From assembly GCF_021026315.1 (NCBI RefSeq), contig NZ_JAJNCX010000004.1, positions 186,001 to 250,000 on the forward strand: 64,000 nt of DNA. The letters run 5' to 3'. This document shows, one piece after another, positions 1 through 64,000 of this stretch (position 1 is its first letter; each line of letters starts with the position of its first letter). The position numbers and the translations under genes were made by a program. The notes beneath the pieces were generated by a model, which searched no databases, had not been told where the DNA came from, and saw nothing but the letters and a program-made list of their open reading frames with translations. Source of the stretch: Rhizobium sp. C4 (lineage in GTDB: Bacteria > Pseudomonadota > Alphaproteobacteria > Rhizobiales > Rhizobiaceae).

Positions 1-1126
1 TCTTGCTGGCGTGGCGGCGATTGTAGAGCCCCGTCAGGTGGTCGCGGGATGCGTCTTCGGCCAGCTTCTTCTGCAGCGCCAGGTTTTCGTTCAGGCGGAT
101 TGCGAGGTCGCGGGAGGCTGACGCCAGCTGCTGCTGGGCGGCCTCGCGCGCGGTCACGTCGCGAAGGACGATCATCTGCGACCCGTCTCGTCCCCATTTT
201 TCCAGCTGCTGGACGGAGACTTCATAGGTGGCTTCGATTTCATCGATCGTCAGCAGCGGCTGCACGGCGTTCACGTCGCGGTCGAGCCAGGCGCGGAGCG
301 GGTGGCTTGCCGGCAGAATGGTGCCGACCGCGCTTTCGGTCAGTCCCGGCAGCTTGCCGGCGGCCGGGTTGACCTCCAGCACGCGGGCGTCGCCGTCGAC
401 CACGATCACGGGGTCGGGAAGGACGTTGAAGATGACGTCGCGGGCGATCGGCGGGGCAACGAACAGCTTGCCGTGTTCCTGCATCATCAGCATCGCAAGC
501 GATGTCAGGGTGAAGGCGAACGGCGTCGGGTCGTCGTTGAACAGGCGGAATTCGAAGAAGACGAAGGCGAAATTGGCGACCCAGGGCAGCAGCATGGCTG
601 CGACGAGGCCGTAAAGCTGCCGCCTGTGAATGGCCTGAGACAGCTGCAGCCGGCTAATCGCGGTAATGCAGGCCCAGATCATGAAGATATAGGTGCCCGT
701 CACCACCAGCTGAAAGAGCCAGCCGTGGGCGAAGCTGGGCCGCTCCGCATTGGTGATGCCCGTGTAAATGCCGTGATGCCAGTCGTTGGTCAGCGCGGCA
801 ATGCCTGCGAAGCCGGCATAGAGGGCTATCGCGACCGCAGCCTGCGGCGTGCCGAGCCAGCGATAACCGGAGTAGCTGAGGATGCCGGCCGACCAGAACA
901 TCGGCGCACCGACAATTCCGAACCAGGCCAGTTCGCTGAAAAAGACCTTTCCAGCGAGTTCAGGCGTCCACAAACGCAGCAGCACCATCGCCGTCCACCA
1001 CAGCGCGGCGACGACCGCGAGAATGAACGCATGCTTGCCCGGCGCGCGCGGCGACCGGAATGCCGCACCGCAGGCAATCAAGCCGAGCGCGAACATCGCC
1101 GCAAGCAGAAGGGTTGCTGTGGTCAA
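1..1126 (-). CDS. Membrane diguanylate cyclase, 3' part outside window
   Basis: The visible 375 codons hold about seven hydrophobic segments over residues 1–210, as in the 7TM sensor region of histidine kinases. A PAS-like domain follows (about 215–330; NVLPDPVIVVDGDARVLEVN), then a short coiled linker and the opening motif of a GGDEF domain (DHLTGLYNRRH near residue 363). The window edge cuts the cyclase domain. By family it would make cyclic di-GMP from GTP at the inner membrane in response to a signal sensed by the membrane or PAS part. I chose the TTG at 1126 because AGAGG lies seven bases upstream; an in-frame ATG at 1159 has no such site. A C-terminal EAL domain cannot be excluded. Confidence 0.8.
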   Translation of the reverse strand, partial: MTTATLLLAAMFALGLIACGAAFRSPRAPGKHAFILAVVAALWWTAMVLLRLWTPELAGKVFFSELAWFGIVGAPMFWSAGILSYSGYRWLGTPQAAVAIALYAGFAGIAALTNDWHHGIYTGITNAERPSFAHGWLFQLVVTGTYIFMIWACITAISRLQLSQAIHRRQLYGLVAAMLLPWVANFAFVFFEFRLFNDDPTPFAFTLTSLAMLMMQEHGKLFVAPPIARDVIFNVLPDPVIVVDGDARVLEVNPAAGKLPGLTESAVGTILPASHPLRAWLDRDVNAVQPLLTIDEIEATYEVSVQQLEKWGRDGSQMIVLRDVTAREAAQQQLASASRDLAIRLNENLALQKKLAEDASRDHLTGLYNRRHASK

Positions 1127-1284
1127 AAGAGAGCCTCTATTCCTCTGTTCAGGCGGCATCACGCGAGTGGCGCCCGACACGGTGCATCGTCTACTCCGAA
1201 ATCTCTAAAGAAGTTTATCTGGTTGCCCCGTAATATTAGGGTACCCTGTTTCAGATTGATACGGAAGACGTTGTCCCGTTCCGC

Positions 1285-1659
1285 TCATTGCGGCGAGGGG
1301 AGGTTCGGTTCATTCGTGCATTTTGCCAGCCGCGACTGCTTGAAACTGAACACTTCCAGAATGCGCATTCTGGACGGATCGTCGCGGACCTTCATGCAGC
1401 CGCAGGCGTAGCCGTAATTGCCATTGGTGGCCTCATAGTCGCCGGCACTGATGTCGCCGATGACGTCCATGCCCATGGCTTCGTCGTCGCCGCCCTGGGT
1501 GGCGAGCGTCCAGTCGCCGTCGCTGTCGGAGAGATACCAGTTGCCCGGCGTCGGATTGGACACCCAGCCACAGCGGGTCAACGGCCCGCCGGCATTGGCA
1601 TTGGCGGACATCAGGCAGGCTGCGGCAAGCACGCTGGAAAGCAGAAACGTCTTCATCAT
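1285..1659 (-). CDS. DUF4087 family secreted protein
   Basis: A 124-residue protein with a clear Sec signal peptide (MMKTFLLSSVLAAACLMSANANA), so the mature part is exported. The mature part begins GGPLTRCGWVSNPTPGNWYL and continues with W and D/G-rich stretches, which fits DUF4087, a family of small periplasmic proteins of unknown function. Cysteines (RCGW, YACGCMKV) could form disulphides. The longer in-frame reading that starts near 1926 has no signal peptide and overlaps the next gene, so I start at the Met pair near 1659. It stands alone between two minus-strand genes. No function is inferred. Confidence 0.7.
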   Translation of the reverse strand: MMKTFLLSSVLAAACLMSANANAGGPLTRCGWVSNPTPGNWYLSDSDGDWTLATQGGDDEAMGMDVIGDISAGDYEATNGNYGYACGCMKVRDDPSRMRILEVFSFKQSRLAKCTNEPNLPSPQ

Positions 1660-1727
1660 ATCCTCATCCGGCGCAGAAAATCCCCTCGCGCCCATGGAGG
1701 ATTTTGGATCACAAATGAAGCGACGGA

Positions 1728-2708
1728 TCAAGGCGAGGGAGAGCCAATTCCGGAGAGTTCGAGTTCCCATGTTTCGCCGACGAGGGGCGGGCCGAACATC
1801 GCATGCTCCGCCTCCTCGATCTTGCGGAATCCCTTGTGGGTATAGAGGGACCGCGCGGCGGTCAGGGTGTGGTTGGTCCAGAGACTGATCCTGCGATAGC
1901 CGGCGGACGCGGCAAAGCCGATGCACTCCTCGACCAGCCGGTTGCCCAGTCCGAGACCGCGGGCGGCTTCGTCCACGTAGAGCAGGCGCAATTTGCCGGT
2001 GTCATCGCCGCCGTCGGCAAGGACGATGGAGCCGATGCGCGCGCCGTCACGTTCGGCGATCCAGACGCGTTCGCGCCGCGGATTGAAGCTCTTCAGAAAC
2101 TGGCTCACGATCTCGGCGACCAAGGCCTCGAAGTTTTCATTCCAGCCGTGTTCGCGCGTGTAGAAGGAGGCCTGTGACTCGACGATCCAGCCCATGTCTC
2201 CGGGTCGATGCTGGCGCAGATCGAAGGCGGGGCGGGGTGTGTCTTTCGAAAGAAGCCGTTCGGCGGTGCCGAGTGCGACTTCCAGCGACTGCGCCTCGGG
2301 CTCCGAGAGGCGTTCGATCATCGCGCCGATCTCGCCTCTCGAAAGGACGGCCAGCCGTGCGGCTTCCTCGCGGCCCCTTGCCGTCAGGCTGAGAAGGCGG
2401 CTGCGGCCATCGTCTGGATCGGGCGTTGCAGTGAGAAGGCCCGCCTTGCCGAAACGCGTGATGATCCGGCTGAGATAGGAGGGGTCGATGCCGAGATCCT
2501 GGACGAGATCGGCGGCGCGCGCCGTCTTGCGCACGTCGAGCTCGAAGATCACGCGGGCATCGCTCAACGTGTGTTCGGTGCCGAGATAGGTCGGCCCGAC
2601 CACGCCGAGGCGGGTGGTGTAGAAGCGGCTGAAGGCGCGGATGGCGTCGATGGTCTGGAGACCTGGCATGGGCGGCGAACTCGCTGTTGGCCGCCCTGTG
2701 TCGCGCAT
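1728..2708 (-). CDS. MarR-type regulator fused to GNAT acetyltransferase
   Basis: A 326-residue fusion. Residues about 20–150 are a MarR winged helix (DLGIDPSYLSRIITRFGKAG, then a DPDDGRSRLL wing). Residues about 165–315 are a GNAT domain with the acetyl-CoA loop ARGLGLGNRL and a terminal GFRKIEEAEH segment. This two-domain layout is a known family in rhizobia and other proteobacteria, whose substrates are mostly unknown. It probably binds DNA and acetylates a small molecule or peptide in the cytoplasm. The start could also be Met14 (position 2669); neither start has a strong ribosome site. Confidence 0.85.
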   Translation of the reverse strand: MRDTGRPTASSPPMPGLQTIDAIRAFSRFYTTRLGVVGPTYLGTEHTLSDARVIFELDVRKTARAADLVQDLGIDPSYLSRIITRFGKAGLLTATPDPDDGRSRLLSLTARGREEAARLAVLSRGEIGAMIERLSEPEAQSLEVALGTAERLLSKDTPRPAFDLRQHRPGDMGWIVESQASFYTREHGWNENFEALVAEIVSQFLKSFNPRRERVWIAERDGARIGSIVLADGGDDTGKLRLLYVDEAARGLGLGNRLVEECIGFAASAGYRRISLWTNHTLTAARSLYTHKGFRKIEEAEHAMFGPPLVGETWELELSGIGSPSP

Positions 2709-2752
2709 TTGGTGGACTGAGTCAACTAAATTGATTGGTGTGTCATGCCGGG

Positions 2753-3454
2753 TCAGGGCTTGGGCAGCCGCTGATAGGTGTTCTGGAAATCGTCCTGAAC
2801 GACATAGGCAAGGCCTGTCGCCAGCAGATCGTAATCCTTGTCGAGGACGCGGGTGGAATAGGTCCAGCCCTTGGGCAGTTTCAGCTTCGCGCCGAGCCCG
2901 GCGAGGTCCTCCAGCGTCTCCTTCTTGTTGACGATCTGGGAATAGGACTGCATCCGGTAGACGTTGCCTTCGGGGTCCTTCAGCTCGAACACGGGCTTTC
3001 CTGCCCGGAAGGTGAAGACTGTTTCGCGCTTCACCTCATTCGGCGAGTAGAGCTTCCTGCCGCCGAGCGCCTGCTTCAGGGAGACGTCCAGCGTGGCGCG
3101 TTCGCCCATCTCGATGCCGTTGACCGTGATCGTCTTGCCCGTGGCGGACACGCCCTTGCCCTTGATCCCGTCGATCAGCCAGTAGCGCGGGCCGTTCATG
3201 TCGAGGCCGTCGGCGCCCAGCTGTTTCGTGGCTGCCTTCTTGTCGATGCCGTTCCAGGCGCTGGCAGGGCAATCGTTGAAACCGATCGTGTTGTAGACGG
3301 TGGCCTTGGCCTTCAGTCCGTTGCGGTTCAGCGTCAGGATTTCGCAATAGCGGGTATTGAAAAGGCCGGTCTTTGAACCTTGTTCATCGGCGACCGCAGG
3401 CAGCGCGAGGAGGAGGGCGGGGAGAGAGAGGGCGGCGAGGCGAAATCTTTTCAT
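2753..3454 (-). CDS. Secreted protein of unknown function
   Basis: A 233-residue protein with a Sec signal peptide (MKRFRLAALSLPALLLALPAVA). The mature part has two cysteines (YCEI, NDCPA) and no motif I recognise. The sequence around residues 90–125 (WLIDGIKGKGV, FGNTITVNGIEMG-like) looks like a beta-rich periplasmic fold. It is transcribed away from the TetR gene at 3550, and the 95-bp gap between them is a shared promoter region, so the regulator may control it. The call rests on the signal peptide and coding character; no function is proposed. Confidence 0.7.
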   Translation of the reverse strand: MKRFRLAALSLPALLLALPAVADEQGSKTGLFNTRYCEILTLNRNGLKAKATVYNTIGFNDCPASAWNGIDKKAATKQLGADGLDMNGPRYWLIDGIKGKGVSATGKTITVNGIEMGERATLDVSLKQALGGRKLYSPNEVKRETVFTFRAGKPVFELKDPEGNVYRMQSYSQIVNKKETLEDLAGLGAKLKLPKGWTYSTRVLDKDYDLLATGLAYVVQDDFQNTYQRLPKP

Positions 3455-3549
3455 TCTTGAACGGGCTCCGTGGATCGGTATCTTTGAGCTATGATCGCAA
3501 TCTTGCCGCTGCGGCGCTACTCACTTTCCACCATCTGGAAGACAGACCG

Positions 3550-4173
3550 ATGAGCATGCTCGAACCACTTGAATCCGAACGGAATTCTCCGAGGCAGGAC
3601 CGGGCGAGGCAGACCGTCGAGACATTTTTCGAGGCGACTGCTCAACTTCTCGAGCGCGCCGACGACGGCGTGGTCACCACGAACCATGTTGCGGAACGGG
3701 CGGGCTTTTCGATCGGCACGCTCTACCGCTATTTCTCCGGCAAGCCCTCGCTCTTCAAGGCCATGGCGCTCCACGAGATGGAGCGGCAGGAGCGGGACAT
3801 CCTCGCGGCGCTCGAGGCGACGGATGCACGATCGGTTGCGGAGATCGTGCGCCTCGTCGTCCGCCCGACCCTGCGGCCATTCGAAGGTCGTCCAGCTGTG
3901 CGGCGGGCCCTTTTGAAGGCGGCGGTCAAAATTCCGGGACTTGTCCAGTGTTACGAACAGATGGTGACACGTATCACCAGTGCGCTGGTCGAGACGGTGG
4001 TGGCGAAGGCGGAGGATTGCGGCAGACGACCTTCGCCCGATGCGGAATTCATCATGCTGCGCGGCGCGATCGGGGCCATCCGCTCGGATGTCCTGTTCGG
4101 CGGCGGCCGGGCGGGGACGCCGGGCTTCGAGGACGCGCTGGTCGAGATGGTCTCTGCCGCTTTCCGCCGCTGA
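3550..4173 (+). CDS. TetR family transcriptional regulator
   Basis: A 207-residue regulator. The N-terminal helix-turn-helix is clear (TTNHVAERAGFSIGTLYRYF, residues about 40–60), followed by a helical ligand-binding domain of TetR_C type. The ATG at 3550 is used because an upstream extension is not protein-like. It is divergent from the secreted-protein gene ending upstream on the other strand; a TATGAT -10 candidate lies at 3490–3495. By family it would repress its neighbour and release DNA on binding a small ligand. The ligand is unknown. Confidence 0.85.
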   Translation: MSMLEPLESERNSPRQDRARQTVETFFEATAQLLERADDGVVTTNHVAERAGFSIGTLYRYFSGKPSLFKAMALHEMERQERDILAALEATDARSVAEIVRLVVRPTLRPFEGRPAVRRALLKAAVKIPGLVQCYEQMVTRITSALVETVVAKAEDCGRRPSPDAEFIMLRGAIGAIRSDVLFGGGRAGTPGFEDALVEMVSAAFRR

Positions 4174-4202
4174 AAAAACTTCGATCTCTTTTCTGCATCG
4201 CG

Positions 4203-4231
4203 TTGACAGCCGCATTAGATCCGACTAGAAC
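4203..4231 (+). promoter_or_regulatory. Sigma-70 type promoter of second TetR gene
   Basis: A perfect TTGACA (4203–4208), a 17-base spacer and TAGAAC (4226–4231). The predicted start of transcription, near 4238, sits immediately before the palindrome at 4239. Confidence 0.6.
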
Positions 4232-4238
4232 ACGAACC

Positions 4239-4252
4239 GTACCGTACGGTAC
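4239..4252. promoter_or_regulatory. TetR operator, perfect 14-bp palindrome
   Basis: GTACCGTACGGTAC is its own reverse complement. It lies just downstream of the promoter at 4203–4231 and 15 bases before the TetR start codon, the usual place for an autoregulatory TetR operator. Flanking repeats of CCGTACGG/GGTACCG extend the symmetry. Confidence 0.65.
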
Positions 4253-4267
4253 CGAATGAGGTCGAAC

Positions 4268-5993
<1,726 letters not shown>

Positions 5994-6044
5994 TATCGGC
6001 TTGCCGATCCCGGCCATCTGGCTTGCACGCCTCTGGCGATGCGG

Positions 6045-6084
6045 GGATCGGCAAGAACAAGCTGGTCGACAAGGCTCGCAACTA
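6045..6084 (+). repeat. ilvC 3'-end repeat, copy 2 (non-coding)
   Basis: A second copy of the ilvC 3' end, 92 bases downstream, with two substitutions. The base after the repeat changes the stop TAA to TAT, so this copy carries no ilvC stop codon. It ends just before the terminator at 6113–6146 and probably lies in the ilvC 3' untranslated region. Confidence 0.85.
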
Positions 6085-6112
6085 TTTGTCGAGTTGCCGA
6101 GACAAGACAACG

Positions 6113-6146
6113 AGGCCGGGGAGGGAAACTTCCCCGGCTTTTTTCT
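6113..6146 (+). terminator. Intrinsic terminator of ilvC
   Basis: GCCGGGGA (6115–6122) pairs with TCCCCGGC (6131–6138) and is followed by a run of T (6139–6144, then CTTTT). It is 120 bases past the ilvC stop, after the repeat copy. Confidence 0.85.
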
Positions 6147-6152
6147 TTTGGA

Positions 6153-6542
6153 TCACGCGTTGGCGATGCGCGGCGTCGAAATGGCGATGAAGAAGAAGAG
6201 CGCCATGGACGCAATCGTCATGAGGGAGCCGATGACGGCTAGACCTTCGTTCATGCCGAGATTGGCCATGGCGACGCCGGGGATCAGGAGCCAGACCGAG
6301 AGCGTTGCGAAGGCAACATGGTACTTCGCGATCCTTCTGCTCGCTGCACCGGGTGCGGCTTGATAGAAGAGACCGAAGATTCCCATGGAAACCCAACCCA
6401 GCAGGTTGAGGTGGGCGTGGGCGGGCGATAGCGTGTGGTCATGGGACGCGGCCATGAATATGCCCATCGCCATTCCGATCAGGGCGTAAAGGGCTGCGGA
6501 AACAAAGCAGAAATAGGAAAGCGTGCGCATGGAAGTGTCCAT
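6153..6542 (-). CDS. Small four-helix membrane protein, SPAHAHLN motif
   Basis: A 129-residue integral membrane protein with about four hydrophobic segments. The conserved SPAHAHLNLLGW stretch (about residues 37–48) has two histidines placed as in the heme-ligand helices of cytochrome oxidase subunit I-like proteins. Similar short rhizobial proteins are often called cytochrome-oxidase related, without proof. The true start is likely the ATG at 6542 (or 6530); longer readings are not protein-like. It converges with ilvC across the terminator. It could bind heme or a metal; this is inference from two histidines. Confidence 0.65.
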   Translation of the reverse strand: MDTSMRTLSYFCFVSAALYALIGMAMGIFMAASHDHTLSPAHAHLNLLGWVSMGIFGLFYQAAPGAASRRIAKYHVAFATLSVWLLIPGVAMANLGMNEGLAVIGSLMTIASMALFFFIAISTPRIANA

Positions 6543-6630
6543 CGGCTTGAGTTTTGGGGCATTGGCAGCGCCGCGTCCCCCGACCGGCGCTGCCATGGCG
6601 GTTTCCGCGAGGTCGCGGAGCCGCCTGTCA

Positions 6631-7125
6631 TCATGCCGCCGCCGGGGGCGGAAGGATGCGGATCCCGTAGCGGCTGGCGACTTCGCACAGCAGCTCGACG
6701 TTGGGTGGGCCGGGATCGGCAAACTCCGTCTGTCCGGGACGAACCGGATCGCCGACGGCGCGGAAGAAGCCTTCATGCATGCCGCCCGGCAGGTTGAGGA
6801 TCAGCATGCGGGCGGGCTTGTCGCCCTGATTGCTGAATGCATGGACCATGCCCGGCTTGATGTGGACGACAGAGCCGATGCTGTGCGTCTCCATCCTGTC
6901 GCCGATGAGGAACTGGTAGGCGCCCTCGAGGACGATGAAGGCTTCCTCATCCTCCTGGGTGTGCGGTGGCGCGCCAGCGCCAGGCGCCGTCTTGCATTCG
7001 GTCAGCGTGAAGCTGCCGCCCGTCTTCTCGCAGTCGGCGACGAAGGTCAGGATGTTGCCAAGAAAGTGAACCACAGGGGGCGTGCCTGCCCACCGGGATT
7101 CGTCAATGAACGGTATCATATTCAT
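6631..7125 (-). CDS. Cupin-domain protein
   Basis: A 164-residue single cupin. Motif 1 is APPHTQEDEEAFIVLEG (about 51–67) and motif 2 is HIKPGMVHAFSNQG (about 86–99), so His/Glu metal ligands are present. Cupins of this size are often small-molecule dioxygenases, isomerases or sensors; no substrate can be named. The start at 7125 has GGAGAGGG just upstream. It is divergent from the TetR gene at 7194, with a 22-bp palindrome between them, so it is probably repressed by that regulator. Confidence 0.8.
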   Translation of the reverse strand: MNMIPFIDESRWAGTPPVVHFLGNILTFVADCEKTGGSFTLTECKTAPGAGAPPHTQEDEEAFIVLEGAYQFLIGDRMETHSIGSVVHIKPGMVHAFSNQGDKPARMLILNLPGGMHEGFFRAVGDPVRPGQTEFADPGPPNVELLCEVASRYGIRILPPPAAA

Positions 7126-7161
7126 GTTGTACCCTCTCCGAATTGTGATACATAAATCTCG

Positions 7162-7183
7162 TTATGAGATAATAGTCTCATAA
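7162..7183. promoter_or_regulatory. Operator-like inverted repeat of cupin/TetR pair
   Basis: TTATGAGA (7162–7169) and TCTCATAA (7176–7183) are perfect inverted arms with a six-base spacer. The site sits between the divergent cupin and TetR genes, 10 bases before the TetR start codon, and overlaps a GATAAT -10 candidate. Confidence 0.7.
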
Positions 7184-7193
7184 GAGAGGTGCC

Positions 7194-7793
7194 ATGAGCA
7201 GTCAAGAGAAAAGTTTCGAACGGATCAACCAGAAGCAGCGGACGCGTGGCGAATTGCTGCGGGCGGCCCGCGCCCTGTCGGAGAAGGGCGGTCAGCCGAC
7301 GGTTGCCGAGGCGGCCGACCATGCGGGGATTTCGAGGGCCACAGCCTATCGCTATTTCTCCAACCCGGATGACATGATGCGGGAGGCATTGCTGGATGCC
7401 GTCGCCTCCGGGATTTCGATGGATATTACCGGCGGTGCGCTGGAACTGAACACGGCGGAGGAACGTGTCGCCGAGGTGATCAAGCAGGTCGCCGCCATGG
7501 TGGCCTCCAACGAGCCCATGTTCCGGTCATTTCTGGCGAGCTCGGCGACTGGGAAAAGCCCCGTGAAGCGAGGGGGGCGCCGTATCGCCTGGCTGACGGA
7601 GGCACTTCAGCCGCTTGAGGGCGAGTTGACGAAGTCGCAGATGCGCAATCTCATGGCCGCGCTCTCACTGCTGACGGGCATCGAAACCTTTATCGTCTTC
7701 AAGGATATCTGCGGCATGAACAACAAGCAGATCGAAGAGACGGCACTGTGGACCGCCAAGGTACTTTTGGCGGGGGTCCGGGCGAGCTCCTGA
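7194..7793 (+). CDS. TetR family regulator, divergent to cupin
   Basis: A 199-residue TetR protein. The helix-turn-helix is at about residues 35–55 (TVAEAADHAGISRATAYRYF), followed by an all-helical effector domain. The start has AGAGAGG just upstream. The perfect inverted repeat in front of it suggests it binds there and controls both itself and the cupin gene. The ligand is unknown. Confidence 0.87.
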   Translation: MSSQEKSFERINQKQRTRGELLRAARALSEKGGQPTVAEAADHAGISRATAYRYFSNPDDMMREALLDAVASGISMDITGGALELNTAEERVAEVIKQVAAMVASNEPMFRSFLASSATGKSPVKRGGRRIAWLTEALQPLEGELTKSQMRNLMAALSLLTGIETFIVFKDICGMNNKQIEETALWTAKVLLAGVRASS

Positions 7794-7918
7794 TTGAGGT
7801 TGGCAGGGCTCGATGCTCGCGGCTGCGACCTCGTGTGCGGTTTATCAGACCAGTCGGGCTCGGGGTGATGGGCCAGCTGATGCCGAGCCAGCGGCACGAA
7901 GACCGACAGGCTTCGCCG

Positions 7919-9484
7919 TCAACGCAGGCAATCCGGCGCTTTGCCGCTGACCTCGAAAACCGCCGCTGTCGACCTGAATGCCGTCACCTCGATCCTGCAG
8001 CCCTTCAGCGCCGGCCAGCGCTTGCCGAATTGCGTCAGCAGAAGATCCCTGCTCTTGCCGGCGGCAAAGAAGTGGTCGGCCCAGTAATAGTCGGCGCATG
8101 CCGGGTCGTTCGGGCGCGATGACGGCGTGTCGACCGGGCCGAGCGTGAGGCTCCATTTCCGGGCCATGTAGGCATAGGCCTCGTTGTAGTTTTCGACCGT
8201 GTTGGGCGTGTGGTCGTTCGGGTCCTGCTGCATGGGCACGATGCGCGCGCCGCTGCAGGCCTTCTGCTTCTCCGCAAGATATTGCGCGGCCTCGTCCCAG
8301 CGCGGGTCGCTCCAGTGGGGCATGGCCGTTGCGATGGCGGCGAGCAGGTTGGTCGCGATGAAAAGCGCGAGGAGCCAGCGTGACTCGTAGATCGGGCGCG
8401 ACAGGATGGACGCGAACAGGGCTGCCGACAGGATCGCCAGCGGTATCAGATAGCGCTCGGTCATGGCGGCGGTGAGCGCCGTATAGGCGAGCAACATCGC
8501 GATTTCCGCAGCAATGGCGATGAGCAGCACCACGGCCGTGCGGTCGAGCCTCTGTCGTGTCGTGCTGCGCAGGAACAGGATTGCGGCCGCGATCCAGGCG
8601 ATGGTGACCAGTCCCTGCTTGTGCGCGATCGGAGCCGCGATGGCCGCCACGAACATCATCACGGCTGACGGGATGTCGGTCTTCAGCCAGTAGTCGCTCG
8701 AGATGCGCTGGATGGTTGCCCATTGATAGGCGACGAAGGCGATGAAGGGCGCCGAGGCCAGGATCCCGGTGATCAGGTAGATGCTGAAACGCCGCCAGTC
8801 TCCCCGGATTGCCGCGGCAATTCCGAACACCGCGACGATGACGACCGTCATGGCCATCGTCAGGTAATGGATGTTGAGGCAGGTGAGGAGGGTGATGGTG
8901 TAGCCGCACCAAAAGAGAAATTCAGTGCCATTCTTGTCGTCCGCCATCCGGCGATCCTGCGCGACAAGCGTCACCGTCAGCCCGGCGAAGGCGCAAAGCC
9001 CGGTGAAATAGGACCGGTATTCGATGAAATAGTCGATGAAGAAGGCGCTCGATCCCAGCGAGATCGCCAGCACGGCAATGAAGGACCGCTCGCGCGGCAG
9101 ATGCTGGCCGACAAGCGCCAGATAGATTGTGAGCAGGCCGAGCGGGATGAGGTTGAGCAGGCGCGCCTCTTCGATGGGCACCCTGTCGACCCGGGCAGTC
9201 AGCCAGGCGAGCGCAGAGAAGAGCGGCGGATGCACGTCCGCGACCCAGCGCACGGCAAAGGCGTTGAGGAAGCCAACGGAGGGATCGGCGAAGAAGCGGG
9301 TCCAGAACTCGTCAAACCATGGTCCGTGGCGCGGCGCGGTCAGAACCAGCAGGGCGACGAGCGCCACCCCGTAGAGCGCCAGCAGCAGGATGCGGCCCCT
9401 TGTCGCGAGCATCGACGTTTCCGGGCTTGCTGTCCCTGGCGATGTCGAGGGCAGGTCGGGGGCGGTTTGGAAGCGGTCGGACAT
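7919..9484 (-). CDS. GT-C glycosyltransferase (ArnT/GT39-like)
   Basis: A 521-residue membrane protein with about ten to twelve hydrophobic segments. The first periplasmic loop has acidic residues (WFDEFWTRFF) followed by DVHPPLFS, the pattern of GT-C enzymes that use polyprenyl-phosphate sugars. The C-terminal 110 residues are soluble with several cysteines (ACADYYW, GCRIEV). By family it moves a sugar from a lipid-phosphate carrier to an acceptor on the periplasmic side. The acceptor is unknown. It is alone in its direction; a second GT-C protein lies at 58712. Confidence 0.75.
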   Translation of the reverse strand: MSDRFQTAPDLPSTSPGTASPETSMLATRGRILLLALYGVALVALLVLTAPRHGPWFDEFWTRFFADPSVGFLNAFAVRWVADVHPPLFSALAWLTARVDRVPIEEARLLNLIPLGLLTIYLALVGQHLPRERSFIAVLAISLGSSAFFIDYFIEYRSYFTGLCAFAGLTVTLVAQDRRMADDKNGTEFLFWCGYTITLLTCLNIHYLTMAMTVVIVAVFGIAAAIRGDWRRFSIYLITGILASAPFIAFVAYQWATIQRISSDYWLKTDIPSAVMMFVAAIAAPIAHKQGLVTIAWIAAAILFLRSTTRQRLDRTAVVLLIAIAAEIAMLLAYTALTAAMTERYLIPLAILSAALFASILSRPIYESRWLLALFIATNLLAAIATAMPHWSDPRWDEAAQYLAEKQKACSGARIVPMQQDPNDHTPNTVENYNEAYAYMARKWSLTLGPVDTPSSRPNDPACADYYWADHFFAAGKSRDLLLTQFGKRWPALKGCRIEVTAFRSTAAVFEVSGKAPDCLR

Positions 9485-9657
9485 GAAGATCTTGCCATTG
9501 GGCCGGGCGGCTGCGACGAAGTGAGGACGTGTCTCGACCTTAGGAGTGCAATCTTAAGATTCGCTGATTTTGCGCGGTTTGGATAGGTCAGCATTGTTGA
9601 CATAAACTGAGCGGCATGTTTACCTTCCCCAATAACAAATCGACGGGATGAACCACC

Positions 9658-10878
9658 ATGGAATGGGAAAAGATCTTCGCTTCACGCGCGAGCCGCATGA
9701 AGGCGTCCGAAATCCGCGAGCTCCTGAAACTTCTTGAGCAGCCCGACATCATTTCATTTGCCGGTGGCATTCCGGATGCGACCCTGTTTCCGGCTGAAGA
9801 ATTCTCCAAGGCCTATGCCGAAGTGCTGACGGGCCCCGAAGCGGTGCCGGCGCTGCAATATTCGGTTTCCGAAGGCTACAAGCCGCTGCGCGAATGGCTG
9901 GTCGGCGAGATGGGCAAGCTCGGCATTCCTTGCGCCCCGGACAACATCTTCATCGTTTCCGGCTCGCAGCAGGGCCTCGACTATATCGGCAAGGTTCTGC
10001 TGTCGCCGAAGGACACGGCGCTGGTCACCTGGCCGACCTATATGGGTGCGCTCGGCGCCTTCAACGCCTACGAGCCGAACTATGACAAGCTCGACCCGAT
10101 GACCAATCGCGAGCCGGCGACCTATGCCGAAAAGGCAGCGCAGGCCGGTGGCCGCGTCAAGTTCGCCTATTGCGTTCCTGAATTCTCCAACCCGTCGGGC
10201 GAAACGATCCCGCGTGCGGGCCGCGAGAATATCCTGAACCTTGCCGAAGCGCTCGACATCGCCGTCATCGAAGACGCGGCCTACCAGCAGCTTCGCTACA
10301 GCGGCGAGACGGTGAAGCCCATCCTGGCGCTCGATATCGAACGCAATGGCGGTGACATCGACAAGACCCGCACGCTCTATTGCGGCTCCTTCTCGAAGAC
10401 GCTCGCGCCCGGCCTTCGCCTCGGCTACATCGTGGCCGCACAGGACGTCATCCGCAAGCTCGTCCTCGTCAAGCAGGCCTCCGACCTTCATTCCTCGACG
10501 GTCAACCAGGTCGTCATGGGCAAGGTCGCGCACAAGATCTTCGATGCGCAGGTCGAAAAGATCCGCAAGACCTACAGCCACCGCCGCGACCGCATGCTGG
10601 AAGCGATGACGAAATACATGCCCGCCGGCGTCGAATGGACGAAGCCAGAAGGCGGCATGTTCGTCTGGGTGACGCTGCCCAAGGGCTTCGACGGCGCATC
10701 GCTGCTGGCCAAGGCAATCCGCGATCACCGCATCGCCTTCGTGCCCGGCAAGGCCTTCCATGCCGACGGCACGGGCGAGAATACGATCCGGCTGTCCTTC
10801 TCCTGCGCGTCCGATGATGCGATCGAGACCGGGATTTCCCGCCTTGGCGCGCTGATCAAGGATGAGCAGGCCGCGTGA
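9658..10878 (+). CDS. PLP-dependent aminotransferase (MocR/LysN-like class I)
   Basis: A 406-residue fold-type I aminotransferase. Visible marks are the early FAGGIPD motif, NPSGETIP (about 182–189), the lysine that binds pyridoxal phosphate in GSFSKTLAPGLRLGY (about 243–257), and a C-terminal RLSFS arginine for substrate carboxylate. This subgroup includes 2-aminoadipate and aromatic aminotransferases and the enzymatic part of MocR regulators, but there is no DNA-binding domain here. The exact amino donor cannot be read from the sequence. A possible -35 TTGACA lies at 9597–9602. Confidence 0.88.
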   Translation: MEWEKIFASRASRMKASEIRELLKLLEQPDIISFAGGIPDATLFPAEEFSKAYAEVLTGPEAVPALQYSVSEGYKPLREWLVGEMGKLGIPCAPDNIFIVSGSQQGLDYIGKVLLSPKDTALVTWPTYMGALGAFNAYEPNYDKLDPMTNREPATYAEKAAQAGGRVKFAYCVPEFSNPSGETIPRAGRENILNLAEALDIAVIEDAAYQQLRYSGETVKPILALDIERNGGDIDKTRTLYCGSFSKTLAPGLRLGYIVAAQDVIRKLVLVKQASDLHSSTVNQVVMGKVAHKIFDAQVEKIRKTYSHRRDRMLEAMTKYMPAGVEWTKPEGGMFVWVTLPKGFDGASLLAKAIRDHRIAFVPGKAFHADGTGENTIRLSFSCASDDAIETGISRLGALIKDEQAA

Positions 10879-10883
10879 AGCGC

Positions 10884-10910
10884 TGCCGGTTCATGAAATA
10901 TCAACCGGCA
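10884..10910 (+). terminator. Hairpin after aminotransferase, weak terminator candidate
   Basis: TGCCGGTT (10884–10891) pairs with AACCGGCA (10903–10910) across an 11-base loop, six bases past the aminotransferase stop. There is no run of T after it, so it may be a transcript-end stabiliser and not a true terminator. Confidence 0.4.
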
Positions 10911-11010
10911 CGATCGTAGATTTCGCGCGACGCGAGCGGCGCTGGGCCGTTCCATGACCGGACGTGGCGACGCGTGAATGCGCGCTGCCACGCCGAAGAG
11001 GCGGATCGGC

Positions 11011-12195
11011 ATGCGACTGACGGCTTTGGATGGATGGCGGGGCGTTCTCTCGCTCATCGTCGTGCTGGCCCATTTTCCCGGCGAAGTGGTCCTGCAGAAT
11101 ACGAGCTTCTATTATTCCGGCTCTGCGATCATTGACGTCTTCTTCCTGTTCAGCGGCTTCGTGATCGTCGCGCATTACGAACCGAAGCTCGCCAATGGCT
11201 ATGGGGTGAAGCGCTTCCTGACCGAGCGTCTCGCCCGCATCTATCCCATCCACTTCGTCATGCTCATGCTGTTCGTCCTGTTCGAGCTGGTGCTCGTCTA
11301 TTTCGGCAACAGGGCAGGTCTTGTCGACCGGGAGGCTTTCAGCGGCGGCAACACGATCCCCTCGCTCTTCACCAACCTGCTGCTGATCCAGAGCCTCGAC
11401 ATCCATGACATGCTGACATGGAACTACCCGACGTGGAGCCTCTCGACCGAGTGGACGGCCTATATCCTCTTCGCGCTCTGCATGCTCGTGCCCGGCAAGC
11501 GCTTCCTGCCTTTCGCCATTGTCGGCTTCATCGCGTCGCCGATCCTGCTTGCGATCCTCTCCGACCATCCGATGCGGGAAAACTACCAGTATGGTCTCCT
11601 GCGCTCGACCTACGGTTTTGCCGGTGGGGCGCTGACCTTCTACGTCTTCTACTGGATCAAGACGAAGAAGCTTGACGAGGGCGTTCCGATGGCTGTCTGG
11701 AACCTGCTTGAGGTGATTGCGACCATCGCGATCTTCGCGCTTCCGGCAATGCTGGGCGCCTCGCGCGTATCCGCCATCATTCCGGCGGGCTACACGTTCT
11801 GCCTGCTCGTCTTCGCGCTTCAGAAGGGGGCGATTTCCCGCTTCATGAGCCACCCATGGCTTGTCCATCTCGGGGTGATTTCGCTGTCGGTCTATGTGAT
11901 CCACGCCTTCGTGCTCTTGCGGCTCGTCAACGTGGCCGAGGTCATCCAGAAGCTCACCCATGTGCAACTGATCGACTCGCAGATGTTTCATGGTGCGATG
12001 ACCAAGATCATTGTCCTCGGTCCGATCGGGAACAACCTGCTCGCCGCTGCCGCCGTCGTCGTCATCATTGTTCTTTCGCATTTCAGCTACACGTTCATCG
12101 AGCTTCCGGCCGAGAAGAAGGTTCGCCAATGGACCAAGGCACGGGCTGCCGCACGGCTTGAGGAAAAGCCCGTTGCCACGCGGGCGACGGTTTGA
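11011..12195 (+). CDS. Membrane acyltransferase family 3
   Basis: About 394 residues with roughly ten transmembrane segments. The N-terminal motif LTALDGWRGVLSLIVVLAH is typical of acyltransferase family 3 (OafA/NodX type), and the FFLFSGFVI segment follows. These enzymes O-acylate (often O-acetylate) sugars of exopolysaccharide, lipopolysaccharide or Nod factors in the inner membrane. AAGAGG lies nine bases before the ATG at 11011; an earlier in-frame ATG at 10978 is possible. No polysaccharide genes adjoin it, so the target is unknown. Confidence 0.85.
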   Translation: MRLTALDGWRGVLSLIVVLAHFPGEVVLQNTSFYYSGSAIIDVFFLFSGFVIVAHYEPKLANGYGVKRFLTERLARIYPIHFVMLMLFVLFELVLVYFGNRAGLVDREAFSGGNTIPSLFTNLLLIQSLDIHDMLTWNYPTWSLSTEWTAYILFALCMLVPGKRFLPFAIVGFIASPILLAILSDHPMRENYQYGLLRSTYGFAGGALTFYVFYWIKTKKLDEGVPMAVWNLLEVIATIAIFALPAMLGASRVSAIIPAGYTFCLLVFALQKGAISRFMSHPWLVHLGVISLSVYVIHAFVLLRLVNVAEVIQKLTHVQLIDSQMFHGAMTKIIVLGPIGNNLLAAAAVVVIIVLSHFSYTFIELPAEKKVRQWTKARAAARLEEKPVATRATV

Positions 12196-12245
12196 CAAAG
12201 CCTCGCCTTTGGCTACGGTGGGCGCCGTAGCGACAGGGATGACCG

Positions 12246-13361
12246 ATGAGCGTCAGGCTCGGAACCTTCAACATCGAGAACCTGCTTTCGCGGTTCGATT
12301 TCAGCGGCTATCGCAACGAGTTGCACCAGGATCGGGCGCTCAGGCTCTTCGATATTCGCAGCGAGGCCGAGTTCCAGCGGCTTGAAGAGGCGCGTCTGAT
12401 CGCCTCCACGGACGACATGCGGCAGCTGACGGCGCTCGCCATTGCCGACATGGACGCCGACATTCTCTGCCTTCAGGAGGTCGACAATATCGAGGCGCTC
12501 AAGGCCTTCGAATACGGCTATCTCTACCGCATGATCGGCGAGGGCTACCGGCAGAAATACCTCATGGAAGGCAATGATTCGCGCGGCATCGACGTGGCGC
12601 TGATGATGCGCGACACGACGCGCTCCGGCGCGCCGATCGAGCTTGTCGACATCAGGAGCCATGCGCGGCTCACCTATGCCGATCTCGATCTCTTCACGCC
12701 GGAACTCGCCGGGCTCGACTACAAGCCGCAGGATCGCATCTTCAAGCGCGACTGTCTGGAAGCCGACCTGAAGGTCGGCGGCGTGCCGCTGACGCTTTAT
12801 GTCGTGCATTTCAAGTCGATGAATGGCGGGCGCAACGGGCTGGATGGACGCAGTTCCTCCGTGCCGGTGCGACATGCCGAGGCGAGGGCAGTGCGCGAGA
12901 TCGTCACGCGCCGCTTCGGCAACGGGCCGGAAAGCCGCGCAAACTACGCGATCTGCGGCGACATGAACGACTATGGCGAGAAGCTGCAGGTCACCGGCGA
13001 CAAGCGGAGCGGTTTTGCCTTCAGCCCCGTCGAGGAGCCGGGCAGCGTCGTCGACATTCTCGCCGCCGACGGCTTTGCCGAGAATGTCGTGGCGCGGCGG
13101 CCGGTGGAGGATCGCTGGACGCATTTCCATCAGCGGGGGCCTCTGGAGCGGCATCTGAGCCAGCTCGACTATATCTGGCTTTCGCCGCATCTGGCCGGGC
13201 TGAACCGCGACGCCATTCCGGAGATCATCCGCGCCGGCCAGCCCTACCGCACCATCTTTCCGCCGGGGCAGGCGGTGGAACGCTATCCACGCGTCGGCTG
13301 GGACCGGCCGAAATCCTCCGACCATTGCCCGGTCGTCATCGAACTGGACGTCTTTTCATGA
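12246..13361 (+). CDS. Endonuclease/exonuclease/phosphatase fold protein
   Basis: A 371-residue protein of the EEP superfamily. Visible marks are the opening RLGTFNIENL, the catalytic glutamate in ILCLQEVDN (about residues 76–84), YVVHFKSM, CGDMNDYG with the conserved Asp and Asn, and SDHCPVVIEL near the end with the catalytic histidine. The substrate may be nucleic acid or a phosphodiester. There is no signal peptide. The stop overlaps the next start by four bases, so the two are translationally coupled. Confidence 0.87.
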   Translation: MSVRLGTFNIENLLSRFDFSGYRNELHQDRALRLFDIRSEAEFQRLEEARLIASTDDMRQLTALAIADMDADILCLQEVDNIEALKAFEYGYLYRMIGEGYRQKYLMEGNDSRGIDVALMMRDTTRSGAPIELVDIRSHARLTYADLDLFTPELAGLDYKPQDRIFKRDCLEADLKVGGVPLTLYVVHFKSMNGGRNGLDGRSSSVPVRHAEARAVREIVTRRFGNGPESRANYAICGDMNDYGEKLQVTGDKRSGFAFSPVEEPGSVVDILAADGFAENVVARRPVEDRWTHFHQRGPLERHLSQLDYIWLSPHLAGLNRDAIPEIIRAGQPYRTIFPPGQAVERYPRVGWDRPKSSDHCPVVIELDVFS

Positions 13362-14122
13362 ACATGTCGCTCAAGGGATTTGTCTGGCCAGAGGACGGAA
13401 CGCTGTTCGATCTGTCGGGCTACGACATCAGCGTGGCGGCCGGGCCGCATCCGCTCTATGATCAGAAGAGAGACGAGATCGAGGCGAACTGGCTTGCCGA
13501 GCACGAGGCCAATCCGGCGCTCTTCAACGGCGATATGCTCATTCATCGCGATGTCCGCATTGACGCCGCAGGTCGGCTGGTCGCGACTGGCCATCTGACG
13601 CCCTATGCAACCATGCTCTGGTGGCGCAAGCAGCCCGACCGGCCCGTTGCCGAACATCTCTTCCCGATTGCCGTGCCGATCACCAGCGACGGTGCCATTC
13701 TGGCAATCGAGATGGCTGCGAAGACGGCGAATGCCGGGCGGGTCTATTGCGCGGCCGGTTCACTCGACGCGCATGACATCGTCGACGGCAAGGTCGATCT
13801 CGACGCCAACATGATGCGCGAAGTGGCGGAGGAGACCGGGATCGATCTTTCCACCGCCACGCCAGTCGGCGGCTGTCTGGGCGTCCGCGTCTTCCGGGCC
13901 GTCACGCTGTTTCGGACGTTTCTGCTGCCTTACGACGCCGAAGAGGCCTGCGCCCGCGTACGTCACCACATGGAGACCGACCACGAGCAGGAGATTGCGG
14001 GTCCGGTCGTCATTCGCGATGCCAGCAGAAACGCGCATAATTATCCCGCCTTCATGCCGCCGATAATCGACAGGATTTTTTCGAGCGGTTCGCCGATCAA
14101 TCGCATTCTGCAAGGAGATTAG
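13358..14122 (+). CDS. Nudix-like hydrolase
   Basis: A 254-residue protein. The Nudix signature core is REVAEETGI (about residues 158–166), preceded by an AGSLDAHD segment where the Nudix glycine should stand, with a longer insertion than usual. By family it would hydrolyse a nucleoside diphosphate linked to another group, with a divalent metal. ATGA overlap with the upstream EEP gene shows coupling, and PhzF follows after three bases, so the three form one operon. The substrate is unknown. Confidence 0.75.
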   Translation: MNMSLKGFVWPEDGTLFDLSGYDISVAAGPHPLYDQKRDEIEANWLAEHEANPALFNGDMLIHRDVRIDAAGRLVATGHLTPYATMLWWRKQPDRPVAEHLFPIAVPITSDGAILAIEMAAKTANAGRVYCAAGSLDAHDIVDGKVDLDANMMREVAEETGIDLSTATPVGGCLGVRVFRAVTLFRTFLLPYDAEEACARVRHHMETDHEQEIAGPVVIRDASRNAHNYPAFMPPIIDRIFSSGSPINRILQGD

Positions 14123-14125
14123 AAC

Positions 14126-15037
14126 ATGGCGCGCCCCTACGTGCTCTACGACGTGTTCACCGATGAAAAGCTGCGCGGCAATCCGCTGGCCATCGTTCTG
14201 GAGGCTGAAGGCCTTTCCGACGAGGCGATGCAGGCGATCGCCGGTGAGTTCAACCTGTCGGAGACGGTCTTCGTCTTCGCCTCGGAAAACCCGGCGCATA
14301 CCGCGCGCCTGCGCATCTTCACGCCCGGCCGCGAGCTGCCGTTTGCCGGGCATCCGACGGTCGGGACGGCGATTGCGCTGGCCGAACGGGCCGGGGCGGG
14401 GCAGGCGATCGACCAGGTTTCGGTGCTGGAGGAGAAGGTCGGGCCGGTGCGCTGCGCCGTGCGGCTTGCCGAAACCGGTGCCTCGTTCGCAGAATTCGAC
14501 CTGCCGACAAAATCGGCGCATTACAAGCTCGAGAACGCGCTGGAGCGGCAGGGGATCGCCGATGCGCTGTCGATCAGCGTCAAGCATGTCGGCTTCGAGA
14601 ATCACTATCCGAGCGTATGGTCGGCGGGCGTGCCGTTCCTCTTCGTCCCGGTGAAGGATATGGCGACACTGGCCGAGGTCGCGTTCGATCCGGCGCTCTG
14701 GGAGCGGGTTGCCCCGTTCACGGGCGGACATCTCGTTTCTGCCTATGTCTATTGCCGCAGCGGCAATGGCGCCCATTTCCAGGCCCGCATGTTCTCGCCC
14801 GACATGGGCATTGCCGAGGACCCTGCGACGGGGGCGGCGGCGGCCGGTCTTTCGGGCGTCATCCATTCCTGCGACAAGCTGCCGGACGGTCATCATGCCT
14901 TCGTGATTGCGCAGGGAGTCGAAATGGGCCGCGCCTCGAAGATCCATCTGCACATCGATGTGACGGCCGGTGAAATTACCCGCGCGCGGATCGGCGGACA
15001 GGCCGTTCGGGTCGCTTCGGGCCTTCTCGAATTCTGA
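14126..15037 (+). CDS. PhzF family isomerase
   Basis: A 303-residue PhzF-type protein with the diaminopimelate-epimerase-like fold. Recognisable parts are YDVFTDEKLRGNPLAIVL at the start, SETVFVF with the catalytic-type glutamate (about residue 46), FAGHPTVGTA, and DPATGAAAAGL near 232–242. Most members outside phenazine clusters have unknown substrates, and no phenazine genes are present here. It is the last gene of the EEP–Nudix–PhzF operon and is followed by the hairpin at 15051. Confidence 0.9.
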   Translation: MARPYVLYDVFTDEKLRGNPLAIVLEAEGLSDEAMQAIAGEFNLSETVFVFASENPAHTARLRIFTPGRELPFAGHPTVGTAIALAERAGAGQAIDQVSVLEEKVGPVRCAVRLAETGASFAEFDLPTKSAHYKLENALERQGIADALSISVKHVGFENHYPSVWSAGVPFLFVPVKDMATLAEVAFDPALWERVAPFTGGHLVSAYVYCRSGNGAHFQARMFSPDMGIAEDPATGAAAAGLSGVIHSCDKLPDGHHAFVIAQGVEMGRASKIHLHIDVTAGEITRARIGGQAVRVASGLLEF

Positions 15038-15050
15038 GGTCGTAAAACAG

Positions 15051-15085
15051 AAACAAGCGCCGCCGTCACCGGCTGGCGCTTGTTT
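15051..15085. terminator. Bidirectional terminator between phzF-like gene and tRNA-Lys
   Basis: AAACAAGCGCC (15051–15061) pairs with GGCGCTTGTTT (15075–15085), an 11-bp perfect stem with a 13-base loop. On the minus strand the stem runs into TTTCTGTTTT, so it can end the tRNA transcript; on the plus strand it ends the phzF-like operon. Confidence 0.8.
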
Positions 15086-15114
15086 AACCACTTGATATCT
15101 CAAGTCTTAAAGGA

Positions 15115-15190
<76 letters not shown>

Positions 15191-15425
15191 ACACTCGAAA
15201 GCGGCATTGCCGTCTCGGTGAGGGGCCGTATAAACAGGTTCATTCTGGTTGGCAAGCGCCGTTTCAATCTTTTTTCGTTTCCGCCCGCTTTTTCGTGTGC
15301 AAAGCCCTGAATCTGCTCAAGCTTCTGAATCCGGGGAACATAAAATACCCGGAATTTGACGGAAAAGCCTATCTTGTGCGTTATGAGCACGTCTTAGGAA
15401 CATGCTGACGCAGCGAGGAGCACGG

Positions 15426-15989
15426 ATGATGCCCGAGGGTGATAGGATTGTCTCTCCACAGGAGGTGCTGGCTTTCTGGTTCGAGGAGCTGACCGATCGC
15501 GACTGGTACAATTCGACGCCGGCGCTCGACCAGCAGGTCTTGCGCCGATTCCGTGCCACGCATCTTGCGCTGGCGCGTTCCGTCGAACCGCTCTGGCGGG
15601 CCGATCCTTCGGCGCGGCTTGCCGCCGTGATCGTGCTCGACCAGTTGCCGCGCAACATGTATCGCGCCACGCCGCTTGCCTTTGCCACAGACGGGCTGGC
15701 GCGTCGCGAGGCGCGTCTGGCGATTGCGGCTGGAGCTGATCTGCTGGTGCATGGGCGGCAGCGGCCGTTCTTCTACCTGCCGTTCGAGCATTCGGAGGCG
15801 CTTGAGGATCAGGAATATTCGGTACGGCTGTTTTCTGACCTTCCCGACGCCCGACTTCTCGACTATGCCGTGCGGCATCGTGACGTTGTCGCACGCTTTG
15901 GCCGCTTCCCGCATCGAAACGATTTTGTCGGGCGGGAATCGACTGAGGAGGAGATCGAGTTCCTGAAGCAGCCCGGCAGCAGCTTCTGA
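15426..15989 (+). CDS. DUF924 family protein
   Basis: A 187-residue protein of the DUF924 family, which has a TPR-like helical fold and no proven activity. Typical parts are EVLAFWFEE at the start, VIVLDQLPRNMYR (about residues 60–72) and FFYLPFEHSE (about 107–116). The ATG at 15426 has GAGGAG five bases upstream. It is a single gene between the tRNA and the MscS channel gene; the 49-base gap to the latter allows co-transcription. Confidence 0.88.
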   Translation: MMPEGDRIVSPQEVLAFWFEELTDRDWYNSTPALDQQVLRRFRATHLALARSVEPLWRADPSARLAAVIVLDQLPRNMYRATPLAFATDGLARREARLAIAAGADLLVHGRQRPFFYLPFEHSEALEDQEYSVRLFSDLPDARLLDYAVRHRDVVARFGRFPHRNDFVGRESTEEEIEFLKQPGSSF

Positions 15990-16038
15990 CGACCCTTGCC
16001 TTGACCCCGACTATTTTTGAATTGAACGCTAGACCTTG

Positions 16039-18636
16039 ATGACCTTGAAAAAAGTTTCCGCATTTTCCGCCGCACTCTTTGCGCTTGCGCTGATCGGCAT
16101 GGGCGCCGTGACGGCTGCCTCTGCCCAGAATACGCAACCTGCGGCCACAGCACCTGCAGCCGACACGGTCGTCGCCCCCGAGCCGAGCCCGGTCGAGGTT
16201 GCGCGCAAGCAGTTGAGCGATGCGGCCAGTACGCTGAAGGCCCTCACGGATCAGGTCGACGACAAGTCCGATGACGACCAGCAGCTTGCCGACCTGAAGC
16301 TCAAGGTCGACGGGCTGACGAAGTCGATCCTCGATGTGTCGGTGTCGTTCAATCCGCGCCTGACGCAGATCCGGGAGCGGCTGGCAGCGCTTGGTGAGCC
16401 TCCGGCTGCAGGAACTGCGGAAGACCCGGCGGTGAAGGCCGAGCGGGAAAAGCTCAATGCGGAGCGCGCCACGATCAACACGGTGACGGGCGATGCCGAG
16501 AACCTTTCGATTGCCTCGCGCAAGCTCTCCAACCAGATTACGGAAGACCGCCGCACGCTCTTCACCAATACGCTGCTGAAGAAGACGGACGTCAATTTCG
16601 ATACGCTGTCTCAGGCCGCGAGCGCCTTCAACGAAGAGAAGACGGATTTCGTCCAGTCGATCTCGAGCTGGTTCCGCTTCGTCTGGAATTTCAAATTCTA
16701 CCAGCTGATGAGCGCGCTGTTCTTCTCGCTGGTTGCGGCGCTGGTCATCGTGACCTTCTCCTATCGCATGCTGTCGCCGCTGGTTCGACGCAACACAGGC
16801 GTCGAGAACCCGGCCTATCTGAGCCGGCTTTCGGTGGCCTTCTGGTCGACCATCCTGCCGACGCTGGCGCTGCTTGTCTTTGACGTCATCAGCCTTTTCC
16901 TGCTGGACAATTTCAACGTCATGCGGGCCGACATCGCGCCGATCCTCGGTGCCTTCCTGGGCCTCGTGCTGGCGATCTTCTTCGTCTATCGGCTGACGAC
17001 GGCGGTTCTGGCGCCGCTTGAACCGAACTGGCGGCTTGCGAATGTCACCGACCGTGGCGCGCGGCTGCTGACGATGGCCATCATGGCGCTTGCCGTGATG
17101 ATCAGCCTGGACTTCTTCTTCAGTGCGGTGAGCAAGGCGCTCGGCGCCGATATCGTGCTGACGGTGGTGAAGAGCTACTTCACCTCGATCATCGCCGGCG
17201 CGATGATGTTGGCGATGTCCTTCATCAAGCCCATCCGGCCGGACGACGGATCGGATGACGGGCGGGCCTGGCCGCGCTTCGTACGCTGGCCGCTCGCCAT
17301 TGCGGGTCTCACCCTCATTGCCGCTGCGCTGCTCGGTTATGTGGGACTGGCACGCTTTGCCGCGACCCAGATTGTCATGGCGGGTGCCGTCGTGGTGACG
17401 ACCTTCCTTGGCCTCCTCTCCGGCCGCGCCATCATCAGGCCGGGCGCATTTGGCGATACGGTGTTCGGCCGCTATTGCCAGCGCCGCTTCAAGCTCGAGG
17501 AAATGACGCTTGATCAGATTGGCCTCGCCGTCGGCTTTGCCTTCTACGGTATCGCCATTGCCATCGGCGTGCCGCTGCTTCTGGTGCAATGGGGCTTCCA
17601 GCTGCCGGAAATCTGGACCTGGGTGTCGCAGATCTTCACCGAAATCTCGATCGGCAAGTTCCATTTCTCTCTGATCGGCCTGTTTGCCGGCGTGGCCTTC
17701 TTCTTCATCGGCCTGTGGGTCACGCGCTGGCTGCAGCGCTGGCTTGACGGCAACGTGCTGGCGCGCTCGAAGCTCGACAGCGGCGTGCGCAACTCGGTCA
17801 AGACCGGCTTCGGCTATGTCGGGATTGCGATTGCCGCGCTCTTCGGCGTTTCGGCGGCGGGGATCGATCTTTCAAGTCTCGCGCTCGTTGCCGGTGCTCT
17901 CTCGCTCGGTATCGGTTTCGGCCTGCAGAACATCGTCTCGAACTTCGTTTCCGGCCTCATCCTTCTGGTCGAGCGGCCGTTCAAGGTGGGCGACTGGGTG
18001 GTGACGGGTACGACGGAAGGGTTCGTGCGCCGCATTTCTGTGCGCGCCACCGAGATCGAGACGTTCCAGCATCTCTCCATCATCGTGCCGAACTCGGAAC
18101 TGATCAACGCCTCTGTCGGCAACTGGACGCACAAGAACCGGCTCGGCCGCGTCGAGATTGCCGTTGGCGTGAGCTATGGGGCCGACCCGCGCCGCGTGAT
18201 GGAGATCCTGCTGGAGATCGCGCAGGTGCAGGAGAATGTGCTGAAAATTCCAGAACCTGTCGTTGCCTTCCAGGGTTTTGGCGAATCCGCGCTCAATTTC
18301 GAGATCCGGGTGCATCTGGCCGACGTTCTCGACGGCCTGAAAGTGCGCAACAATATCCGTCTGGCGATCTTCGAGCGCTTCAAGGAAGAGGGGATCGAGT
18401 TCCCGTTCCCGCAGCGCGAACTGCATCTGAAGATCGAGGATGGGGTCACCTCGATCCTGCGCGACGCCATTTCGCAACGCGGGCAGTTCCGGGGCAATCC
18501 GGACAAGGTCTTCACAAATATGGGCGGGCTTGGACATCGTCCCGAGGACGACGACGGAAGCCATCATGACGATGACGGCGACGGCGATGGTGACGGCCAC
18601 AGCGGCGGTTCAAGCGGCGGTTCTCACGGCAACTGA
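16039..18636 (+). CDS. Large mechanosensitive channel, MscS family
   Basis: An 865-residue inner-membrane protein. A signal peptide (to about residue 30) is followed by a periplasmic coiled-coil-rich region of DUF3772 type (about 45–200), then some ten hydrophobic segments, then the MscS core. The pore helix and beta domain are visible as LGIGFGLQNIVSNFVSGL and VERPFKVGDWV. Large MscS relatives of this layout open under membrane tension and protect against osmotic shock. The last about 30 residues are almost only Asp, His, Gly and Ser (DDDGSHHDDDGDGDGDGHSG), an unusual tail that could bind metal. It starts with ATG at 16039. Confidence 0.9.
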   Translation: MTLKKVSAFSAALFALALIGMGAVTAASAQNTQPAATAPAADTVVAPEPSPVEVARKQLSDAASTLKALTDQVDDKSDDDQQLADLKLKVDGLTKSILDVSVSFNPRLTQIRERLAALGEPPAAGTAEDPAVKAEREKLNAERATINTVTGDAENLSIASRKLSNQITEDRRTLFTNTLLKKTDVNFDTLSQAASAFNEEKTDFVQSISSWFRFVWNFKFYQLMSALFFSLVAALVIVTFSYRMLSPLVRRNTGVENPAYLSRLSVAFWSTILPTLALLVFDVISLFLLDNFNVMRADIAPILGAFLGLVLAIFFVYRLTTAVLAPLEPNWRLANVTDRGARLLTMAIMALAVMISLDFFFSAVSKALGADIVLTVVKSYFTSIIAGAMMLAMSFIKPIRPDDGSDDGRAWPRFVRWPLAIAGLTLIAAALLGYVGLARFAATQIVMAGAVVVTTFLGLLSGRAIIRPGAFGDTVFGRYCQRRFKLEEMTLDQIGLAVGFAFYGIAIAIGVPLLLVQWGFQLPEIWTWVSQIFTEISIGKFHFSLIGLFAGVAFFFIGLWVTRWLQRWLDGNVLARSKLDSGVRNSVKTGFGYVGIAIAALFGVSAAGIDLSSLALVAGALSLGIGFGLQNIVSNFVSGLILLVERPFKVGDWVVTGTTEGFVRRISVRATEIETFQHLSIIVPNSELINASVGNWTHKNRLGRVEIAVGVSYGADPRRVMEILLEIAQVQENVLKIPEPVVAFQGFGESALNFEIRVHLADVLDGLKVRNNIRLAIFERFKEEGIEFPFPQRELHLKIEDGVTSILRDAISQRGQFRGNPDKVFTNMGGLGHRPEDDDGSHHDDDGDGDGDGHSGGSSGGSHGN

Positions 18637-18736
18637 GGCTGAACGCCGCATTCAGGTCGCATTCAGCCAAAAAGGGCGATAGTCTGTTCTCAAGACGGCA
18701 GCTTTGGGTCTGTCCGTTTCTTGAGAGGAGGCGCTC

Positions 18737-19006
18737 ATGAAGATCCTGTCGATCGTACTTGTTGCCACTGCATCTCTCGCCGGCGTCATGCCGGCCATCG
18801 CCGCTGACATCACCAATGGCGACAAAAAGGCCGTCGTCATCGATGTCGTGGAAAACGGCAATCGCTCCAAAGTGCCGCTGTCGCCCGGCGCCACCGAAAG
18901 CATCTGCCCCTCGGGCTGCTTCATCACCGCGCCGAATGGCGATCGTGTGGGTCTCAGCGGTGCCGAGACGGTCGAAATTTCCGGTGGAGCGGCGATCGTC
19001 AAGTAA
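18737..19006 (+). CDS. Small secreted protein
   Basis: An 89-residue protein with a Sec signal peptide (MKILSIVLVATASLAGVMPAIA). The mature part is about 67 residues and has a CPSGC pair of cysteines that could form a disulphide. GAGAGGAGG-like sequence just before the ATG supports the start. It resembles short conserved periplasmic proteins of rhizobia with no known role. It is between the channel gene and recQ in the same direction. Confidence 0.7.
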   Translation: MKILSIVLVATASLAGVMPAIAADITNGDKKAVVIDVVENGNRSKVPLSPGATESICPSGCFITAPNGDRVGLSGAETVEISGGAAIVK

Positions 19007-19055
19007 GCGCTGTTACCCTTTGGCCTAGCCGCGGCCCGACCGCTGCTGCTATGTG

Positions 19056-20915
19056 ATGGCCATGACACGCGCGCTTGAAGACCTGAACTGGGCCCCGGGA
19101 GGGGCAAGAGACCCGCTTTCCATCCTGAAGCGGGTCTATGGCTATCCGGCCTTTCGCGGCTCGCAGGCCGAGGTCGTTTCGACCGTGGTTTCCGGCAAGG
19201 ATGCCGTTGTTCTGTTTCCGACGGGGGCGGGCAAGTCGCTCTGCTACCAGATCCCCGCCATCTGCCGCGACGGTGTGGGCATTGTCATCTCGCCGCTGAT
19301 TGCCTTGATGCGCGATCAGGTCGAGGCGTTGAAACAGCTGGGCGTTCCGGCGGCGGCGCTCAATTCGTCCCTGAGCGGTGATGAATATGCAGCCGTCCGG
19401 CGTGCGCTCGCCAAGGGCGAACTCGAACTCCTCTATGTGACGCCCGAGCGGGCGGCGACGCCCGGCTTTGCCGAGATGATGCGCGGCGTGAAGATCGCTC
19501 TCTTTGCCATCGACGAGGCGCATTGCGTGTCGCAATGGGGGCATGATTTCCGGCCGGAATATCGCGATCTCGGCAAGCTTGCCGAGCTTTACCCCGGCGT
19601 GCCGCGCATGGCGCTGACGGCGACCGCCGATCCGCATACGCGGGAAGACATTATCGAGCGGCTGGCGCTTGAAAAGGCCGAGGTTTTCACCTCGTCCTTC
19701 GACCGGCCGAACATTGCCTATGAAATCGTCGAGCGGGACCAGCCGCGCCAGCAATTGCTACGCTTTCTCTCCCGCCACGAGGGTGAGAGCGGCATTGTCT
19801 ATTGCCTGTCGCGGGCGAAGGTCGAAGACACGGCGGAGTGGCTCAACACGCAAGGCATCAATGCGCTCGGCTATCACGCCGGCATGGATCGCGCGGTGCG
19901 CGACGCCAATCAGGATGCGTTCCTGAAAGAAGAGGGGCTTTGCCTGGTGGCCACCGTCGCCTTCGGCATGGGCATCGACAAGCCGAATGTGCGTTATGTG
20001 GCGCATCTCGATCTGCCCGGTTCGGTGGAGGCCTATTATCAGGAGACGGGGCGCGCGGGGCGCGACGGCCTGCCTTCGGAAGTCTGGATGGCCTATGGCA
20101 TGGCCGATGTCATCCAGCGCGGGCGGATGATCGATGAAGGGGGTGCGGCAGACGAGATCAAGCGCGTCGAGCGCGCCAAGCTCAATGCGCTGCTGGCCAT
20201 CTGCGAAACACCCGGCTGCCGGAGACAGGCGATCCTCGCGCATTTCGGCGAGGCGCATCCCGGCCATTGCGGCAATTGCGACACCTGCCTCAAGCCGGTG
20301 GAGACGTGGGACGGAAGTGAAGCCGCGATCAAGGCGCTCGCCGCCATCTATCGGACCGGCGAGCGCTTCGGGGCAGGGCATCTGATCGATGTGCTGATGG
20401 GCGTCGAAAACGAACGCACGCTGCGTTTCGGCCATACGGAAATGCCGGTCTTTGGGGCGGGCAAGGATATTCCCGCCAAGACCTGGCAATCCGTCTATCG
20501 CCAATTGCTGGCCGCCGGCTTCGTTCGCGTCGATCATACGGCCTTCGGGTCCCTGAAGCTGGAACCCGACGCCCGTGCCGTCTTCAAGCGCGAGCGGCAG
20601 GTTCTGTTCCGCAAGGACCGTCCGGGCAAGGGCAAGACCGCCAAGGGTACGTCGCCCGCCGCCGCCAAGGCCAAGGCCGCACTGCCGGACGCCGATATGG
20701 GCCTCTTCGAGGAACTGCGCGCCACCCGCATGGCCATCGCCAAATCGCTGTCCGTCCCGCCCTATGTGGTGTTTCCGGATACGACGCTGACGGCGATGGC
20801 GGCGGAACGGCCGATGACGGAGGAGGCGCTGCTCTCGATCTCCGGCGTGGGGCAGTCGAAGCTGGAGCGGTATGGGGAGGCGTTTCTGGCGGTGATCAGG
20901 GGGTATGAGGGGTGA
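19056..20915 (+). CDS. recQ: ATP-dependent DNA helicase RecQ
   Basis: A 619-residue RecQ helicase, which unwinds DNA 3' to 5' in recombination and repair. Helicase motifs are clear: motif [11 protein letters not shown], Ia [25 protein letters not shown], the RecQ loop WGHDFRPEY, and motif [13 protein letters not shown] zinc-binding cluster follows (CETPGCRR … HCGNCDTC), then a winged-helix region and a C-terminal HRDC domain (about 545–615). GTG 19053, ATG 19056 or ATG 19062 could be the start. Confidence 0.95.
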
Positions 20916-20989
20916 GCGCTCTCAAGCTTCACCCCGCTTTATGCCTCAATATCAGGTTTCCGTCCCATTTATGCTTCGCAGCAGCTGCG

Positions 20990-22063
20990 TCAGTTAACGC
21001 GGCAATAAATTGCATAAGCTCTAACCGAGTAATCCAGTGGGATGTTTGGTGGATCCATGGCTCTGCAATACCAACCGTCAGCTTCGGCTGTCGGTATTGA
21101 CTGGGTTATCGGACCGTTGTGGGCTCGCCGTCCTTCCCCGCCGAGTTCGCAGCCGCCGCCGGCAAGAGTATAGCCCTCGTTCAAAAACTCTGGAGACCTC
21201 GCGACTATGCTTGGGGCTTGACCCCAGCCCGATTCATCCGTGTGGAAGACTTTGCAGCTAAGTCGTCTTTTTGCCGTGTCATCAAGGCGCGCCGCAAGAA
21301 CCTTCATGTTCTCGCTTATCTCACGTGCAGATGTTGAGCCGATTTCAGTTTCGCTCTGGATCGGCAGACTGAATGGTCCGGCCGTGGTTAGAACGGATAG
21401 GTACGTCGATGGGTAGAAAGTTTCCGCACCTTGCTTCTGTCCGATGCGCCCGCAGCTGACATGCCATTGATCGCCGGAGTTCAGAGTTTTCCGCGTGAAC
21501 GCCTTTGCCGGCAAGGATTTCTTCGGGTTGCTGTCATCGCTGGTCGTCTGGCAATCCAGAATGCTGGGGTCATATTCTATCTTCTCAACAGTTACCGGAT
21601 TCGGATCCGTTTTCCTGACGGAGATTGTCACAAAGCTGGAGAGTACGTTAGGCGAAAACTCTATTCCCGAGTTCTTGAAGCGTTGGCAACTCTCCCAGGC
21701 TTTGACGGAATCGACGGACACCGTTGAAGCGGTAATCGCTTCGGAGAAATTCTGTTGAAGAAATCCATGGTATGATTGGCAGAAGCTCTCCATCTTCTCC
21801 AAATCGGAACCTTTTCCAAGGTTGAATTTCAAAGGTATTGCCTTTACTACGGCCTCCAGCCCTATGTTCAGGCTTTTGTTTTCTTTGTAAGTGCTGCCTT
21901 CGCATTGCTGCGAATAAATCCTATTTGCGATTGCATAAGTTTGCGCCTGGGACACGTCGTTTCGCCCAGTATATCGCAGAACCTCAAAGCAATCGTCCTG
22001 TGAATAACATAGAGCAGGTATTGTGAGACCGACGCAAAATACGGGTCCGAAAACTCCACGCAT
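20990..22063 (-). CDS. Secreted cysteine-rich protein, possibly acquired
   Basis: A 357-residue protein with a likely signal peptide (MRGVFGPVFCVGLTIPALCYS). About ten cysteines remain in the mature part. Residues about 280–355 hold GYTLAGGGCELG … SIPTAEADGWYC … VRAYAIYCRV. That GGGC / S-P / W / ayaiC spacing resembles a beta-sandwich repeat seen in secreted actinobacterial and myxobacterial proteins (from memory, not searched). The rest is unfamiliar. Base composition is visibly more AT-rich and codon use less biased than in the flanking genes, which suggests transfer. It is not in an operon. Confidence 0.6.
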   Translation of the reverse strand: MRGVFGPVFCVGLTIPALCYSQDDCFEVLRYTGRNDVSQAQTYAIANRIYSQQCEGSTYKENKSLNIGLEAVVKAIPLKFNLGKGSDLEKMESFCQSYHGFLQQNFSEAITASTVSVDSVKAWESCQRFKNSGIEFSPNVLSSFVTISVRKTDPNPVTVEKIEYDPSILDCQTTSDDSNPKKSLPAKAFTRKTLNSGDQWHVSCGRIGQKQGAETFYPSTYLSVLTTAGPFSLPIQSETEIGSTSAREISENMKVLAARLDDTAKRRLSCKVFHTDESGWGQAPSIVARSPEFLNEGYTLAGGGCELGGEGRRAHNGPITQSIPTAEADGWYCRAMDPPNIPLDYSVRAYAIYCRVN

Positions 22064-22311
22064 GCAAACCTCCCCAATATTGATGCAATAAAAGATTGCG
22101 CATTTATATCAAATTTATCGTAGGTTGCAATCGGCAATTGCTGATGAAATGCAGCCGCTGTTTCCATTAAATAGGGTAGCGGCTCTGGGAGTGCTGCGCT
22201 GAAAGGGGGTGCGCCTCGGGTGCAGGGCTGGCGGCACTGAAGTCTATCTGGACGAGATTTCCGGCATCGATCCGGCCGCGCGAGCGATCACACCCGCGCC
22301 GACCAATCCCT

Positions 22312-23787
22312 CTAAATCCCGCCCATGCACAAATATTTCATCTCCAGATAGTCCTCCAGCCCGTGCCGTGAGCCTTCTCTTCCGATGCCGGATTGTTTCA
22401 TGCCGCCGAAGGGGGCGGCCTCTGAAGACATGCGGCCGGTGTTGATGCCGACCATGCCGTATTCGAGGGCTTCGGCGACGCGCCAGACGCGTTTCAGGTT
22501 GGACGCGTAGAAATAGGCGGCCAGCCCATAGATCGTGTCATTGGCTTCGCGCACGACCTGATCGGCGTCTTCAAAGCGGATGATGGGGGCGAGCGGCCCG
22601 AAGGTTTCTTCCTGTGCGACTCGCATGGCGGACGAGATATCCGTCAGCACGGTCGGCTGGAAGAATGTGCCGTCGCGGTCGATGCGCGCCCCGCCGCAGT
22701 GGATCGTGCCGCCTTTGGAAAGCGCGTCGGTGATATGTGCCTCGATCTTGGCAAGCGCGCGCGTGTCGATCAACGGGCCGATGGCGACATCCTGGGTGAA
22801 GCCGTCGCCGACGGTGAGTGTGGCGACGCGGGCGGCGAATTTCTCGGCGAATTCGTCATGAACGCCCGCCTGCACATAGAGCCGGTTGGCCGAGACACAG
22901 GTCTGGCCGGCATTGCGGAATTTCGCCTGGATCGCGCCATCGACGGCGGCGTCGACATCGGCGTCGTCAAAGACGATGAAGGGGGCGTTGCCGCCGAGTT
23001 CGAGGCTCACCTTCTTGATCTGGTCGGCGCATTGGCGCATCAGCAGCCGGCCCACTTCGGTCGAGCCGGTGAAGCTGATCTTGCGCACCTTGGCATTGGT
23101 GCAAAGCTCATGGCCAACCGCATCGCCTTCTGCGGCATAGACGAGGTTCAGCACGCCTTCCGGGAAGCCGGCCTTTTCGGCGAGCGCGAACATGGCGCCG
23201 GCGACCAGCGGGGTCTGTTCGGCGGGTTTCAGCACAATGGCGCAGCCGGCGGCGAGCGCCGGCGAAATCTTGCGGGCGACCATGGAGGCCGGGAAGTTCC
23301 ACGGCGTGATTGTGCCGACGACGCCGATCGGCTGCTTGATCACCAGCATGCGGCGGTCATTCGAGGGGGCGGAAATCGTTTCGCCATAGATGCGGTTTGC
23401 CTCTTCCGCATACCATTGCAGATAGGCGGCTGCGTGGCTCACTTCCGATTTCGCCTCAGCCAGCGGCTTGCCCATCTCGGCGGTCAGGATCGCGCCGAGG
23501 TCGTCGGTGTGGTCGACGATCAGCTGGTGCCAGCGCCAGAGCACGTCGCTGCGGGCGCGTGCGGTCATGGCGGCCCATTCGGCCTGTGCCACATAGGCCT
23601 TGTCGATCGCTTCCTTCGTTTCGGCGACGCCCATGTCGGGGAGTTCGGCGAGCAGTTCGCCGGTCGAGGGGTTGAAGACCTGGAATGTGCGGCTGCCGAC
23701 CGGCTTTGCCAGCGCCTGCATGGAGGTGAGATCGCCAAAAAGGTCGGGGTTGCTCAGGTGACGGGTGAGGGCGGGTGTCAGGCTCAT
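22312..23787 (-). CDS. gabD: NAD(P)-dependent succinate-semialdehyde dehydrogenase
   Basis: A 491-residue aldehyde dehydrogenase most like GabD, which oxidises succinate semialdehyde to succinate in 4-aminobutyrate breakdown. Marks are TPWNFPASM, FTGSTEVGRLLM, the catalytic glutamate in SLELGGNAPF, and the catalytic cysteine in NAGQTCVSANR. The C-terminus GMKQSGIGREGS…LEDYLEMKYLC is typical of GabD. The ATG at 23787 has GGAG nine bases upstream; 23802 is an alternative. No gabT is nearby. The narrow substrate is inferred from overall resemblance. Confidence 0.88.
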   Translation of the reverse strand: MSLTPALTRHLSNPDLFGDLTSMQALAKPVGSRTFQVFNPSTGELLAELPDMGVAETKEAIDKAYVAQAEWAAMTARARSDVLWRWHQLIVDHTDDLGAILTAEMGKPLAEAKSEVSHAAAYLQWYAEEANRIYGETISAPSNDRRMLVIKQPIGVVGTITPWNFPASMVARKISPALAAGCAIVLKPAEQTPLVAGAMFALAEKAGFPEGVLNLVYAAEGDAVGHELCTNAKVRKISFTGSTEVGRLLMRQCADQIKKVSLELGGNAPFIVFDDADVDAAVDGAIQAKFRNAGQTCVSANRLYVQAGVHDEFAEKFAARVATLTVGDGFTQDVAIGPLIDTRALAKIEAHITDALSKGGTIHCGGARIDRDGTFFQPTVLTDISSAMRVAQEETFGPLAPIIRFEDADQVVREANDTIYGLAAYFYASNLKRVWRVAEALEYGMVGINTGRMSSEAAPFGGMKQSGIGREGSRHGLEDYLEMKYLCMGGI

Positions 23788-24032
23788 GCGTATATGCTCC
23801 ATAGAGCGCTTCACCGGACACGCTGAAGCGCTCTGTCTTTTGTTGTCCGCAATTCCGGATGTGAGACCGCACAGCACGTTGGCCGAAATCGCCTTGGTGC
23901 CGGGGTCTGCTTCAAATCGGGCGTGGTTTACGCCTTGCATGAAATAGTGTTTGCGACAACCGCTCTCTTGTCGCTGTGACAATTGGGAGCGTGCATCGGT
24001 CTCTTTGGGATGGGCGAGGCACCACCTCTCCG

Positions 24033-24175
24033 CCGTCATCCCGGACTTGATCCGGGATCCTCTGCGCGGTGTCTATCGCGCGAGAGACTCCTTTCACGTG
24101 GGGGCTCCTCCTGAGGAGTTCTCTCAGCGCGCGGACGCGCGCTGGCTGGATGCCGGATCAGGTCCGGCATGACGG
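24033..24175. repeat. Rhizobial-type intergenic mosaic element, copy 1
   Basis: A 143-bp element bounded by inverted CCGTCAT/ATGACGG. It contains hairpin ATCCCGGA–CTTGA–TCCGGGAT (24038–24058), a central long imperfect palindrome (about 24076–24133) and hairpin ATGCCGGA–TCAGG–TCCGGCAT (24150–24170). The layout fits the RIME-like elements described in Rhizobiaceae. A second copy in the opposite orientation is at 56352–56478. Confidence 0.75.
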
Positions 24176-24221
24176 AGAGAATGGGGTCAGCGCGGTGCCC
24201 AATGTGAGGTCGCGAAAACGA

Positions 24222-24249
24222 AAAAGCCCGCGCATTGCTGCGCGGGCCA
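24222..24249 (-). terminator. Terminator of FAD/GcvT oxidoreductase gene
   Basis: GCCCGCGCA (24226–24234) pairs with TGCGCGGGC (24239–24247) across a four-base loop. On the minus strand the stem is followed by TTTTTCGTTTT. Confidence 0.85.
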
Positions 24250-24274
24250 CATAGCTATTCCAAACCTGCGCCGA

Positions 24275-26836
24275 TCAGCTGCGCGGCTTCAGGTTTTCCG
24301 GATCGTAGATCGGCTTGTAGCCTACGCCGAAGACTTCGACCGGGTAGGTCTCGGTGAAATATTCGACGTTGAGCTTGCGGCCTACTTCGCAATATTCGGC
24401 CGGCAGATAGGCCAGCGCGATATTCTTGCCGACGGTCGGGCCATAGGCGATCGAGGTCGTGTAGGAGCGGCGGCCGAGGCTGTCGACGAGGACTTCGCCG
24501 GTGGCCGGATCAACGACCGGCAGCGAGCCGACGGGGTAGCGCTTGACGCCATTCGCATCGGTGTTTTCGGTCATGATCAGCGTGCAGAGCATGGCTGGCT
24601 GCTTTTCGCGCGCCTTGTATTCCAGATGCTTTTCCTTGCCGCGGAAGTCGGCTTCCTTGACTTTCGGGCGGGCGAGGTCGGCTTCGATGAGGTTATACTG
24701 GGTGATGAGGTCTGCGTTCTGCAGGCGCAGGCTCTTTTCCATGCGGCGCGAGTTTGCATAGGTCTCGACGCCGAAGGCCATGACGCCGGTGGAGCGGAGC
24801 GCATCCCAGACGGCGAGGCCGTCTTCGTATTTCATATGCAGTTCCCAGCCCTGTTCGCCGACATAGGAGATGCGGAAGGCCGTGACGTGCTTTCCGGCGA
24901 TCTCGATCGGCTTGATTGCCGCGAAACCGAAGTTTTCCGGGTCGAGGGCTACCGGATCGGCAACAACCTTTTTCAGCGTGTCGCGGGCATTTGGGCCCCA
25001 GATGCCGATGGTGACGAACTTTTCCGACACGTCGGTGACGGTGACGTTGAAGCCCTTGTCCTCGGCCACCTGCTTCACGTAGTGGAAGTCGCGCGGACCG
25101 GCGTCGGCGCCGTCGATGATGCGGCAGCGGTCGGCCATGCGGATGACCGTCAGGTCGGCGCGGACATTGCCCTCGTCATCGAGGAAGTGGGTGTAAATAC
25201 CCTTGCCGATATTGGCGTCGCCACCGATCTTGGCCGCGCAGAGCCATTCCATCAGCGCGACATGATCCGGACCTTCGACGTCGAACATGTAGAAATGCGA
25301 CAGGTTGACGATGCCGCAATCCTCGCTCATCGCCAGATGTTCGGCATTCGAGACGCGCCAGAAATGGCGGCTGTCCCATTCGTTCTCGCGGACGGGAACC
25401 TTGTCGCCGTATTTTTCGAGAAGATGTTCGTTGGCCTTGTAGCCATGCGCACGTTCCCAGCCGCCAAGTTCCATGAAATAGCCGCCGAGCTCAACTTCGC
25501 GTTCATAGAAGGGCGAGCGCTTGACGTTGCGGCCCGTGGCATAGGGCTCGCGCGGGTGGATTGCGGGGAAGTAGATCTTCTGGGCCGCTTCATAGCAGCG
25601 GCCTTCGATGAACTTTTCTTCCAGCTGGTGCTTGTAGAAGCGCGAATAGTCGATGGAGGCATGGTCGATCTCGGTGCGGCCATCCGTCATCCAGTCGGCG
25701 ATCAGCTTGCCGTAGCCGGGGCCGTCCTTGACCCAGATGGCGACGCAATACCAAAGGCCGCGGACCTTCTGGCTCTCGCCGCAGGATGCGCCGCCAGCGG
25801 CCGACACCTGAAGCAGGCCGTTGAAGGAATGGCTTTCATTGTAGCCGAGTTCGCCGAGGATCGGCGTCAGTTCGATCGCCTTTTCGAGCGGCTCGAGGAT
25901 CTGCTCCATGTCGAGATCGCGCTGCGAGGGGGAAAGGCGGGCCTCATGCTTTTCCAGGAGCTCGCGCGGATGGCACAGGCGCGGTTCCTTGGTTTCGTAA
26001 TAGCCCCATTCGATCTGGCCGCCTTCGGTCGTCTTCGGGTCGCCGGTGTCGCGCATATAGGCGGAGTTGCCCTGGTCGCGCAGCAGCGGGAAGCCGATTT
26101 CCTTGCCGGTGCCTTCGAACTCGTTATAGGGACCGAAGAAGGTCAGCGGGTGGTCGACCGGCATGACGGGCAGGTCTTCGCCAACCATTTCGGCAATCAG
26201 GCGGCCCCAGAGACCGGCGCAGACGATGACGTGATCGGCCATGATCGTGCCGCGATGGGTGACCACGCCCTTGATGCGGCCGTTCTCGACGATCAGCGAC
26301 TTGGCCGGTGTATTGCCGAACATCTGCAGCTTGCCGGACTTTTCAGCGGCATCGACCAGCTTGCCGGCAACCGTCTGCGAGCGCGGGATGACGAGGCCGG
26401 CATCCGGATCGAAGAGGCCGCCCATGACCTGATCTTCCTCGATCAGCGGGAACTTTTCCTTGATCTCGGCGGGCGAGACATAGTGGGCGCGGGTGCCGAA
26501 GGCGCGGGCGGAGGAGAGCTTGCGCTTGATCTCTTCCATCCAGGCGTGGTCGCCGGTGCGGGCGACTTCGAGACCGCCGATGCGGGCGTAGTGGCCCATC
26601 TTCTCGTAGAAATCGATCGAATATTGCGTCGTCCAGACCGAGAGATAATCGTGGCTGGTGGTGTAACAGAAGTCCGAGGCGTGGGCGGTCGAGCCGATAT
26701 CCGTCGGGATGCCCGACTTGTCGATGCCGACAATGTCGTCCCAGCCGCGTTCGATCAGATGATGGGCGATGGAGGCGCCGACAATGCCGCCCAGCCCGAT
26801 GATGACCACTTTTGCCTTGGTCGGAAACTCTGCCAT
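24275..26836 (-). CDS. FAD-dependent oxidoreductase with GcvT domain (DMGDH/SarDH type)
   Basis: An 853-residue two-domain enzyme. Residues about 1–400 are a DAO-type FAD domain with VVIIGLGGIVGASIAHHL and a STAHAS motif whose histidine is the covalent flavin site in dimethylglycine and sarcosine dehydrogenases. Residues about 430–850 are a GcvT-like folate domain (FRISYVGEQGWELHM, YANSRRMEKSLR, GRRSYTTSIAYG). By family it demethylates an N-methylated glycine and passes the one-carbon unit to tetrahydrofolate. The precise substrate is not fixed. A GlxA-type regulator at 29617 could be related to betaine catabolism. Confidence 0.85.
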   Translation of the reverse strand: MAEFPTKAKVVIIGLGGIVGASIAHHLIERGWDDIVGIDKSGIPTDIGSTAHASDFCYTTSHDYLSVWTTQYSIDFYEKMGHYARIGGLEVARTGDHAWMEEIKRKLSSARAFGTRAHYVSPAEIKEKFPLIEEDQVMGGLFDPDAGLVIPRSQTVAGKLVDAAEKSGKLQMFGNTPAKSLIVENGRIKGVVTHRGTIMADHVIVCAGLWGRLIAEMVGEDLPVMPVDHPLTFFGPYNEFEGTGKEIGFPLLRDQGNSAYMRDTGDPKTTEGGQIEWGYYETKEPRLCHPRELLEKHEARLSPSQRDLDMEQILEPLEKAIELTPILGELGYNESHSFNGLLQVSAAGGASCGESQKVRGLWYCVAIWVKDGPGYGKLIADWMTDGRTEIDHASIDYSRFYKHQLEEKFIEGRCYEAAQKIYFPAIHPREPYATGRNVKRSPFYEREVELGGYFMELGGWERAHGYKANEHLLEKYGDKVPVRENEWDSRHFWRVSNAEHLAMSEDCGIVNLSHFYMFDVEGPDHVALMEWLCAAKIGGDANIGKGIYTHFLDDEGNVRADLTVIRMADRCRIIDGADAGPRDFHYVKQVAEDKGFNVTVTDVSEKFVTIGIWGPNARDTLKKVVADPVALDPENFGFAAIKPIEIAGKHVTAFRISYVGEQGWELHMKYEDGLAVWDALRSTGVMAFGVETYANSRRMEKSLRLQNADLITQYNLIEADLARPKVKEADFRGKEKHLEYKAREKQPAMLCTLIMTENTDANGVKRYPVGSLPVVDPATGEVLVDSLGRRSYTTSIAYGPTVGKNIALAYLPAEYCEVGRKLNVEYFTETYPVEVFGVGYKPIYDPENLKPRS

Positions 26837-27066
26837 GGAATATGCCCCGGTTGGTATTTTGGCGCGATCTTAGATCGCAAAACGACGCGACCAAATCCTG
26901 TCTACGACATAATCATTGAACAGCGCGACGGGGAAGCGACCCGGGCTTCTTGAACGGCAATCTGGGAACGATTTCTCCCCCCGAATCCTCAGGGATTCCG
27001 CTTAACGAAAATTCAACAACGGCTGCGTAAGACTTGAGTAAATTCGGTTGTTAAAGTGGGCGGATC

Positions 27067-27900
27067 ATGAATTTCCTTGGCATTTCAGGCATGCAATATT
27101 CTGGCGAAACGCTGGAGAAACACAGAATCATTGTTGGCGAGGACTCCAATGTCTTCACCTCCATGATCCGGCAGAAGCTGAAAGAACTTTTCAACATCGA
27201 TGTCGAGATCTGCCGCACCTTCGAAGACTTGCAGCAGGCCTATGAACTCAATCCTGAGCCCATTACGCTTGCCATTTCCAACATCAACCTTCCGGGGGCG
27301 GAAAGTGGCGAGGCGCTGAACTATCTCGTCGACCTCAGCGTGCCGACGATCGTTTTCACCGCGACCTTCCAGGACAGTATCCGCGAGGGGTTGCTGGCCA
27401 AGGAAGTGGTCGACTACATCATCAAGGACAGCGTCTTTGCCATCGACATGCTGGCAGAATCAGTCTGCCGCTTCCTGACCAACCAGCGCCATCATGTGCT
27501 GATCGTGGACGACAGCGCGACCGCGCGTGCGCTCCTCACCAGCCGGTTGAAGCGTTACAATTTCCGCGTCAGCTCCGCGGAGAACGGCGCAGTCGCCATC
27601 GAGACGCTGAAGAAGAACCCCGATATCACCCTGGTCATCACCGACTATAACATGCCCGACATCGACGGCTTCGAGCTGACACGGCGTATCCGCCATGTTC
27701 GCGGCTCGCACCAGCTGCGCGTCATCGGTGTTTCGTCCTCCAACGACCGGCTGCTTTCGGCCCGTTTCCTGAAGGCCGGCGGCAACGACTTCATGATGCG
27801 GCCCTTTATCGACGAGGAATTCTACTGCCGCGTCAACCAGAACCTCGACACGCTGGTGCAGATCAAGTCCGCACAGGAACGCATTAAGTCCCGGGGCTAG
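27067..27900 (+). CDS. Double-receiver response regulator, first receiver degenerate
   Basis: A 277-residue protein of two receiver domains and no output domain. Receiver 1 (about 18–135) lacks the phosphorylated aspartate: the expected site reads LAISNINLPG. Receiver 2 (about 140–265) is complete, with VLIVDDSAT, the acceptor Asp in VITDYNMPD, VIGVSSS and KAGGNDFMMRPF. The next gene is a close relative of the same layout with a GGDEF domain added. It may pass phosphate to or sequester a partner, as a CheY-like element of cyclic di-GMP control. The start follows a GGGCGGATC stretch. Confidence 0.85.
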   Translation: MNFLGISGMQYSGETLEKHRIIVGEDSNVFTSMIRQKLKELFNIDVEICRTFEDLQQAYELNPEPITLAISNINLPGAESGEALNYLVDLSVPTIVFTATFQDSIREGLLAKEVVDYIIKDSVFAIDMLAESVCRFLTNQRHHVLIVDDSATARALLTSRLKRYNFRVSSAENGAVAIETLKKNPDITLVITDYNMPDIDGFELTRRIRHVRGSHQLRVIGVSSSNDRLLSARFLKAGGNDFMMRPFIDEEFYCRVNQNLDTLVQIKSAQERIKSRG

Positions 27901-28254
27901 GACAGGTCCGGCACGGCGGCGGCCGGCGCCGGGCAACAGCCTGAAATTGTTATCACGGCAAACAATCGCTGCGATTATTAAGTTTTGCTCAATCTACCTG
28001 ACGTTAAATGAGAAGTCTCTAATGACCATTGAGGCGGCGCATGTTGCTGCCGGTGTTCGAGAGGCTTTCTCATGCGTTTGGCGGATGCGCGCGTGAAGAA
28101 AGTCGCAATCCGATCCGTCATCGACTTGATGCCTCAGGTGTTTCCCATGAACCGACCTGTCGGTTCGGTGGAGAATTGCCAGCGTCACCGTCGCGCGCTT
28201 CCGGCGCGCGTCGAGTCGGCGGGAAGGCGTGCGGGTCCGAGGAGAGGGTTGGAC
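27901..28254. other. Gap between paired signalling genes
   Basis: 354 bp with no supported gene. An open frame enters from 28072 in frame with the GGDEF gene, but its 61 codons are rich in Arg and Ala and lack domain similarity. A more AT-rich stretch around 27945–28020 may hold the promoter of the GGDEF gene. Confidence 0.5.
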
Positions 28255-29610
28255 TTGCACGGCAATCTGAGGACAGCGCAGATCAGAACCCGCGGCGGCG
28301 CTCTTTCGGGAAGCCGCCCATGCGTTCTGATCGTTGAGGATACCCGGACCTTTACGACCGTGCTCGCGCACCGCTTCGAGACCGAACTCGCCGTCGATGT
28401 CGTGACCTGTCATACGCTGCATGACATGAAACGGCTGCTCTCCTCCGAGCACGGTCGCTTCATGCTCGCCGTCATCGATCTCAATCTCGAGGACTCGCCC
28501 AACGGCGAAGTGCTGGACTATTCGCTCGACGCCGATCTGCCGACCATCGTCTTCACGGCCAGTTTCGATTTCCATGTGCGCGAATGCATTTTGAAGAAGA
28601 ATGTGGTCGACTACGTGCTCAAGGACAATTGTCGTGCGATTGACTCCATCGTCAACGCGGTCAGGCGCGTGCTTCAGAACCGCAACATCCGGGTTCTCGT
28701 TGCGGAAGGTTTCGACCCGGCCGAGAGCGAGGCCGTGCAGCTCCTGCAGGCGCAGCAATTTCTCGTCACCCATGCCCAGAGCCTGGAGGAGGCTGTCGAC
28801 AGGTTCGACAAGTATCGCGACATCGAACTGGTGATCGTCGACGATGCCTTGCCCGGCGGCGGAGGCGTTGAACTGATCAAGCAGATCCGGCGCAGTTCGT
28901 CTGCCGACGACATGCGCATCATCGGCTTTTCGACGCGCGATAATCCTTTGACCTGCGCTTCCTTTCTGAAGGCGGGGGCCAGCGATTTTCTCTACCATCC
29001 CTTCGTCCAGGAAGAGTTCCAGTGCCGGGTCGCGCAAAGCATCGATACGCTGGCACGGTTCAAGAAGCTGCAGGCGATTGCATCGCGCGACTTCCTGACC
29101 GACACCTATAACCGGCGCTATTTCTTCGAGCGCGGCCCCGTTCTGGTCCAGCATTGCCTGGCGCGCCAGGAACCGTGCTGCGCTGTCGTGCTGGACATCG
29201 ATCATTTCAAGAAGTTCAACGACACCTACGGTCACGAAACCGGGGACCTTGTGCTGAAGACGGTGGCCCGCAAGCTGCGGCAGATGATCGACGGTGACAT
29301 GCATCTGATCGCGCGACTGGGCGGCGAGGAGTTTGCCATCCTTCTCAGGAACATGGATGTGCGCGAGGCGACCGAATATTGCGATCTGCTGCGCGAGGAA
29401 ATCGCGCGCACCCATATCGTGTTCGAGGACGAGGAATTGTCGGTGAACGTCTCGATCGGCGTTGCGGTGATTTCGGCGGAGGAGACGTTCGACAACTATC
29501 TCCACGCTGCCGACCAGTATCTCTACATGGCCAAGAATTCCGGCCGCAACCGGGTCTTCTCCGACTATTCGATCACGCAGCTGTTCGCCGAACGCCAGAA
29601 GGCGAGCTGA
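28255..29610 (+). CDS. Two-receiver diguanylate cyclase (PleD-like)
   Basis: About 451 residues: receiver 1 (acceptor Asp in LAVIDLNLED), receiver 2 (acidic pair weakened to VLVAEGFD but acceptor in LVIVDDALPG), and a C-terminal GGDEF domain with DFLTDTYNRRY and the active GGEEF. The layout is that of PleD and makes cyclic di-GMP when phosphorylated. It shares long identical stretches with the gene at 27067, so the pair arose by duplication. I prefer the TTG at 28255 because GGAGAGGG lies six bases upstream; in-frame ATGs at 28072 and 28147 would give longer proteins. Confidence 0.85.
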   Translation: MHGNLRTAQIRTRGGALSGSRPCVLIVEDTRTFTTVLAHRFETELAVDVVTCHTLHDMKRLLSSEHGRFMLAVIDLNLEDSPNGEVLDYSLDADLPTIVFTASFDFHVRECILKKNVVDYVLKDNCRAIDSIVNAVRRVLQNRNIRVLVAEGFDPAESEAVQLLQAQQFLVTHAQSLEEAVDRFDKYRDIELVIVDDALPGGGGVELIKQIRRSSSADDMRIIGFSTRDNPLTCASFLKAGASDFLYHPFVQEEFQCRVAQSIDTLARFKKLQAIASRDFLTDTYNRRYFFERGPVLVQHCLARQEPCCAVVLDIDHFKKFNDTYGHETGDLVLKTVARKLRQMIDGDMHLIARLGGEEFAILLRNMDVREATEYCDLLREEIARTHIVFEDEELSVNVSIGVAVISAEETFDNYLHAADQYLYMAKNSGRNRVFSDYSITQLFAERQKAS

Positions 29611-29616
29611 GGGGCC

Positions 29617-30615
29617 TCAGGCCGCCTGCCGCAGGCGGCGCTCGGCGCGCTCCTGTTGCGGCGAGCGATTGTAGATTTCGCGATAACACTTCGAGAAATG
29701 CGACGCGGAGACGAAACCGCAGGCAACGGCCACTTCGACCACCGGCAGGGTCGACTGGACGAGCAGGTGGCGCGCGCGTTCCAGCCGGATTTCCAGATAG
29801 TAGCGGGCAGGCGAGCGGCCCATTTCCTGGCGGAAGAGACGCTCGATCTGCCGGCGCGACAGGCCGGCATCATCGGCGATTTCCAGAAGCGACAGCGGTT
29901 CGGCAAGGTTCTTCTCCATCACTTCGATAATCGAAAGAACCTTGGAGTTCTGGACGCCGAGGCGGGCGCGCAAGGGCAGGCGCTGGCGGTCCGACTGTTC
30001 GCGGACGCGGTCGGTGAGGGCCTGTTCGCAGATGCGATTGACGAGATTGTCGTCGAAATCCTGACCGATCAGGTTCAGCATCATGTCGAGCGAGGCGGTG
30101 CCACCGGCGCAGGTGTGAATGTTGCCATCCACTTCATAGAGATCGGCATAGACTTCCACTTCCGGGAAGGCTTCGGAGAAGCCGGGCAGGTTTTCCCAGT
30201 GAATGGCACAGCGCTTGCCATTCAGCAGCCCGGCCTGCGCCAGGATATGGGCGCCCGTACAGAGGCTGCCGATCTGGACGCTGCGGTTATAGGCTTCGCG
30301 GAGCCAGGCGTGCACTGCCTTGTTGTTGAAGTTCTCGACATCGATGCCGGAACAGATGATCGCCATCGACGGGCGCTCGGCGCCGGAGAGCATGCGGCGC
30401 TCCTGGGCAAGCGAGGTCTGCACGGCGATCTCGATGCCGCTCGAAGAGGAGACTTTTTCGCCATCGGCAGACGCCAGACGCCATTTGTAGGCCTGGTAGC
30501 CGAGCATGCGGTTGGCAATGCGAAGCGCCTCGATGGCCGCCGTGAACGGCAGGATGGTGAAGTCGTTGACGAGGAAGAAGACCAGACAGCGCTTGGTCGT
30601 TTGTTGTGTGCTCAT
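29617..30615 (-). CDS. GlxA-type AraC regulator with DJ-1/PfpI domain
   Basis: A 332-residue regulator. Residues about 8–190 are a DJ-1/PfpI-like domain (the elbow GSLCTGAHILAQAG, about 117–130), and the C-terminal part holds two AraC helix-turn-helices (LLEIADDAGLSRRQIERLF, about 241–259). This architecture includes GbdR and related regulators of glycine betaine and carnitine use. The FAD/GcvT oxidoreductase at 24275 makes a link plausible but unproven, as two signalling genes lie between. Start at 30615 or 30630. Confidence 0.88.
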   Translation of the reverse strand: MSTQQTTKRCLVFFLVNDFTILPFTAAIEALRIANRMLGYQAYKWRLASADGEKVSSSSGIEIAVQTSLAQERRMLSGAERPSMAIICSGIDVENFNNKAVHAWLREAYNRSVQIGSLCTGAHILAQAGLLNGKRCAIHWENLPGFSEAFPEVEVYADLYEVDGNIHTCAGGTASLDMMLNLIGQDFDDNLVNRICEQALTDRVREQSDRQRLPLRARLGVQNSKVLSIIEVMEKNLAEPLSLLEIADDAGLSRRQIERLFRQEMGRSPARYYLEIRLERARHLLVQSTLPVVEVAVACGFVSASHFSKCYREIYNRSPQQERAERRLRQAA

Positions 30616-30848
30616 TGCGACATGTTCCAAGCGTGAGGGCGGGCGCCACCATGAAAATTGACGCTTGTCAGCCTAGTTGGACTGGCGGCGTCTGCTTTCC
30701 TGATTGCGACATTCGCATGAAAGACCCCTGTCGTGAAGAGGATAGTCGCTGTCCGTTCGAAATTTTGTTGAGCCCACATGCGCAAGCACCGCCCCGCGGT
30801 TTTGCCGGAGGCGGTGCATAAGGCGAGAGGTGATTCTGGAAAATCCAG

Positions 30849-31073
30849 TCAGCGCAAACGCTTATGATCGATGTCGGCCGGGGTGCGGTAGCCGATGTCC
30901 TTGCGCACATCCATCGGCAGGCCTTCCAGAAGCCGTTCGGTGCGATAGCGCTTCCAGGAGCGGTTAGCCGCGGCCATTGGCGCGATTGCGACACGGGCGA
31001 GGGCGACGCCAATGGCGACGATGTTTCTCCGGCGGGGGGCTGCAAGCGGAACTTCCCAAAAATACGATGCCAT
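30849..31073 (-). CDS. DUF1127 family small protein
   Basis: A 74-residue basic protein ending in RKDIGYRTPADIDHKRLR, the end of a DUF1127 domain, although the N-terminal half is atypical. DUF1127 proteins are small Arg-rich proteins of alphaproteobacteria and some are RNA-linked or stress-linked regulators. It has a good GGAGAG site eight bases before the ATG. It is divergent from the LysR gene at 31304, across 230 bp that carries both promoters. Confidence 0.7.
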   Translation of the reverse strand: MASYFWEVPLAAPRRRNIVAIGVALARVAIAPMAAANRSWKRYRTERLLEGLPMDVRKDIGYRTPADIDHKRLR

Positions 31074-31303
31074 GACTGCTCTCCTTTCCCGGCCGCCTTT
31101 GCGACCTGATTTGCCTGGAACCTATGCCAGGGCAATTCATCAATCCAACGAATTGATTGAATTTCTGACATTCGATTTGGTGATGTATCTTCACGTCTGT
31201 TCGCTTGGCCAAGCTTGCATCTTGACTATCGCATGGGATCGAAGTTCAATGAAACGAATTGCAGTCGCTTTAAGGTTCAGAAAAATTGAAAAAGGGTCCC
31301 GCG

Positions 31304-32209
31304 ATGGACGAGCCGCGCCGTGAAAACCTGCCGCTTCTGGAACTCGATATTCTGAGGACCTTCGTCGCCATTGCCGATACCGGCAATTTCACGACGGCGG
31401 CGGAAGCCGTGCTGAGAACGCCTTCGGCTGTTTCCATGCAGATCAAGAAGCTGGAAGACATGCTGGGCGCGACATTGTTTCGCCGCGACGCCCGCGCCGT
31501 CACGCTCACGCATCACGGTGAGATCCTGCTGAGCGCCGCGCGCCGCATGCTGGCGATGAACAACGAGATCGTCGGCCGCTTCGTGAGGCCGCATATGAAC
31601 GGCGTGGTCAATCTCGGCGCGCCGGACGATATCGGCGATCTGGTCCTGCCCGAGGTTCTGCGCCGCTTTGCAGAGGCCTATCCCATGGTTGCCGTCGATG
31701 TGCGCATCGAGAGCAGCGACGCGCTGCGCCGGCAGGTGGCCGAAGGCAAGCTCGACATCGCGCTGTTCAACTGCACGGCAGGTAATTTCAACGGCGAGGG
31801 CGAGTTGCTCTATCGTGAAAAGCTCGTCTGGGCCGGCAAGAAGTGCGGCACGGCCTACGCCCGCACGCCCGTGCCGATCTCGGTTTGGGAGGCGGGGTGT
31901 ATTTGGCGCTCCAAGGCTCTGGATGCGCTGGACAAGTCCGGTCATCCCTACCGCATTGCCTATCTCAGTGCCCATCATATGGGCCAGCGCGCCGCCATCC
32001 GTGCCGACATTGCCATCGCGCCGCTCGCCCGCTTCCTGATCGCCGACGATATGGTGGAGCTGGGCGAGGTGCATGGCCTTCCCGATATCGGCTATTACGA
32101 TGTCGGAATGGCGCGGCGCACGGGCGCGCCCGAGACGGTGGATGCGCTGGCGGAGTATATTCGTGGCGCCGTCGTTTCGATCGGCAAGTCGGTTGAGCTG
32201 GCGGCCTGA
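31304..32209 (+). CDS. LysR family regulator
   Basis: A 301-residue LysR protein. The helix-turn-helix is FTTAAEAVLRTPSAVSMQIKK-like near residues 26–47, with LGATLFRR following, then a substrate-binding domain. The start at 31304 avoids a TTG at 31286. It is divergent from the DUF1127 gene and may control it or the degP gene after it; the gap to degP is 222 bp. The effector is unknown. Confidence 0.85.
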   Translation: MDEPRRENLPLLELDILRTFVAIADTGNFTTAAEAVLRTPSAVSMQIKKLEDMLGATLFRRDARAVTLTHHGEILLSAARRMLAMNNEIVGRFVRPHMNGVVNLGAPDDIGDLVLPEVLRRFAEAYPMVAVDVRIESSDALRRQVAEGKLDIALFNCTAGNFNGEGELLYREKLVWAGKKCGTAYARTPVPISVWEAGCIWRSKALDALDKSGHPYRIAYLSAHHMGQRAAIRADIAIAPLARFLIADDMVELGEVHGLPDIGYYDVGMARRTGAPETVDALAEYIRGAVVSIGKSVELAA

Positions 32210-32261
32210 GCCGCATCCCCATTTTGGCCGTATTCCGGTGGCCCAAAATCCGTGCCGCACA

Positions 32262-32282
32262 GGCCTTTCAAATGGAAAGGCC
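32262..32282. other. Hairpin in LysR–protease gap
   Basis: GGCCTTTC (32262–32269) pairs with GAAAGGCC (32275–32282). There is no clear T run, so it is only a possible end of the LysR transcript. Confidence 0.35.
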
Positions 32283-32431
32283 CAAGCCCACATAATTCTG
32301 GCCGTGAGGCAGGCAAACGATGCGCTTTTCCGGTGAGTTGAGCTCCGGAAGGGTTTGAAACGGCCGGCATTTTGGGCCAGTTTCGGGCGTGTCGGATGCG
32401 ACCCCTTCCGACCCAATGCCGAGGTTGATCC

Positions 32432-33832
32432 ATGAATTTCAAAATGCCCGCAGTTTTCGCCGCCGCGCTTCTCGTTGCCGGTGGTCTCGCCTTCACGGCG
32501 GTTTCCGAGGATGTGCGCAAGCTGCCGCAGAGCCAGGGCGAGGTGCGGCTGTCCTATGCGCCGCTGGTCAAGCAGACCGCGCCTTCCGTCGTCAACGTCT
32601 ATGCCGAGCGCACCGTGGTGCGCAGCACGATCTTCGACAACGATCCCTTCTTCCGCCAGTTCTTCGGCGGCGGGCAGGGGCGTCGTCAGACCGAAAGCTC
32701 GCTGGGCTCCGGGGTCATCGTCGGCGAGAATGGCATCGTGATCACCAACAACCACGTCATCGAGGGCGCCGACGAGATCAAGGTGGCGCTTTCCGACGGG
32801 CGCGAGTTCACGAGCAAGGTGATGCTCAAGGACGAAAAGGTCGATCTTGCGGTACTGAAGATCGACACGAAGGAAAAGCTACCGCCCCTGCCGCTCGGCG
32901 ATTCCGACAAACTGGAGGTCGGCGATCTGGTTCTGGCCATCGGCGATCCCTTCGGTGTCGGCCAGACGGTGACGAGCGGCATTGTCTCGGGTCTCGCCCG
33001 CGGCAATATCGGCGTGTCCGATTTTGGCTTCTTCATCCAGACCGATGCCTCGATCAACCCCGGCAATTCCGGCGGTGCGCTCGTTGACATGCAGGGCGAA
33101 CTCATCGGCATCAACTCGGCCATCTTCTCCAAGGGCGGCGGGTCCAACGGCATCGGCTTTGCCATCCCGGCAAACCTTGCCAAGGTCTTCATCGCGGCAG
33201 CCGAGCGTGGCGACAAGACGTTTGAACGGCCTTATGTCGGGGCCTCATTCGATGCGGTTTCCGCTGATGTCGCGGAGGCGATTGGCCTCAAGCGCGCCGG
33301 CGGGGCGTTCATCACCAAGGTGGCCAAGGGCGGGCCGGCAGAGCAGGCGGGGCTTGTGAAAGGCGATACGGTTGTCGCGCTGAATGGCATCCCGATCCAG
33401 CATCCCGACGCGCTCGGCTACCGCATGCTGACGGTGGGCCTCGGCAACGAGGCCAAGCTCACAGTCTATCGCGATGGCAAGGAGCGCGAAGTCTCGATGA
33501 AGCTCGACCGTGCACCGGAAAATCCTCCGCGTGACGAGCGCCGTATCGATGGTCGCAACCCGTTTGCCGGCATTGTCGCCGTAAACCTCTCGCCGCGCGT
33601 GGCAGATGAACTCCAGATGCCGGGTGACAATACCGGCGTTGCGATCCGCAAGGTCGAGGATGGCTCGCCCGCCGATCAGCTTGGTTTTGCCAAGGGCGAC
33701 ATCATCGTCTCCGTCAATGGCACAGCGATCGAGGATACGAAGACGCTGGCACAGATCGCCAACAGCGATCCGAACCTCTGGCGCGTCGAGATCAATCGCG
33801 GCGGTCAGCGCATCCGGCAAGTCTTCCGATGA
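32432..33832 (+). CDS. DegP/DegQ-type periplasmic serine protease
   Basis: A 466-residue Do-family protease. A Sec signal anchor is at residues 1–24. The trypsin-like triad shows as NNHVI (His), DLAVLK (Asp) and the nucleophile serine in INPGNSGGALVD. Two PDZ domains follow (about 270–365 and 375–465). It degrades or chaperones misfolded periplasmic proteins. The stop overlaps the rarA start by four bases. The symbol (degP, degQ or mucD) is left open. Confidence 0.92.
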   Translation: MNFKMPAVFAAALLVAGGLAFTAVSEDVRKLPQSQGEVRLSYAPLVKQTAPSVVNVYAERTVVRSTIFDNDPFFRQFFGGGQGRRQTESSLGSGVIVGENGIVITNNHVIEGADEIKVALSDGREFTSKVMLKDEKVDLAVLKIDTKEKLPPLPLGDSDKLEVGDLVLAIGDPFGVGQTVTSGIVSGLARGNIGVSDFGFFIQTDASINPGNSGGALVDMQGELIGINSAIFSKGGGSNGIGFAIPANLAKVFIAAAERGDKTFERPYVGASFDAVSADVAEAIGLKRAGGAFITKVAKGGPAEQAGLVKGDTVVALNGIPIQHPDALGYRMLTVGLGNEAKLTVYRDGKEREVSMKLDRAPENPPRDERRIDGRNPFAGIVAVNLSPRVADELQMPGDNTGVAIRKVEDGSPADQLGFAKGDIIVSVNGTAIEDTKTLAQIANSDPNLWRVEINRGGQRIRQVFR

Positions 33833-35145
33833 GCGATCTGTTTGCCGCGCACGAACCGGAAGACTTTGCGTCAAAGCGGCCGCTGGCAGAACGGCTGCGG
33901 CCGAAATCGCTGGCAGAAGTCTCCGGGCAGGGACATCTGACGGGACCAGATGGTGCGCTGACGCGGATGATCGAGGCGGGCTCGCTCGGCTCGATGATCT
34001 TCTGGGGCCCACCCGGCACGGGCAAGACGACCGTGGCGCGGTTGCTTTCCGGCGAGACGGGGCTGGCCTTCGAACAGATTTCGGCGATCTTTTCCGGTGT
34101 GGCGGACCTCAAGAAGGTGTTCGAGACGGCACGCGCCCGGCGCATGTCGGGGCGGCAGACGCTGCTCTTCGTCGACGAAATCCATCGCTTCAACCGCGCG
34201 CAGCAGGACAGTTTCCTGCCGGTGATGGAAGACGGTACGATCGTACTCGTGGGCGCCACGACCGAAAACCCGTCCTTCGAGCTCAACGCCGCTCTTCTCT
34301 CGCGAGCACGCGTGCTGACCTTCAAGCCGCATGACGAGGAGAGCCTTGAGGCGCTCCTGAAACGGGCTGAGGAAGAGGAGGGGAAAGCGCTTCCGCTCGA
34401 CCCGGACGCGCGCGTGAGCCTCATCCGCATGGCCGATGGCGATGGACGCGCGGCCCTGACGTTGGCTGAGGAAGTCTGGCGCGCGGCGCGGGCCGGGGAG
34501 CGATTCGACACAGCCGGTCTGACGCGGGTCGTGCAGCGCCGGGCGCCGGTCTATGACAAGGGGCAGGACGGGCATTACAATCTGATCTCGGCGCTGCATA
34601 AGTCGGTGCGCGGTTCGGACCCTGATGCGGCGCTCTATTATCTGGCGCGCATGTTCGATGCGGGCGAGGACCCGCTGTTTCTGGGACGTCGGCTGGTGCG
34701 GATGGCGGTGGAGGATATTGGGCTTGCCGATCCGCAGGCGCTCGTTGTCGCCAATGCCGCCAAGGACGCCTATGATTTTCTCGGCTCGCCGGAGGGGGAA
34801 CTGGCGCTGGCGCAGGCCTGCGTCTATCTCGCCACCGCGCCGAAATCGAATGCCGTCTACACTGCCTACAAGGCGTCCATGCGCGCGGCCAAGGAATACG
34901 GCTCGCTGCTGCCGCCCAAGCATATCCTCAATGCGCCCACGAAGCTGATGAAGGCCGAGGGGTACAATGAGGGCTATCGCTATGATCACGACGAGCCGGA
35001 TGCCTTCTCGGGCCAGGATTATTTCCCCGAGAAGATGGGCCGCAAGACCTTCTATGATCCGCCGGAACGGGGATTTGAGCGGGATATCCGCAAGAGGCTG
35101 GACTGGTGGTCGAAACTCAGAGCCGAACGGGGCGGGAAAGCGTGA
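33829..35145 (+). CDS. rarA: Replication-associated recombination protein A (MgsA type AAA ATPase)
   Basis: A 438-residue AAA+ ATPase of the RarA/MgsA/WRNIP1 family, which acts at stalled replication forks. Motifs are WGPPGTGKTT (Walker A, about 62–71), LFVDEIHRFNR (Walker B), and the GATTENPSFELN sensor. The C-terminal helical tetramerisation region (about 260–435) is typical. ATGA overlap couples it to the protease gene. Confidence 0.95.
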   Translation: MSDLFAAHEPEDFASKRPLAERLRPKSLAEVSGQGHLTGPDGALTRMIEAGSLGSMIFWGPPGTGKTTVARLLSGETGLAFEQISAIFSGVADLKKVFETARARRMSGRQTLLFVDEIHRFNRAQQDSFLPVMEDGTIVLVGATTENPSFELNAALLSRARVLTFKPHDEESLEALLKRAEEEEGKALPLDPDARVSLIRMADGDGRAALTLAEEVWRAARAGERFDTAGLTRVVQRRAPVYDKGQDGHYNLISALHKSVRGSDPDAALYYLARMFDAGEDPLFLGRRLVRMAVEDIGLADPQALVVANAAKDAYDFLGSPEGELALAQACVYLATAPKSNAVYTAYKASMRAAKEYGSLLPPKHILNAPTKLMKAEGYNEGYRYDHDEPDAFSGQDYFPEKMGRKTFYDPPERGFERDIRKRLDWWSKLRAERGGKA

Positions 35146-35315
35146 GTCGGACCGTCTCTGGCGGTGCACCAATCCGGCACATTCCGGCGTCCGTTCACGT
35201 TCTGAAATAAACGTTTATTTAAAATGACTTCCCATTTTGCACCATTACAGCCATGTCATAGTCAACGCTTACATTCGCCGTCTCCTGACCTGACAAGAAC
35301 AAAAGAGTGCACAGT

Positions 35316-36671
35316 ATGGAAAATCCGGTCTCGTTGAATCGCATCGCGGAAAACACTGTCTTTCGCAAGGGCGACGTTTTCGTGCTTTTCGGGGAATTGT
35401 TCGGTCGCGGTTACGCAACCGGTCTGCTGGACGAAGCCCGGCGGGTGGGCATGGAGATCATCGGTATCACGGTCGGCCGGCGCGACGAGAACAACGCGCT
35501 GCGTCCGCTGAACGCCGATGAACTTGCCGAAGCGGAAGCCCGGCTGGGCGGCCGAATCATCAACCTGCCGCTGATGGCCGGATTTGACCTTGATGCACCC
35601 GAGGGCGGCGAGACGCCGACCGATCTTCTGGCAAAGCTGACGCTCGAAGGCTGGCAGGACGAGAAGCTGGATTGGGATCATATCGCCAAATGCCGGGAGA
35701 TCGGCACGAAGCGGTTCAAGGACACGCTGACCGAGGTGATGGCCGTTCTCGACGGCATGATCGCCGATGGCCGCAATGTCTTCTTCGCCCATACGATGGC
35801 GGGCGGCATTCCGAAGGCCAAGGTGTTCCTGGTTCTCGCAAACCGGATCTACAAGGGCCGCGGCGCGCGTCACATGTCGTCGCAGGCGCTGCTCGACAGC
35901 GATCTCGGCAAGCTGATCCTGCAGAATTTCGACGAGGTCACGGCCTACACGTTCCAGCATCTGATCGATTGCAGCGCGGCGATCCGCGAGCGCATCACCG
36001 CCTCGGGCGGGAAGGTGCGTTACACGGCCTATGGCTATCACGGTTCCGCCGTTCTCATCGACGGCAGCTACCGTTGGCAGACCTATACCAACTACACGCA
36101 GGGCTATGCCAAGATGCGGCTCGAGAATGTCGCGCAGGCGGCATGGGAAAAGGGCATCAAGGCCACCGTTTACAATTGCCCGGAAATCCGCACCAATTCT
36201 TCCGACGTCTTCGCCGGCATCGAATTGCCGCTGATCCCGCTTCTGCTGGCGCTGAAGCAGGAAAACGGCGGCGCCTGGGCCGAGGCGCAGTGGCAGGCCT
36301 GCGAGGCGCTTCTCGCCGACGGCTACAGCCTCAAGGATGTCTTCGCCAAGATCGCCGACATGCAGGCAAGTCCGGTCATGGAACCCTTCTACGACTTCTC
36401 GGCCTGGCCGAAGGCCAACAGCCAGGAACAGGCGGACCTGACGATCGGCACGTCCAACGAAATCACCCAGATGCATCGCGACGGGAAGGCGCTGATCAGC
36501 GATCACCTGAGCGCGCTGGTCGTGCAGGCAACCGGCAAGCTGATCTTCGGCGAAACCTCGAAGCCGTCGGGTCCGGTCTTGTGGCTGAACCACGATATCG
36601 TGGCGCGCCGGCTGAATGCGACGCATCAGGATGCAGAGGGTTTCAAGGCGACTGAACGCGCGGTTGCCTGA
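35316..36671 (+). CDS. SDR-like protein, candidate FabMG-type enoyl-ACP reductase
   Basis: A 451-residue protein. It opens with a Rossmann-like strand–loop (VFVLFGELFGRGYATGLL, about 22–39) and later shows Tyr257…Lys266 (TYTNYTQGYAK), that is Tyr, eight residues, Lys, the spacing of FabV-type enoyl-ACP reductases, followed by an SDR-like GIKATVYNCPEIRTNSS. I remember similar long rhizobial proteins named FabMG family, but this needs a search. If right, it reduces enoyl-ACP in fatty acid synthesis and could be triclosan-insensitive. The ATG at 35316 is preferred to a GTG at 35307. Single gene with a 161-bp leader. Confidence 0.5.
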   Translation: MENPVSLNRIAENTVFRKGDVFVLFGELFGRGYATGLLDEARRVGMEIIGITVGRRDENNALRPLNADELAEAEARLGGRIINLPLMAGFDLDAPEGGETPTDLLAKLTLEGWQDEKLDWDHIAKCREIGTKRFKDTLTEVMAVLDGMIADGRNVFFAHTMAGGIPKAKVFLVLANRIYKGRGARHMSSQALLDSDLGKLILQNFDEVTAYTFQHLIDCSAAIRERITASGGKVRYTAYGYHGSAVLIDGSYRWQTYTNYTQGYAKMRLENVAQAAWEKGIKATVYNCPEIRTNSSDVFAGIELPLIPLLLALKQENGGAWAEAQWQACEALLADGYSLKDVFAKIADMQASPVMEPFYDFSAWPKANSQEQADLTIGTSNEITQMHRDGKALISDHLSALVVQATGKLIFGETSKPSGPVLWLNHDIVARRLNATHQDAEGFKATERAVA

Positions 36672-36734
36672 GCGTTCTGAAGTTCAGGCGACTTGATCTT
36701 CCTCAAAGCGCGCTTGCCTGTTCCCGTCCATGAT

Positions 36735-36752
36735 CCGTTCAACATTGAACGG
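36735..36752. promoter_or_regulatory. 18-bp palindrome next to flavodoxin start
   Basis: CCGTTCAA (36735–36742) and TTGAACGG (36745–36752) are perfect arms separated by CA. The last bases overlap the GGGAG ribosome site of the next gene, so it could act as an operator or as a translation-blocking hairpin. Confidence 0.55.
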
Positions 36753-36762
36753 GAGCGGACCT

Positions 36763-37305
36763 ATGAACATTCTGATCGCCTATGCCACCGTCGAGGGGCA
36801 GACACGGAAGATTGCTGCGCAGCTTGCCGAAATCTTTGAGAATCGCGGCTGGCAGGTCGCGCTGCAGAATACGGCGGGGATGATGGAATTCATTCTCAAC
36901 CGGCCGGATGCGGCTATCCTGCTCGCGCCGGTTCACGCGGGGCGTTATCCCACGACCTTTACGCATTTCGTCCGGCAGGAAGCCGACTGGCTGAATTCCG
37001 TTCCGTCCGCCTTCGTCTCCGTTTCGTTGTCCATCGTCAGCGACAATGCGGATGAGCGCCAGGAGGGCGAGGACTATCCGACAGGGTTGCTGGCCGAGAC
37101 CGGCTGGCAGCCGCTGGCCATCCACCATGCGGGCGGGGCGTTGCGGCTCGCCGAGTATGATTTCTTCAAGCGCTGGATGGTGCGGCGCCTGTCGCGCAAC
37201 GCGCCGGCTGGGCAAGAGAAGGGCGATCGCGAATTTACCGATTGGGCCGCGCTGGAGCTTTTCGCTTCGGAATTTGCCAATGAGGTCGGGCGGCGCAAGG
37301 CCTGA
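36763..37305 (+). CDS. HemG-like flavodoxin-domain protein
   Basis: A 180-residue flavodoxin-fold protein. ILIAYATVEGQTRKIA is the FMN phosphate loop, and the size and FKRWMVRRLSRN tail fit the flavodoxin-type protoporphyrinogen oxidase HemG, which moves electrons to quinone in heme synthesis. Other flavodoxin_5 members have no proven role. The ATG at 36763 has GGGAG eight bases upstream. A palindrome sits directly before it. Confidence 0.75.
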   Translation: MNILIAYATVEGQTRKIAAQLAEIFENRGWQVALQNTAGMMEFILNRPDAAILLAPVHAGRYPTTFTHFVRQEADWLNSVPSAFVSVSLSIVSDNADERQEGEDYPTGLLAETGWQPLAIHHAGGALRLAEYDFFKRWMVRRLSRNAPAGQEKGDREFTDWAALELFASEFANEVGRRKA

Positions 37306-37325
37306 TTTTCAGGTCTGATGCGCCG

Positions 37326-38294
37326 TCAGCTCGCCGCCTGCAGGGCGGCGTCAAAGACGGTGCAGCGATTGCGGCCGCCTTTCTTGGAGGCGTAGAGTGC
37401 GCTGTCGGCCTTCGAGTAGATGTCTTTCGCATCCGTGGCATCCGCCTTCATGCAGATGCCCATTGAGATGGTGATGCGGCCATAGTCCGCGCCTGCCTCT
37501 TCGTCCCTGAACGGTGTCTGCTCAAGGGCGATCCGCACGCTGTCGGCGATGCTCAGAACTTCAGCCGCGTCGCGTCCTTCGATGACCATCACGAATTCCT
37601 CGCCGCCGGCGCGGGCCACGAAGACGTCGTCACGTGCATGTTTGAGCAGGATCTCGGCGACGATGGTCAGGACCTTGTCGCCGACCAGATGGCCATAGGT
37701 GTCGTTGAATTTCTTGAAGTGGTCGACATCGCAGATGACCAGCGCCGCCCTGTGCGGCTGGCCGGGTGCAAAGATGGAAGCGAGCTTTTCGTCGAAGGCA
37801 CGCCTGTTGGCGAGGCCCGTCAGCGCGTCGGTGTTGGCGATGCGCTTGTACTGGTGAAGTTCTTTCAGGATTTCGCCCATCACTGCCGGGCTGTGTTCGC
37901 CTGCGGCAGCTGCGGGTTCGGATGGCGGCTGTCCGGCCACGACGGCTTCGCCTTCCGCCCCCGTCTTCTGCGGATCGACGGCATCGGCTTCCTGAACGCG
38001 GAACTGCTTGTGTCCCGGCTGGATCGTGCGGACGTTCGAATTGGCGAGCTTGGGCAATCCCTCGCGGTCGACCACGAGATGCCATTGGCCGACCGCCGGC
38101 ACGGTGAGCTTCGCTGGCGTTTTCACCGTGAGGCCGCCCAGAAATTTATAAGGCTTCGACGAGGCATAGAGCCGGTAATTCCGCTCGTCCATCAAGCGAA
38201 CATTGTTGATCGACGACAGAGCGACCTCCACCACGGTACCGGCGGGCTGCCTGCCGAGATCATAATGCTTGTAGCGGGGCGTTTGCGGCGTCAT
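37326..38294 (-). CDS. DUF1883–GGDEF diguanylate cyclase
   Basis: A 322-residue protein. Residues 1–90 match DUF1883 (RYKHYDLGRQPAGTVVEV … QWHLVVDREG). A low-complexity Ala/Pro linker (about 100–135) follows, then a GGDEF domain with TDALTGLANRRAFD and GGEEF (about 150–315). There is no signal peptide, so the cyclase acts in the cytoplasm. DUF1883 is likely the sensing or binding part. It converges with the flavodoxin gene. Confidence 0.85.
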   Translation of the reverse strand: MTPQTPRYKHYDLGRQPAGTVVEVALSSINNVRLMDERNYRLYASSKPYKFLGGLTVKTPAKLTVPAVGQWHLVVDREGLPKLANSNVRTIQPGHKQFRVQEADAVDPQKTGAEGEAVVAGQPPSEPAAAAGEHSPAVMGEILKELHQYKRIANTDALTGLANRRAFDEKLASIFAPGQPHRAALVICDVDHFKKFNDTYGHLVGDKVLTIVAEILLKHARDDVFVARAGGEEFVMVIEGRDAAEVLSIADSVRIALEQTPFRDEEAGADYGRITISMGICMKADATDAKDIYSKADSALYASKKGGRNRCTVFDAALQAAS

Positions 38295-38469
38295 TCGTTC
38301 ATTCCACAGTTGTGCGAATAATGGCGTCCGACGGTTAAACTTCCGTTTTCACCTAGGGCTCGACCGCAGAAATTTGACCCTCTTGCCACTCAGGGTACGG
38401 CCTGAAACAGCCTGCAACGGACACGTCCTGCCTGTTCGTCGGTGAGCGTGGCTGGCAAATCGCCTTCGC

Positions 38470-39093
38470 TCATTTTTTGGTTGGCAGGAGGAAAGCGACG
38501 CAGAGGTCGCCGAGAAAGCCTGAAAGCGACGCCCAGTCGACGTTTGCGGGGTCGAAGGTGAGTGGTGCGCCGGTGATGCGGGTCCAGGTGCAGGCAAACA
38601 TCATCCGGAAACAGTTGTCGTAGTCATCCCGCCGCCCAACGCCAAATGCTGTTTCCAAGTAGGTGCTGAATGCTTCGCCGACTTTGCCACATGATCGCGC
38701 ACCACGTTCCATTGCACGTGGGTTGCCCGCGTCAAAACGCGACAGCGATAGGATGATTTTCTCGTTGCGGGCAACGTGGCCGCAGAAACGTGCGACAGCA
38801 TCCCGGATGAGGCCCGCGTCGTCCAGGTCGTCTGGCCGCCGCGGAGGGAACAACTGGGTCACTTCACGATCCATTGCCTCCAGAACCCGTTCCTGCAGCG
38901 CAAGATAGATCATGTCCTTGGAGCCGAAGCGCTGATAGATTGAACCGATCGAGACGCCTGACTTCATGGACAGCGCGGCGACGGAAAATTCCGCGTCATC
39001 TCCCTGCATCAGCAGGTCGACACCAGCAGTCATCAATTGTTCCAGCGTGTTGCGGCTGCGCTTTTGGCGGGGCGTCTTGACGATGTCGTTCAT
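38470..39093 (-). CDS. TetR family regulator, divergent to monooxygenase
   Basis: A 207-residue TetR protein. The helix-turn-helix is FSVAALSMKSGVSIGSIYQRF-like near 36–56. It is divergent from the FAD monooxygenase gene at 39195. The 101-bp gap carries overlapping inverted repeats of the half-site TTCTA/TAGAA, so it probably represses the monooxygenase and itself. Confidence 0.87.
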   Translation of the reverse strand: MNDIVKTPRQKRSRNTLEQLMTAGVDLLMQGDDAEFSVAALSMKSGVSIGSIYQRFGSKDMIYLALQERVLEAMDREVTQLFPPRRPDDLDDAGLIRDAVARFCGHVARNEKIILSLSRFDAGNPRAMERGARSCGKVGEAFSTYLETAFGVGRRDDYDNCFRMMFACTWTRITGAPLTFDPANVDWASLSGFLGDLCVAFLLPTKK

Positions 39094-39141
39094 GTGCTCG
39101 GGTTACCGCAAACAGGGCTCCGGTTCAAATCCTTCTTGAAT

Positions 39142-39167
39142 TAGAATTATGATTCTAGTATCTAGAA
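39142..39167. promoter_or_regulatory. Overlapping TetR-type inverted repeats
   Basis: TAGAAT–TATG–ATTCTA (39142–39157) and TTCTAG–TAT–CTAGAA (39153–39167) overlap, giving three copies of one half-site in the divergent promoter region. Confidence 0.6.
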
Positions 39168-39194
39168 AATATCAGAGCCAAGGAGGAGCAGGCA

Positions 39195-40421
39195 ATGGGA
39201 CTTTCATGGAGAGCAGGAAAACGTGTGGCCATCGTGGGGGCAGGGCCGGGAGGATTGTCGGCGGCCTTGGCGCTCAATGCGAAGGGCTATGATGTCAGGA
39301 TTTTCGAGCGCCATCAGGCCCCACGGCCTTTGGGCGGCGCTGTGTTGCTTAGCGTCCCGGTGCTGGCAATCCTTCGCCAATATGGCGTCGATTTGAGTAA
39401 TTTCGGCTCTTATACGGTCACGCAATTTCGCAATAGCAAGGGAAAGCTTCGCGCCACGCTTCCCTTCAACCCGGTAGTCGAGAAGCAATTCGGCATTAAC
39501 GGCTGGCATTATGGGGTGCTGCGTTCATCGGCCTTCGCCCATATGCTCAAGCTGATCCCGGAAGGCATGATCGTCGGGTCGCATGGGTTGACGTCCTATA
39601 ACGACAAAGGGGACGCGGTAATCCTCCTTTTCGAGAATGGGGAAACGGTCGAGGCCGACATGCTGATTGGTGCAGACGGCGTCAATTCGGTAGTGTCAAG
39701 ACAGGCCTTCGGCGATGCGGGTCTCTTTCACGCCGGCGTGCGGGTCTGGCTTGCCTGGTGCAACCACTTTGAAGGCATACCTGCGAATGTCGGATGCATC
39801 TCGCATTCGCGAACTCATCAAGCGAGCTTTTTCCCGATGCTGCATGATGGAAAGCCCGGCTTCGAATGGTGGGTGGTGGAGGCATCGTCTCCTGAGGCCC
39901 CGGTGCCCTCGGATCCGAAGGCCTACATCACCGATATCGTGAGCAAGTTTGCCGATCCGATGCCGCGATTCCCAGGGCACACCGATTTCTCCACGCAGAT
40001 GTTCCGCTGGGAGGTCTATAACAGGCCTTCATTGAAGTCCTGGAGCAAGGGGAGGGTCGTTTGCCTCGGCGACGCGGTCCATCCGGTCTCGCCATACGCG
40101 GCGTACGGCATGGGCATGGCCATCGAGGATGGATATTTTCTCGCAAAGTATCTGGATGGAGGCGACCTCGCCGACCGGTCCGTGTTGAGAAGCGCCTTTG
40201 GCGCCTACGAGGCGCAACGCGTTGCCTATTGCAATCATCACGTCGAATTCGCAAGGAAGCTGGGCAGGGTCTTTCACCACCTTCCCGCACCGCTCGCGAT
40301 CGTCCGCGATCTTGTCTACGACAACACGAAGCTCCTCGAGAAGAATCTGAGCAAGGATTATCTCAAGACGGCAGAAGAGTTTTCAATGGCCCTGACTGAA
40401 TTGCACGTTGTCGCAGCTTGA
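39195..40421 (+). CDS. FAD-dependent aromatic-type monooxygenase
   Basis: A 408-residue flavoprotein. RVAIVGAGPGGLSAALAL (about 10–27) binds the ADP part of FAD, ADMLIGADGVNS matches the DG motif, and VVCLGDAVHPVSP the GD motif (about 288–300). It fits salicylate-hydroxylase-like monooxygenases that use NAD(P)H and oxygen. The substrate is unknown, and no ring-cleavage genes are nearby. AAGGAGGAG lies just before the ATG. Divergent TetR control is likely. Confidence 0.88.
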   Translation: MGLSWRAGKRVAIVGAGPGGLSAALALNAKGYDVRIFERHQAPRPLGGAVLLSVPVLAILRQYGVDLSNFGSYTVTQFRNSKGKLRATLPFNPVVEKQFGINGWHYGVLRSSAFAHMLKLIPEGMIVGSHGLTSYNDKGDAVILLFENGETVEADMLIGADGVNSVVSRQAFGDAGLFHAGVRVWLAWCNHFEGIPANVGCISHSRTHQASFFPMLHDGKPGFEWWVVEASSPEAPVPSDPKAYITDIVSKFADPMPRFPGHTDFSTQMFRWEVYNRPSLKSWSKGRVVCLGDAVHPVSPYAAYGMGMAIEDGYFLAKYLDGGDLADRSVLRSAFGAYEAQRVAYCNHHVEFARKLGRVFHHLPAPLAIVRDLVYDNTKLLEKNLSKDYLKTAEEFSMALTELHVVAA

Positions 40422-40450
40422 ACCGACCAATGTGAGATGATCAAACAACG

Positions 40451-40485
40451 AAAAAAGCCCGCGCGAATTTCGCGCGGGCTTCTTG
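40451..40485 (-). terminator. Terminator of icd (possibly bidirectional)
   Basis: AGCCCGCGCG (40456–40465) pairs with CGCGCGGGCT (40471–40480). On the minus strand it ends in a run of six T. It lies between the converging monooxygenase and icd genes. Confidence 0.85.
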
Positions 40486-40504
40486 ATGAGTGGCAATGGG
40501 CCGA

Positions 40505-41719
40505 TCAGGCAGCCATGGCCTTCTTGAGGTTTTCGTCGACCTTGTCGAGGAAGCCGGTGGTGGAGAGCCACGGCTGATCGGGACCGATGAGGAGGGCGAG
40601 GTCCTTCGTCATGTAGCCGCTTTCGACGGTCGCGACGCAGACCTTTTCCAGCGTGTCGGCGAACTTGGCGAGCTCGGCATTGTCGTCGAGCTTGGCGCGG
40701 TGGGCGAGGCCACGCGTCCAGGCGAAGATCGATGCGATCGAGTTGGTCGAAGTTTCCTGACCCTTCTGGTGCTGGCGGTAGTGACGCGTCACCGTGCCGT
40801 GAGCCGCTTCGGCTTCAACCGTGCGGCCATCCGGCGAGAGAAGAACGGAGGTCATGAGGCCGAGCGAGCCGAAGCCCTGAGCGACCGTGTCCGACTGGAC
40901 GTCGCCGTCGTAGTTCTTGCAGGCCCACACATAACCGCCGGACCACTTCAGTGCCGAGGCGACCATATCGTCGATCAGGCGGTGTTCGTAGATGATGCCG
41001 GCCTTGTCGAATTCGGCCTTGAACTCGTTCTGGTAGACTTCTTCGAAGATGTCCTTGAAGCGGCCGTCATAGGCCTTGAGGATCGTGTTCTTCGTGGAGA
41101 GGTAAACCGGCCACTTGCGCATCAGGCCGTAGTTCATCGAGGCGCGGGCGAAATCGCGGATTGATTCATCGAGGTTGTACATGGCCATGGTGACGCCCGG
41201 TCCCGGAGCCTTGAAGACTTCCTTCTCGATGACCTGGCCGTCTTCGCCGACGAACTTGATGGTGATCGTGCCCTTGCCGGGGAACTTGAAATCGGTGGCC
41301 TTGTACTGGTCGCCGAAGGCGTGACGGCCGACGACGATCGGCTGGGTCCAGCCGGGAACGAGGCGCGGAACGTTCTTGCAGATGATCGGCTCGCGGAAGA
41401 TCACGCCGCCGAGGATGTTGCGGATCGTGCCGTTCGGCGACTTCCACATTTCCTTCAGGTTGAATTCCTTCACGCGGGCTTCGTCCGGCGTGATCGTGGC
41501 GCACTTGATGCCGACGCCATGCTTGGCAATGGCATGGGCGGCGTCAATAGTGACCTGGTCGTTCGTCGCATCGCGGTTTTCGACCGAGAGGTCGTAATAT
41601 TCGATGTCGAGATCGAGATAGGGCAGGATCAGCTTTTCCTTGATGAACTGCCAGATGATGCGGGTCATCTCGTCGCCGTCGAGATCCACGACGGGGTTGG
41701 CTACCTTGATCTTGCTCAT
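40505..41719 (-). CDS. icd: NADP-dependent isocitrate dehydrogenase
   Basis: A 404-residue protein of the dimeric type found in alphaproteobacteria and eukaryotes. It converts isocitrate to 2-oxoglutarate with NADP in the citric acid cycle. Marks are [14 protein letters not shown] at the N-terminus, the AND-type substrate region, the metal site [13 protein letters not shown], and [14 protein letters not shown], then [15 protein letters not shown]. Divergent from a secreted-protein gene at 41970 across a 250-bp gap. Confidence 0.96.
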
Positions 41720-41969
41720 ATATCAGCCTCTTTCTCGGATTGTGGCGAGGGGGGTATCGCCTTTCGAAATTCTCCCGTGCGCTATAGCATCGTGCAGACG
41801 GAACGCAAAGGCGGATGCGTGGCGAGTTCATCAAATTTCGGGAAAGATCGCGCTTTGGCGCTGCAGGCGTCTTGCGCCATTTTCTGGTTGAATTGGCGGG
41901 CTATTTCGAACCACTTTCATGCAACCGCCGAACCATCGCGCGAATCATTGCCGTGCCGGAGATCAAAAG

Positions 41970-42488
41970 ATGCGCTTTCTTGCTGTCGTGGCTGCAGTTC
42001 TGACGTTTGGCGGCACGGCCCTTGCCGACGATGCCGATCCCACCGCGCCGGTGCAGAAGATCATGCAGATCAGCCAGGGCGTCTGGAAGCAGGACAATCC
42101 GGAGCAGGACGACTATTTCTCGGACAAGTGGATGCCGCAGCTGTTCAGCTCCGCTTTCGCAACGATCGCGAAGAAGGGCTTTGCCAAGGCGCAGGCGAAT
42201 GACGAGCCCTTTATCGACTACGATCCGGTGCTCGGAGGTCAGGACGGCTGTGCGCCGAAGGACCTGACGATTACCAATGCAGGTCCGAAGGATGGCGGGT
42301 TTGATGTCGTGGCAAAGTTCCACGCCTTCTATTGCTTCGACAATGCCGACAGCCGCTTCAGCGAGACGCATTTCAAGGTCGTGATGGAAAACGGCGTGGC
42401 GAAGATCGACGATATCGTGAATATCGTGCCGGACGGCGACCCGGTTTCGCTGCGCGATACCATGAATGGTTATTTCTCCGCGCAGTGA
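41970..42488 (+). CDS. Secreted protein, DUF3828-like
   Basis: A 172-residue protein with a signal peptide (MRFLAVVAAVLTFGGTALA). The mature domain (QDDYFSDKWMPQLFSSAF … FHAFYCFDN … VAKIDDIVNI) looks like a small NTF2-type or DUF3828-like fold. Two cysteines (GCAPK, FYCFD) may pair. I do not recognise a function. Longer starts upstream are not protein-like. It lies before trmJ with an 80-bp gap. Confidence 0.7.
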   Translation: MRFLAVVAAVLTFGGTALADDADPTAPVQKIMQISQGVWKQDNPEQDDYFSDKWMPQLFSSAFATIAKKGFAKAQANDEPFIDYDPVLGGQDGCAPKDLTITNAGPKDGGFDVVAKFHAFYCFDNADSRFSETHFKVVMENGVAKIDDIVNIVPDGDPVSLRDTMNGYFSAQ

Positions 42489-42568
42489 CAGCCGGTCTCG
42501 GTGCGAGAGCTTTTGATTTTTGCCCCGCGCTGAACTATGGAAGCTCCGTTTTCAACGGATAAGGCATT

Positions 42569-43438
42569 ATGGCAGGCACGAACAGCGAGCGTCCGCTTCT
42601 GGCGGAGGGACCGGCGATCATTCTGGTGAGCCCGCAACTGGGCGAGAATATCGGGATGGTGGCGCGGGCCATGGCGAATTTCGGCCTGGCGGAGCTTCGC
42701 ATCGTCAATCCGCGCGACGGCTGGCCGTCCGAGAGTGCGCGGGCTGCTGCCTCGCGCGCCGATCACGTCATCGACGGCGCGCAGATTTTCTCCTCGCTGG
42801 AAGAGGCGCTGGCCGACATCAATTTCGTCTATGCGACCACGGCGCGCGACCGCGACGGGTTCAAGCCGGTGCGCGGGCCGGAAGTGGCGGCTGCCACGCT
42901 GCGCAGCCGCTTCGCGCTGGGCGAGAAGGTCGGCATCATGTTCGGCCGCGAGCGGACGGGGCTGACGAACGAGGAAGTGGCACTGGCCGACGAGATCGTG
43001 ACCTTTCCGGTCAATCCCGCCTTTGCCTCGTTGAACCTCGCGCAGGCCGTTCTGCTCATGTCCTATGAATGGCTGAAGACGGGGCTTGCCTCGCCGGAGG
43101 ACACACCGTTCCAGGCGAAGCCCATGCCGCCGGCGACGAAGTCCGATCTGCAGGGCCTGTTCGATCATGTCGAGGAGGCGCTGGATGGGCGCGGCTATTT
43201 CCGGCCCGTCGCCAAAAAGCCGAAATTGGTGGAGAACCTGCGCACCGTTCTCACACGGCCCGGTTTTACGGCGTCGGAAATCCAGGTTCTTCGCGGCGTG
43301 ATTTCCTGTCTCGACAAGTTTACGCGCGATAATCCGCGCGGATCTGCGGATGCCAACCGGGCGCGCAAGCCGAAGGTCAAGCCGCGCGCGGCCCGCGTGA
43401 AGCATACGGAAGACACGACAGACAAGACGGAAGAGTGA
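42569..43438 (+). CDS. trmJ: tRNA 2'-O-methyltransferase TrmJ
   Basis: A 289-residue SPOUT methyltransferase. TrmJ adds 2'-O-methyl at position 32 of several tRNAs. Marks are [20 protein letters not shown] (about 14–33), the AdoMet knot segment [15 protein letters not shown], and [17 protein letters not shown] basic C-terminal tail is rich in Lys and Arg. The stop lies seven bases before the murI start, so the two are in one operon. Confidence 0.93.
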
Positions 43439-43443
43439 AGGCG

Positions 43444-44229
43444 ATGGATATGCAGCCGGTTCTCGTGTTCGACAGCGGTATCGGCGGGCTTACCGTGCTG
43501 CGCGAGGCGCGCGTGCTGATGCCGGAGCGCAATTTCGTCTATGTCGCCGACGATGCGGCCTTTCCCTATGGCCGTTGGGGTGAGGCCGAGTTGACGCAGC
43601 GCGTCGTTTCGCTTTTCGGAGAGCTGATCGCGCGCTTCAAGCCGGTGACCTGCATCATCGCCTGCAACACGGCGTTCACGATTGCAGGCTCCGCGCTGCG
43701 CGCGACCTATCCCGACATGACTTTTGTCGGCACCGTGCCGGCGATCAAGCCGGCGGCGGAGCGCACGCGTTCGGGTCTCGTCTCGGTGCTGGCCACGCCC
43801 GGCACCGTCAAGCGCGCCTATACGCGCGAGTTGATCCAGTCTTTTGCCAGCCAGTGTCATGTCCGCCTTGTCGGGTCTGAAAATCTGGCCGGCATGGCGG
43901 AGACCTATATTCGCGGCGGCAAGCTGGAGGATGCGGCGGTGCTGTCCGAGATTTCGGGATGCTTTGTCGAGAAGGACGGGAAGAAGACCGATATCGTCGT
44001 GCTCGCCTGCACGCATTATCCCTTTCTTGCCAATATCTTCCGCAAGCTCGCGCCCTGGCCGGTCGACTGGCTCGATCCGGCCGAGGCGATCGCGCGGCAG
44101 GCGCGGCGACTGGTGCCGATGACCAATCATCTCAAGTCCGACGGCGAGGCAGACATCGCCCATTTCACAGCTGGCCCGCCGGATTTTGCGACGCGGCGGC
44201 TGCTGCAAGGGTTCGGGTTGACGGTTTGA
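43444..44229 (+). CDS. murI: Glutamate racemase
   Basis: A 261-residue racemase that makes D-glutamate for peptidoglycan. The two catalytic cysteines are visible in [11 protein letters not shown] (about 77–87) and [10 protein letters not shown] (about 185–194), and [11 protein letters not shown] is near the start. A GTG at 43435 could extend it by three codons. Downstream is a nucleotidyltransferase-like gene five bases on. Confidence 0.94.
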
Positions 44230-44234
44230 CGCCC

Positions 44235-44702
44235 ATGGCCCCAACCTTTCCCGATGGTTTCGCAGCTGATCTGGAACGGCTTGCACACCTGATGGCAGAC
44301 TTTCAGGATCACTGGTGGGTCATCGGCAGTGCCGCGATCCTGCTTTCCGGCGCATCGGGTATCGAACCGAACGATATCGCTGTGCTTCTCTCCGCCGAAG
44401 CGGCGCAGGCTCTCGCCCTTCGCTTTGGCGCAGCCCCGCTCTCGTTGTCGGCGCATCCGAAATTCCGGTCAAAGGTGTTTTTCCGCCAACGGCTGCTGGT
44501 GCGCGAGGCCGAGTTCATGGGTGGGTTCGAGGTGGCGGGCGAGGGCGGCTGGCAGGTCTTCTGGCCGACAAGCCGCCGGCTGGTTCATCTGTCGCGTGGC
44601 GTGATCCCCGTTCCCGCTGTCGCAGACCTGAAGGACATGTGCCGTCTGTTTGGACGCGCCAAGGATATGGAAAAGCTGGCAAGGCTTGAAGCCTTGGGCT
44701 GA
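44235..44702 (+). CDS. Nucleotidyltransferase-like protein, probably inactive
   Basis: A 155-residue protein. HWWVIGSAAILLSGASG then NDIAVLLSA resembles the GS…DxD core of minimal nucleotidyltransferases, but the second acidic residue is alanine (DIA), so catalysis is doubtful. FWPTSRRLVHLS and a LARLEALG end are otherwise unfamiliar. It follows murI by five bases and should be in the trmJ–murI operon. A role in toxin or tRNA chemistry is only speculation. Confidence 0.65.
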   Translation: MAPTFPDGFAADLERLAHLMADFQDHWWVIGSAAILLSGASGIEPNDIAVLLSAEAAQALALRFGAAPLSLSAHPKFRSKVFFRQRLLVREAEFMGGFEVAGEGGWQVFWPTSRRLVHLSRGVIPVPAVADLKDMCRLFGRAKDMEKLARLEALG

Positions 44703-44828
44703 TGGATGCGCTGTTGCGGATTTGCAACGGCTGTGTCTGATTTCCGCAATCCCAAATTGCGCTCTTGTCGTCCGTCAAAGTTCGTGTATCGTCTCACCAT
44801 CTGCAACGCGAACCTCTGGAGGCGCGAG

Positions 44829-44921
44829 ATGAATACGACTTATCGTAAAGTGCGTCTGCCGCTTGGTTTCAGCCCGATGAGCGTGCTTTCCGGCACGGTG
44901 GGTTATCGCCATCACGTGTGA
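44829..44921 (+). CDS. 30-residue small ORF, possible leader peptide
   Basis: ATG to TGA gives a peptide of 30 residues (MNTTYRKVRLPLGF…GYRHHV). GGAGG lies exactly six bases before the ATG, an ideal ribosome site that is stronger than that of the DUF1127 gene downstream. The stop is two bases before a hairpin (44924–44952). It may be a small protein or an upstream leader for the DUF1127 gene at 45084. No known family. Confidence 0.5.
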   Translation: MNTTYRKVRLPLGFSPMSVLSGTVGYRHHV

Positions 44922-44923
44922 TG

Positions 44924-44952
44924 GCGTCTGAAAACCGTTTCCCTGCAGACGC
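44924..44952 (+). other. Hairpin after small ORF
   Basis: GCGTCTG (44924–44930) pairs with CAGACGC (44946–44952) with a 15-base loop. There is no T run. It could be part of an attenuation device for the next gene. Confidence 0.45.
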
Positions 44953-45083
44953 TTAACTTCCAAAATCATCATTAGTACCTGACGGTCTTTCCGTGCCCCT
45001 GGGCTTGTCCCATAGCGTTCGGATTCCGCCCGTCGCAACCGCGAAAGGACCTGGCGGCTCGTCGAGCGCCGGGGCGGACAATC

Positions 45084-45320
45084 ATGTTTGAATTGCAACT
45101 CAAGGACGCAGGAGAGCTTTCTCTTGCCTTGGACAGGATCAGCCGGCGTTTCGGTTTCTGGACGACGCTGCGGGCACTCATGGCGGCTGAAAGGAAGCGC
45201 CGCCGCGAGCGGCGCGAGCTGGCCTATCTCGACAACCGGACCCGCCAGGATATCGGCCTGCCGGTGATCGAGGTTCAGCCGCAGATCCTCTGGCTTCATC
45301 GCTGGGATGGCCGGCTTTGA
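45084..45320 (+). CDS. DUF1127 family protein
   Basis: A 78-residue protein. The C-terminal half RELAYLDNRTRQDIGLPVIEVQ is the DUF1127 core, and the stretch AAERKRRRERRE is highly basic. Small DUF1127 proteins in agrobacteria and other alphas are linked to RNA maturation and phosphate or stress control; this comes from family knowledge. The ribosome site is weak, which fits translational control through the small ORF upstream. Confidence 0.8.
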   Translation: MFELQLKDAGELSLALDRISRRFGFWTTLRALMAAERKRRRERRELAYLDNRTRQDIGLPVIEVQPQILWLHRWDGRL

Positions 45321-45417
45321 CTGTATTGGTGGAGGCGGAGGAGATCCGCTTCCACCCTCGACCTCGAACGCGTTGGTTCAGGCGCGGTCACGCCGTTTCC
45401 GGCGTTTGCTGAACGCT

Positions 45418-46560
45418 CTATTGGTTGTCTGCGTCCCGTGCATCGAGTTCTCGCAGCCACTCGCGCCATATGGCAACGAGAAGGGCCATCAGAACGGGTC
45501 CGATGAAGAGACCCAGAAGCCCCATAGTCTTGACGCCGCCGATCAGGCCGAAGAACGTCGGTAGAAACGGCAACTTGATAGGACCTCCGACAATTCTCGG
45601 ACGGAGTGTCTTGTCGACGATGAAGAGCTCGGTCGTTCCCCAGGTGAAAAGGGCAACGGCTGCGACCGGTGAGCCTGTGCCGAGGAGATAGAGCGAGACG
45701 AGGGTGAAGGACAAGGGCGCGCCGCCGGGGATGAGCGCCATGATGCCCGTCAGGACCCCGAGCGTGATCGGGGAGGGCGCACCGGCAAGCCAGTAGGCGA
45801 CGCCGAGCACGACCCCTTCGCCAACGGCAATCAGGGTCATGCCGGTTACCGTCGCGCTGACGGTTTGCGGCACGATGCGCGAAAAGCGCTCCCAGCGCTT
45901 CGGCAGGACCCGTTCTCCCAGCTTGTCGATCTGTAGCGCGAAGCCGGCCCCGTCACGATAGATGCAGAACAGAACGATCATCATGAAAAGCAGGGTGAGC
46001 AGGAAGTTGAAAATGCCGGCGCCGGTCATGAGGGCCACATGATAGATGGCGCCGATGTTGCTGCCGGTCACGAGCTGGATCAGTTCGCCGATGCCGCCTG
46101 GATGGGCAAAAAGGCGGGTCCATTCTTCATTCGCCCAATCACCGATGAACGGCAGGTTGGTCACCCACGCGGGCGTCTTCGCACCGCTTCTGTTTGCTTC
46201 AGCGGCGAGCTTAAGCCAGCGCCCGACTTCCCTCAGCGTATAGCTTGAGGCCAGAAAGACCGGGACGATGACGAATATGAGGATTAGCAGCACGGCGAGG
46301 CTTGCGGCAACGGTGCGGCGACCGTTGACGCGTGCCTTGAGCATCGCGAAAAGCGGCCAGCTTGCAAATCCGATCACCAGCGCCCCGAGTATGGGAACCG
46401 TAAATCCATAAAAGAAATAGATCCCTAGCCCGATCACCATGATCAGCAGCCAACGCGCGATCGACACCGGTTCCACGATCGCCGCGCCCGAGGCCTTTGT
46501 CGCACCCAGCCAACGCTGCATTTTCACCGGTTCGGATTTGGTCACTTTTTCCCGGTCCAT
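45418..46560 (-). CDS. AI-2E family transporter
   Basis: A 380-residue membrane protein of the PF01594 family (formerly UPF0118), with about seven or eight hydrophobic segments and a soluble middle region (about 110–200). Conserved parts are VLTGIMALIPGGAP (about 270–283) and KTLRPRIVGGPIKLPFLPTFFGLIGG. Members act as exporters, ion or proton-coupled carriers, and not all handle AI-2. It is a single gene. The start at 46560 has an unremarkable leader. Confidence 0.88.
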   Translation of the reverse strand: MDREKVTKSEPVKMQRWLGATKASGAAIVEPVSIARWLLIMVIGLGIYFFYGFTVPILGALVIGFASWPLFAMLKARVNGRRTVAASLAVLLILIFVIVPVFLASSYTLREVGRWLKLAAEANRSGAKTPAWVTNLPFIGDWANEEWTRLFAHPGGIGELIQLVTGSNIGAIYHVALMTGAGIFNFLLTLLFMMIVLFCIYRDGAGFALQIDKLGERVLPKRWERFSRIVPQTVSATVTGMTLIAVGEGVVLGVAYWLAGAPSPITLGVLTGIMALIPGGAPLSFTLVSLYLLGTGSPVAAVALFTWGTTELFIVDKTLRPRIVGGPIKLPFLPTFFGLIGGVKTMGLLGLFIGPVLMALLVAIWREWLRELDARDADNQ

Positions 46561-46793
46561 CGGACTACAATTCTCTTTTCATAAAAGTCCTGCTCCACCG
46601 CAAAAGCGCGAGCAGGCGCGCAACATAGGGAGTAAGCTGTGCGATGTCCATGGAGCAACGCTGCGCGCGAATGCCGCGTACGCGCGCGCGTCGCAAGCGC
46701 CGATCGAAAGGACGGCGCTTGCAATCCTGCATTGGAAAGCCGGTCCTTGTGGCGGAAGCGAAGCGGATGGTTGGTCCGCTATCGCCTTTGCGG

Positions 46794-48266
46794 TCACGCC
46801 ACCTCGATATGCGTCATCATGCCTGTCACCATGTGGTAGAGATGGTGGCAATGGAAGGGCCAATGGCCCGGCTTGCCGGCATCGAAGGCGATGGTGACGG
46901 TCTTCATCGGCGGCACGAGGACGGTGTCACGCACCGCGCCCGCCATCCGCTGGCCATCGATGGCGACGACCTGGAAGGCATGGCCGTGCAGATGCATGGG
47001 ATGGGCCATCATCGACATGTTCATCATGGCGATCTCGACCCGTTCGCCGCTTTTCAGCTTCAGGTCTTCCAGCCCCGCCAGCGCCCATTGATAGCTCGCC
47101 ATGTCGCCCGACAGGTGCGCCATCAGCGCCTTGTCGGCGGGGCGGTTTGCAAGCGGCGCAGTGGAGCGCAGCGCGCTTTCGAGCGTCAGATCGAGCGGCT
47201 GGGTCTTGGTCCCGATCTTCGCCGCGAGGCGGTCGATCTTCGCGCCGGGCGTGGCAAGCACGATCCCGGTTCTATCGCCGGTGCCTTCGCGCAGCGCCAG
47301 GATCGGAAACGCTCCGTCGTCCTTCGGGATTTCCACGTCGAGATCGATGCGCTGGCCCATGCTGATCGGCACCGTCTCCGCCGTCATCGGCACAATGGCG
47401 TGGCCGTCGACGGCGACGAGCCGGGCGGCAAGCTTGCCCGTTGTCAGATGAAAGGCGGTGGAGGCTGCGCCGTTGATGATGCGCAGACGGATGCGACCGC
47501 CTTTCTCGACGGTAACGATCTCCGGATCGTCGAGCGTGCGGTCATTGGCGAGATAGGCGTCATACTCGATGTCATTGAGGTCCATCGCGCCCATGCCGCC
47601 CATGGCGGACATGTCGTGGCCGGAGCCCATGGATGTCATGTCGTGCTGCATCGACATCTTGCCCATGCTGCCATGATCCATCTGGTGGGCGCCATGCATC
47701 ATATGGCCGCCCTTGCCGCCGGTCAGCGTGGAAAGAAGCTCTTCCGCCGGCTTGAAGGAGAAGTCGTGGAGCAGGATGACGACCTCCTGACGGTCAGCCG
47801 CTGCGTCTTCCTTCGAATGAACGATCAGCGGGGCTGCCAGCAGGTTCTGTTCCTGAAGCGTATGGGCATGCATCCAGAATGTGCCGGTCTCTTCGAGCGC
47901 GAAATCATAAGGACGGGTCTCGCCGCCTTTCAGCATCGGCAGCGGATTGTCGGCCACGCCATCCTGTTCCCAGGGCGGGGTGAGACCGTGCCAATGGATG
48001 ATGGTGTCTTCCTTGAGCCTGTTGTTCAAGGAGACGGAAAAGCGTTCGCCGGGGGCAAAGGTGAGGCCGGGCTTGCCGTTTTCGGTGAGGCCATAGACGG
48101 TCGCGGGCTTGCCGTTGACCTCAAGTATGCGCGTGTCGATGGTGAGCTGGCGCGGGGCGGGCGCTGCGCGACCGATCCGGGGGACGAACTGGCTCGCCGC
48201 AAGGCCGCCGACGGCAAGGCTTGCCGTTTTCAGAAAATCTCTTCTGTTCATGGGTTTGGCTTTCAT
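46794..48266 (-). CDS. Multicopper oxidase, CopA/CueO-like
   Basis: A 490-residue periplasmic cuproxidase. A twin-arginine signal is present (NRRDFLKTASLAVGG), as usual for folded copper enzymes. Copper-site motifs are IIHWHGLTPP, MHAHTLQEQN, MAHPMHLHGHAFQV and, at the end, WPFHCHHLYHM. A Met/His-rich insert (about residues 190–230: MMHGAHQMDHG, MSMQHDM, MSAMGGMG) would bind copper ions. By family it oxidises Cu(I) and protects against copper. A small His/Met-rich protein gene lies immediately upstream on the same strand, probably co-transcribed. Confidence 0.9.
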   Translation of the reverse strand: MKAKPMNRRDFLKTASLAVGGLAASQFVPRIGRAAPAPRQLTIDTRILEVNGKPATVYGLTENGKPGLTFAPGERFSVSLNNRLKEDTIIHWHGLTPPWEQDGVADNPLPMLKGGETRPYDFALEETGTFWMHAHTLQEQNLLAAPLIVHSKEDAAADRQEVVILLHDFSFKPAEELLSTLTGGKGGHMMHGAHQMDHGSMGKMSMQHDMTSMGSGHDMSAMGGMGAMDLNDIEYDAYLANDRTLDDPEIVTVEKGGRIRLRIINGAASTAFHLTTGKLAARLVAVDGHAIVPMTAETVPISMGQRIDLDVEIPKDDGAFPILALREGTGDRTGIVLATPGAKIDRLAAKIGTKTQPLDLTLESALRSTAPLANRPADKALMAHLSGDMASYQWALAGLEDLKLKSGERVEIAMMNMSMMAHPMHLHGHAFQVVAIDGQRMAGAVRDTVLVPPMKTVTIAFDAGKPGHWPFHCHHLYHMVTGMMTHIEVA

Positions 48267-48305
48267 GATGTGGTCGTTTGCTCCGCAAGTCGCGGGGCGG
48301 TGACA

Positions 48306-48671
48306 TCAGGAAAGCGTGTGTTTCGGCGGCTGGAGCGGCGGCGCGGGCACGAGGCCGGTCAGCGGTTCGGCGCGGGCCGGGTGGATTTGCAAGGTTGGCG
48401 ACGCCGTGAAGAGTGCGGCAGGACGGGGCAGGGCCGTGAGGAAGACGCCGGCGCACCAGGCCGCGCAGGCGGCGTCGTGCTTGCCGTGATGGTCGGTTGC
48501 GGGTGCGTGGGATTTCTCCGTCTGCATCCCATGATGTGCGTGCATGTTCATTCCGTCCGCCATCATCGCGGCCTGATCATGGCCCGCCGGGGCCGCAAAG
48601 GATGCGGCCGGCGCGGCGGCGAGGCCGGCCAGAAGGCACAGGATCAGGAAAAGGCGCGACAGGTGACGCAT
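48306..48671 (-). CDS. Small copper-linked periplasmic protein
   Basis: A 121-residue protein with a signal peptide (MRHLSRLFLILCLLAGLAAA). The mature part is rich in His and Met (MNMHAHHGMQ, DHHGKHDAAC) and has a CAAWC pair, so copper binding is likely. The arrangement resembles DUF2946-like proteins found next to copper oxidases. It precedes the multicopper oxidase gene by 39 bases. A 13-bp inverted repeat spans its start codon. Confidence 0.7.
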   Translation of the reverse strand: MRHLSRLFLILCLLAGLAAAPAASFAAPAGHDQAAMMADGMNMHAHHGMQTEKSHAPATDHHGKHDAACAAWCAGVFLTALPRPAALFTASPTLQIHPARAEPLTGLVPAPPLQPPKHTLS

Positions 48672-48713
48672 GCGATGTTCCGCTTCAATCCTATGAAAGT
48701 AACATCGCATGCG
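48667..48713. promoter_or_regulatory. 13-bp inverted repeat over start codon
   Basis: CGCATGCGATGTT (48667–48679) and AACATCGCATGCG (48701–48713) are perfect inverted arms separated by 21 bases. On the minus-strand transcript one arm contains the ATG at 48671, and the ribosome site lies in the loop, so the hairpin could control translation; alternatively it is a protein-binding site. Confidence 0.6.
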
Positions 48714-48719
48714 CCGATT

Positions 48720-49169
48720 TCAAGCGGCGGCCACGCCAGATGATGGCCGAAGGGCGTTTTCGATGAGGGCGAAATCCGCCGCCGGGATCGAAAAGAGGCC
48801 GTAGCGGAAGGGCGCTCCCCAGTTCGCCTTGCCGGCGGTGAAGCTCAGCATCTGCAGCATGGGCAGGATCTTGGCCTCGCCGGAAGCGATCCATTCGACA
48901 TCGCGGCGGAAGGGGACAAAGCCGCCGCCCATGTCGAACTGGTAGGGCTCACGCTCGCTCAAACGACCGCAGGCGGTGAAGGCCTGCAGGCCGTCCTTCA
49001 CGCCCATGACGCGGCTTGGCGAATAATAGGCGATGAAGTCGCCGGGTGCGGTGCGTTTCAGCGGGCCGCCCTTGCCGTGGCAGACCTGCATGAAGCCTTC
49101 GCTGACACCGCGGCGGACATGGTCCGCCGAGGCTATGCCGATCCAGTATCTCGACATGGTGCTTGTCAT
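48720..49169 (-). CDS. EVE domain protein (UPF0310)
   Basis: A 149-residue EVE-domain protein of the PUA-like fold. Typical parts are [20 protein letters not shown] and [24 protein letters not shown] proteins bind modified bases in nucleic acid; their role is often in defence or RNA. It overlaps the end of the VOC gene and belongs to the WYL–VOC–EVE operon on this strand. Confidence 0.85.
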
Positions 49170-49179
49170 GGGGCGAGCC

Positions 49180-49557
49180 TCAGACCGGTTCATCGGCGCG
49201 GCGATAGACGCGCAGGCGATGGCCGTCCGGGTCGGCGGCGGTGAAGGTGTAGCCGAAATCCATCATGGTCGGCTTCTGGAGGATCGCTGCACCCTTGGCG
49301 GCCCAATCGGCATGTGCCGCGTCGACGTCAGCGTCCGTATCGCAATCGAACATGATTTCCGCGCCGCCGATCCTGCCATTGGCGGGCGGGTCGATCTCGC
49401 TGTCGAGCCACAGGCCGAGCTTGAAGCCGCCGGGCATGACGAACATGGCAAAGCCGGGCGATTGCTCAACGGGCTTGTGGCCGGTCAGCTTTTCATAGAA
49501 GGCGGCGCTTTCGGCGGGGCTCTTCACATAGAAGAGGACGAAGTTGGAAGGTTTCAT
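49180..49557 (-). CDS. VOC family (glyoxalase-like) protein
   Basis: A 125-residue protein with one VOC fold: [20 protein letters not shown] at the start and [11 protein letters not shown] at the end with a conserved metal-type histidine and glutamate-like positions. Family members bind antibiotics or break small electrophiles; the substrate is unknown. GGAG lies six bases before the ATG at 49557. A strong inverted repeat lies 46 bases upstream of the start. Confidence 0.85.
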
Positions 49558-49603
49558 GTTCATCTCCTGTCGTTTGTCGTTGAGGACAGGAGCGTTATAG
49601 AAT

Positions 49604-49632
49604 CTGATACTGCCAAAAAATGGCAGTATCAG
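49604..49632. promoter_or_regulatory. WYL-regulator operator candidate
   Basis: CTGATACTGCCA (49604–49615) and TGGCAGTATCAG (49621–49632) are perfect 12-bp arms around five A. The site overlaps the last codons of the WYL regulator gene and is upstream of the VOC gene on the same strand. The half-site TGGCA recurs at 50367–50381. Confidence 0.65.
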
Positions 49633-50321
49633 TTCTTGACCTTGGCGCGATCCAGCTCGCGCCATTCCTTTAGAAGGACCGCCTTGCGACGGGGATAGCG
49701 CATATCGGTCTCATCCAGCCGGACGATGCGGTCGGCGCGGAAATGGCGGAAATCGTTGCGCAGCTCGCACCAGGTGATGACGACGCGGGCGCGGTCGAAA
49801 AAGCCGAGCGCGAAGGGCCAGATGGTGCGCTCGCTGGTGCGGCCGGCCTCGTCCTCATAGGCGATGGAAAGCTTGCGCTCCTTGCGGATGGCAAGGCGAA
49901 TGGCGGAGAGATGCGTGTCGCCGGCGACAACCGGATCGCCGGGGCCGACCAGCAGGTTCGTCGCATCCAGCTGCTCGCGCAGGTCCTTCGGAAGAACGCT
50001 TGCGATCTTGGCCAGCGCATTTTCCGCCGCCTTGCCGAGCGGCCCGCCGGCGCGTTTCGACACCCAGCGCGAGCCGAGCACCAGCGCTTCCAGTTCATCC
50101 TCGGAAAACATCAGCGGCGGCAGCATGAAGCCGGGCTTCAGGATATAGCCGATGCCAGGCTCGCCGGTGATGTCAGCGCCTTGTGCCTGGAGCGTGGCGA
50201 TGTCGCGATAGAGCGTGCGGATGGAAATGCCGAGTTCGCGCGCGAGATTGTCCCCGCTCACCGGCTGGCGGTGGCGGCGCAGGATCTGGATGAGATCTAG
50301 CAATCTGGCTGAGCGCGACAT
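49629..50321 (-). CDS. YafY-type WYL-domain transcriptional regulator
   Basis: A 230-residue regulator. The N-terminal helix-turn-helix (VSGDNLARELGISIRTLYRD, about 21–40) is followed by a WYL domain (about 120–215) with the ligand-binding triad region RKLSIAYED and FALGFFDRARVVITWCELR. WYL regulators of this type often control the VOC gene beside them. Start at 50321 by MSRSARLLDL. A possible -10 (CATAAT) lies within the upstream repeat at 50367–50381. Confidence 0.85.
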   Translation of the reverse strand: MSRSARLLDLIQILRRHRQPVSGDNLARELGISIRTLYRDIATLQAQGADITGEPGIGYILKPGFMLPPLMFSEDELEALVLGSRWVSKRAGGPLGKAAENALAKIASVLPKDLREQLDATNLLVGPGDPVVAGDTHLSAIRLAIRKERKLSIAYEDEAGRTSERTIWPFALGFFDRARVVITWCELRNDFRHFRADRIVRLDETDMRYPRRKAVLLKEWRELDRAKVKN

Positions 50322-50366
50322 GGGTTCCCTCAAGCGGGTTTTATTGACATGATGTGCTGACAGATT

Positions 50367-50381
50367 ATGGCAGGATGCCAT
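50367..50381. promoter_or_regulatory. Inverted repeat in WYL promoter
   Basis: ATGGCA–GGA–TGCCAT lies 46 bases upstream of the WYL start codon. Its half-site matches the operator at 49604–49632, so autoregulation is likely. Confidence 0.5.
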
Positions 50382-50509
50382 GCTCTGCAATCATCTGTGG
50401 TTTTCGGCATTCAAGCTGCCCAAATGACCGCACCTTTGCTAAAAGGCGAGTTCGGGGCAGGGCTATCCCGAGTCTCCCTCAGCATCCAATCAGTTCAGGA
50501 CGTGCGCAT

Positions 50510-52015
50510 TTGAAGGTCGGCATCGATATGGGGACGGTTTCGGGCGGGCAGAAAGCCATGCTCGATATCGAGGAACTGCTGGCGACGCGCCTTCTGGTGC
50601 AGGGCAATTCCGGCTCCGGCAAGTCGCATCTGTTGCGCCGCCTTCTCGAACAGTCCTCGCAATGGGTTCAGCAGGTTATCATCGACCCCGAAGGCGACTT
50701 CGTGACGCTGGCCGACAAATATGGCCATGTGGTCGTCGATGGCGAGCGCACGGAGGGCGAGCTGGTGGGGATCGCGACGCGCGTGCGTCAGCATCGCGTT
50801 TCCTGCGTGCTGTCGCTCGAAGGGCTCGATGTCGAGAACCAGATGCGGGCGGCCGGCTGGTTCCTCAACGGGCTTTTCGATGCGGATCGCGACTACTGGT
50901 ATCCGGTTCTGGTCGTGGTGGACGAAGCGCAGATGTTTGCGCCCGCCGTCGGCGGCGAAGTGTCGGACGAGGCGCGCAAGCTGTCGCTCGGCGCGATGAC
51001 CAACCTCATGTGCCGTGGCCGAAAGCGCGGTCTCGCCGGCGTCATCGCCACGCAGCGTCTGGCGAAGCTTGCCAAGAACGTCGCCGCTGAAGCCTCCAAC
51101 TTCCTGATGGGGCGTACCTTTCTCGATATCGACATGGCGCGTGCGGCCGATCTTCTCGGCATGGAGCGGCGGCAGGCGGAAATGTTCCGCGACCTGTCGC
51201 GCGGCGCCTTCGTGGCGCTCGGACCTGCCCTGTCGCGGCGACCGCTGAATGTCACGATCGGGCATGTCGAGACCTCGGCGCGCTCGGGGAGCCCGAAACT
51301 GATGCCGCTGCCGGGCCAGGCGCCCGAAGTCGATGTCGAGGATCTGATCCTGACGCCGACCGAGGATGAACTGACGCGCCCTGTCGTGCGCCGCACGCCG
51401 CCGACGCCGAAGCCCGCCACCGATATTCTGGCCGAACTTGCCCGTGCCGAGCCTGCCGCATCCGAGCCGCAGCCGCGCCAGGCCTCGTTCGACCTCGATC
51501 CGTCCGAGCGCGAAGACAAGCTCGATCAGGCGCTCTCGGAAGTTCTGTCGCAGCCCGGCGCCACCTTTCGGCCGGATGCCGAGCTTTATCAGGACTTCCT
51601 CGTGCGCGCCCGCATTCGCCGCATTCAGGGGCCGCCGCTGCCGCTCGCCGAGTTCCGGCGAAGACTTGCCGTCGTGCGCTCCGGCGTGGACGAGGAGACG
51701 GCGGGGTCCGAACAATGGGCGAGTGCGCTCGAGCTGGCGCGTCGTGTCACCGACGATCTTCAGGGCGTGTTCCTGCTGCTGGCCAAGGCTGCGATCTGCG
51801 GCGAGGCCTGCCCGCCGGATGCCTCGATTGCGCGGGTCTATGGTACGCATTCGGCGCGGCGTGCGCGGCGGTTCCTGAGCTATTTCGAGGAGCAGGGACT
51901 GATTGTCGTTCACACGGCCCATGGCGGCGGGCGTATCGCCGCCTTTCCCGATCTCGACTGCGAGACGGCACCGGGCGATCCGGATGCGGCGGATTTGGCG
52001 CAGGCGGCGGAGTAG
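50510..52015 (+). CDS. HerA-like AAA ATPase (DUF87)
   Basis: A 501-residue P-loop ATPase. Walker A is GNSGSGKSH (residues 32–40 from this start) and Walker B is LVVVDEAQMFAP (about 138–149), with GRKRGLAGVIATQRL after it, the pattern of DUF87/HerA helicase-like proteins. The C-terminal 200 residues have a Pro/Ala linker then an unknown helical part. It would move along or unwind DNA, but there is no NurA partner. The TTG at 50510 is preferred; the ORF extends to 50354. It is divergent from the WYL gene. Confidence 0.75.
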   Translation: MKVGIDMGTVSGGQKAMLDIEELLATRLLVQGNSGSGKSHLLRRLLEQSSQWVQQVIIDPEGDFVTLADKYGHVVVDGERTEGELVGIATRVRQHRVSCVLSLEGLDVENQMRAAGWFLNGLFDADRDYWYPVLVVVDEAQMFAPAVGGEVSDEARKLSLGAMTNLMCRGRKRGLAGVIATQRLAKLAKNVAAEASNFLMGRTFLDIDMARAADLLGMERRQAEMFRDLSRGAFVALGPALSRRPLNVTIGHVETSARSGSPKLMPLPGQAPEVDVEDLILTPTEDELTRPVVRRTPPTPKPATDILAELARAEPAASEPQPRQASFDLDPSEREDKLDQALSEVLSQPGATFRPDAELYQDFLVRARIRRIQGPPLPLAEFRRRLAVVRSGVDEETAGSEQWASALELARRVTDDLQGVFLLLAKAAICGEACPPDASIARVYGTHSARRARRFLSYFEEQGLIVVHTAHGGGRIAAFPDLDCETAPGDPDAADLAQAAE

Positions 52016-52065
52016 TCACGGCGCTTCACGCGGAAGCCGGGCGTCTCATTCAAACTGCAGAATCA

Positions 52066-52093
52066 AAAAGGCCGGACAAACGCCCGGCCTTTT
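52066..52093. terminator. Bidirectional terminator, herA-like/csp
   Basis: AAAAGGCCGG (52066–52075) pairs with CCGGCCTTTT (52084–52093), an exact 10-bp stem with an eight-base loop between the two converging genes. Confidence 0.8.
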
Positions 52094-52120
52094 CGTTATT
52101 CAGTTCAGAAGAGCGGCTTA

Positions 52121-52330
52121 TCAGCCAGCCTGCAGGTTGCCTGCGGCGCTCTTGCCCGAACGGCGGTCCTGGAGGACTTCGTAACGGATCTTCTGGCCTT
52201 CGGAGAGCGTGCCCATGCCGGCGCGTTCAACGGCCGAGATGTGTACGAAAACGTCCGTGGAGCCGTCGTCCGGCTGGATGAAGCCGAAGCCCTTGGTGCT
52301 GTTGAACCACTTTACGGTGCCTGATGCCAT
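52121..52330 (-). CDS. Cold-shock domain protein
   Basis: A 69-residue single cold-shock domain. RNP1 is KGFGFIQP (residues 13–20) and RNP2 is VFVHIS (27–32), with GTVKWFNSTK at the start. It binds single-stranded RNA or DNA and can act as an RNA chaperone. A leader of about 150–200 bases with no gene separates it from the SMR gene and may hold a long 5' untranslated region typical of csp genes. Confidence 0.95.
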   Translation of the reverse strand: MASGTVKWFNSTKGFGFIQPDDGSTDVFVHISAVERAGMGTLSEGQKIRYEVLQDRRSGKSAAGNLQAG

Positions 52331-52532
52331 GACGATTTCCTTTCAAATCGTTGTGTGGACTTGGCGTGGAAAACCTCCCACGCCGGTGGATCGATTTTGA
52401 AGGGAAAACAGAGGCCGGTTAAGCGCCGACCAGAAGTCGCTAGCAAAGTTCGATGCGCATTTCATAAAGGAATCGGCTGAAAACGCAACCGTTTTTCCTG
52501 GACGCCTCTGTCCTGTTGTGTGACGTCAGCGC

Positions 52533-52877
52533 CTAATGTCCGACGGACGACGAGAACAGATTGACGATGACAATGCCGATGATGATCAGCAAAAGGCCGG
52601 CAATCGCGGGCCAGTCAAGGCTCTGGCGGAAGACGGTGACGCCGATGATCGAAACGAAGACGATGCCCAGTCCGCTCCAGATCGCATAGGCGATGCCGAC
52701 CGGCATGGTCTTGAGCACGATCGAGAGCAGATAGAAGGCGACGCCATAGGCAGCCATGGAGAAGACGGTCGGCCAAAGCTTCGTAAACTGTTCGGCCTGC
52801 TTGAGAAGCGTCGTGCCGATCACTTCAAAGAAGATGGCGGCGACGAGAACGGCATAGGTCACTGTCATTGTGGGCAT
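52533..52877 (-). CDS. SMR family multidrug efflux protein
   Basis: A 114-residue, four-helix membrane protein of the small multidrug resistance family (EmrE/SugE). The key glutamate is in IFFEVIGTTLLK (about residue 18), and IAYAIWSGLG and SLDWPAIAGLLLIIIGIV match helices 3 and 4. It works as a dimer driven by protons. It is 23 bases past the D,D-carboxypeptidase gene on the same strand. MTVT (52868) is an alternative start. Confidence 0.9.
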   Translation of the reverse strand: MPTMTVTYAVLVAAIFFEVIGTTLLKQAEQFTKLWPTVFSMAAYGVAFYLLSIVLKTMPVGIAYAIWSGLGIVFVSIIGVTVFRQSLDWPAIAGLLLIIIGIVIVNLFSSSVGH

Positions 52878-52900
52878 GTGTCGTCCTCGTCTTCGTGGCT

Positions 52901-53722
52901 TTATCTCTTGGCGGATTTGGTCTCGCCGCCCAGATGTTTGTTGAGCATGTCGGTCATCTGCTGGTCTCGTTCGCCAGCGGACTTGGCGCCGATGACGACG
53001 CCGATGACGCGCTTGCCGTTCCTGGAGGCGGAGGTCACCAGATTGTAGCCGGCGGCCTGCGTATAGCCGGTCTTGATGCCGTCCACGCCCTGGTAGCTCG
53101 CCATCATGCGGTTATGGCCATGCAGCTTCATGCCGCGGAAGACGAACTTGCGGGTGGAGAAGAGCTTGAACTCTTCCGGGAAGTCGCGCATCAGCGCCAG
53201 ACCCAGCGTTGCCATGTCCTTGGCGGTCGAGACCTGCACCGGGTCGGGCAGGCCGGCCGGGTTGGTGAAGACCGTGTTGGTCATGCCGAGCGCATGGGCC
53301 TTCTGCGTCATGACCTTGCCGAAATCGGCTTCGGAACCCGAGAAATGCTCGGCCACGGCGACGGCGGCGTCATTCGCGGACAGCACGATCATGCCGAGCA
53401 CGGCTTCCTTGACGGTGATCGTCTTGCCGGCGCCGAGTGCGTATTTGAAAGGGTCCTTGCTTTCCGCATTGGCGGAGAGAACGAGCTTGTCTTCCCATTT
53501 CAGCGAGCCTTTGTGCAGCGCGTCGAAGGTGAGATAGAGGGTCATCATCTTGGTCAGCGAGGCGGGGAAATTCTGCTGATCGGGGTTTTCTGCCTCCAGC
53601 ACCTTGCCGGTCTCTGCGTCGAGCATCAGATGCGCGCGGTCGGCGAGGGCGGCGTGAGCAGAGAAGAGCAGCGAAACGCCGAGCGCTGCACGGACAAGGG
53701 CGGGGGAGAGACGCAAGGACAT
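52901..53722 (-). CDS. D-alanyl-D-alanine carboxypeptidase (PBP5/6 type)
   Basis: A 273-residue penicillin-binding protein of the S11 family. A signal peptide is at the start. The active-site motifs are SLTK (about 57–60; nucleophile serine), SAND (about 116–119) and KTG (about 217–219). It trims D-alanine from peptidoglycan stem peptides in the periplasm. There is no long C-terminal anchor, so it resembles DacF/DacC-type short forms. ATG 53722 is preferred to TTG 53728. The SMR gene follows at 23 bases. Confidence 0.92.
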   Translation of the reverse strand: MSLRLSPALVRAALGVSLLFSAHAALADRAHLMLDAETGKVLEAENPDQQNFPASLTKMMTLYLTFDALHKGSLKWEDKLVLSANAESKDPFKYALGAGKTITVKEAVLGMIVLSANDAAVAVAEHFSGSEADFGKVMTQKAHALGMTNTVFTNPAGLPDPVQVSTAKDMATLGLALMRDFPEEFKLFSTRKFVFRGMKLHGHNRMMASYQGVDGIKTGYTQAAGYNLVTSASRNGKRVIGVVIGAKSAGERDQQMTDMLNKHLGGETKSAKR

Positions 53723-53971
53723 GGACAATGGATTCCTGATGTTCGGCGGCGAGGGGATGATACGACGGCAGGGGTTAGCCGAAACGTGCTGGAAACGCCA
53801 TATCTTCCCGCATTAACGAAACATAAATCATTCGATTCGAACAATTCACTTGCATTTGACCGCGACCTTGCTCAATGAGAGCCTAAGTGGCGAATGACAC
53901 AAGAAAATGTTGTCTGAGCAGGAGCCCATGTGGTTCGGGGCGCAAGAAGCCTTCGTGTTATCGGAGACTGG

Positions 53972-54940
53972 ATGATCCTCCGCAAATATCTGATTGCTGC
54001 TGCATTTCTGGCTTTGACTGTCAGCACGGTCGAAGCGCGAGATGTCATGCCTCAATCACCCGAACAAGTTCTGCTCTGGCCCGAGGCTGCACCGGGCGGT
54101 GGCGGACCGAAGGGTCCGCTCAAGTCGACGCCGTGGGGCGCCCTCAGCCAGATTTCCTCCCCCGATATCAGCGTCTTCAAACCGGAAAAGCAGAATGGCG
54201 GCGCCGTGCTGATCATTCCCGGGGGCGGATATCGATCCATATCGGCGCAGGGCGAGGGCTATTCGGCTGCAAAGTGGCTGAACGACCGCGGCTTTACCGC
54301 TTTTGTCCTGACCTATCGTCTGCCCGGCGAGAGCTGGGGCGATGGACCGAAAGTGGCGATCGAGGACGCGCAGCGCGCGATCCGCCTGATCCGTGCGAAT
54401 GCCGCCTCCTATGGCATCGACAAAGGCCGCGTCGGTGTGCTCGGCTTTTCGGCCGGCGGGCATCTGGCTGGCCTCGTCGCCACCCGTTTTGCCGAAACCT
54501 ATTACGAGCCGATCGACAAGATCGATACGTTCTCAGCGCGACCGGACTGGGTCGCGCTGGTCTATCCCGTCGTGTCGCTGGAGCCGCCCTTCACCAAGAC
54601 CTCCACGCATCGGCAGATGGTCGGTCGCGGCACGGTGGCGACAGAGGCGCAATGGTCCGTGCAGACGGGTGTCAACACGCGCATGCCGCCGGTGTTTCTC
54701 GTCCATGCCGCCGACGATCCGATCGCCAATGTTGCCCATAGCGAGATCATGGACGCCGCCTGCAAGCGCGCCAAGGTTCCTGTCGATTTCGTGCGTCTGC
54801 CGACAGGCGGCCACGGCTTTGCCATGGGCCGTCCGGGGACGGCGAGCATCACCTGGAGCAAGTCCTTCGAGCAGTGGCTGAAGCGAAACGACAACACGGC
54901 CGTCTCGATGGCCGCGACGGGTCGGGAGCGCGACCGCTAA
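53972..54940 (+). CDS. Secreted alpha/beta hydrolase (esterase)
   Basis: A 322-residue protein with a signal peptide (MILRKYLIAAAFLALTVSTVEA). The oxyanion region is LIIPGGGYRS (about 78–87), the nucleophile elbow GFSAGGH (about 157–163), an acid in HAADDP and the catalytic histidine in TGGHGFAMG. It fits the BD-FAE and carbohydrate acetyl-esterase type of hydrolases. It may remove acetyl groups from sugars, but the substrate is not proven. Single gene. Confidence 0.85.
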   Translation: MILRKYLIAAAFLALTVSTVEARDVMPQSPEQVLLWPEAAPGGGGPKGPLKSTPWGALSQISSPDISVFKPEKQNGGAVLIIPGGGYRSISAQGEGYSAAKWLNDRGFTAFVLTYRLPGESWGDGPKVAIEDAQRAIRLIRANAASYGIDKGRVGVLGFSAGGHLAGLVATRFAETYYEPIDKIDTFSARPDWVALVYPVVSLEPPFTKTSTHRQMVGRGTVATEAQWSVQTGVNTRMPPVFLVHAADDPIANVAHSEIMDAACKRAKVPVDFVRLPTGGHGFAMGRPGTASITWSKSFEQWLKRNDNTAVSMAATGRERDR

Positions 54941-54961
54941 GCCTGCTCCCGGGCGTCCTTT

Positions 54962-56206
54962 TCAGCTCTGGCGTTCTTCCCAGATCTTGACCAGTTCGAC
55001 GATCGTCTTCACGGCCTTTTCCATGTCCTGAACGCTCACCCATTCGAGGGGCGAGTGATAGGCATGTCCGCCGGTGAAGATATTGGGGCAGGGCAGGCCC
55101 ATGAAGGACAGGCGGGCGCCATCCGTGCCGCCGCGAATGCTGCCGAGCTTCGGCGCCATGCCGGCGCGGCGCACGGCCTCGACTGCATAGTGGACGACCT
55201 CCGGCGTGCGATCGAGCACGACCTTCATGTTGCGATATTGCTGGCGGACCTTGAACGAATAGGTCGATCCTGGATAGTCGGCCATCACGGTGCCGACGAT
55301 CCCCTCCAGCAGCGTTTCCTTTTCCTTCAGTCCTTCATCAACGAAATCGCGGATGATGAGGCCGATCGTGGCCTTTTCCATCGAGCCTTCCAGCGAGACC
55401 GGGTGGATGAAGCCCTTGCGGTCGTCTGTGCGTTCCGGCGAAAGCGATTTCGGCAGGCGGGCGACGATCTCCGAAGCGATCTTGATGGCGTTTTCCATGC
55501 GGTCCTTGGCAAAGCCCGGATGCATGGCGACGCCGGCAATCTCGATCTCCACGCCATCGGCGGAGAAGGTCTCGTTCTCGATATCGCCGGCGGTCGAGCC
55601 ATCCATCGTATAGGCAAAGCGTGCGCCGAGCTTTTCGAGGTTCACCTTGTCGGCGCCCCGACCGATCTCCTCGTCGGTGGTGAAGAGAAGCTTCACCGTG
55701 CCATGCTTCACCTCGGGGTGATCGACGAACCAGGCGGCGGCCGTCATGATCTCGGCAACACCGGCCTTGTCGTCGGCGCCCAGAAGCGTCGTGCCGTCGG
55801 AGGTGACGATGTCATTGCCGATGAGGTTTGCGAGTTCGGGATGTTCGGAGGGGCGGATGACCCGGTCCCTGTCGCCCGGAAGCACGATGTCGCCGCCGTC
55901 ATAGTTCTTCACCACCTGCGGCTTGACGCCTGTGCCGGTGAAATCGGGGGCGGTATCGACATGCGAGCAGAAGCAGATGACGGGGACGTCCTTATGCGTG
56001 TTGGACGGCAGGGTCGCATAGACATTGCCATGCTCGTCCATATGCGCGTCCGACAGGCCCATCTCGAGCAGTTCCGAGACGAGAATGCGGGCGAGGTCCT
56101 TCTGCTTTTCCGTCGAAGGCTGGGCGGAGGAGCTCGGGTCCGATTGCGTATCGACCACGACATAGCGCAGCAGGCGGGAAAGCACGGTGTCGTTGGCAGG
56201 CGTCAT
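54962..56206 (-). CDS. pepT: Peptidase T (tripeptidase)
   Basis: A 414-residue M20 metallopeptidase that frees the N-terminal residue from tripeptides. Marks are CSHVDTAPDF (zinc ligand His and Asp), LGADDKAGVAE (bridging Asp), TTDEEIGRGAD (catalytic and metal glutamates), and IRGGTDGARLSFMGLPCPNIF near the end. The start is MTPAND at 56206. Upstream, 56352–56478 carries a mosaic element. Confidence 0.94.
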   Translation of the reverse strand: MTPANDTVLSRLLRYVVVDTQSDPSSSAQPSTEKQKDLARILVSELLEMGLSDAHMDEHGNVYATLPSNTHKDVPVICFCSHVDTAPDFTGTGVKPQVVKNYDGGDIVLPGDRDRVIRPSEHPELANLIGNDIVTSDGTTLLGADDKAGVAEIMTAAAWFVDHPEVKHGTVKLLFTTDEEIGRGADKVNLEKLGARFAYTMDGSTAGDIENETFSADGVEIEIAGVAMHPGFAKDRMENAIKIASEIVARLPKSLSPERTDDRKGFIHPVSLEGSMEKATIGLIIRDFVDEGLKEKETLLEGIVGTVMADYPGSTYSFKVRQQYRNMKVVLDRTPEVVHYAVEAVRRAGMAPKLGSIRGGTDGARLSFMGLPCPNIFTGGHAYHSPLEWVSVQDMEKAVKTIVELVKIWEERQS

Positions 56207-56351
56207 GAGCGGTATCCGATTCTCAAGGGAGGTTGGATTGACCTTAACGCGCCCGTCGTCGCGCGGAAATCTTTTCCGCATAAGAAAACCGCGCCGGGGT
56301 GAGCCGGCGCGGCGTGATGTGGGGGAGTTAAGACGCGGCGTCCTCAACCTT

Positions 56352-56478
56352 CCGTCATGCCGGACCCGATCCGGCATCCAGCCAGTCCGCGTCCGCGGGC
56401 TGAAAGGACTCATCTAAAAGAGCCTTCCGCGCCGTAGACACGGCGCTGCTGGATCCCGGCTCAAGGCCGGGATGACGG
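56352..56478. repeat. Rhizobial-type intergenic mosaic element, copy 2
   Basis: A 127-bp element bounded by inverted CCGTCAT/ATGACGG, with hairpins ATGCCGGA–CCCGA–TCCGGCAT (56357–56377) and ATCCCGGC–TCAAG–GCCGGGAT (56453–56473). The order of the two hairpins is the reverse of copy 1, so it lies in the opposite orientation. It sits between pepT and terC. Confidence 0.75.
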
Positions 56479-56537
56479 AGGCGTTGGTGCTCCCGTCGTC
56501 TTACTCCAAGCGGGGCGATCATATCCATTCCCACGCG

Positions 56538-57554
56538 TTACCTGGCAGGCTTTTCCGGCAGAGCCTTCTCTGCCTTGTCCGCGTCGCGGGTCGCCCAGAG
56601 CGAGCCGATGATGCCGGAGGCGAGGATGGCGAGCGTGACGCCGAGCGAGATCAGCGGCGGGATCTTGGCCAGCCCCAGCATGTCGGCGATGAAGATCTTC
56701 GAGCCGATGAAGATCAGGGCCACCGAGAGCGCATATTTCAGGTAGGCGAAGCGGTGGATGAGGGCGGCGAGCGCGAAGTAGAGGGCGCGCAGGCCGAGGA
56801 TGGCGAAGATGTTCGACGTGTAGACGATGAACGGGTCGGTGGTGATGGCGAAGATGGCCGGGATCGAATCGACCGCGAACACGAGGTCGGCGAATTCGAT
56901 CATGATGAGGGCCAACAGCAGCGGTGTCACATAGGTCTTCAGCCTGCCGGTTGCCGGATCATTCTCGCGCACCAGGAACTTCTGGCCATGCAGTTTTTCC
57001 GTGACGGGCAGGCGCTTGCGCAGGAATTTCAGGACCGGATTGTTTTCGACATCATAGGGTTCGCTGTTCGAAAACAGCATCTTGATGCCGGTGATGATCA
57101 GGAAGGCGGCGAAGAGGTAGAGAACCCAGCCATAGTTTTCGACGACGGCGGCACCTGCGGCAATCATGATGCCGCGCAGCACGATCACGCCGAGAATGCC
57201 GAACAGAAGCACGCGGTGCTGATATTCACGCGGAATGGAGAAATAGCCGAAGATCATCGCGATGACGAAGATATTGTCCATCGCCAGGCTCTTCTCGATC
57301 ACGAAGCCTGTGAGATATTGCAGGCTGGCCTGCTCGCCGAACTGGCTCCAGACGAAGCCGGCGAAGAGAATGCCGAGCGTGACATAGAAGCCTGACATGA
57401 GCAGGCTTTCGCGAATGCCGATTTCCTTGCTCTTCTTGTGAAGAACACCGAGATCCAGCACCAGAAGCGCGATCACGATGGCGATGAAGGAGAGCCACAT
57501 CCACAAGGCGGCCCCCTGGAATTCAACCAGGAAAAAATCCATGACATTGTCCAT
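56538..57554 (-). CDS. TerC/Alx family membrane protein
   Basis: A 338-residue protein with about nine hydrophobic segments. The family acidic motifs are seen as KSLAMDNIFVIAMIF and FADLVFAVDSIPAIFAIT. TerC and Alx proteins export manganese or other metals, or load metals to secreted proteins. Alx-type genes are commonly under manganese or pH riboswitch control, so the leader at 57555–57700 merits checking. It is divergent from rpsD. Confidence 0.9.
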   Translation of the reverse strand: MDNVMDFFLVEFQGAALWMWLSFIAIVIALLVLDLGVLHKKSKEIGIRESLLMSGFYVTLGILFAGFVWSQFGEQASLQYLTGFVIEKSLAMDNIFVIAMIFGYFSIPREYQHRVLLFGILGVIVLRGIMIAAGAAVVENYGWVLYLFAAFLIITGIKMLFSNSEPYDVENNPVLKFLRKRLPVTEKLHGQKFLVRENDPATGRLKTYVTPLLLALIMIEFADLVFAVDSIPAIFAITTDPFIVYTSNIFAILGLRALYFALAALIHRFAYLKYALSVALIFIGSKIFIADMLGLAKIPPLISLGVTLAILASGIIGSLWATRDADKAEKALPEKPAR

Positions 57555-57747
57555 GCCGGATCAGGTTGAAAAACAAAGCACCGACATCACGGTCGATCCG
57601 GCGGCGTACACGTCAGAGGGGCCCGGTGCTTTTTTGGAAATGGGGTTTGAGGCTGTTGCTTCAAGGTGTGGGAGCGAAATTTTCTGGCTTTCCGTCAATT
57701 TGCGGCGGGCAAAGTGGTGCGATCCCTGATTGGGTGGCCCGGCAGTG

Positions 57748-57776
57748 TTGACAATTCCATGACGATCCCCTAGAGA
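57748..57776 (+). promoter_or_regulatory. rpsD promoter
   Basis: TTGACA (57748–57753), a 17-base spacer and TAGAGA (57771–57776). It gives an rpsD leader of about 175 bases. Confidence 0.55.
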
Positions 57777-57785
57777 CCGCGCCAG

Positions 57786-57814
57786 CACCGGAGGCTCACG
57801 TTTCCGGTGTTTTA
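57786..57814 (+). other. rpsD leader hairpin with T run
   Basis: CACCGGA (57786–57792) pairs with TCCGGTG (57803–57809), then TTTTA. It lies about 10 bases after the predicted transcription start, so it could be an attenuator. A second small hairpin (ACCGGT arms at 57907–57912 and 57923–57928) is near the gene. Confidence 0.45.
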
Positions 57815-57957
57815 TGTTGACATGTCCCGTGGATTCTCCGGACGCTTAACCCGTGAGAAGCCTGTCAGAGCGGCAAAACCGTTCAGAGGAGGGCGTGTTT
57901 CCTTGAACCGGTTTGGTAACAGACCGGTCTAACAAAAACGAAGAAAAAGGAAATGCG

Positions 57958-58575
57958 ATGACCAAGCGCACCGCTGCCAAGTACAAAATCGATCGCCGCA
58001 TGGGCGAGAACATCTGGGGCCGTCCGAAGTCCCCGGTCAACCGTCGCGAATACGGCCCGGGCCAGCACGGCCAGCGCCGCAAGGGCAAGCTTTCGGACTT
58101 CGGCGTGCAGCTGCGCGCCAAGCAGAAGCTCAAGGGCTACTACGGCGACCTGCGCGAAAAGCAGTTCAAGGCGATCTTCGCCGAAGCTGACCGCCGCAAG
58201 GGCGACACGGGCGAAAACCTGATCGGTCTGCTCGAATCGCGCCTCGACGCCATCGTCTACCGCGCCAAGTTCGTTCCGACGGTCTTCGCTGCCCGTCAGT
58301 TCGTCAACCATGGCCACGTTACGGTCAACGGCGTTCGCGTCAACATTGGTTCGTATGTCTGCAAGGCCGGCGACGTGATCGAAGTTCGCGAAAAGTCCAA
58401 GCAGCTCGTCGTCGTTCTCGAAGCCGTTTCGCTCGCTGAACGCGACGTTCCGGACTATATCGAAGCCGACCACAACAAGATGGTTGCAACCTTCGTTCGC
58501 GTTCCTTCGCTTTCCGACGTTCCGTATCCGGTCGTCATGGAACCGAACCTGGTCGTCGAATTCTATTCGCGCTGA
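57958..58575 (+). CDS. rpsD: 30S ribosomal protein S4
   Basis: A 205-residue S4, which starts assembly of the 30S body and binds 16S rRNA. Marks are [29 protein letters not shown], and the S4 domain [11 protein letters not shown] … [14 protein letters not shown] (about 95–155). The ATG at 57958 follows AAAAAGGAAATGCG. In many bacteria S4 controls its own mRNA; here the leader has two hairpins. Confidence 0.98.
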
Positions 58576-58608
58576 TTTTTCAGTCGCAAGACAGAATATA
58601 TCTTTGGA

Positions 58609-58640
58609 AAGCCGGCGATCTTGGTCGCCGGCTTCTTTAT
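58609..58640 (+). terminator. rpsD terminator
   Basis: AAGCCGGCGA (58609–58618) pairs with TCGCCGGCTT (58625–58634), followed by CTTTATTTT. Confidence 0.85.
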
Positions 58641-58711
58641 TTTGGGCCTTCAGAAGGTCAATCTGATTTTTGATCTTATTGTGTTTCAGCCACGCGGGCA
58701 GGCAGGCGATC

Positions 58712-60247
58712 TTGAAAGACAGAAACAAGCTTCAGGTGGGTCTTGACTGGCTCACCCGATCTTTTGCGGGTGTACTGGTATTTCTGGCAATCTATACGAT
58801 CTGCTGGACCATCATTCCATATTTCTCCAACGCCGGTCTTCCCGTCGATACGATCGAGGAAGTCGCGTGGTCCCGCGAGGGCCTGCTCGGTATCTACCGG
58901 CATCCGCCGATGATGATCTGGCTCGTCGGCATCGCCTGGAAGCTTTCCGGCGGGTGGATCGGAAGTCCCTATGTGGCCTCCGGCATTGCGTTGGGTGTCG
59001 GCCTCATCTTCATCTACCTGCTCCTGCGCATTACCCGACCGGCCTCGCAGGCCGGGCTTGTGGTGCTGGCCACGCCGCTCGTCTATTATTTCGGGCCGCA
59101 ACTGCCGCAATGGAATGCGAACATCGCGCAGCTGCCCTTTGTCGGCCTGTTCCTCTATGCGGCGTTTCGCGGGGTCATGACGCGGTCGCTCGGCTGGACG
59201 CTGCTGGCCGGTGTCGCGGCCGGGGCGGGGCTGCTCGGTAAGTATTCCTTCGGCCTGATCGTGCTTTTCGCCGCCGTCGGCCTGCTGGCCGATCCGGTGG
59301 CGCGGTCGCGGGTGAAGGTGCTGCATGTGTTTCTGGCATTCCTTGCCTCGGTGGTCGTCTTCCTGCCGCATGTCTGGTGGTTCTTCACCGCGCCGATGAA
59401 CACGGCCGATTATTTCCGCATGAGTGCCGAGCGCACGGAGGGGACGGCGCTTGGCCATCTGACAAGCCCGCTCTTCGTCATCCTTGGCGCCATCGGGGTG
59501 CTGATCCCGACAATGCTGATTGCGATTCGGGGTCTTGATCACGTGTCGCAGCCGCGGCGGACCGATTCGGCGGTTGATCGCAGCCTCAAGGTCTATCTCG
59601 GCTTTGTCGTCATCGGCCCGATCGCGATCGCAGCCTTCATCGGCGCACTTGGCGGCGGCTTGATCAAGGACCAGTGGCTGATCGCCTACATGCTTCCGGC
59701 GCCCGCGTTTGTCATCATGCTCCTCGTTCCGAACGGCGTGGAGGTCAGCTGGCGCAAGAGCGCGGCAATCTTTTATGTCGCGGTGCTGGTCATTCTGGCG
59801 ATTGCCTATCCGGTCGAGCGGCAGGCGCATTACTGGCGGGCCAATGGCCGTCCGGTCCTGTGGGCACCGCTGATGCCGGCAGAGCCCATGGCCGAGGCGG
59901 GGCAGGCGCTGTGGCGGAAGGCCGTGACCGCTGCCGGCAAGCCAGACATGCCGATCCAGATCGTCGCCGGGGGACCGGAGGCGGCGGGTGTCGCAAACGT
60001 GACGCCGGGCAGGCCTGCCTGGTTCGAGCATTACAACAAGGGTTATTCGCCCTGGGTCACGGATGCGCTCATTCGCAGCCAGGGCATTCTGGCGACCGAG
60101 GAAGTTCCCGTCGGTTATCCCGAAGCGAATGGGCTTTGTGTTGCCGCACAGGAAAATTTCGATTGGCGGAACGGCCGTGGTGGACAGGGGCGTATTGCGA
60201 CATTAACTGTTCTGCTGCCTGAAGGCCTTTGCCGTCCGGCTCCATGA
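58712..60247 (+). CDS. ArnT/GT39-like glycosyltransferase (FlmK-type candidate)
   Basis: A 511-residue membrane GT-C enzyme with about eleven hydrophobic segments. The first periplasmic loop has DTIEEVAW then YRHPPMMIWL, the acidic and HPP signature of enzymes that use polyprenyl-phosphate sugars (ArnT, FlmK, RgtABC). The C-terminal 110 residues are soluble. It is the first gene of a five-gene plus-strand operon with an ArnC-like synthase and a YdjC/NaxD-like deacetylase, so it likely transfers an amino sugar to lipid A or another envelope acceptor. The TTG start at 58712 is preferred; 58670 is also TTG. Confidence 0.8.
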   Translation: MKDRNKLQVGLDWLTRSFAGVLVFLAIYTICWTIIPYFSNAGLPVDTIEEVAWSREGLLGIYRHPPMMIWLVGIAWKLSGGWIGSPYVASGIALGVGLIFIYLLLRITRPASQAGLVVLATPLVYYFGPQLPQWNANIAQLPFVGLFLYAAFRGVMTRSLGWTLLAGVAAGAGLLGKYSFGLIVLFAAVGLLADPVARSRVKVLHVFLAFLASVVVFLPHVWWFFTAPMNTADYFRMSAERTEGTALGHLTSPLFVILGAIGVLIPTMLIAIRGLDHVSQPRRTDSAVDRSLKVYLGFVVIGPIAIAAFIGALGGGLIKDQWLIAYMLPAPAFVIMLLVPNGVEVSWRKSAAIFYVAVLVILAIAYPVERQAHYWRANGRPVLWAPLMPAEPMAEAGQALWRKAVTAAGKPDMPIQIVAGGPEAAGVANVTPGRPAWFEHYNKGYSPWVTDALIRSQGILATEEVPVGYPEANGLCVAAQENFDWRNGRGGQGRIATLTVLLPEGLCRPAP

Positions 60248-60269
60248 AACTGCTAGGTCTGGTTCCTGC

Positions 60270-61220
60270 ATGCCCTTGTTCTCGATTGTCGCGCCGTTTC
60301 TGAACGAACGGGAGTCTGCCGAACGCTTTGGAGCGTTCGCGGACAAGCTCGCGCTTGAGATCAAGAGCCGCTTCGGGTTCGATCTGGAAGTGGTGCTCGT
60401 CGACGATGGCAGCACCGACGACAGTATCGAGCGCTATCGGGCGCATCTCAACGGCAGCTGGCGCATCATCGAGCTCAGCCGCAATTTCGGCAAGGAAGTG
60501 GCGCTCTACGCAGGCCTTGCCGAGACGCGCGGCGACTATGTGATGATGATCGACGCCGACCTTCAGCACCCTTACGACGTCTGCATCCAGATGATCGACG
60601 AGCTGATGGCGGACCCCAAGCTTGATGTCGTCTATACGATCCGCGACGACCGCAACGAGGAATCCTGGAGGAAGGCGCTTGCCGGGCGGTTCTTCTACTG
60701 GCTCATCAATTTCCGCCAGCGCTTCGAAGTGCCGGAAAATGCCGGCGACTTCCGGGTCATGAACCGCGCTGCGGTCGATGCGCTGCTGCGGGTGCGTGAC
60801 AAGCGCCGTTTCAACAAGGGCCTCTATGCCTGGGCCGGCTTCCGGCAGAAGGGCATCTACTACCGGCCGGATCCGCGCCTTTCGGGCGTGACAAAGTGGT
60901 CAAGACTCGGGCTGATCGCGCTCTCCGTCGAGGGCATCGTGTCCTTCTCCGCTCTGCCGCTCCGGATCATGTCGATCATTGGCGTGCTGACGGGTCTCGC
61001 CGGCATTGTCTATGGCGCGCATATCATCTTCAGTTCGCTGGTATTCGGGACCGATGTTCCGGGCTATCCGAGCCTGATGTCCGCGATTTCTGTCCTCGGC
61101 GGCTTCAATCTGGCGCTTCTCGGTCTCCTTGGCGAGTATATCTGGGTGACGATTGCGGAGGTGAAGGACCGGCCGCTCTACATCGTGCGCAAGGTTCATC
61201 GCTCGGACGACGTGTCATGA
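60270..61220 (+). CDS. ArnC/DPM1-like GT2 polyprenyl-phosphate sugar transferase
   Basis: A 316-residue family 2 glycosyltransferase. The catalytic core has SIVAPFLNERESAE, LVDDGSTDDS and MMIDADLQHP (DxD), and the end has two transmembrane segments (about 230–260 and 270–300). This layout is of ArnC, DPM1 and FlmF2, which load a sugar from a nucleotide to undecaprenyl phosphate. It is 22 bases after the GT-C gene and overlaps the deacetylase gene by four bases. Confidence 0.87.
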   Translation: MPLFSIVAPFLNERESAERFGAFADKLALEIKSRFGFDLEVVLVDDGSTDDSIERYRAHLNGSWRIIELSRNFGKEVALYAGLAETRGDYVMMIDADLQHPYDVCIQMIDELMADPKLDVVYTIRDDRNEESWRKALAGRFFYWLINFRQRFEVPENAGDFRVMNRAAVDALLRVRDKRRFNKGLYAWAGFRQKGIYYRPDPRLSGVTKWSRLGLIALSVEGIVSFSALPLRIMSIIGVLTGLAGIVYGAHIIFSSLVFGTDVPGYPSLMSAISVLGGFNLALLGLLGEYIWVTIAEVKDRPLYIVRKVHRSDDVS

Positions 61221-62071
61221 GCAGGACCGGAGGCTCGAAGCGGGACGGTCTCACTCTGGTTGCGGATGACTATGGCCTTGCGCCGGGCGTCAACCGCGCG
61301 ATCCGCAAGCTGATCTCCGCCGGCAAGATCGACGGCACGGGCTGCATGACGCTGTTTGGCGACTGGCGCGTCGAGGCGGCAGGCCTGAAGGCGCTGGTTG
61401 ATCAGGGCTATGCCGAGGCGGGGCTTCATCTGACGCTGACCGACTTCAATCCGATGACCGGACGCAATGCCTTCGGGCAGAACCGGCGCATGCCGAAGGT
61501 CGATGCGCTGATCAAGGCAAGCTTCCAGGGCAAGGTCAATGTGGCGGCCGTCGAAGGCGAACTCGACGCGCAGTTTGCGGCCTTTGTGGAAACGATGGGC
61601 GGGTTGCCGGCCTATATCGACGGTCACCAGCATGTGCATTTCCTGCCGGCGGTGCGGGTATGGCTCGCAAAGCGGGCGGCCCTGTTTGCCGAATACGGCA
61701 AGCTGCCATGGCTCCGCGGCGCACCTTCGGTGATGGCGGCGCCCGGCTTGAAGATCAAGGCGAAGACGGTCGTTGTCGCAGTCGTTGCAGCCGGCTTCGA
61801 GACGGCGATGCGCAAGCACGGCTACAGCATCCGCGGCCCGCTGCTCGGCTTCTACGACTGGACGCGGCCGGAAGAATTCGAACCCATGCTGCGTGGCCTG
61901 ATCGAGAAGGGCAATTACGGCGTCTTCATGTGCCATCCCGGTTTTGTCGACAAGGTTCTGCGCCAGCGCGACGTGCTGGTCGAGGGGCGCGATGTCGAAT
62001 ATTCGGTTCTCGCCAATCTTGATCCGACGCTCATGCGCATTGAATCGAGCCTCCGGCAGAGGGCCACATGA
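61217..62071 (+). CDS. YdjC/ChbG family deacetylase (NaxD-like)
   Basis: A 284-residue carbohydrate deacetylase. Motifs are [16 protein letters not shown] (the acidic metal pair), GLHLTLTDF, and [13 protein letters not shown] (two histidine ligands). Some members remove the N-acetyl group from polyprenyl-phosphate GalNAc (Francisella NaxD) or from chitobiose or hopanoid sugars. Its place between an ArnC-like synthase and an ArnT-like transferase points to the NaxD role. ATGA overlap on both sides shows coupling. Confidence 0.85.
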
Positions 62072-62955
62072 ATATTGCAATCACGCCCGACGAACACGCC
62101 GAAGCCGCGACCGAGAGCTTTGCCGGCGACGCGTCCATGACGGCGCTCTATGCGCATGCGCCGCAGTCCTCGAATTTCAACAAGCTGCGCAAGCGGCTGC
62201 TGCGGAACGTCCGGCAGGCGATAGACGATTTTGCCATGCTGAAAGGCCAGACCCGCTGGCTGGTGGCGCTTTCCGGCGGCAAGGACAGCTACGGGCTGCT
62301 GGCAATCCTGATGGAGCTCAAGTGGCGCGGGCTGCTGCCGGTGGAGCTCATTGCCTGCAATATCGACCAGGGCCAGCCGAACTTTCCCAAACATGTCCTG
62401 CCGGACTACCTGACCTCGCTCGGGATCCAGCATCGGATCGAATATCGCGACACCTATTCGATCGTGAAGGAAAAGGTGCCGGAAGGGGCGACCTATTGCG
62501 CGCTCTGTTCTCGGCTTCGGCGCGGCAATCTCTACCGGATCGCCAAGGAGGAGGGCTGCGACGCGCTCGTTCTCGGCCATCATCGGGAAGACATTCTCGA
62601 GACCTTCTTCCTCAATCTCTTCCATGGCGCCAAGCTCGCCACCATGCCGCCGAAGCTCGTCAATGACGAGGGCGACCTGATGGTGCTCCGCCCGCTTGCC
62701 TATTGCGCGGAAGAGGACATGGCAAAGTTTGCGGCAGCCATGCAGTTCCCGATCATCCCCTGCGATCTCTGCGGCTCGCAGGACGGTCTGCAGCGGAACG
62801 CGATGAAGGACATGCTGGCCGGCATCGAGGCGAAGATGCCGGGCCGCAAGGAGGTGATGATGAAGGCGATGGCCAACATCAACCCGTCGCATATGCTGGA
62901 TAAGAGCTTGTTCGACTTCGCTTCGCTGACACTCTCGAAAGACAGACAGGACTGA
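62068..62955 (+). CDS. ttcA: tRNA 2-thiocytidine(32) synthetase TtcA
   Basis: A 295-residue enzyme that thiolates C32 of tRNA with ATP and an iron–sulphur cluster. The PP-loop [10 protein letters not shown] is at about 69–78, and the cluster cysteines are in [10 protein letters not shown] and [10 protein letters not shown]. It overlaps the deacetylase stop by four bases, though its function is unrelated; a shared operon is likely only translational. Confidence 0.93.
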
Positions 62956-62959
62956 TCCC

Positions 62960-63793
62960 GTGACCATCCCCACAGACAAGCTCATCGACATTCTCTGGCA
63001 GGCCGCCGAGGCCGAGATCATGCCGCGTTTCGGCAAGCTCGGCGACGGCGACATTCGCGAGAAGAGCGAGGCGATCGATCTGGTGACGGAGGCGGATGAG
63101 GCAGCCGAGCGGCTGATCGCTCGCGAGATCGCCGGCCTGATGCCGAATGCGCTTTTCGTGGGCGAAGAATCGGTTGCGGCCGATCCGGCGCTGCTCGGCA
63201 AGCTGGGTGCTGCCGATCTCGCGATCGTTGTCGATCCGGTTGATGGGACGTTCAATTTTGCCAATGGCGTGCCGCTTTTCGGCGTCATGATCTCGGTGGT
63301 CCGGGGCGGTGAGACGGTTGCCGGCATCATCCTCGATCCGTTTGCGGGCGATTGCCATGTGGCGGAGAAGGGGGCCGGCGCCTGGGCCGTGCCGCTCGAT
63401 GGTGAGCGCAAGCGCCTGTCTGTCGGCAAGGGCATTCCGGTGGAGGCTATGCTGGGCGCAGCCTCCACCGGCTATCTCTATGGAGAAGAGCGCGCGGCGC
63501 TGCTCGCCAATCTGGCGAAGGTTCGCAATTTCTTCAGCTATCGTTGCGCCGCGCATGAGTATCGGCTGCTTGCCAAGGGCGGGATGCAGTTCGCGCTCTA
63601 TAACAAGCTGATGCCGTGGGATCATCTGGCCGGTGCTCTGCTGAGCCAGGAGGCCGGTGGATATGCCGCGCGCTTTGACGGCTCCGCCTATCTGCCGAGC
63701 CACACCGATGGCGGCCTTCTGGTTGCCACCGATCGCGACAGCTGGCAGGCGCTGCGCGACACGATTTTCCCGAATATCGCAATGGTCGCCTGA
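62960..63793 (+). CDS. Inositol monophosphatase family protein
   Basis: A 277-residue phosphatase of the IMPase superfamily. Metal and substrate motifs are VGEESVAAD, VVDPVDGTFNFANG (about 91–104) and MPWDHLAGALL. Substrates may be inositol phosphate, histidinol phosphate or PAP; the sequence does not decide. It starts four bases after ttcA. The stop lies inside the loop of a terminator hairpin. Confidence 0.88.
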   Translation: MTIPTDKLIDILWQAAEAEIMPRFGKLGDGDIREKSEAIDLVTEADEAAERLIAREIAGLMPNALFVGEESVAADPALLGKLGAADLAIVVDPVDGTFNFANGVPLFGVMISVVRGGETVAGIILDPFAGDCHVAEKGAGAWAVPLDGERKRLSVGKGIPVEAMLGAASTGYLYGEERAALLANLAKVRNFFSYRCAAHEYRLLAKGGMQFALYNKLMPWDHLAGALLSQEAGGYAARFDGSAYLPSHTDGGLLVATDRDSWQALRDTIFPNIAMVA

Positions 63794-63805
63794 ACGGCGA
63801 CCATT
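63781..63805. terminator. Terminator hairpin over IMPase stop
   Basis: AATGGTCGCC (63781–63790) pairs with GGCGACCATT (63796–63805), a perfect 10-bp stem with loop TGAAC that includes the stop codon. The T run is weak, so termination is less certain than the structure. Confidence 0.6.
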
Positions 63806-63820
63806 GTTTCGACCACGACC

Positions 63821-64000
63821 TTATCTGACCGGCAGATTGTGGGGGCGGAAAAGCCGGCCCTTTTCGGCGAGCAGGACAAAGCCGAGACCGACAATCGAGA
63901 GCACACAGTAGCCTGCGACGAGCGGCAGTGCCGTGCCGTCATAGGCCTGGCCGATCATGGCGCCGAGTGCCGCGCCGCCGATGGTTGTCGTGAAGCCGAG
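63821..64000 (-). CDS. MFS transporter, Bcr/CflA-type, C-terminal end
   Basis: The last 59 residues of a membrane protein, cut by the window edge. TTTIGGAALGAMIGQAYDGT and the following hydrophobic segment (VAGYCVLSIVGLGFVLLAEK) fit the last two helices of Bcr/CflA drug-proton antiporters of the DHA1 group. Substrate unknown. It is convergent with the IMPase gene. Confidence 0.7.
   Translation of the reverse strand, partial: LGFTTTIGGAALGAMIGQAYDGTALPLVAGYCVLSIVGLGFVLLAEKGRLFRPHNLPVR

Follow-up and report, generated by a model that had tools for sequence, protein, structure and literature searches.

Genetic organization of the locus

The window, that is the whole stretch of 64,000 nucleotides of Rhizobium sp. 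C4 DNA that was analysed, carries three genes between rpsD and ttcA, which encode a GT-C glycosyltransferase of the PMT_2 family, a GT2 glycosyltransferase and a YdjC-family deacetylase (Table 1). The Pfam scores of all three products exceed the curated cut-offs, and the genes are tightly spaced: 22 bases separate the PMT_2 gene from the GT2 gene, and the latter shares four bases (ATGA, 61217-61220) with the YdjC gene, which is the only one of its kind in the genome. The original prediction had described three coupled genes with this gap and this overlap, and the open frames and the Pfam matches confirm it. The YdjC and ttcA genes also overlap by four bases, which had not been recorded before.

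Table 1. Features of the operon and its borders (positions are those of the window).
Feature	Position	Strand	Remarks
rpsD	57961-58575		Upstream neighbour; S4 models over cut-off
Terminator-like hairpin	58609..58634	+	11-pair stem, then T-rich tail; after rpsD, upstream border of operon
GT-C glycosyltransferase, PMT_2, 511 aa	58712..60247	+	TTG start; PF13231 67.8 bits
GT2 (Glycos_transf_2), GtrB-class (predicted), 316 aa	60270..61220	+	PF00535 88.6 bits
YdjC-family deacetylase, DGHQH clade, 284 aa	61217..62071	+	PF04794 131.5 bits
ttcA, tRNA 2-thiocytidine synthetase	62068..62955	+	TtcA model 435.9 bits, cut-off 272

The start of the PMT_2 gene has a similar context in three relatives (L002, L003 and L004), and comparison with the same relatives gives dN/dS values of 0.08-0.13 for PMT_2, 0.04-0.05 for GT2 and 0.06-0.07 for YdjC; the three are therefore real genes. 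All three are under purifying selection. The downstream border of the triad is ttcA, which lies outside the proposed pathway and is followed on its 3' side by an inositol-monophosphatase-family gene. The hairpin at the upstream border is weak evidence on its own, because the region has 8 terminator-like sites where shuffling predicts 5.3 (sd 2.3).

The deacetylase

Public annotation lumps proteins of this type together as ‘ChbG/HpnK family deacetylase’. Against the NCBIfam models, the window YdjC scores 73.8 bits for ChbG (cut-off 227) and 33.2 bits for HpnK (cut-off 232.6), and its motif is DGHQHVH, as opposed to the DSHHHVH or NAHKHFH-like motifs of other groups. Two trees were built. The quick tree comprised 102 rows (116 unique sequences, minus 15, plus the window row); 25 locus identifiers had been listed for omission, and the sequences left out belonged to 13 Azospirillum-type loci, L038 and L047. 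Since this tree flagged the Acinetobacter baumannii row as long-branched, a careful tree of 35 chosen rows was made, in which the A. baumannii protein was used as NaxD. The AU tests made on it reject a grouping of the A. baumannii YdjC with ChbG (p 0.00016) and with HpnK (p 7e-7). In both trees the window YdjC falls outside the ChbG and HpnK clades; in the careful tree the DGH clade (DGHQHxH), 26 rows including the A. baumannii YdjC, is set off by a branch with support 100/99. A ChbG or HpnK identity is rejected on model cut-offs, motif and trees; the deacetylase does not group with cellobiose or hopanoid deacetylases, and such a grouping would have told against the original prediction. That prediction had called the protein NaxD-like, which is supported by its grouping with the A. 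baumannii YdjC, here a stand-in for Francisella NaxD, and by its coupling to a GT2.

Nine residues (A16, D17, D18, H71, D135, H137, H139, H141 and H240) are invariant in nine proteins including E. coli ChbG, and the metal ligands of the YdjC fold are presumably among them. The predicted fold (pLDDT 89.9) has ChbG as its nearest solved chain, and ArnD appears in the fold search at rank 16 only (E 3.1e-3). In the DGH clade, the stretch from HxH to CHP has a median of 95 residues (70 of 73 measured), and the medians are 96 in HpnK (12 of 12) and 74 in ChbG (5 of 5), with hydropathy differing little; the comparison is suggestive only.

The two glycosyltransferases

The best match of the GT2, over its full length, is GtrB: the PDB comparison gives 227.9 bits for GtrB sll0501 (residues 4-307, E 1.5e-66) versus 99-105 bits for ArnC. 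Among the NCBIfam models, PgfS scores 195.9 and ArnC 117.8 (cut-off 529), both below cut-off. Judged by its sequence, the GT2 is a predicted member of the GtrB class, a kind of polyprenyl-phosphate-sugar synthase, and not of the ArnC class. The earlier label ‘ArnC-like’ is therefore loose: the kind of synthase holds, but GtrB and PgfS reach 196-228 bits and ArnC 100-118.

The first gene had likewise been called ArnT-like, and here the label has to be withdrawn. Its PMT_2 product matches no NCBIfam model, ArnT (NF009784) included, even at E<=1, whereas the A. baumannii GT39 protein scores 186 bits against the ArnT model (cut-off 567), with 149 for L055 and 125 for the organism's own C9 gene, all below cut-off. 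ArnT enzymes are marked by the motifs RYA and YFEKP, with Tyr-43 and Lys-69 (excerpts of PMC5377068). RYA, YFEKP and any KPP are absent from the PMT_2 protein, which has RHPP instead. The controls carry these motifs in part only: RYA and AKPP in L055, RYG and HKPP in A. baumannii, and DKPP with no RY[AG] in the C9 gene. With no model match and both motifs missing, ArnT identity of the first gene is rejected.

In a profile comparison, the window GT-C scores 209.5 (E 6.6e-27) with Rgt-like clusters versus 69.7 (E 3.6e-8) with an ArnT-type set; we take the compared clusters to be Rgt-like from their gene layout. The GT-C tree has weak joins (86) and a long-branch warning. By profile, the protein appears nearer to Rgt-like than to ArnT-type transferases, within a class that is uncharacterised. 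Structure prediction from a five-row alignment gave a model with a mean pLDDT of only 37.4, which was unusable.

Conservation and neighbourhood in relatives

The tightly coupled triad is kept in four of the five other genomes of the genus; in the fifth (G002), rpsD adjoins ttcA and the triad is missing between them. The GT-C is not a fixed partner of the GT2-YdjC pair, because at two loci (L005 and L006) the pair stands without an adjacent GT-C. Across 49 Rhizobiaceae loci (52 places minus G184, G109 and the sub-cut-off G169), YdjC genes with the DGH motif adjoin a GtrB-like GT2 in 33 of 34 cases, as against none of 15 for other YdjC genes. This near-constant pairing fits the loading and subsequent deacetylation of a lipid-linked HexNAc, and likely lipid-carrier YdjC proteins can be told apart from ChbG and HpnK by a simple rule, namely a DGHQH motif plus a GtrB-like GT2 next to the gene. 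Azospirillum-type DGH proteins are mostly without a GT2 neighbour; the phylum-search loci are the 30 best places with flanks of about 1.5 kb, and their ‘no GT2’ calls are to be read as a lower bound.

Within 4 kb of the 33 coupled places, the GT-C is of the window's class at 19, ArnT-type at 6 and neither at 8. That the same pair occurs with either an ArnT-type or an Rgt-like GT-C suggests a single donor arm supplying different acceptors. A GtrA gene lies within 4 kb at 21 of the 33. The window's operon contains no GtrA-type flippase gene, and the single GtrA gene found elsewhere in the genome lies with another GT2. At the loci examined, no polysaccharide cluster adjoins the operon within the window, and the window's GT-C has no match in plasmid records.

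Proposed pathway and alternatives

The operon may encode a pathway that makes an amino sugar on a lipid carrier for the cell envelope, combining a NaxD-type donor arm with an Rgt-like transferase acting onto LPS; this reading has in our judgement about an even chance of being correct. The GtrB-class GT2, going by its family, would load N-acetylhexosamine from the UDP form onto polyprenyl phosphate at the cytoplasmic side. The YdjC protein would then strip the acetyl group to leave a positively charged polyprenyl-P-hexosamine, as its clade, its motif and its near-constant pairing with GT2 suggest. Flipping would be carried out by a protein encoded outside the operon, and many relatives have a GtrA gene next door. 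In the last and weakest step, the Rgt-like GT-C would move the hexosamine to a periplasmic acceptor, most likely the LPS inner core or lipid A.

The original prediction had proposed a three-step system like that of Francisella, in which galactosamine is placed on lipid A and sensitivity to polymyxin-type peptides is lowered. The same three enzyme kinds are broadly present, the clade of the deacetylase and the coupling of the GT2 agree with this proposal, and NaxD acts on undecaprenyl-P-GalNAc before GalN is added to lipid A (excerpts of PMC10927774 and PMC11279074). However, neither the ArnT type of the transferase nor the ArnC class of the GT2 has stood: the window GT-C fails the model that the A. 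baumannii transferase matches and is without both motifs, and R. etli and R. leguminosarum remove the lipid A phosphate (excerpt of PMC11279074). In full, with galactosamine on a lipid A phosphate and lowered peptide sensitivity, the Francisella-type system is rather unlikely. Another envelope glycan, such as O-antigen, capsule or a membrane glycolipid, might instead be decorated with a deacetylated sugar in GtrA/GtrB/Gtr style, as could be expected from the GtrB class of the GT2 and the GtrA genes in most relatives' cassettes, and the GT-C class differs between cassettes as it should if acceptors differ. We consider this improbable, given that at the loci examined no polysaccharide cluster lies adjacent in the window and that the GT-C profile is nearer to Rgt-like enzymes, whose target is LPS in the rhizobia where they have been described. 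It is more improbable by far that the protein is a deacetylase of chitobiose (ChbG) or hopanoid (HpnK) type with the glycosyltransferases as mere neighbours: it shares their Pfam family, matches both models weakly and has ChbG as nearest solved structure, but the scores fall below both cut-offs, the motif and the trees set it apart, and the pairing with GT2 is not found for other YdjC genes.

The pathway with a NaxD-type donor arm and an Rgt-like last step raises a further, doubtful possibility, namely that some Rhizobiaceae without an Rgt-like cluster possess this chimeric pathway instead and add hexosamine onto the core Kdo or onto lipid A. The decoration for which rhizobial LPS is known, galacturonic acid, is negative, and the chimera would put a positively charged hexosamine at the LPS positions where other rhizobia carry the negatively charged acid. 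Rgt-like genes (>=300 bits) occur in none of 23 genomes with a window-type GT2-YdjC pair versus 49 of 274 others (Fisher p 0.019), a count that rests on a list hand-picked at >=300 bits (49 of the 72 genomes of a wider listing) and on non-independent genomes. Counted by genus, the effect is not significant: 10 genera have the pair and 20 of 109 have Rgt-like genes, with 1 shared and about 1.8 expected. At a looser Rgt-like limit, a match does occur in one of the 23 pair genomes, G182. Rgt-like genes are also present in two genomes (G314 and G135) with an orphan YdjC of the DGH clade.

Comparison with known systems

Among the open-access matches listed, no title or abstract opening describes a NaxD-type system in rhizobia, which is no test of absence; in the excerpt of PMC11279074, NaxD and Rhizobium are treated in different entries. 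A conserved route to an amino sugar would reverse the charge of LPS and would bear on how rhizobia meet plant antimicrobial peptides.

The A. baumannii operon (L157) has the order YdjC-GT2-GtrA-GT39 and is probably the published naxD operon, since three chromosome-sized A. baumannii records have a single YdjC place apiece. Here too a YdjC of the same clade lies beside a GT2 and a GT-C, and the same order of steps would be expected, but this operon has an ArnT-model GT-C and a GtrA, whereas the window operon has neither. Identity to the A. baumannii proteins is 38% for GT2 and 25% for YdjC, and the two GT-C proteins match with an E of 0.008 only. The FlmF2/NaxD/FlmK system of Francisella is likened from papers, with its sequences represented by those of A. 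baumannii. The Arn (L-Ara4N) system shares the logic of a sugar on undecaprenyl phosphate, deacylation and GT-C transfer, but has ArnT, an ArnC-class GT2 and an ArnD-fold deacetylase where the window has a non-ArnT GT-C, a GtrB-class GT2 and YdjC.

The Rgt system (RgtA-D, RgtF and RgtE) is found in the same bacterial family as the window operon, and has in common with it the GT-C motif spacing D..E (14 residues D to G) ...PP...W. Its sugar is an acid (galacturonic acid), whereas that of the proposed pathway is an amino sugar; the GT2 of Rgt-like clusters is of the ArnC class (180 vs 121 bits) and that of the window of the GtrB class. To our knowledge, the Rgt system has no deacetylase. At E<=1e-50, no Rgt-like match was obtained in the genome of the window. 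In the LgmB system of Bordetella, a hexosamine (lipid A glucosamine) is added by an inner-membrane transferase (excerpt of PMC8168481), and the likeness, drawn by description only, lies in the addition of hexosamine to the envelope by such a transferase. In its donor arm the proposed pathway would resemble the NaxD and Lgm systems, and in its last step the Rgt enzymes.

Organization and conservation of the triad

The three genes of the original prediction and the couplings between them are present as described, and they form a real and conserved triad that is likely an amino-sugar envelope pathway. The triad is preceded by rpsD and a terminator-like hairpin; a scan for promoters in the region gave no sigma-70-like site on the forward strand, a result of little weight in this organism. 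The YdjC gene overlaps ttcA by four bases, so that the gene run extends into a tRNA-modification gene. Among named organisms, the YdjC protein is closest (90-93%) to those of Rhizobium sp. C1 and of two isolates labelled 'Rhizobiales bacterium'. Four of the five other genomes of the genus carry YdjC, all in the order GT-C, GT2, YdjC, ttcA; in the fifth (G002) rpsD adjoins ttcA and the triad is absent. Values of dN/dS of 0.04-0.13 against three relatives indicate purifying selection. In more distant relatives GT2-YdjC is also found between rpsD and ttcA, with different neighbours: a glutaminase gene (L006), another GT-C (L007), or, on the opposite strand, a GT-C with GtrA, YdjC and GT2 (L053). 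The inserts at this junction, L194 included, differ among Rhizobiaceae, ranging from the triad through these two GT2-YdjC arrangements and the inverted cassette to nothing.

Positions of the triad and of related loci
Feature	Locus	Position
PMT_2 (GT-C) transferase gene	window, + strand	58712-60247
GT2 gene	window, + strand	60270-61220
YdjC gene	window, + strand	61217-62071
rpsD-ttcA junction	window	58576-62067
Second GT-C, same genome	L049 (G000:C9)	7004-8698
Second GtrB-like GT2, same genome	L050 (G000:C23)	8118-9122
A. baumannii CP040041 operon	L157	5983-9790
Azospirillum ramasamyi EamA-YdjC	L161	5967-7858
GT2 frame of an ArnT-type cassette	L055	7374-8147
YdjC group without DGH motif (14 proteins)	L086, L087, L091, L094-L096, L098, L100-L102, L105, L110, L112, L113	

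YdjC matches occur in 51 of 297 Rhizobiaceae genomes. Among 49 places examined there, a GtrB-like GT2 (at least 200 bits, within 4 kb, same strand) accompanied 33 of 34 YdjC genes with the DGH motif and none of 15 without it. One of these 15 (G135, L122) lies, nevertheless, inside the DGH clade by tree, so that pairing counted by clade is 33/35. For all 116 unique YdjC sequences gathered, GT2 was found with 48 of 71 bearing the motif and 2 of 45 lacking it. The 23 motif rows without GT2 are mostly Azospirillum-type; in the one annotated example, A. ramasamyi, the genes for a DGHQH-type YdjC and for an EamA transporter overlap, with no GtrB-like GT2 nearby. Azospirillum-type loci mostly lack GT2, and in several the opposite strand carries a GtrA-like frame.

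Identity of the deacetylase

The deacetylase had been predicted to be NaxD-like, and this reading held against both alternatives within the YdjC family. As ChbG (chitobiose deacetylase) the protein scored 73.8 bits (cut-off 227), and as HpnK (hopanoid deacetylase) 33.2 bits (cut-off 232.6); the one HpnK-clade row checked scored 344 bits as HpnK. Its active-site motif is DGHQHVH, that of the A. baumannii operon YdjC is DGHQHIH, ChbG rows have DSHHHVH, and most HpnK-clade rows have NAHKHFH or near it. A fast tree with 102 rows put the window's YdjC and that of A. baumannii in a 59-row clade (SH-aLRT 93) with ChbG and HpnK outside, but carried a long-branch flag for the A. baumannii row. In a more careful tree, built from 35 selected rows, a branch with support 100/99 set the 26 DGH rows apart from the rest. 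Trees holding the A. baumannii YdjC with ChbG (AU p 0.00016) or with HpnK (p 7e-7) were rejected. The predicted fold (mean pLDDT 89.9, 16-row alignment) is nearest to ChbG, a likeness that does not decide the substrate. Fourteen Rhizobiaceae YdjC proteins without the motif or a GT2 neighbour (Table) stand in the tree apart from the ChbG, HpnK and NaxD-type clades.

Identity of the glycosyltransferases

From its scores, the GT2 is of the GtrB class, because it matched the GtrB structure sll0501 (227.9 bits) above ArnC (99-105) and the PgfS model (195.9) above ArnC (117.8), both under cut-off, whereas the GT2 of an Rgt-like cluster showed the reverse (ArnC 180, PgfS 121).

The 'ArnT-like' label of the first gene was not upheld. 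The NCBIfam ArnT model (cut-off 567, all matches falling below it) did not match the window GT-C at E<=1, nor did it match the class mates L158 at E 0.01 or L053 and L007 at E 0.001; it scored 186 bits with the A. baumannii operon's GT39, 149 with the ArnT-type partner at L055 in another Rhizobiaceae genome, and 125 with the separate gene L049 of the window's own genome. Neither RYA nor YFEKP, given as ArnT motifs (PMC5377068), is present, motifs that ArnT-type controls keep in part only, and ArnT-type proteins have KPP where the window GT-C has RHPP. The window stretch DTIEEVAWSREGLLGIYRHPPMMIW matches in spacing the DEAEQ...GYG.QPP.YNW of tandem GT-C clusters that adjoin a GT2 in other Rhizobiaceae. 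These clusters are presumed, from their layout and motif, to be rgtABC with rgtE. In profile comparison the window's class scored 209.5 (E 6.6e-27) with the Rgt-like clusters versus 69.7 (E 3.6e-8) with the ArnT-type set. The GT-C tree splits ArnT-type (99) from Rgt-like (100) groups, with the window's subgroup on the Rgt-like side and other class members on the other; as the joins of this class are weak (86) and carry a long-branch warning, kinship to Rgt is likely, not settled. At L219-L226, in other Rhizobiaceae, tandem GT-Cs with DEAEQ...QPPxYNW surround an ArnC-type GT2 and are probably the rgt cluster.

The window's genome holds two PMT_2 genes, two GtrB-like GT2 genes, one GtrA (placed with another GT2) and no further YdjC. 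Its second GT-C (ArnT-type) and second GT2 (39% identical to the window's) are unlinked to each other, and at E<=1e-50 no Rgt-like match was found (scores cover five of the ten candidates). Rgt-like genes of at least 300 bits occur in 49 of the 297 genomes and in 0 of 23 with the window-type GT2-YdjC pair (Fisher p 0.019, an effect that vanishes by genus); G182 is an exception at a looser limit, and G314 and G135 combine an orphan DGH-clade YdjC with Rgt-like genes, so no exclusion is claimed.

Proposed pathway and comparison with known systems

The identities of the genes are established at family level, as are their conservation and coupling and the clade of the YdjC protein; the steps of the pathway are inferred. 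In the proposed pathway, the GT2 would load HexNAc, YdjC would deacetylate it on the lipid carrier, and the GT-C would transfer it to LPS. Among the open-access papers listed in literature searches, none on such an amino-sugar system in rhizobia was seen; rgtE, rgtF and lpxE are treated in Mesorhizobium and Phyllobacterium (PMC5644692). Elsewhere, LgmB of Bordetella attaches glucosamine to the phosphates of lipid A (PMC8168481), Francisella flmF2 and flmK are adjacent by locus number (PMC4688374), and NaxD acts on undecaprenyl-P-GalNAc, before GalN is added to lipid A (PMC10927774, PMC11279074).

The partners of the pair vary. Within 4 kb of 33 coupled places the GT-C is of the window's class in 19, ArnT-type in 6 and neither in 8, GtrA is found at 21, and four of the eight places with neither (G032, G154, G101, G182) have a window-class GT-C elsewhere in the genome. 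The six ArnT-type cassettes (L055, L117, L118, L120, L121, L124) are similar to the YdjC-GT2-GtrA-GT39 operon of A. baumannii. At L055 the GT2 frame is short (257 aa), and a longer frame, placed by guess, contained a stop; the gene may thus be truncated or its sequence may hold an error. Each of three chromosome-sized A. baumannii records has one YdjC place, and by this, not by locus tag, we infer L157 to be the published naxD operon. The enzymes for GalN transport and attachment in A. baumannii are described as not identified in PMC9431647, and the GT2, GtrA and GT39 of L157 are natural candidates for the carrier and transfer steps.
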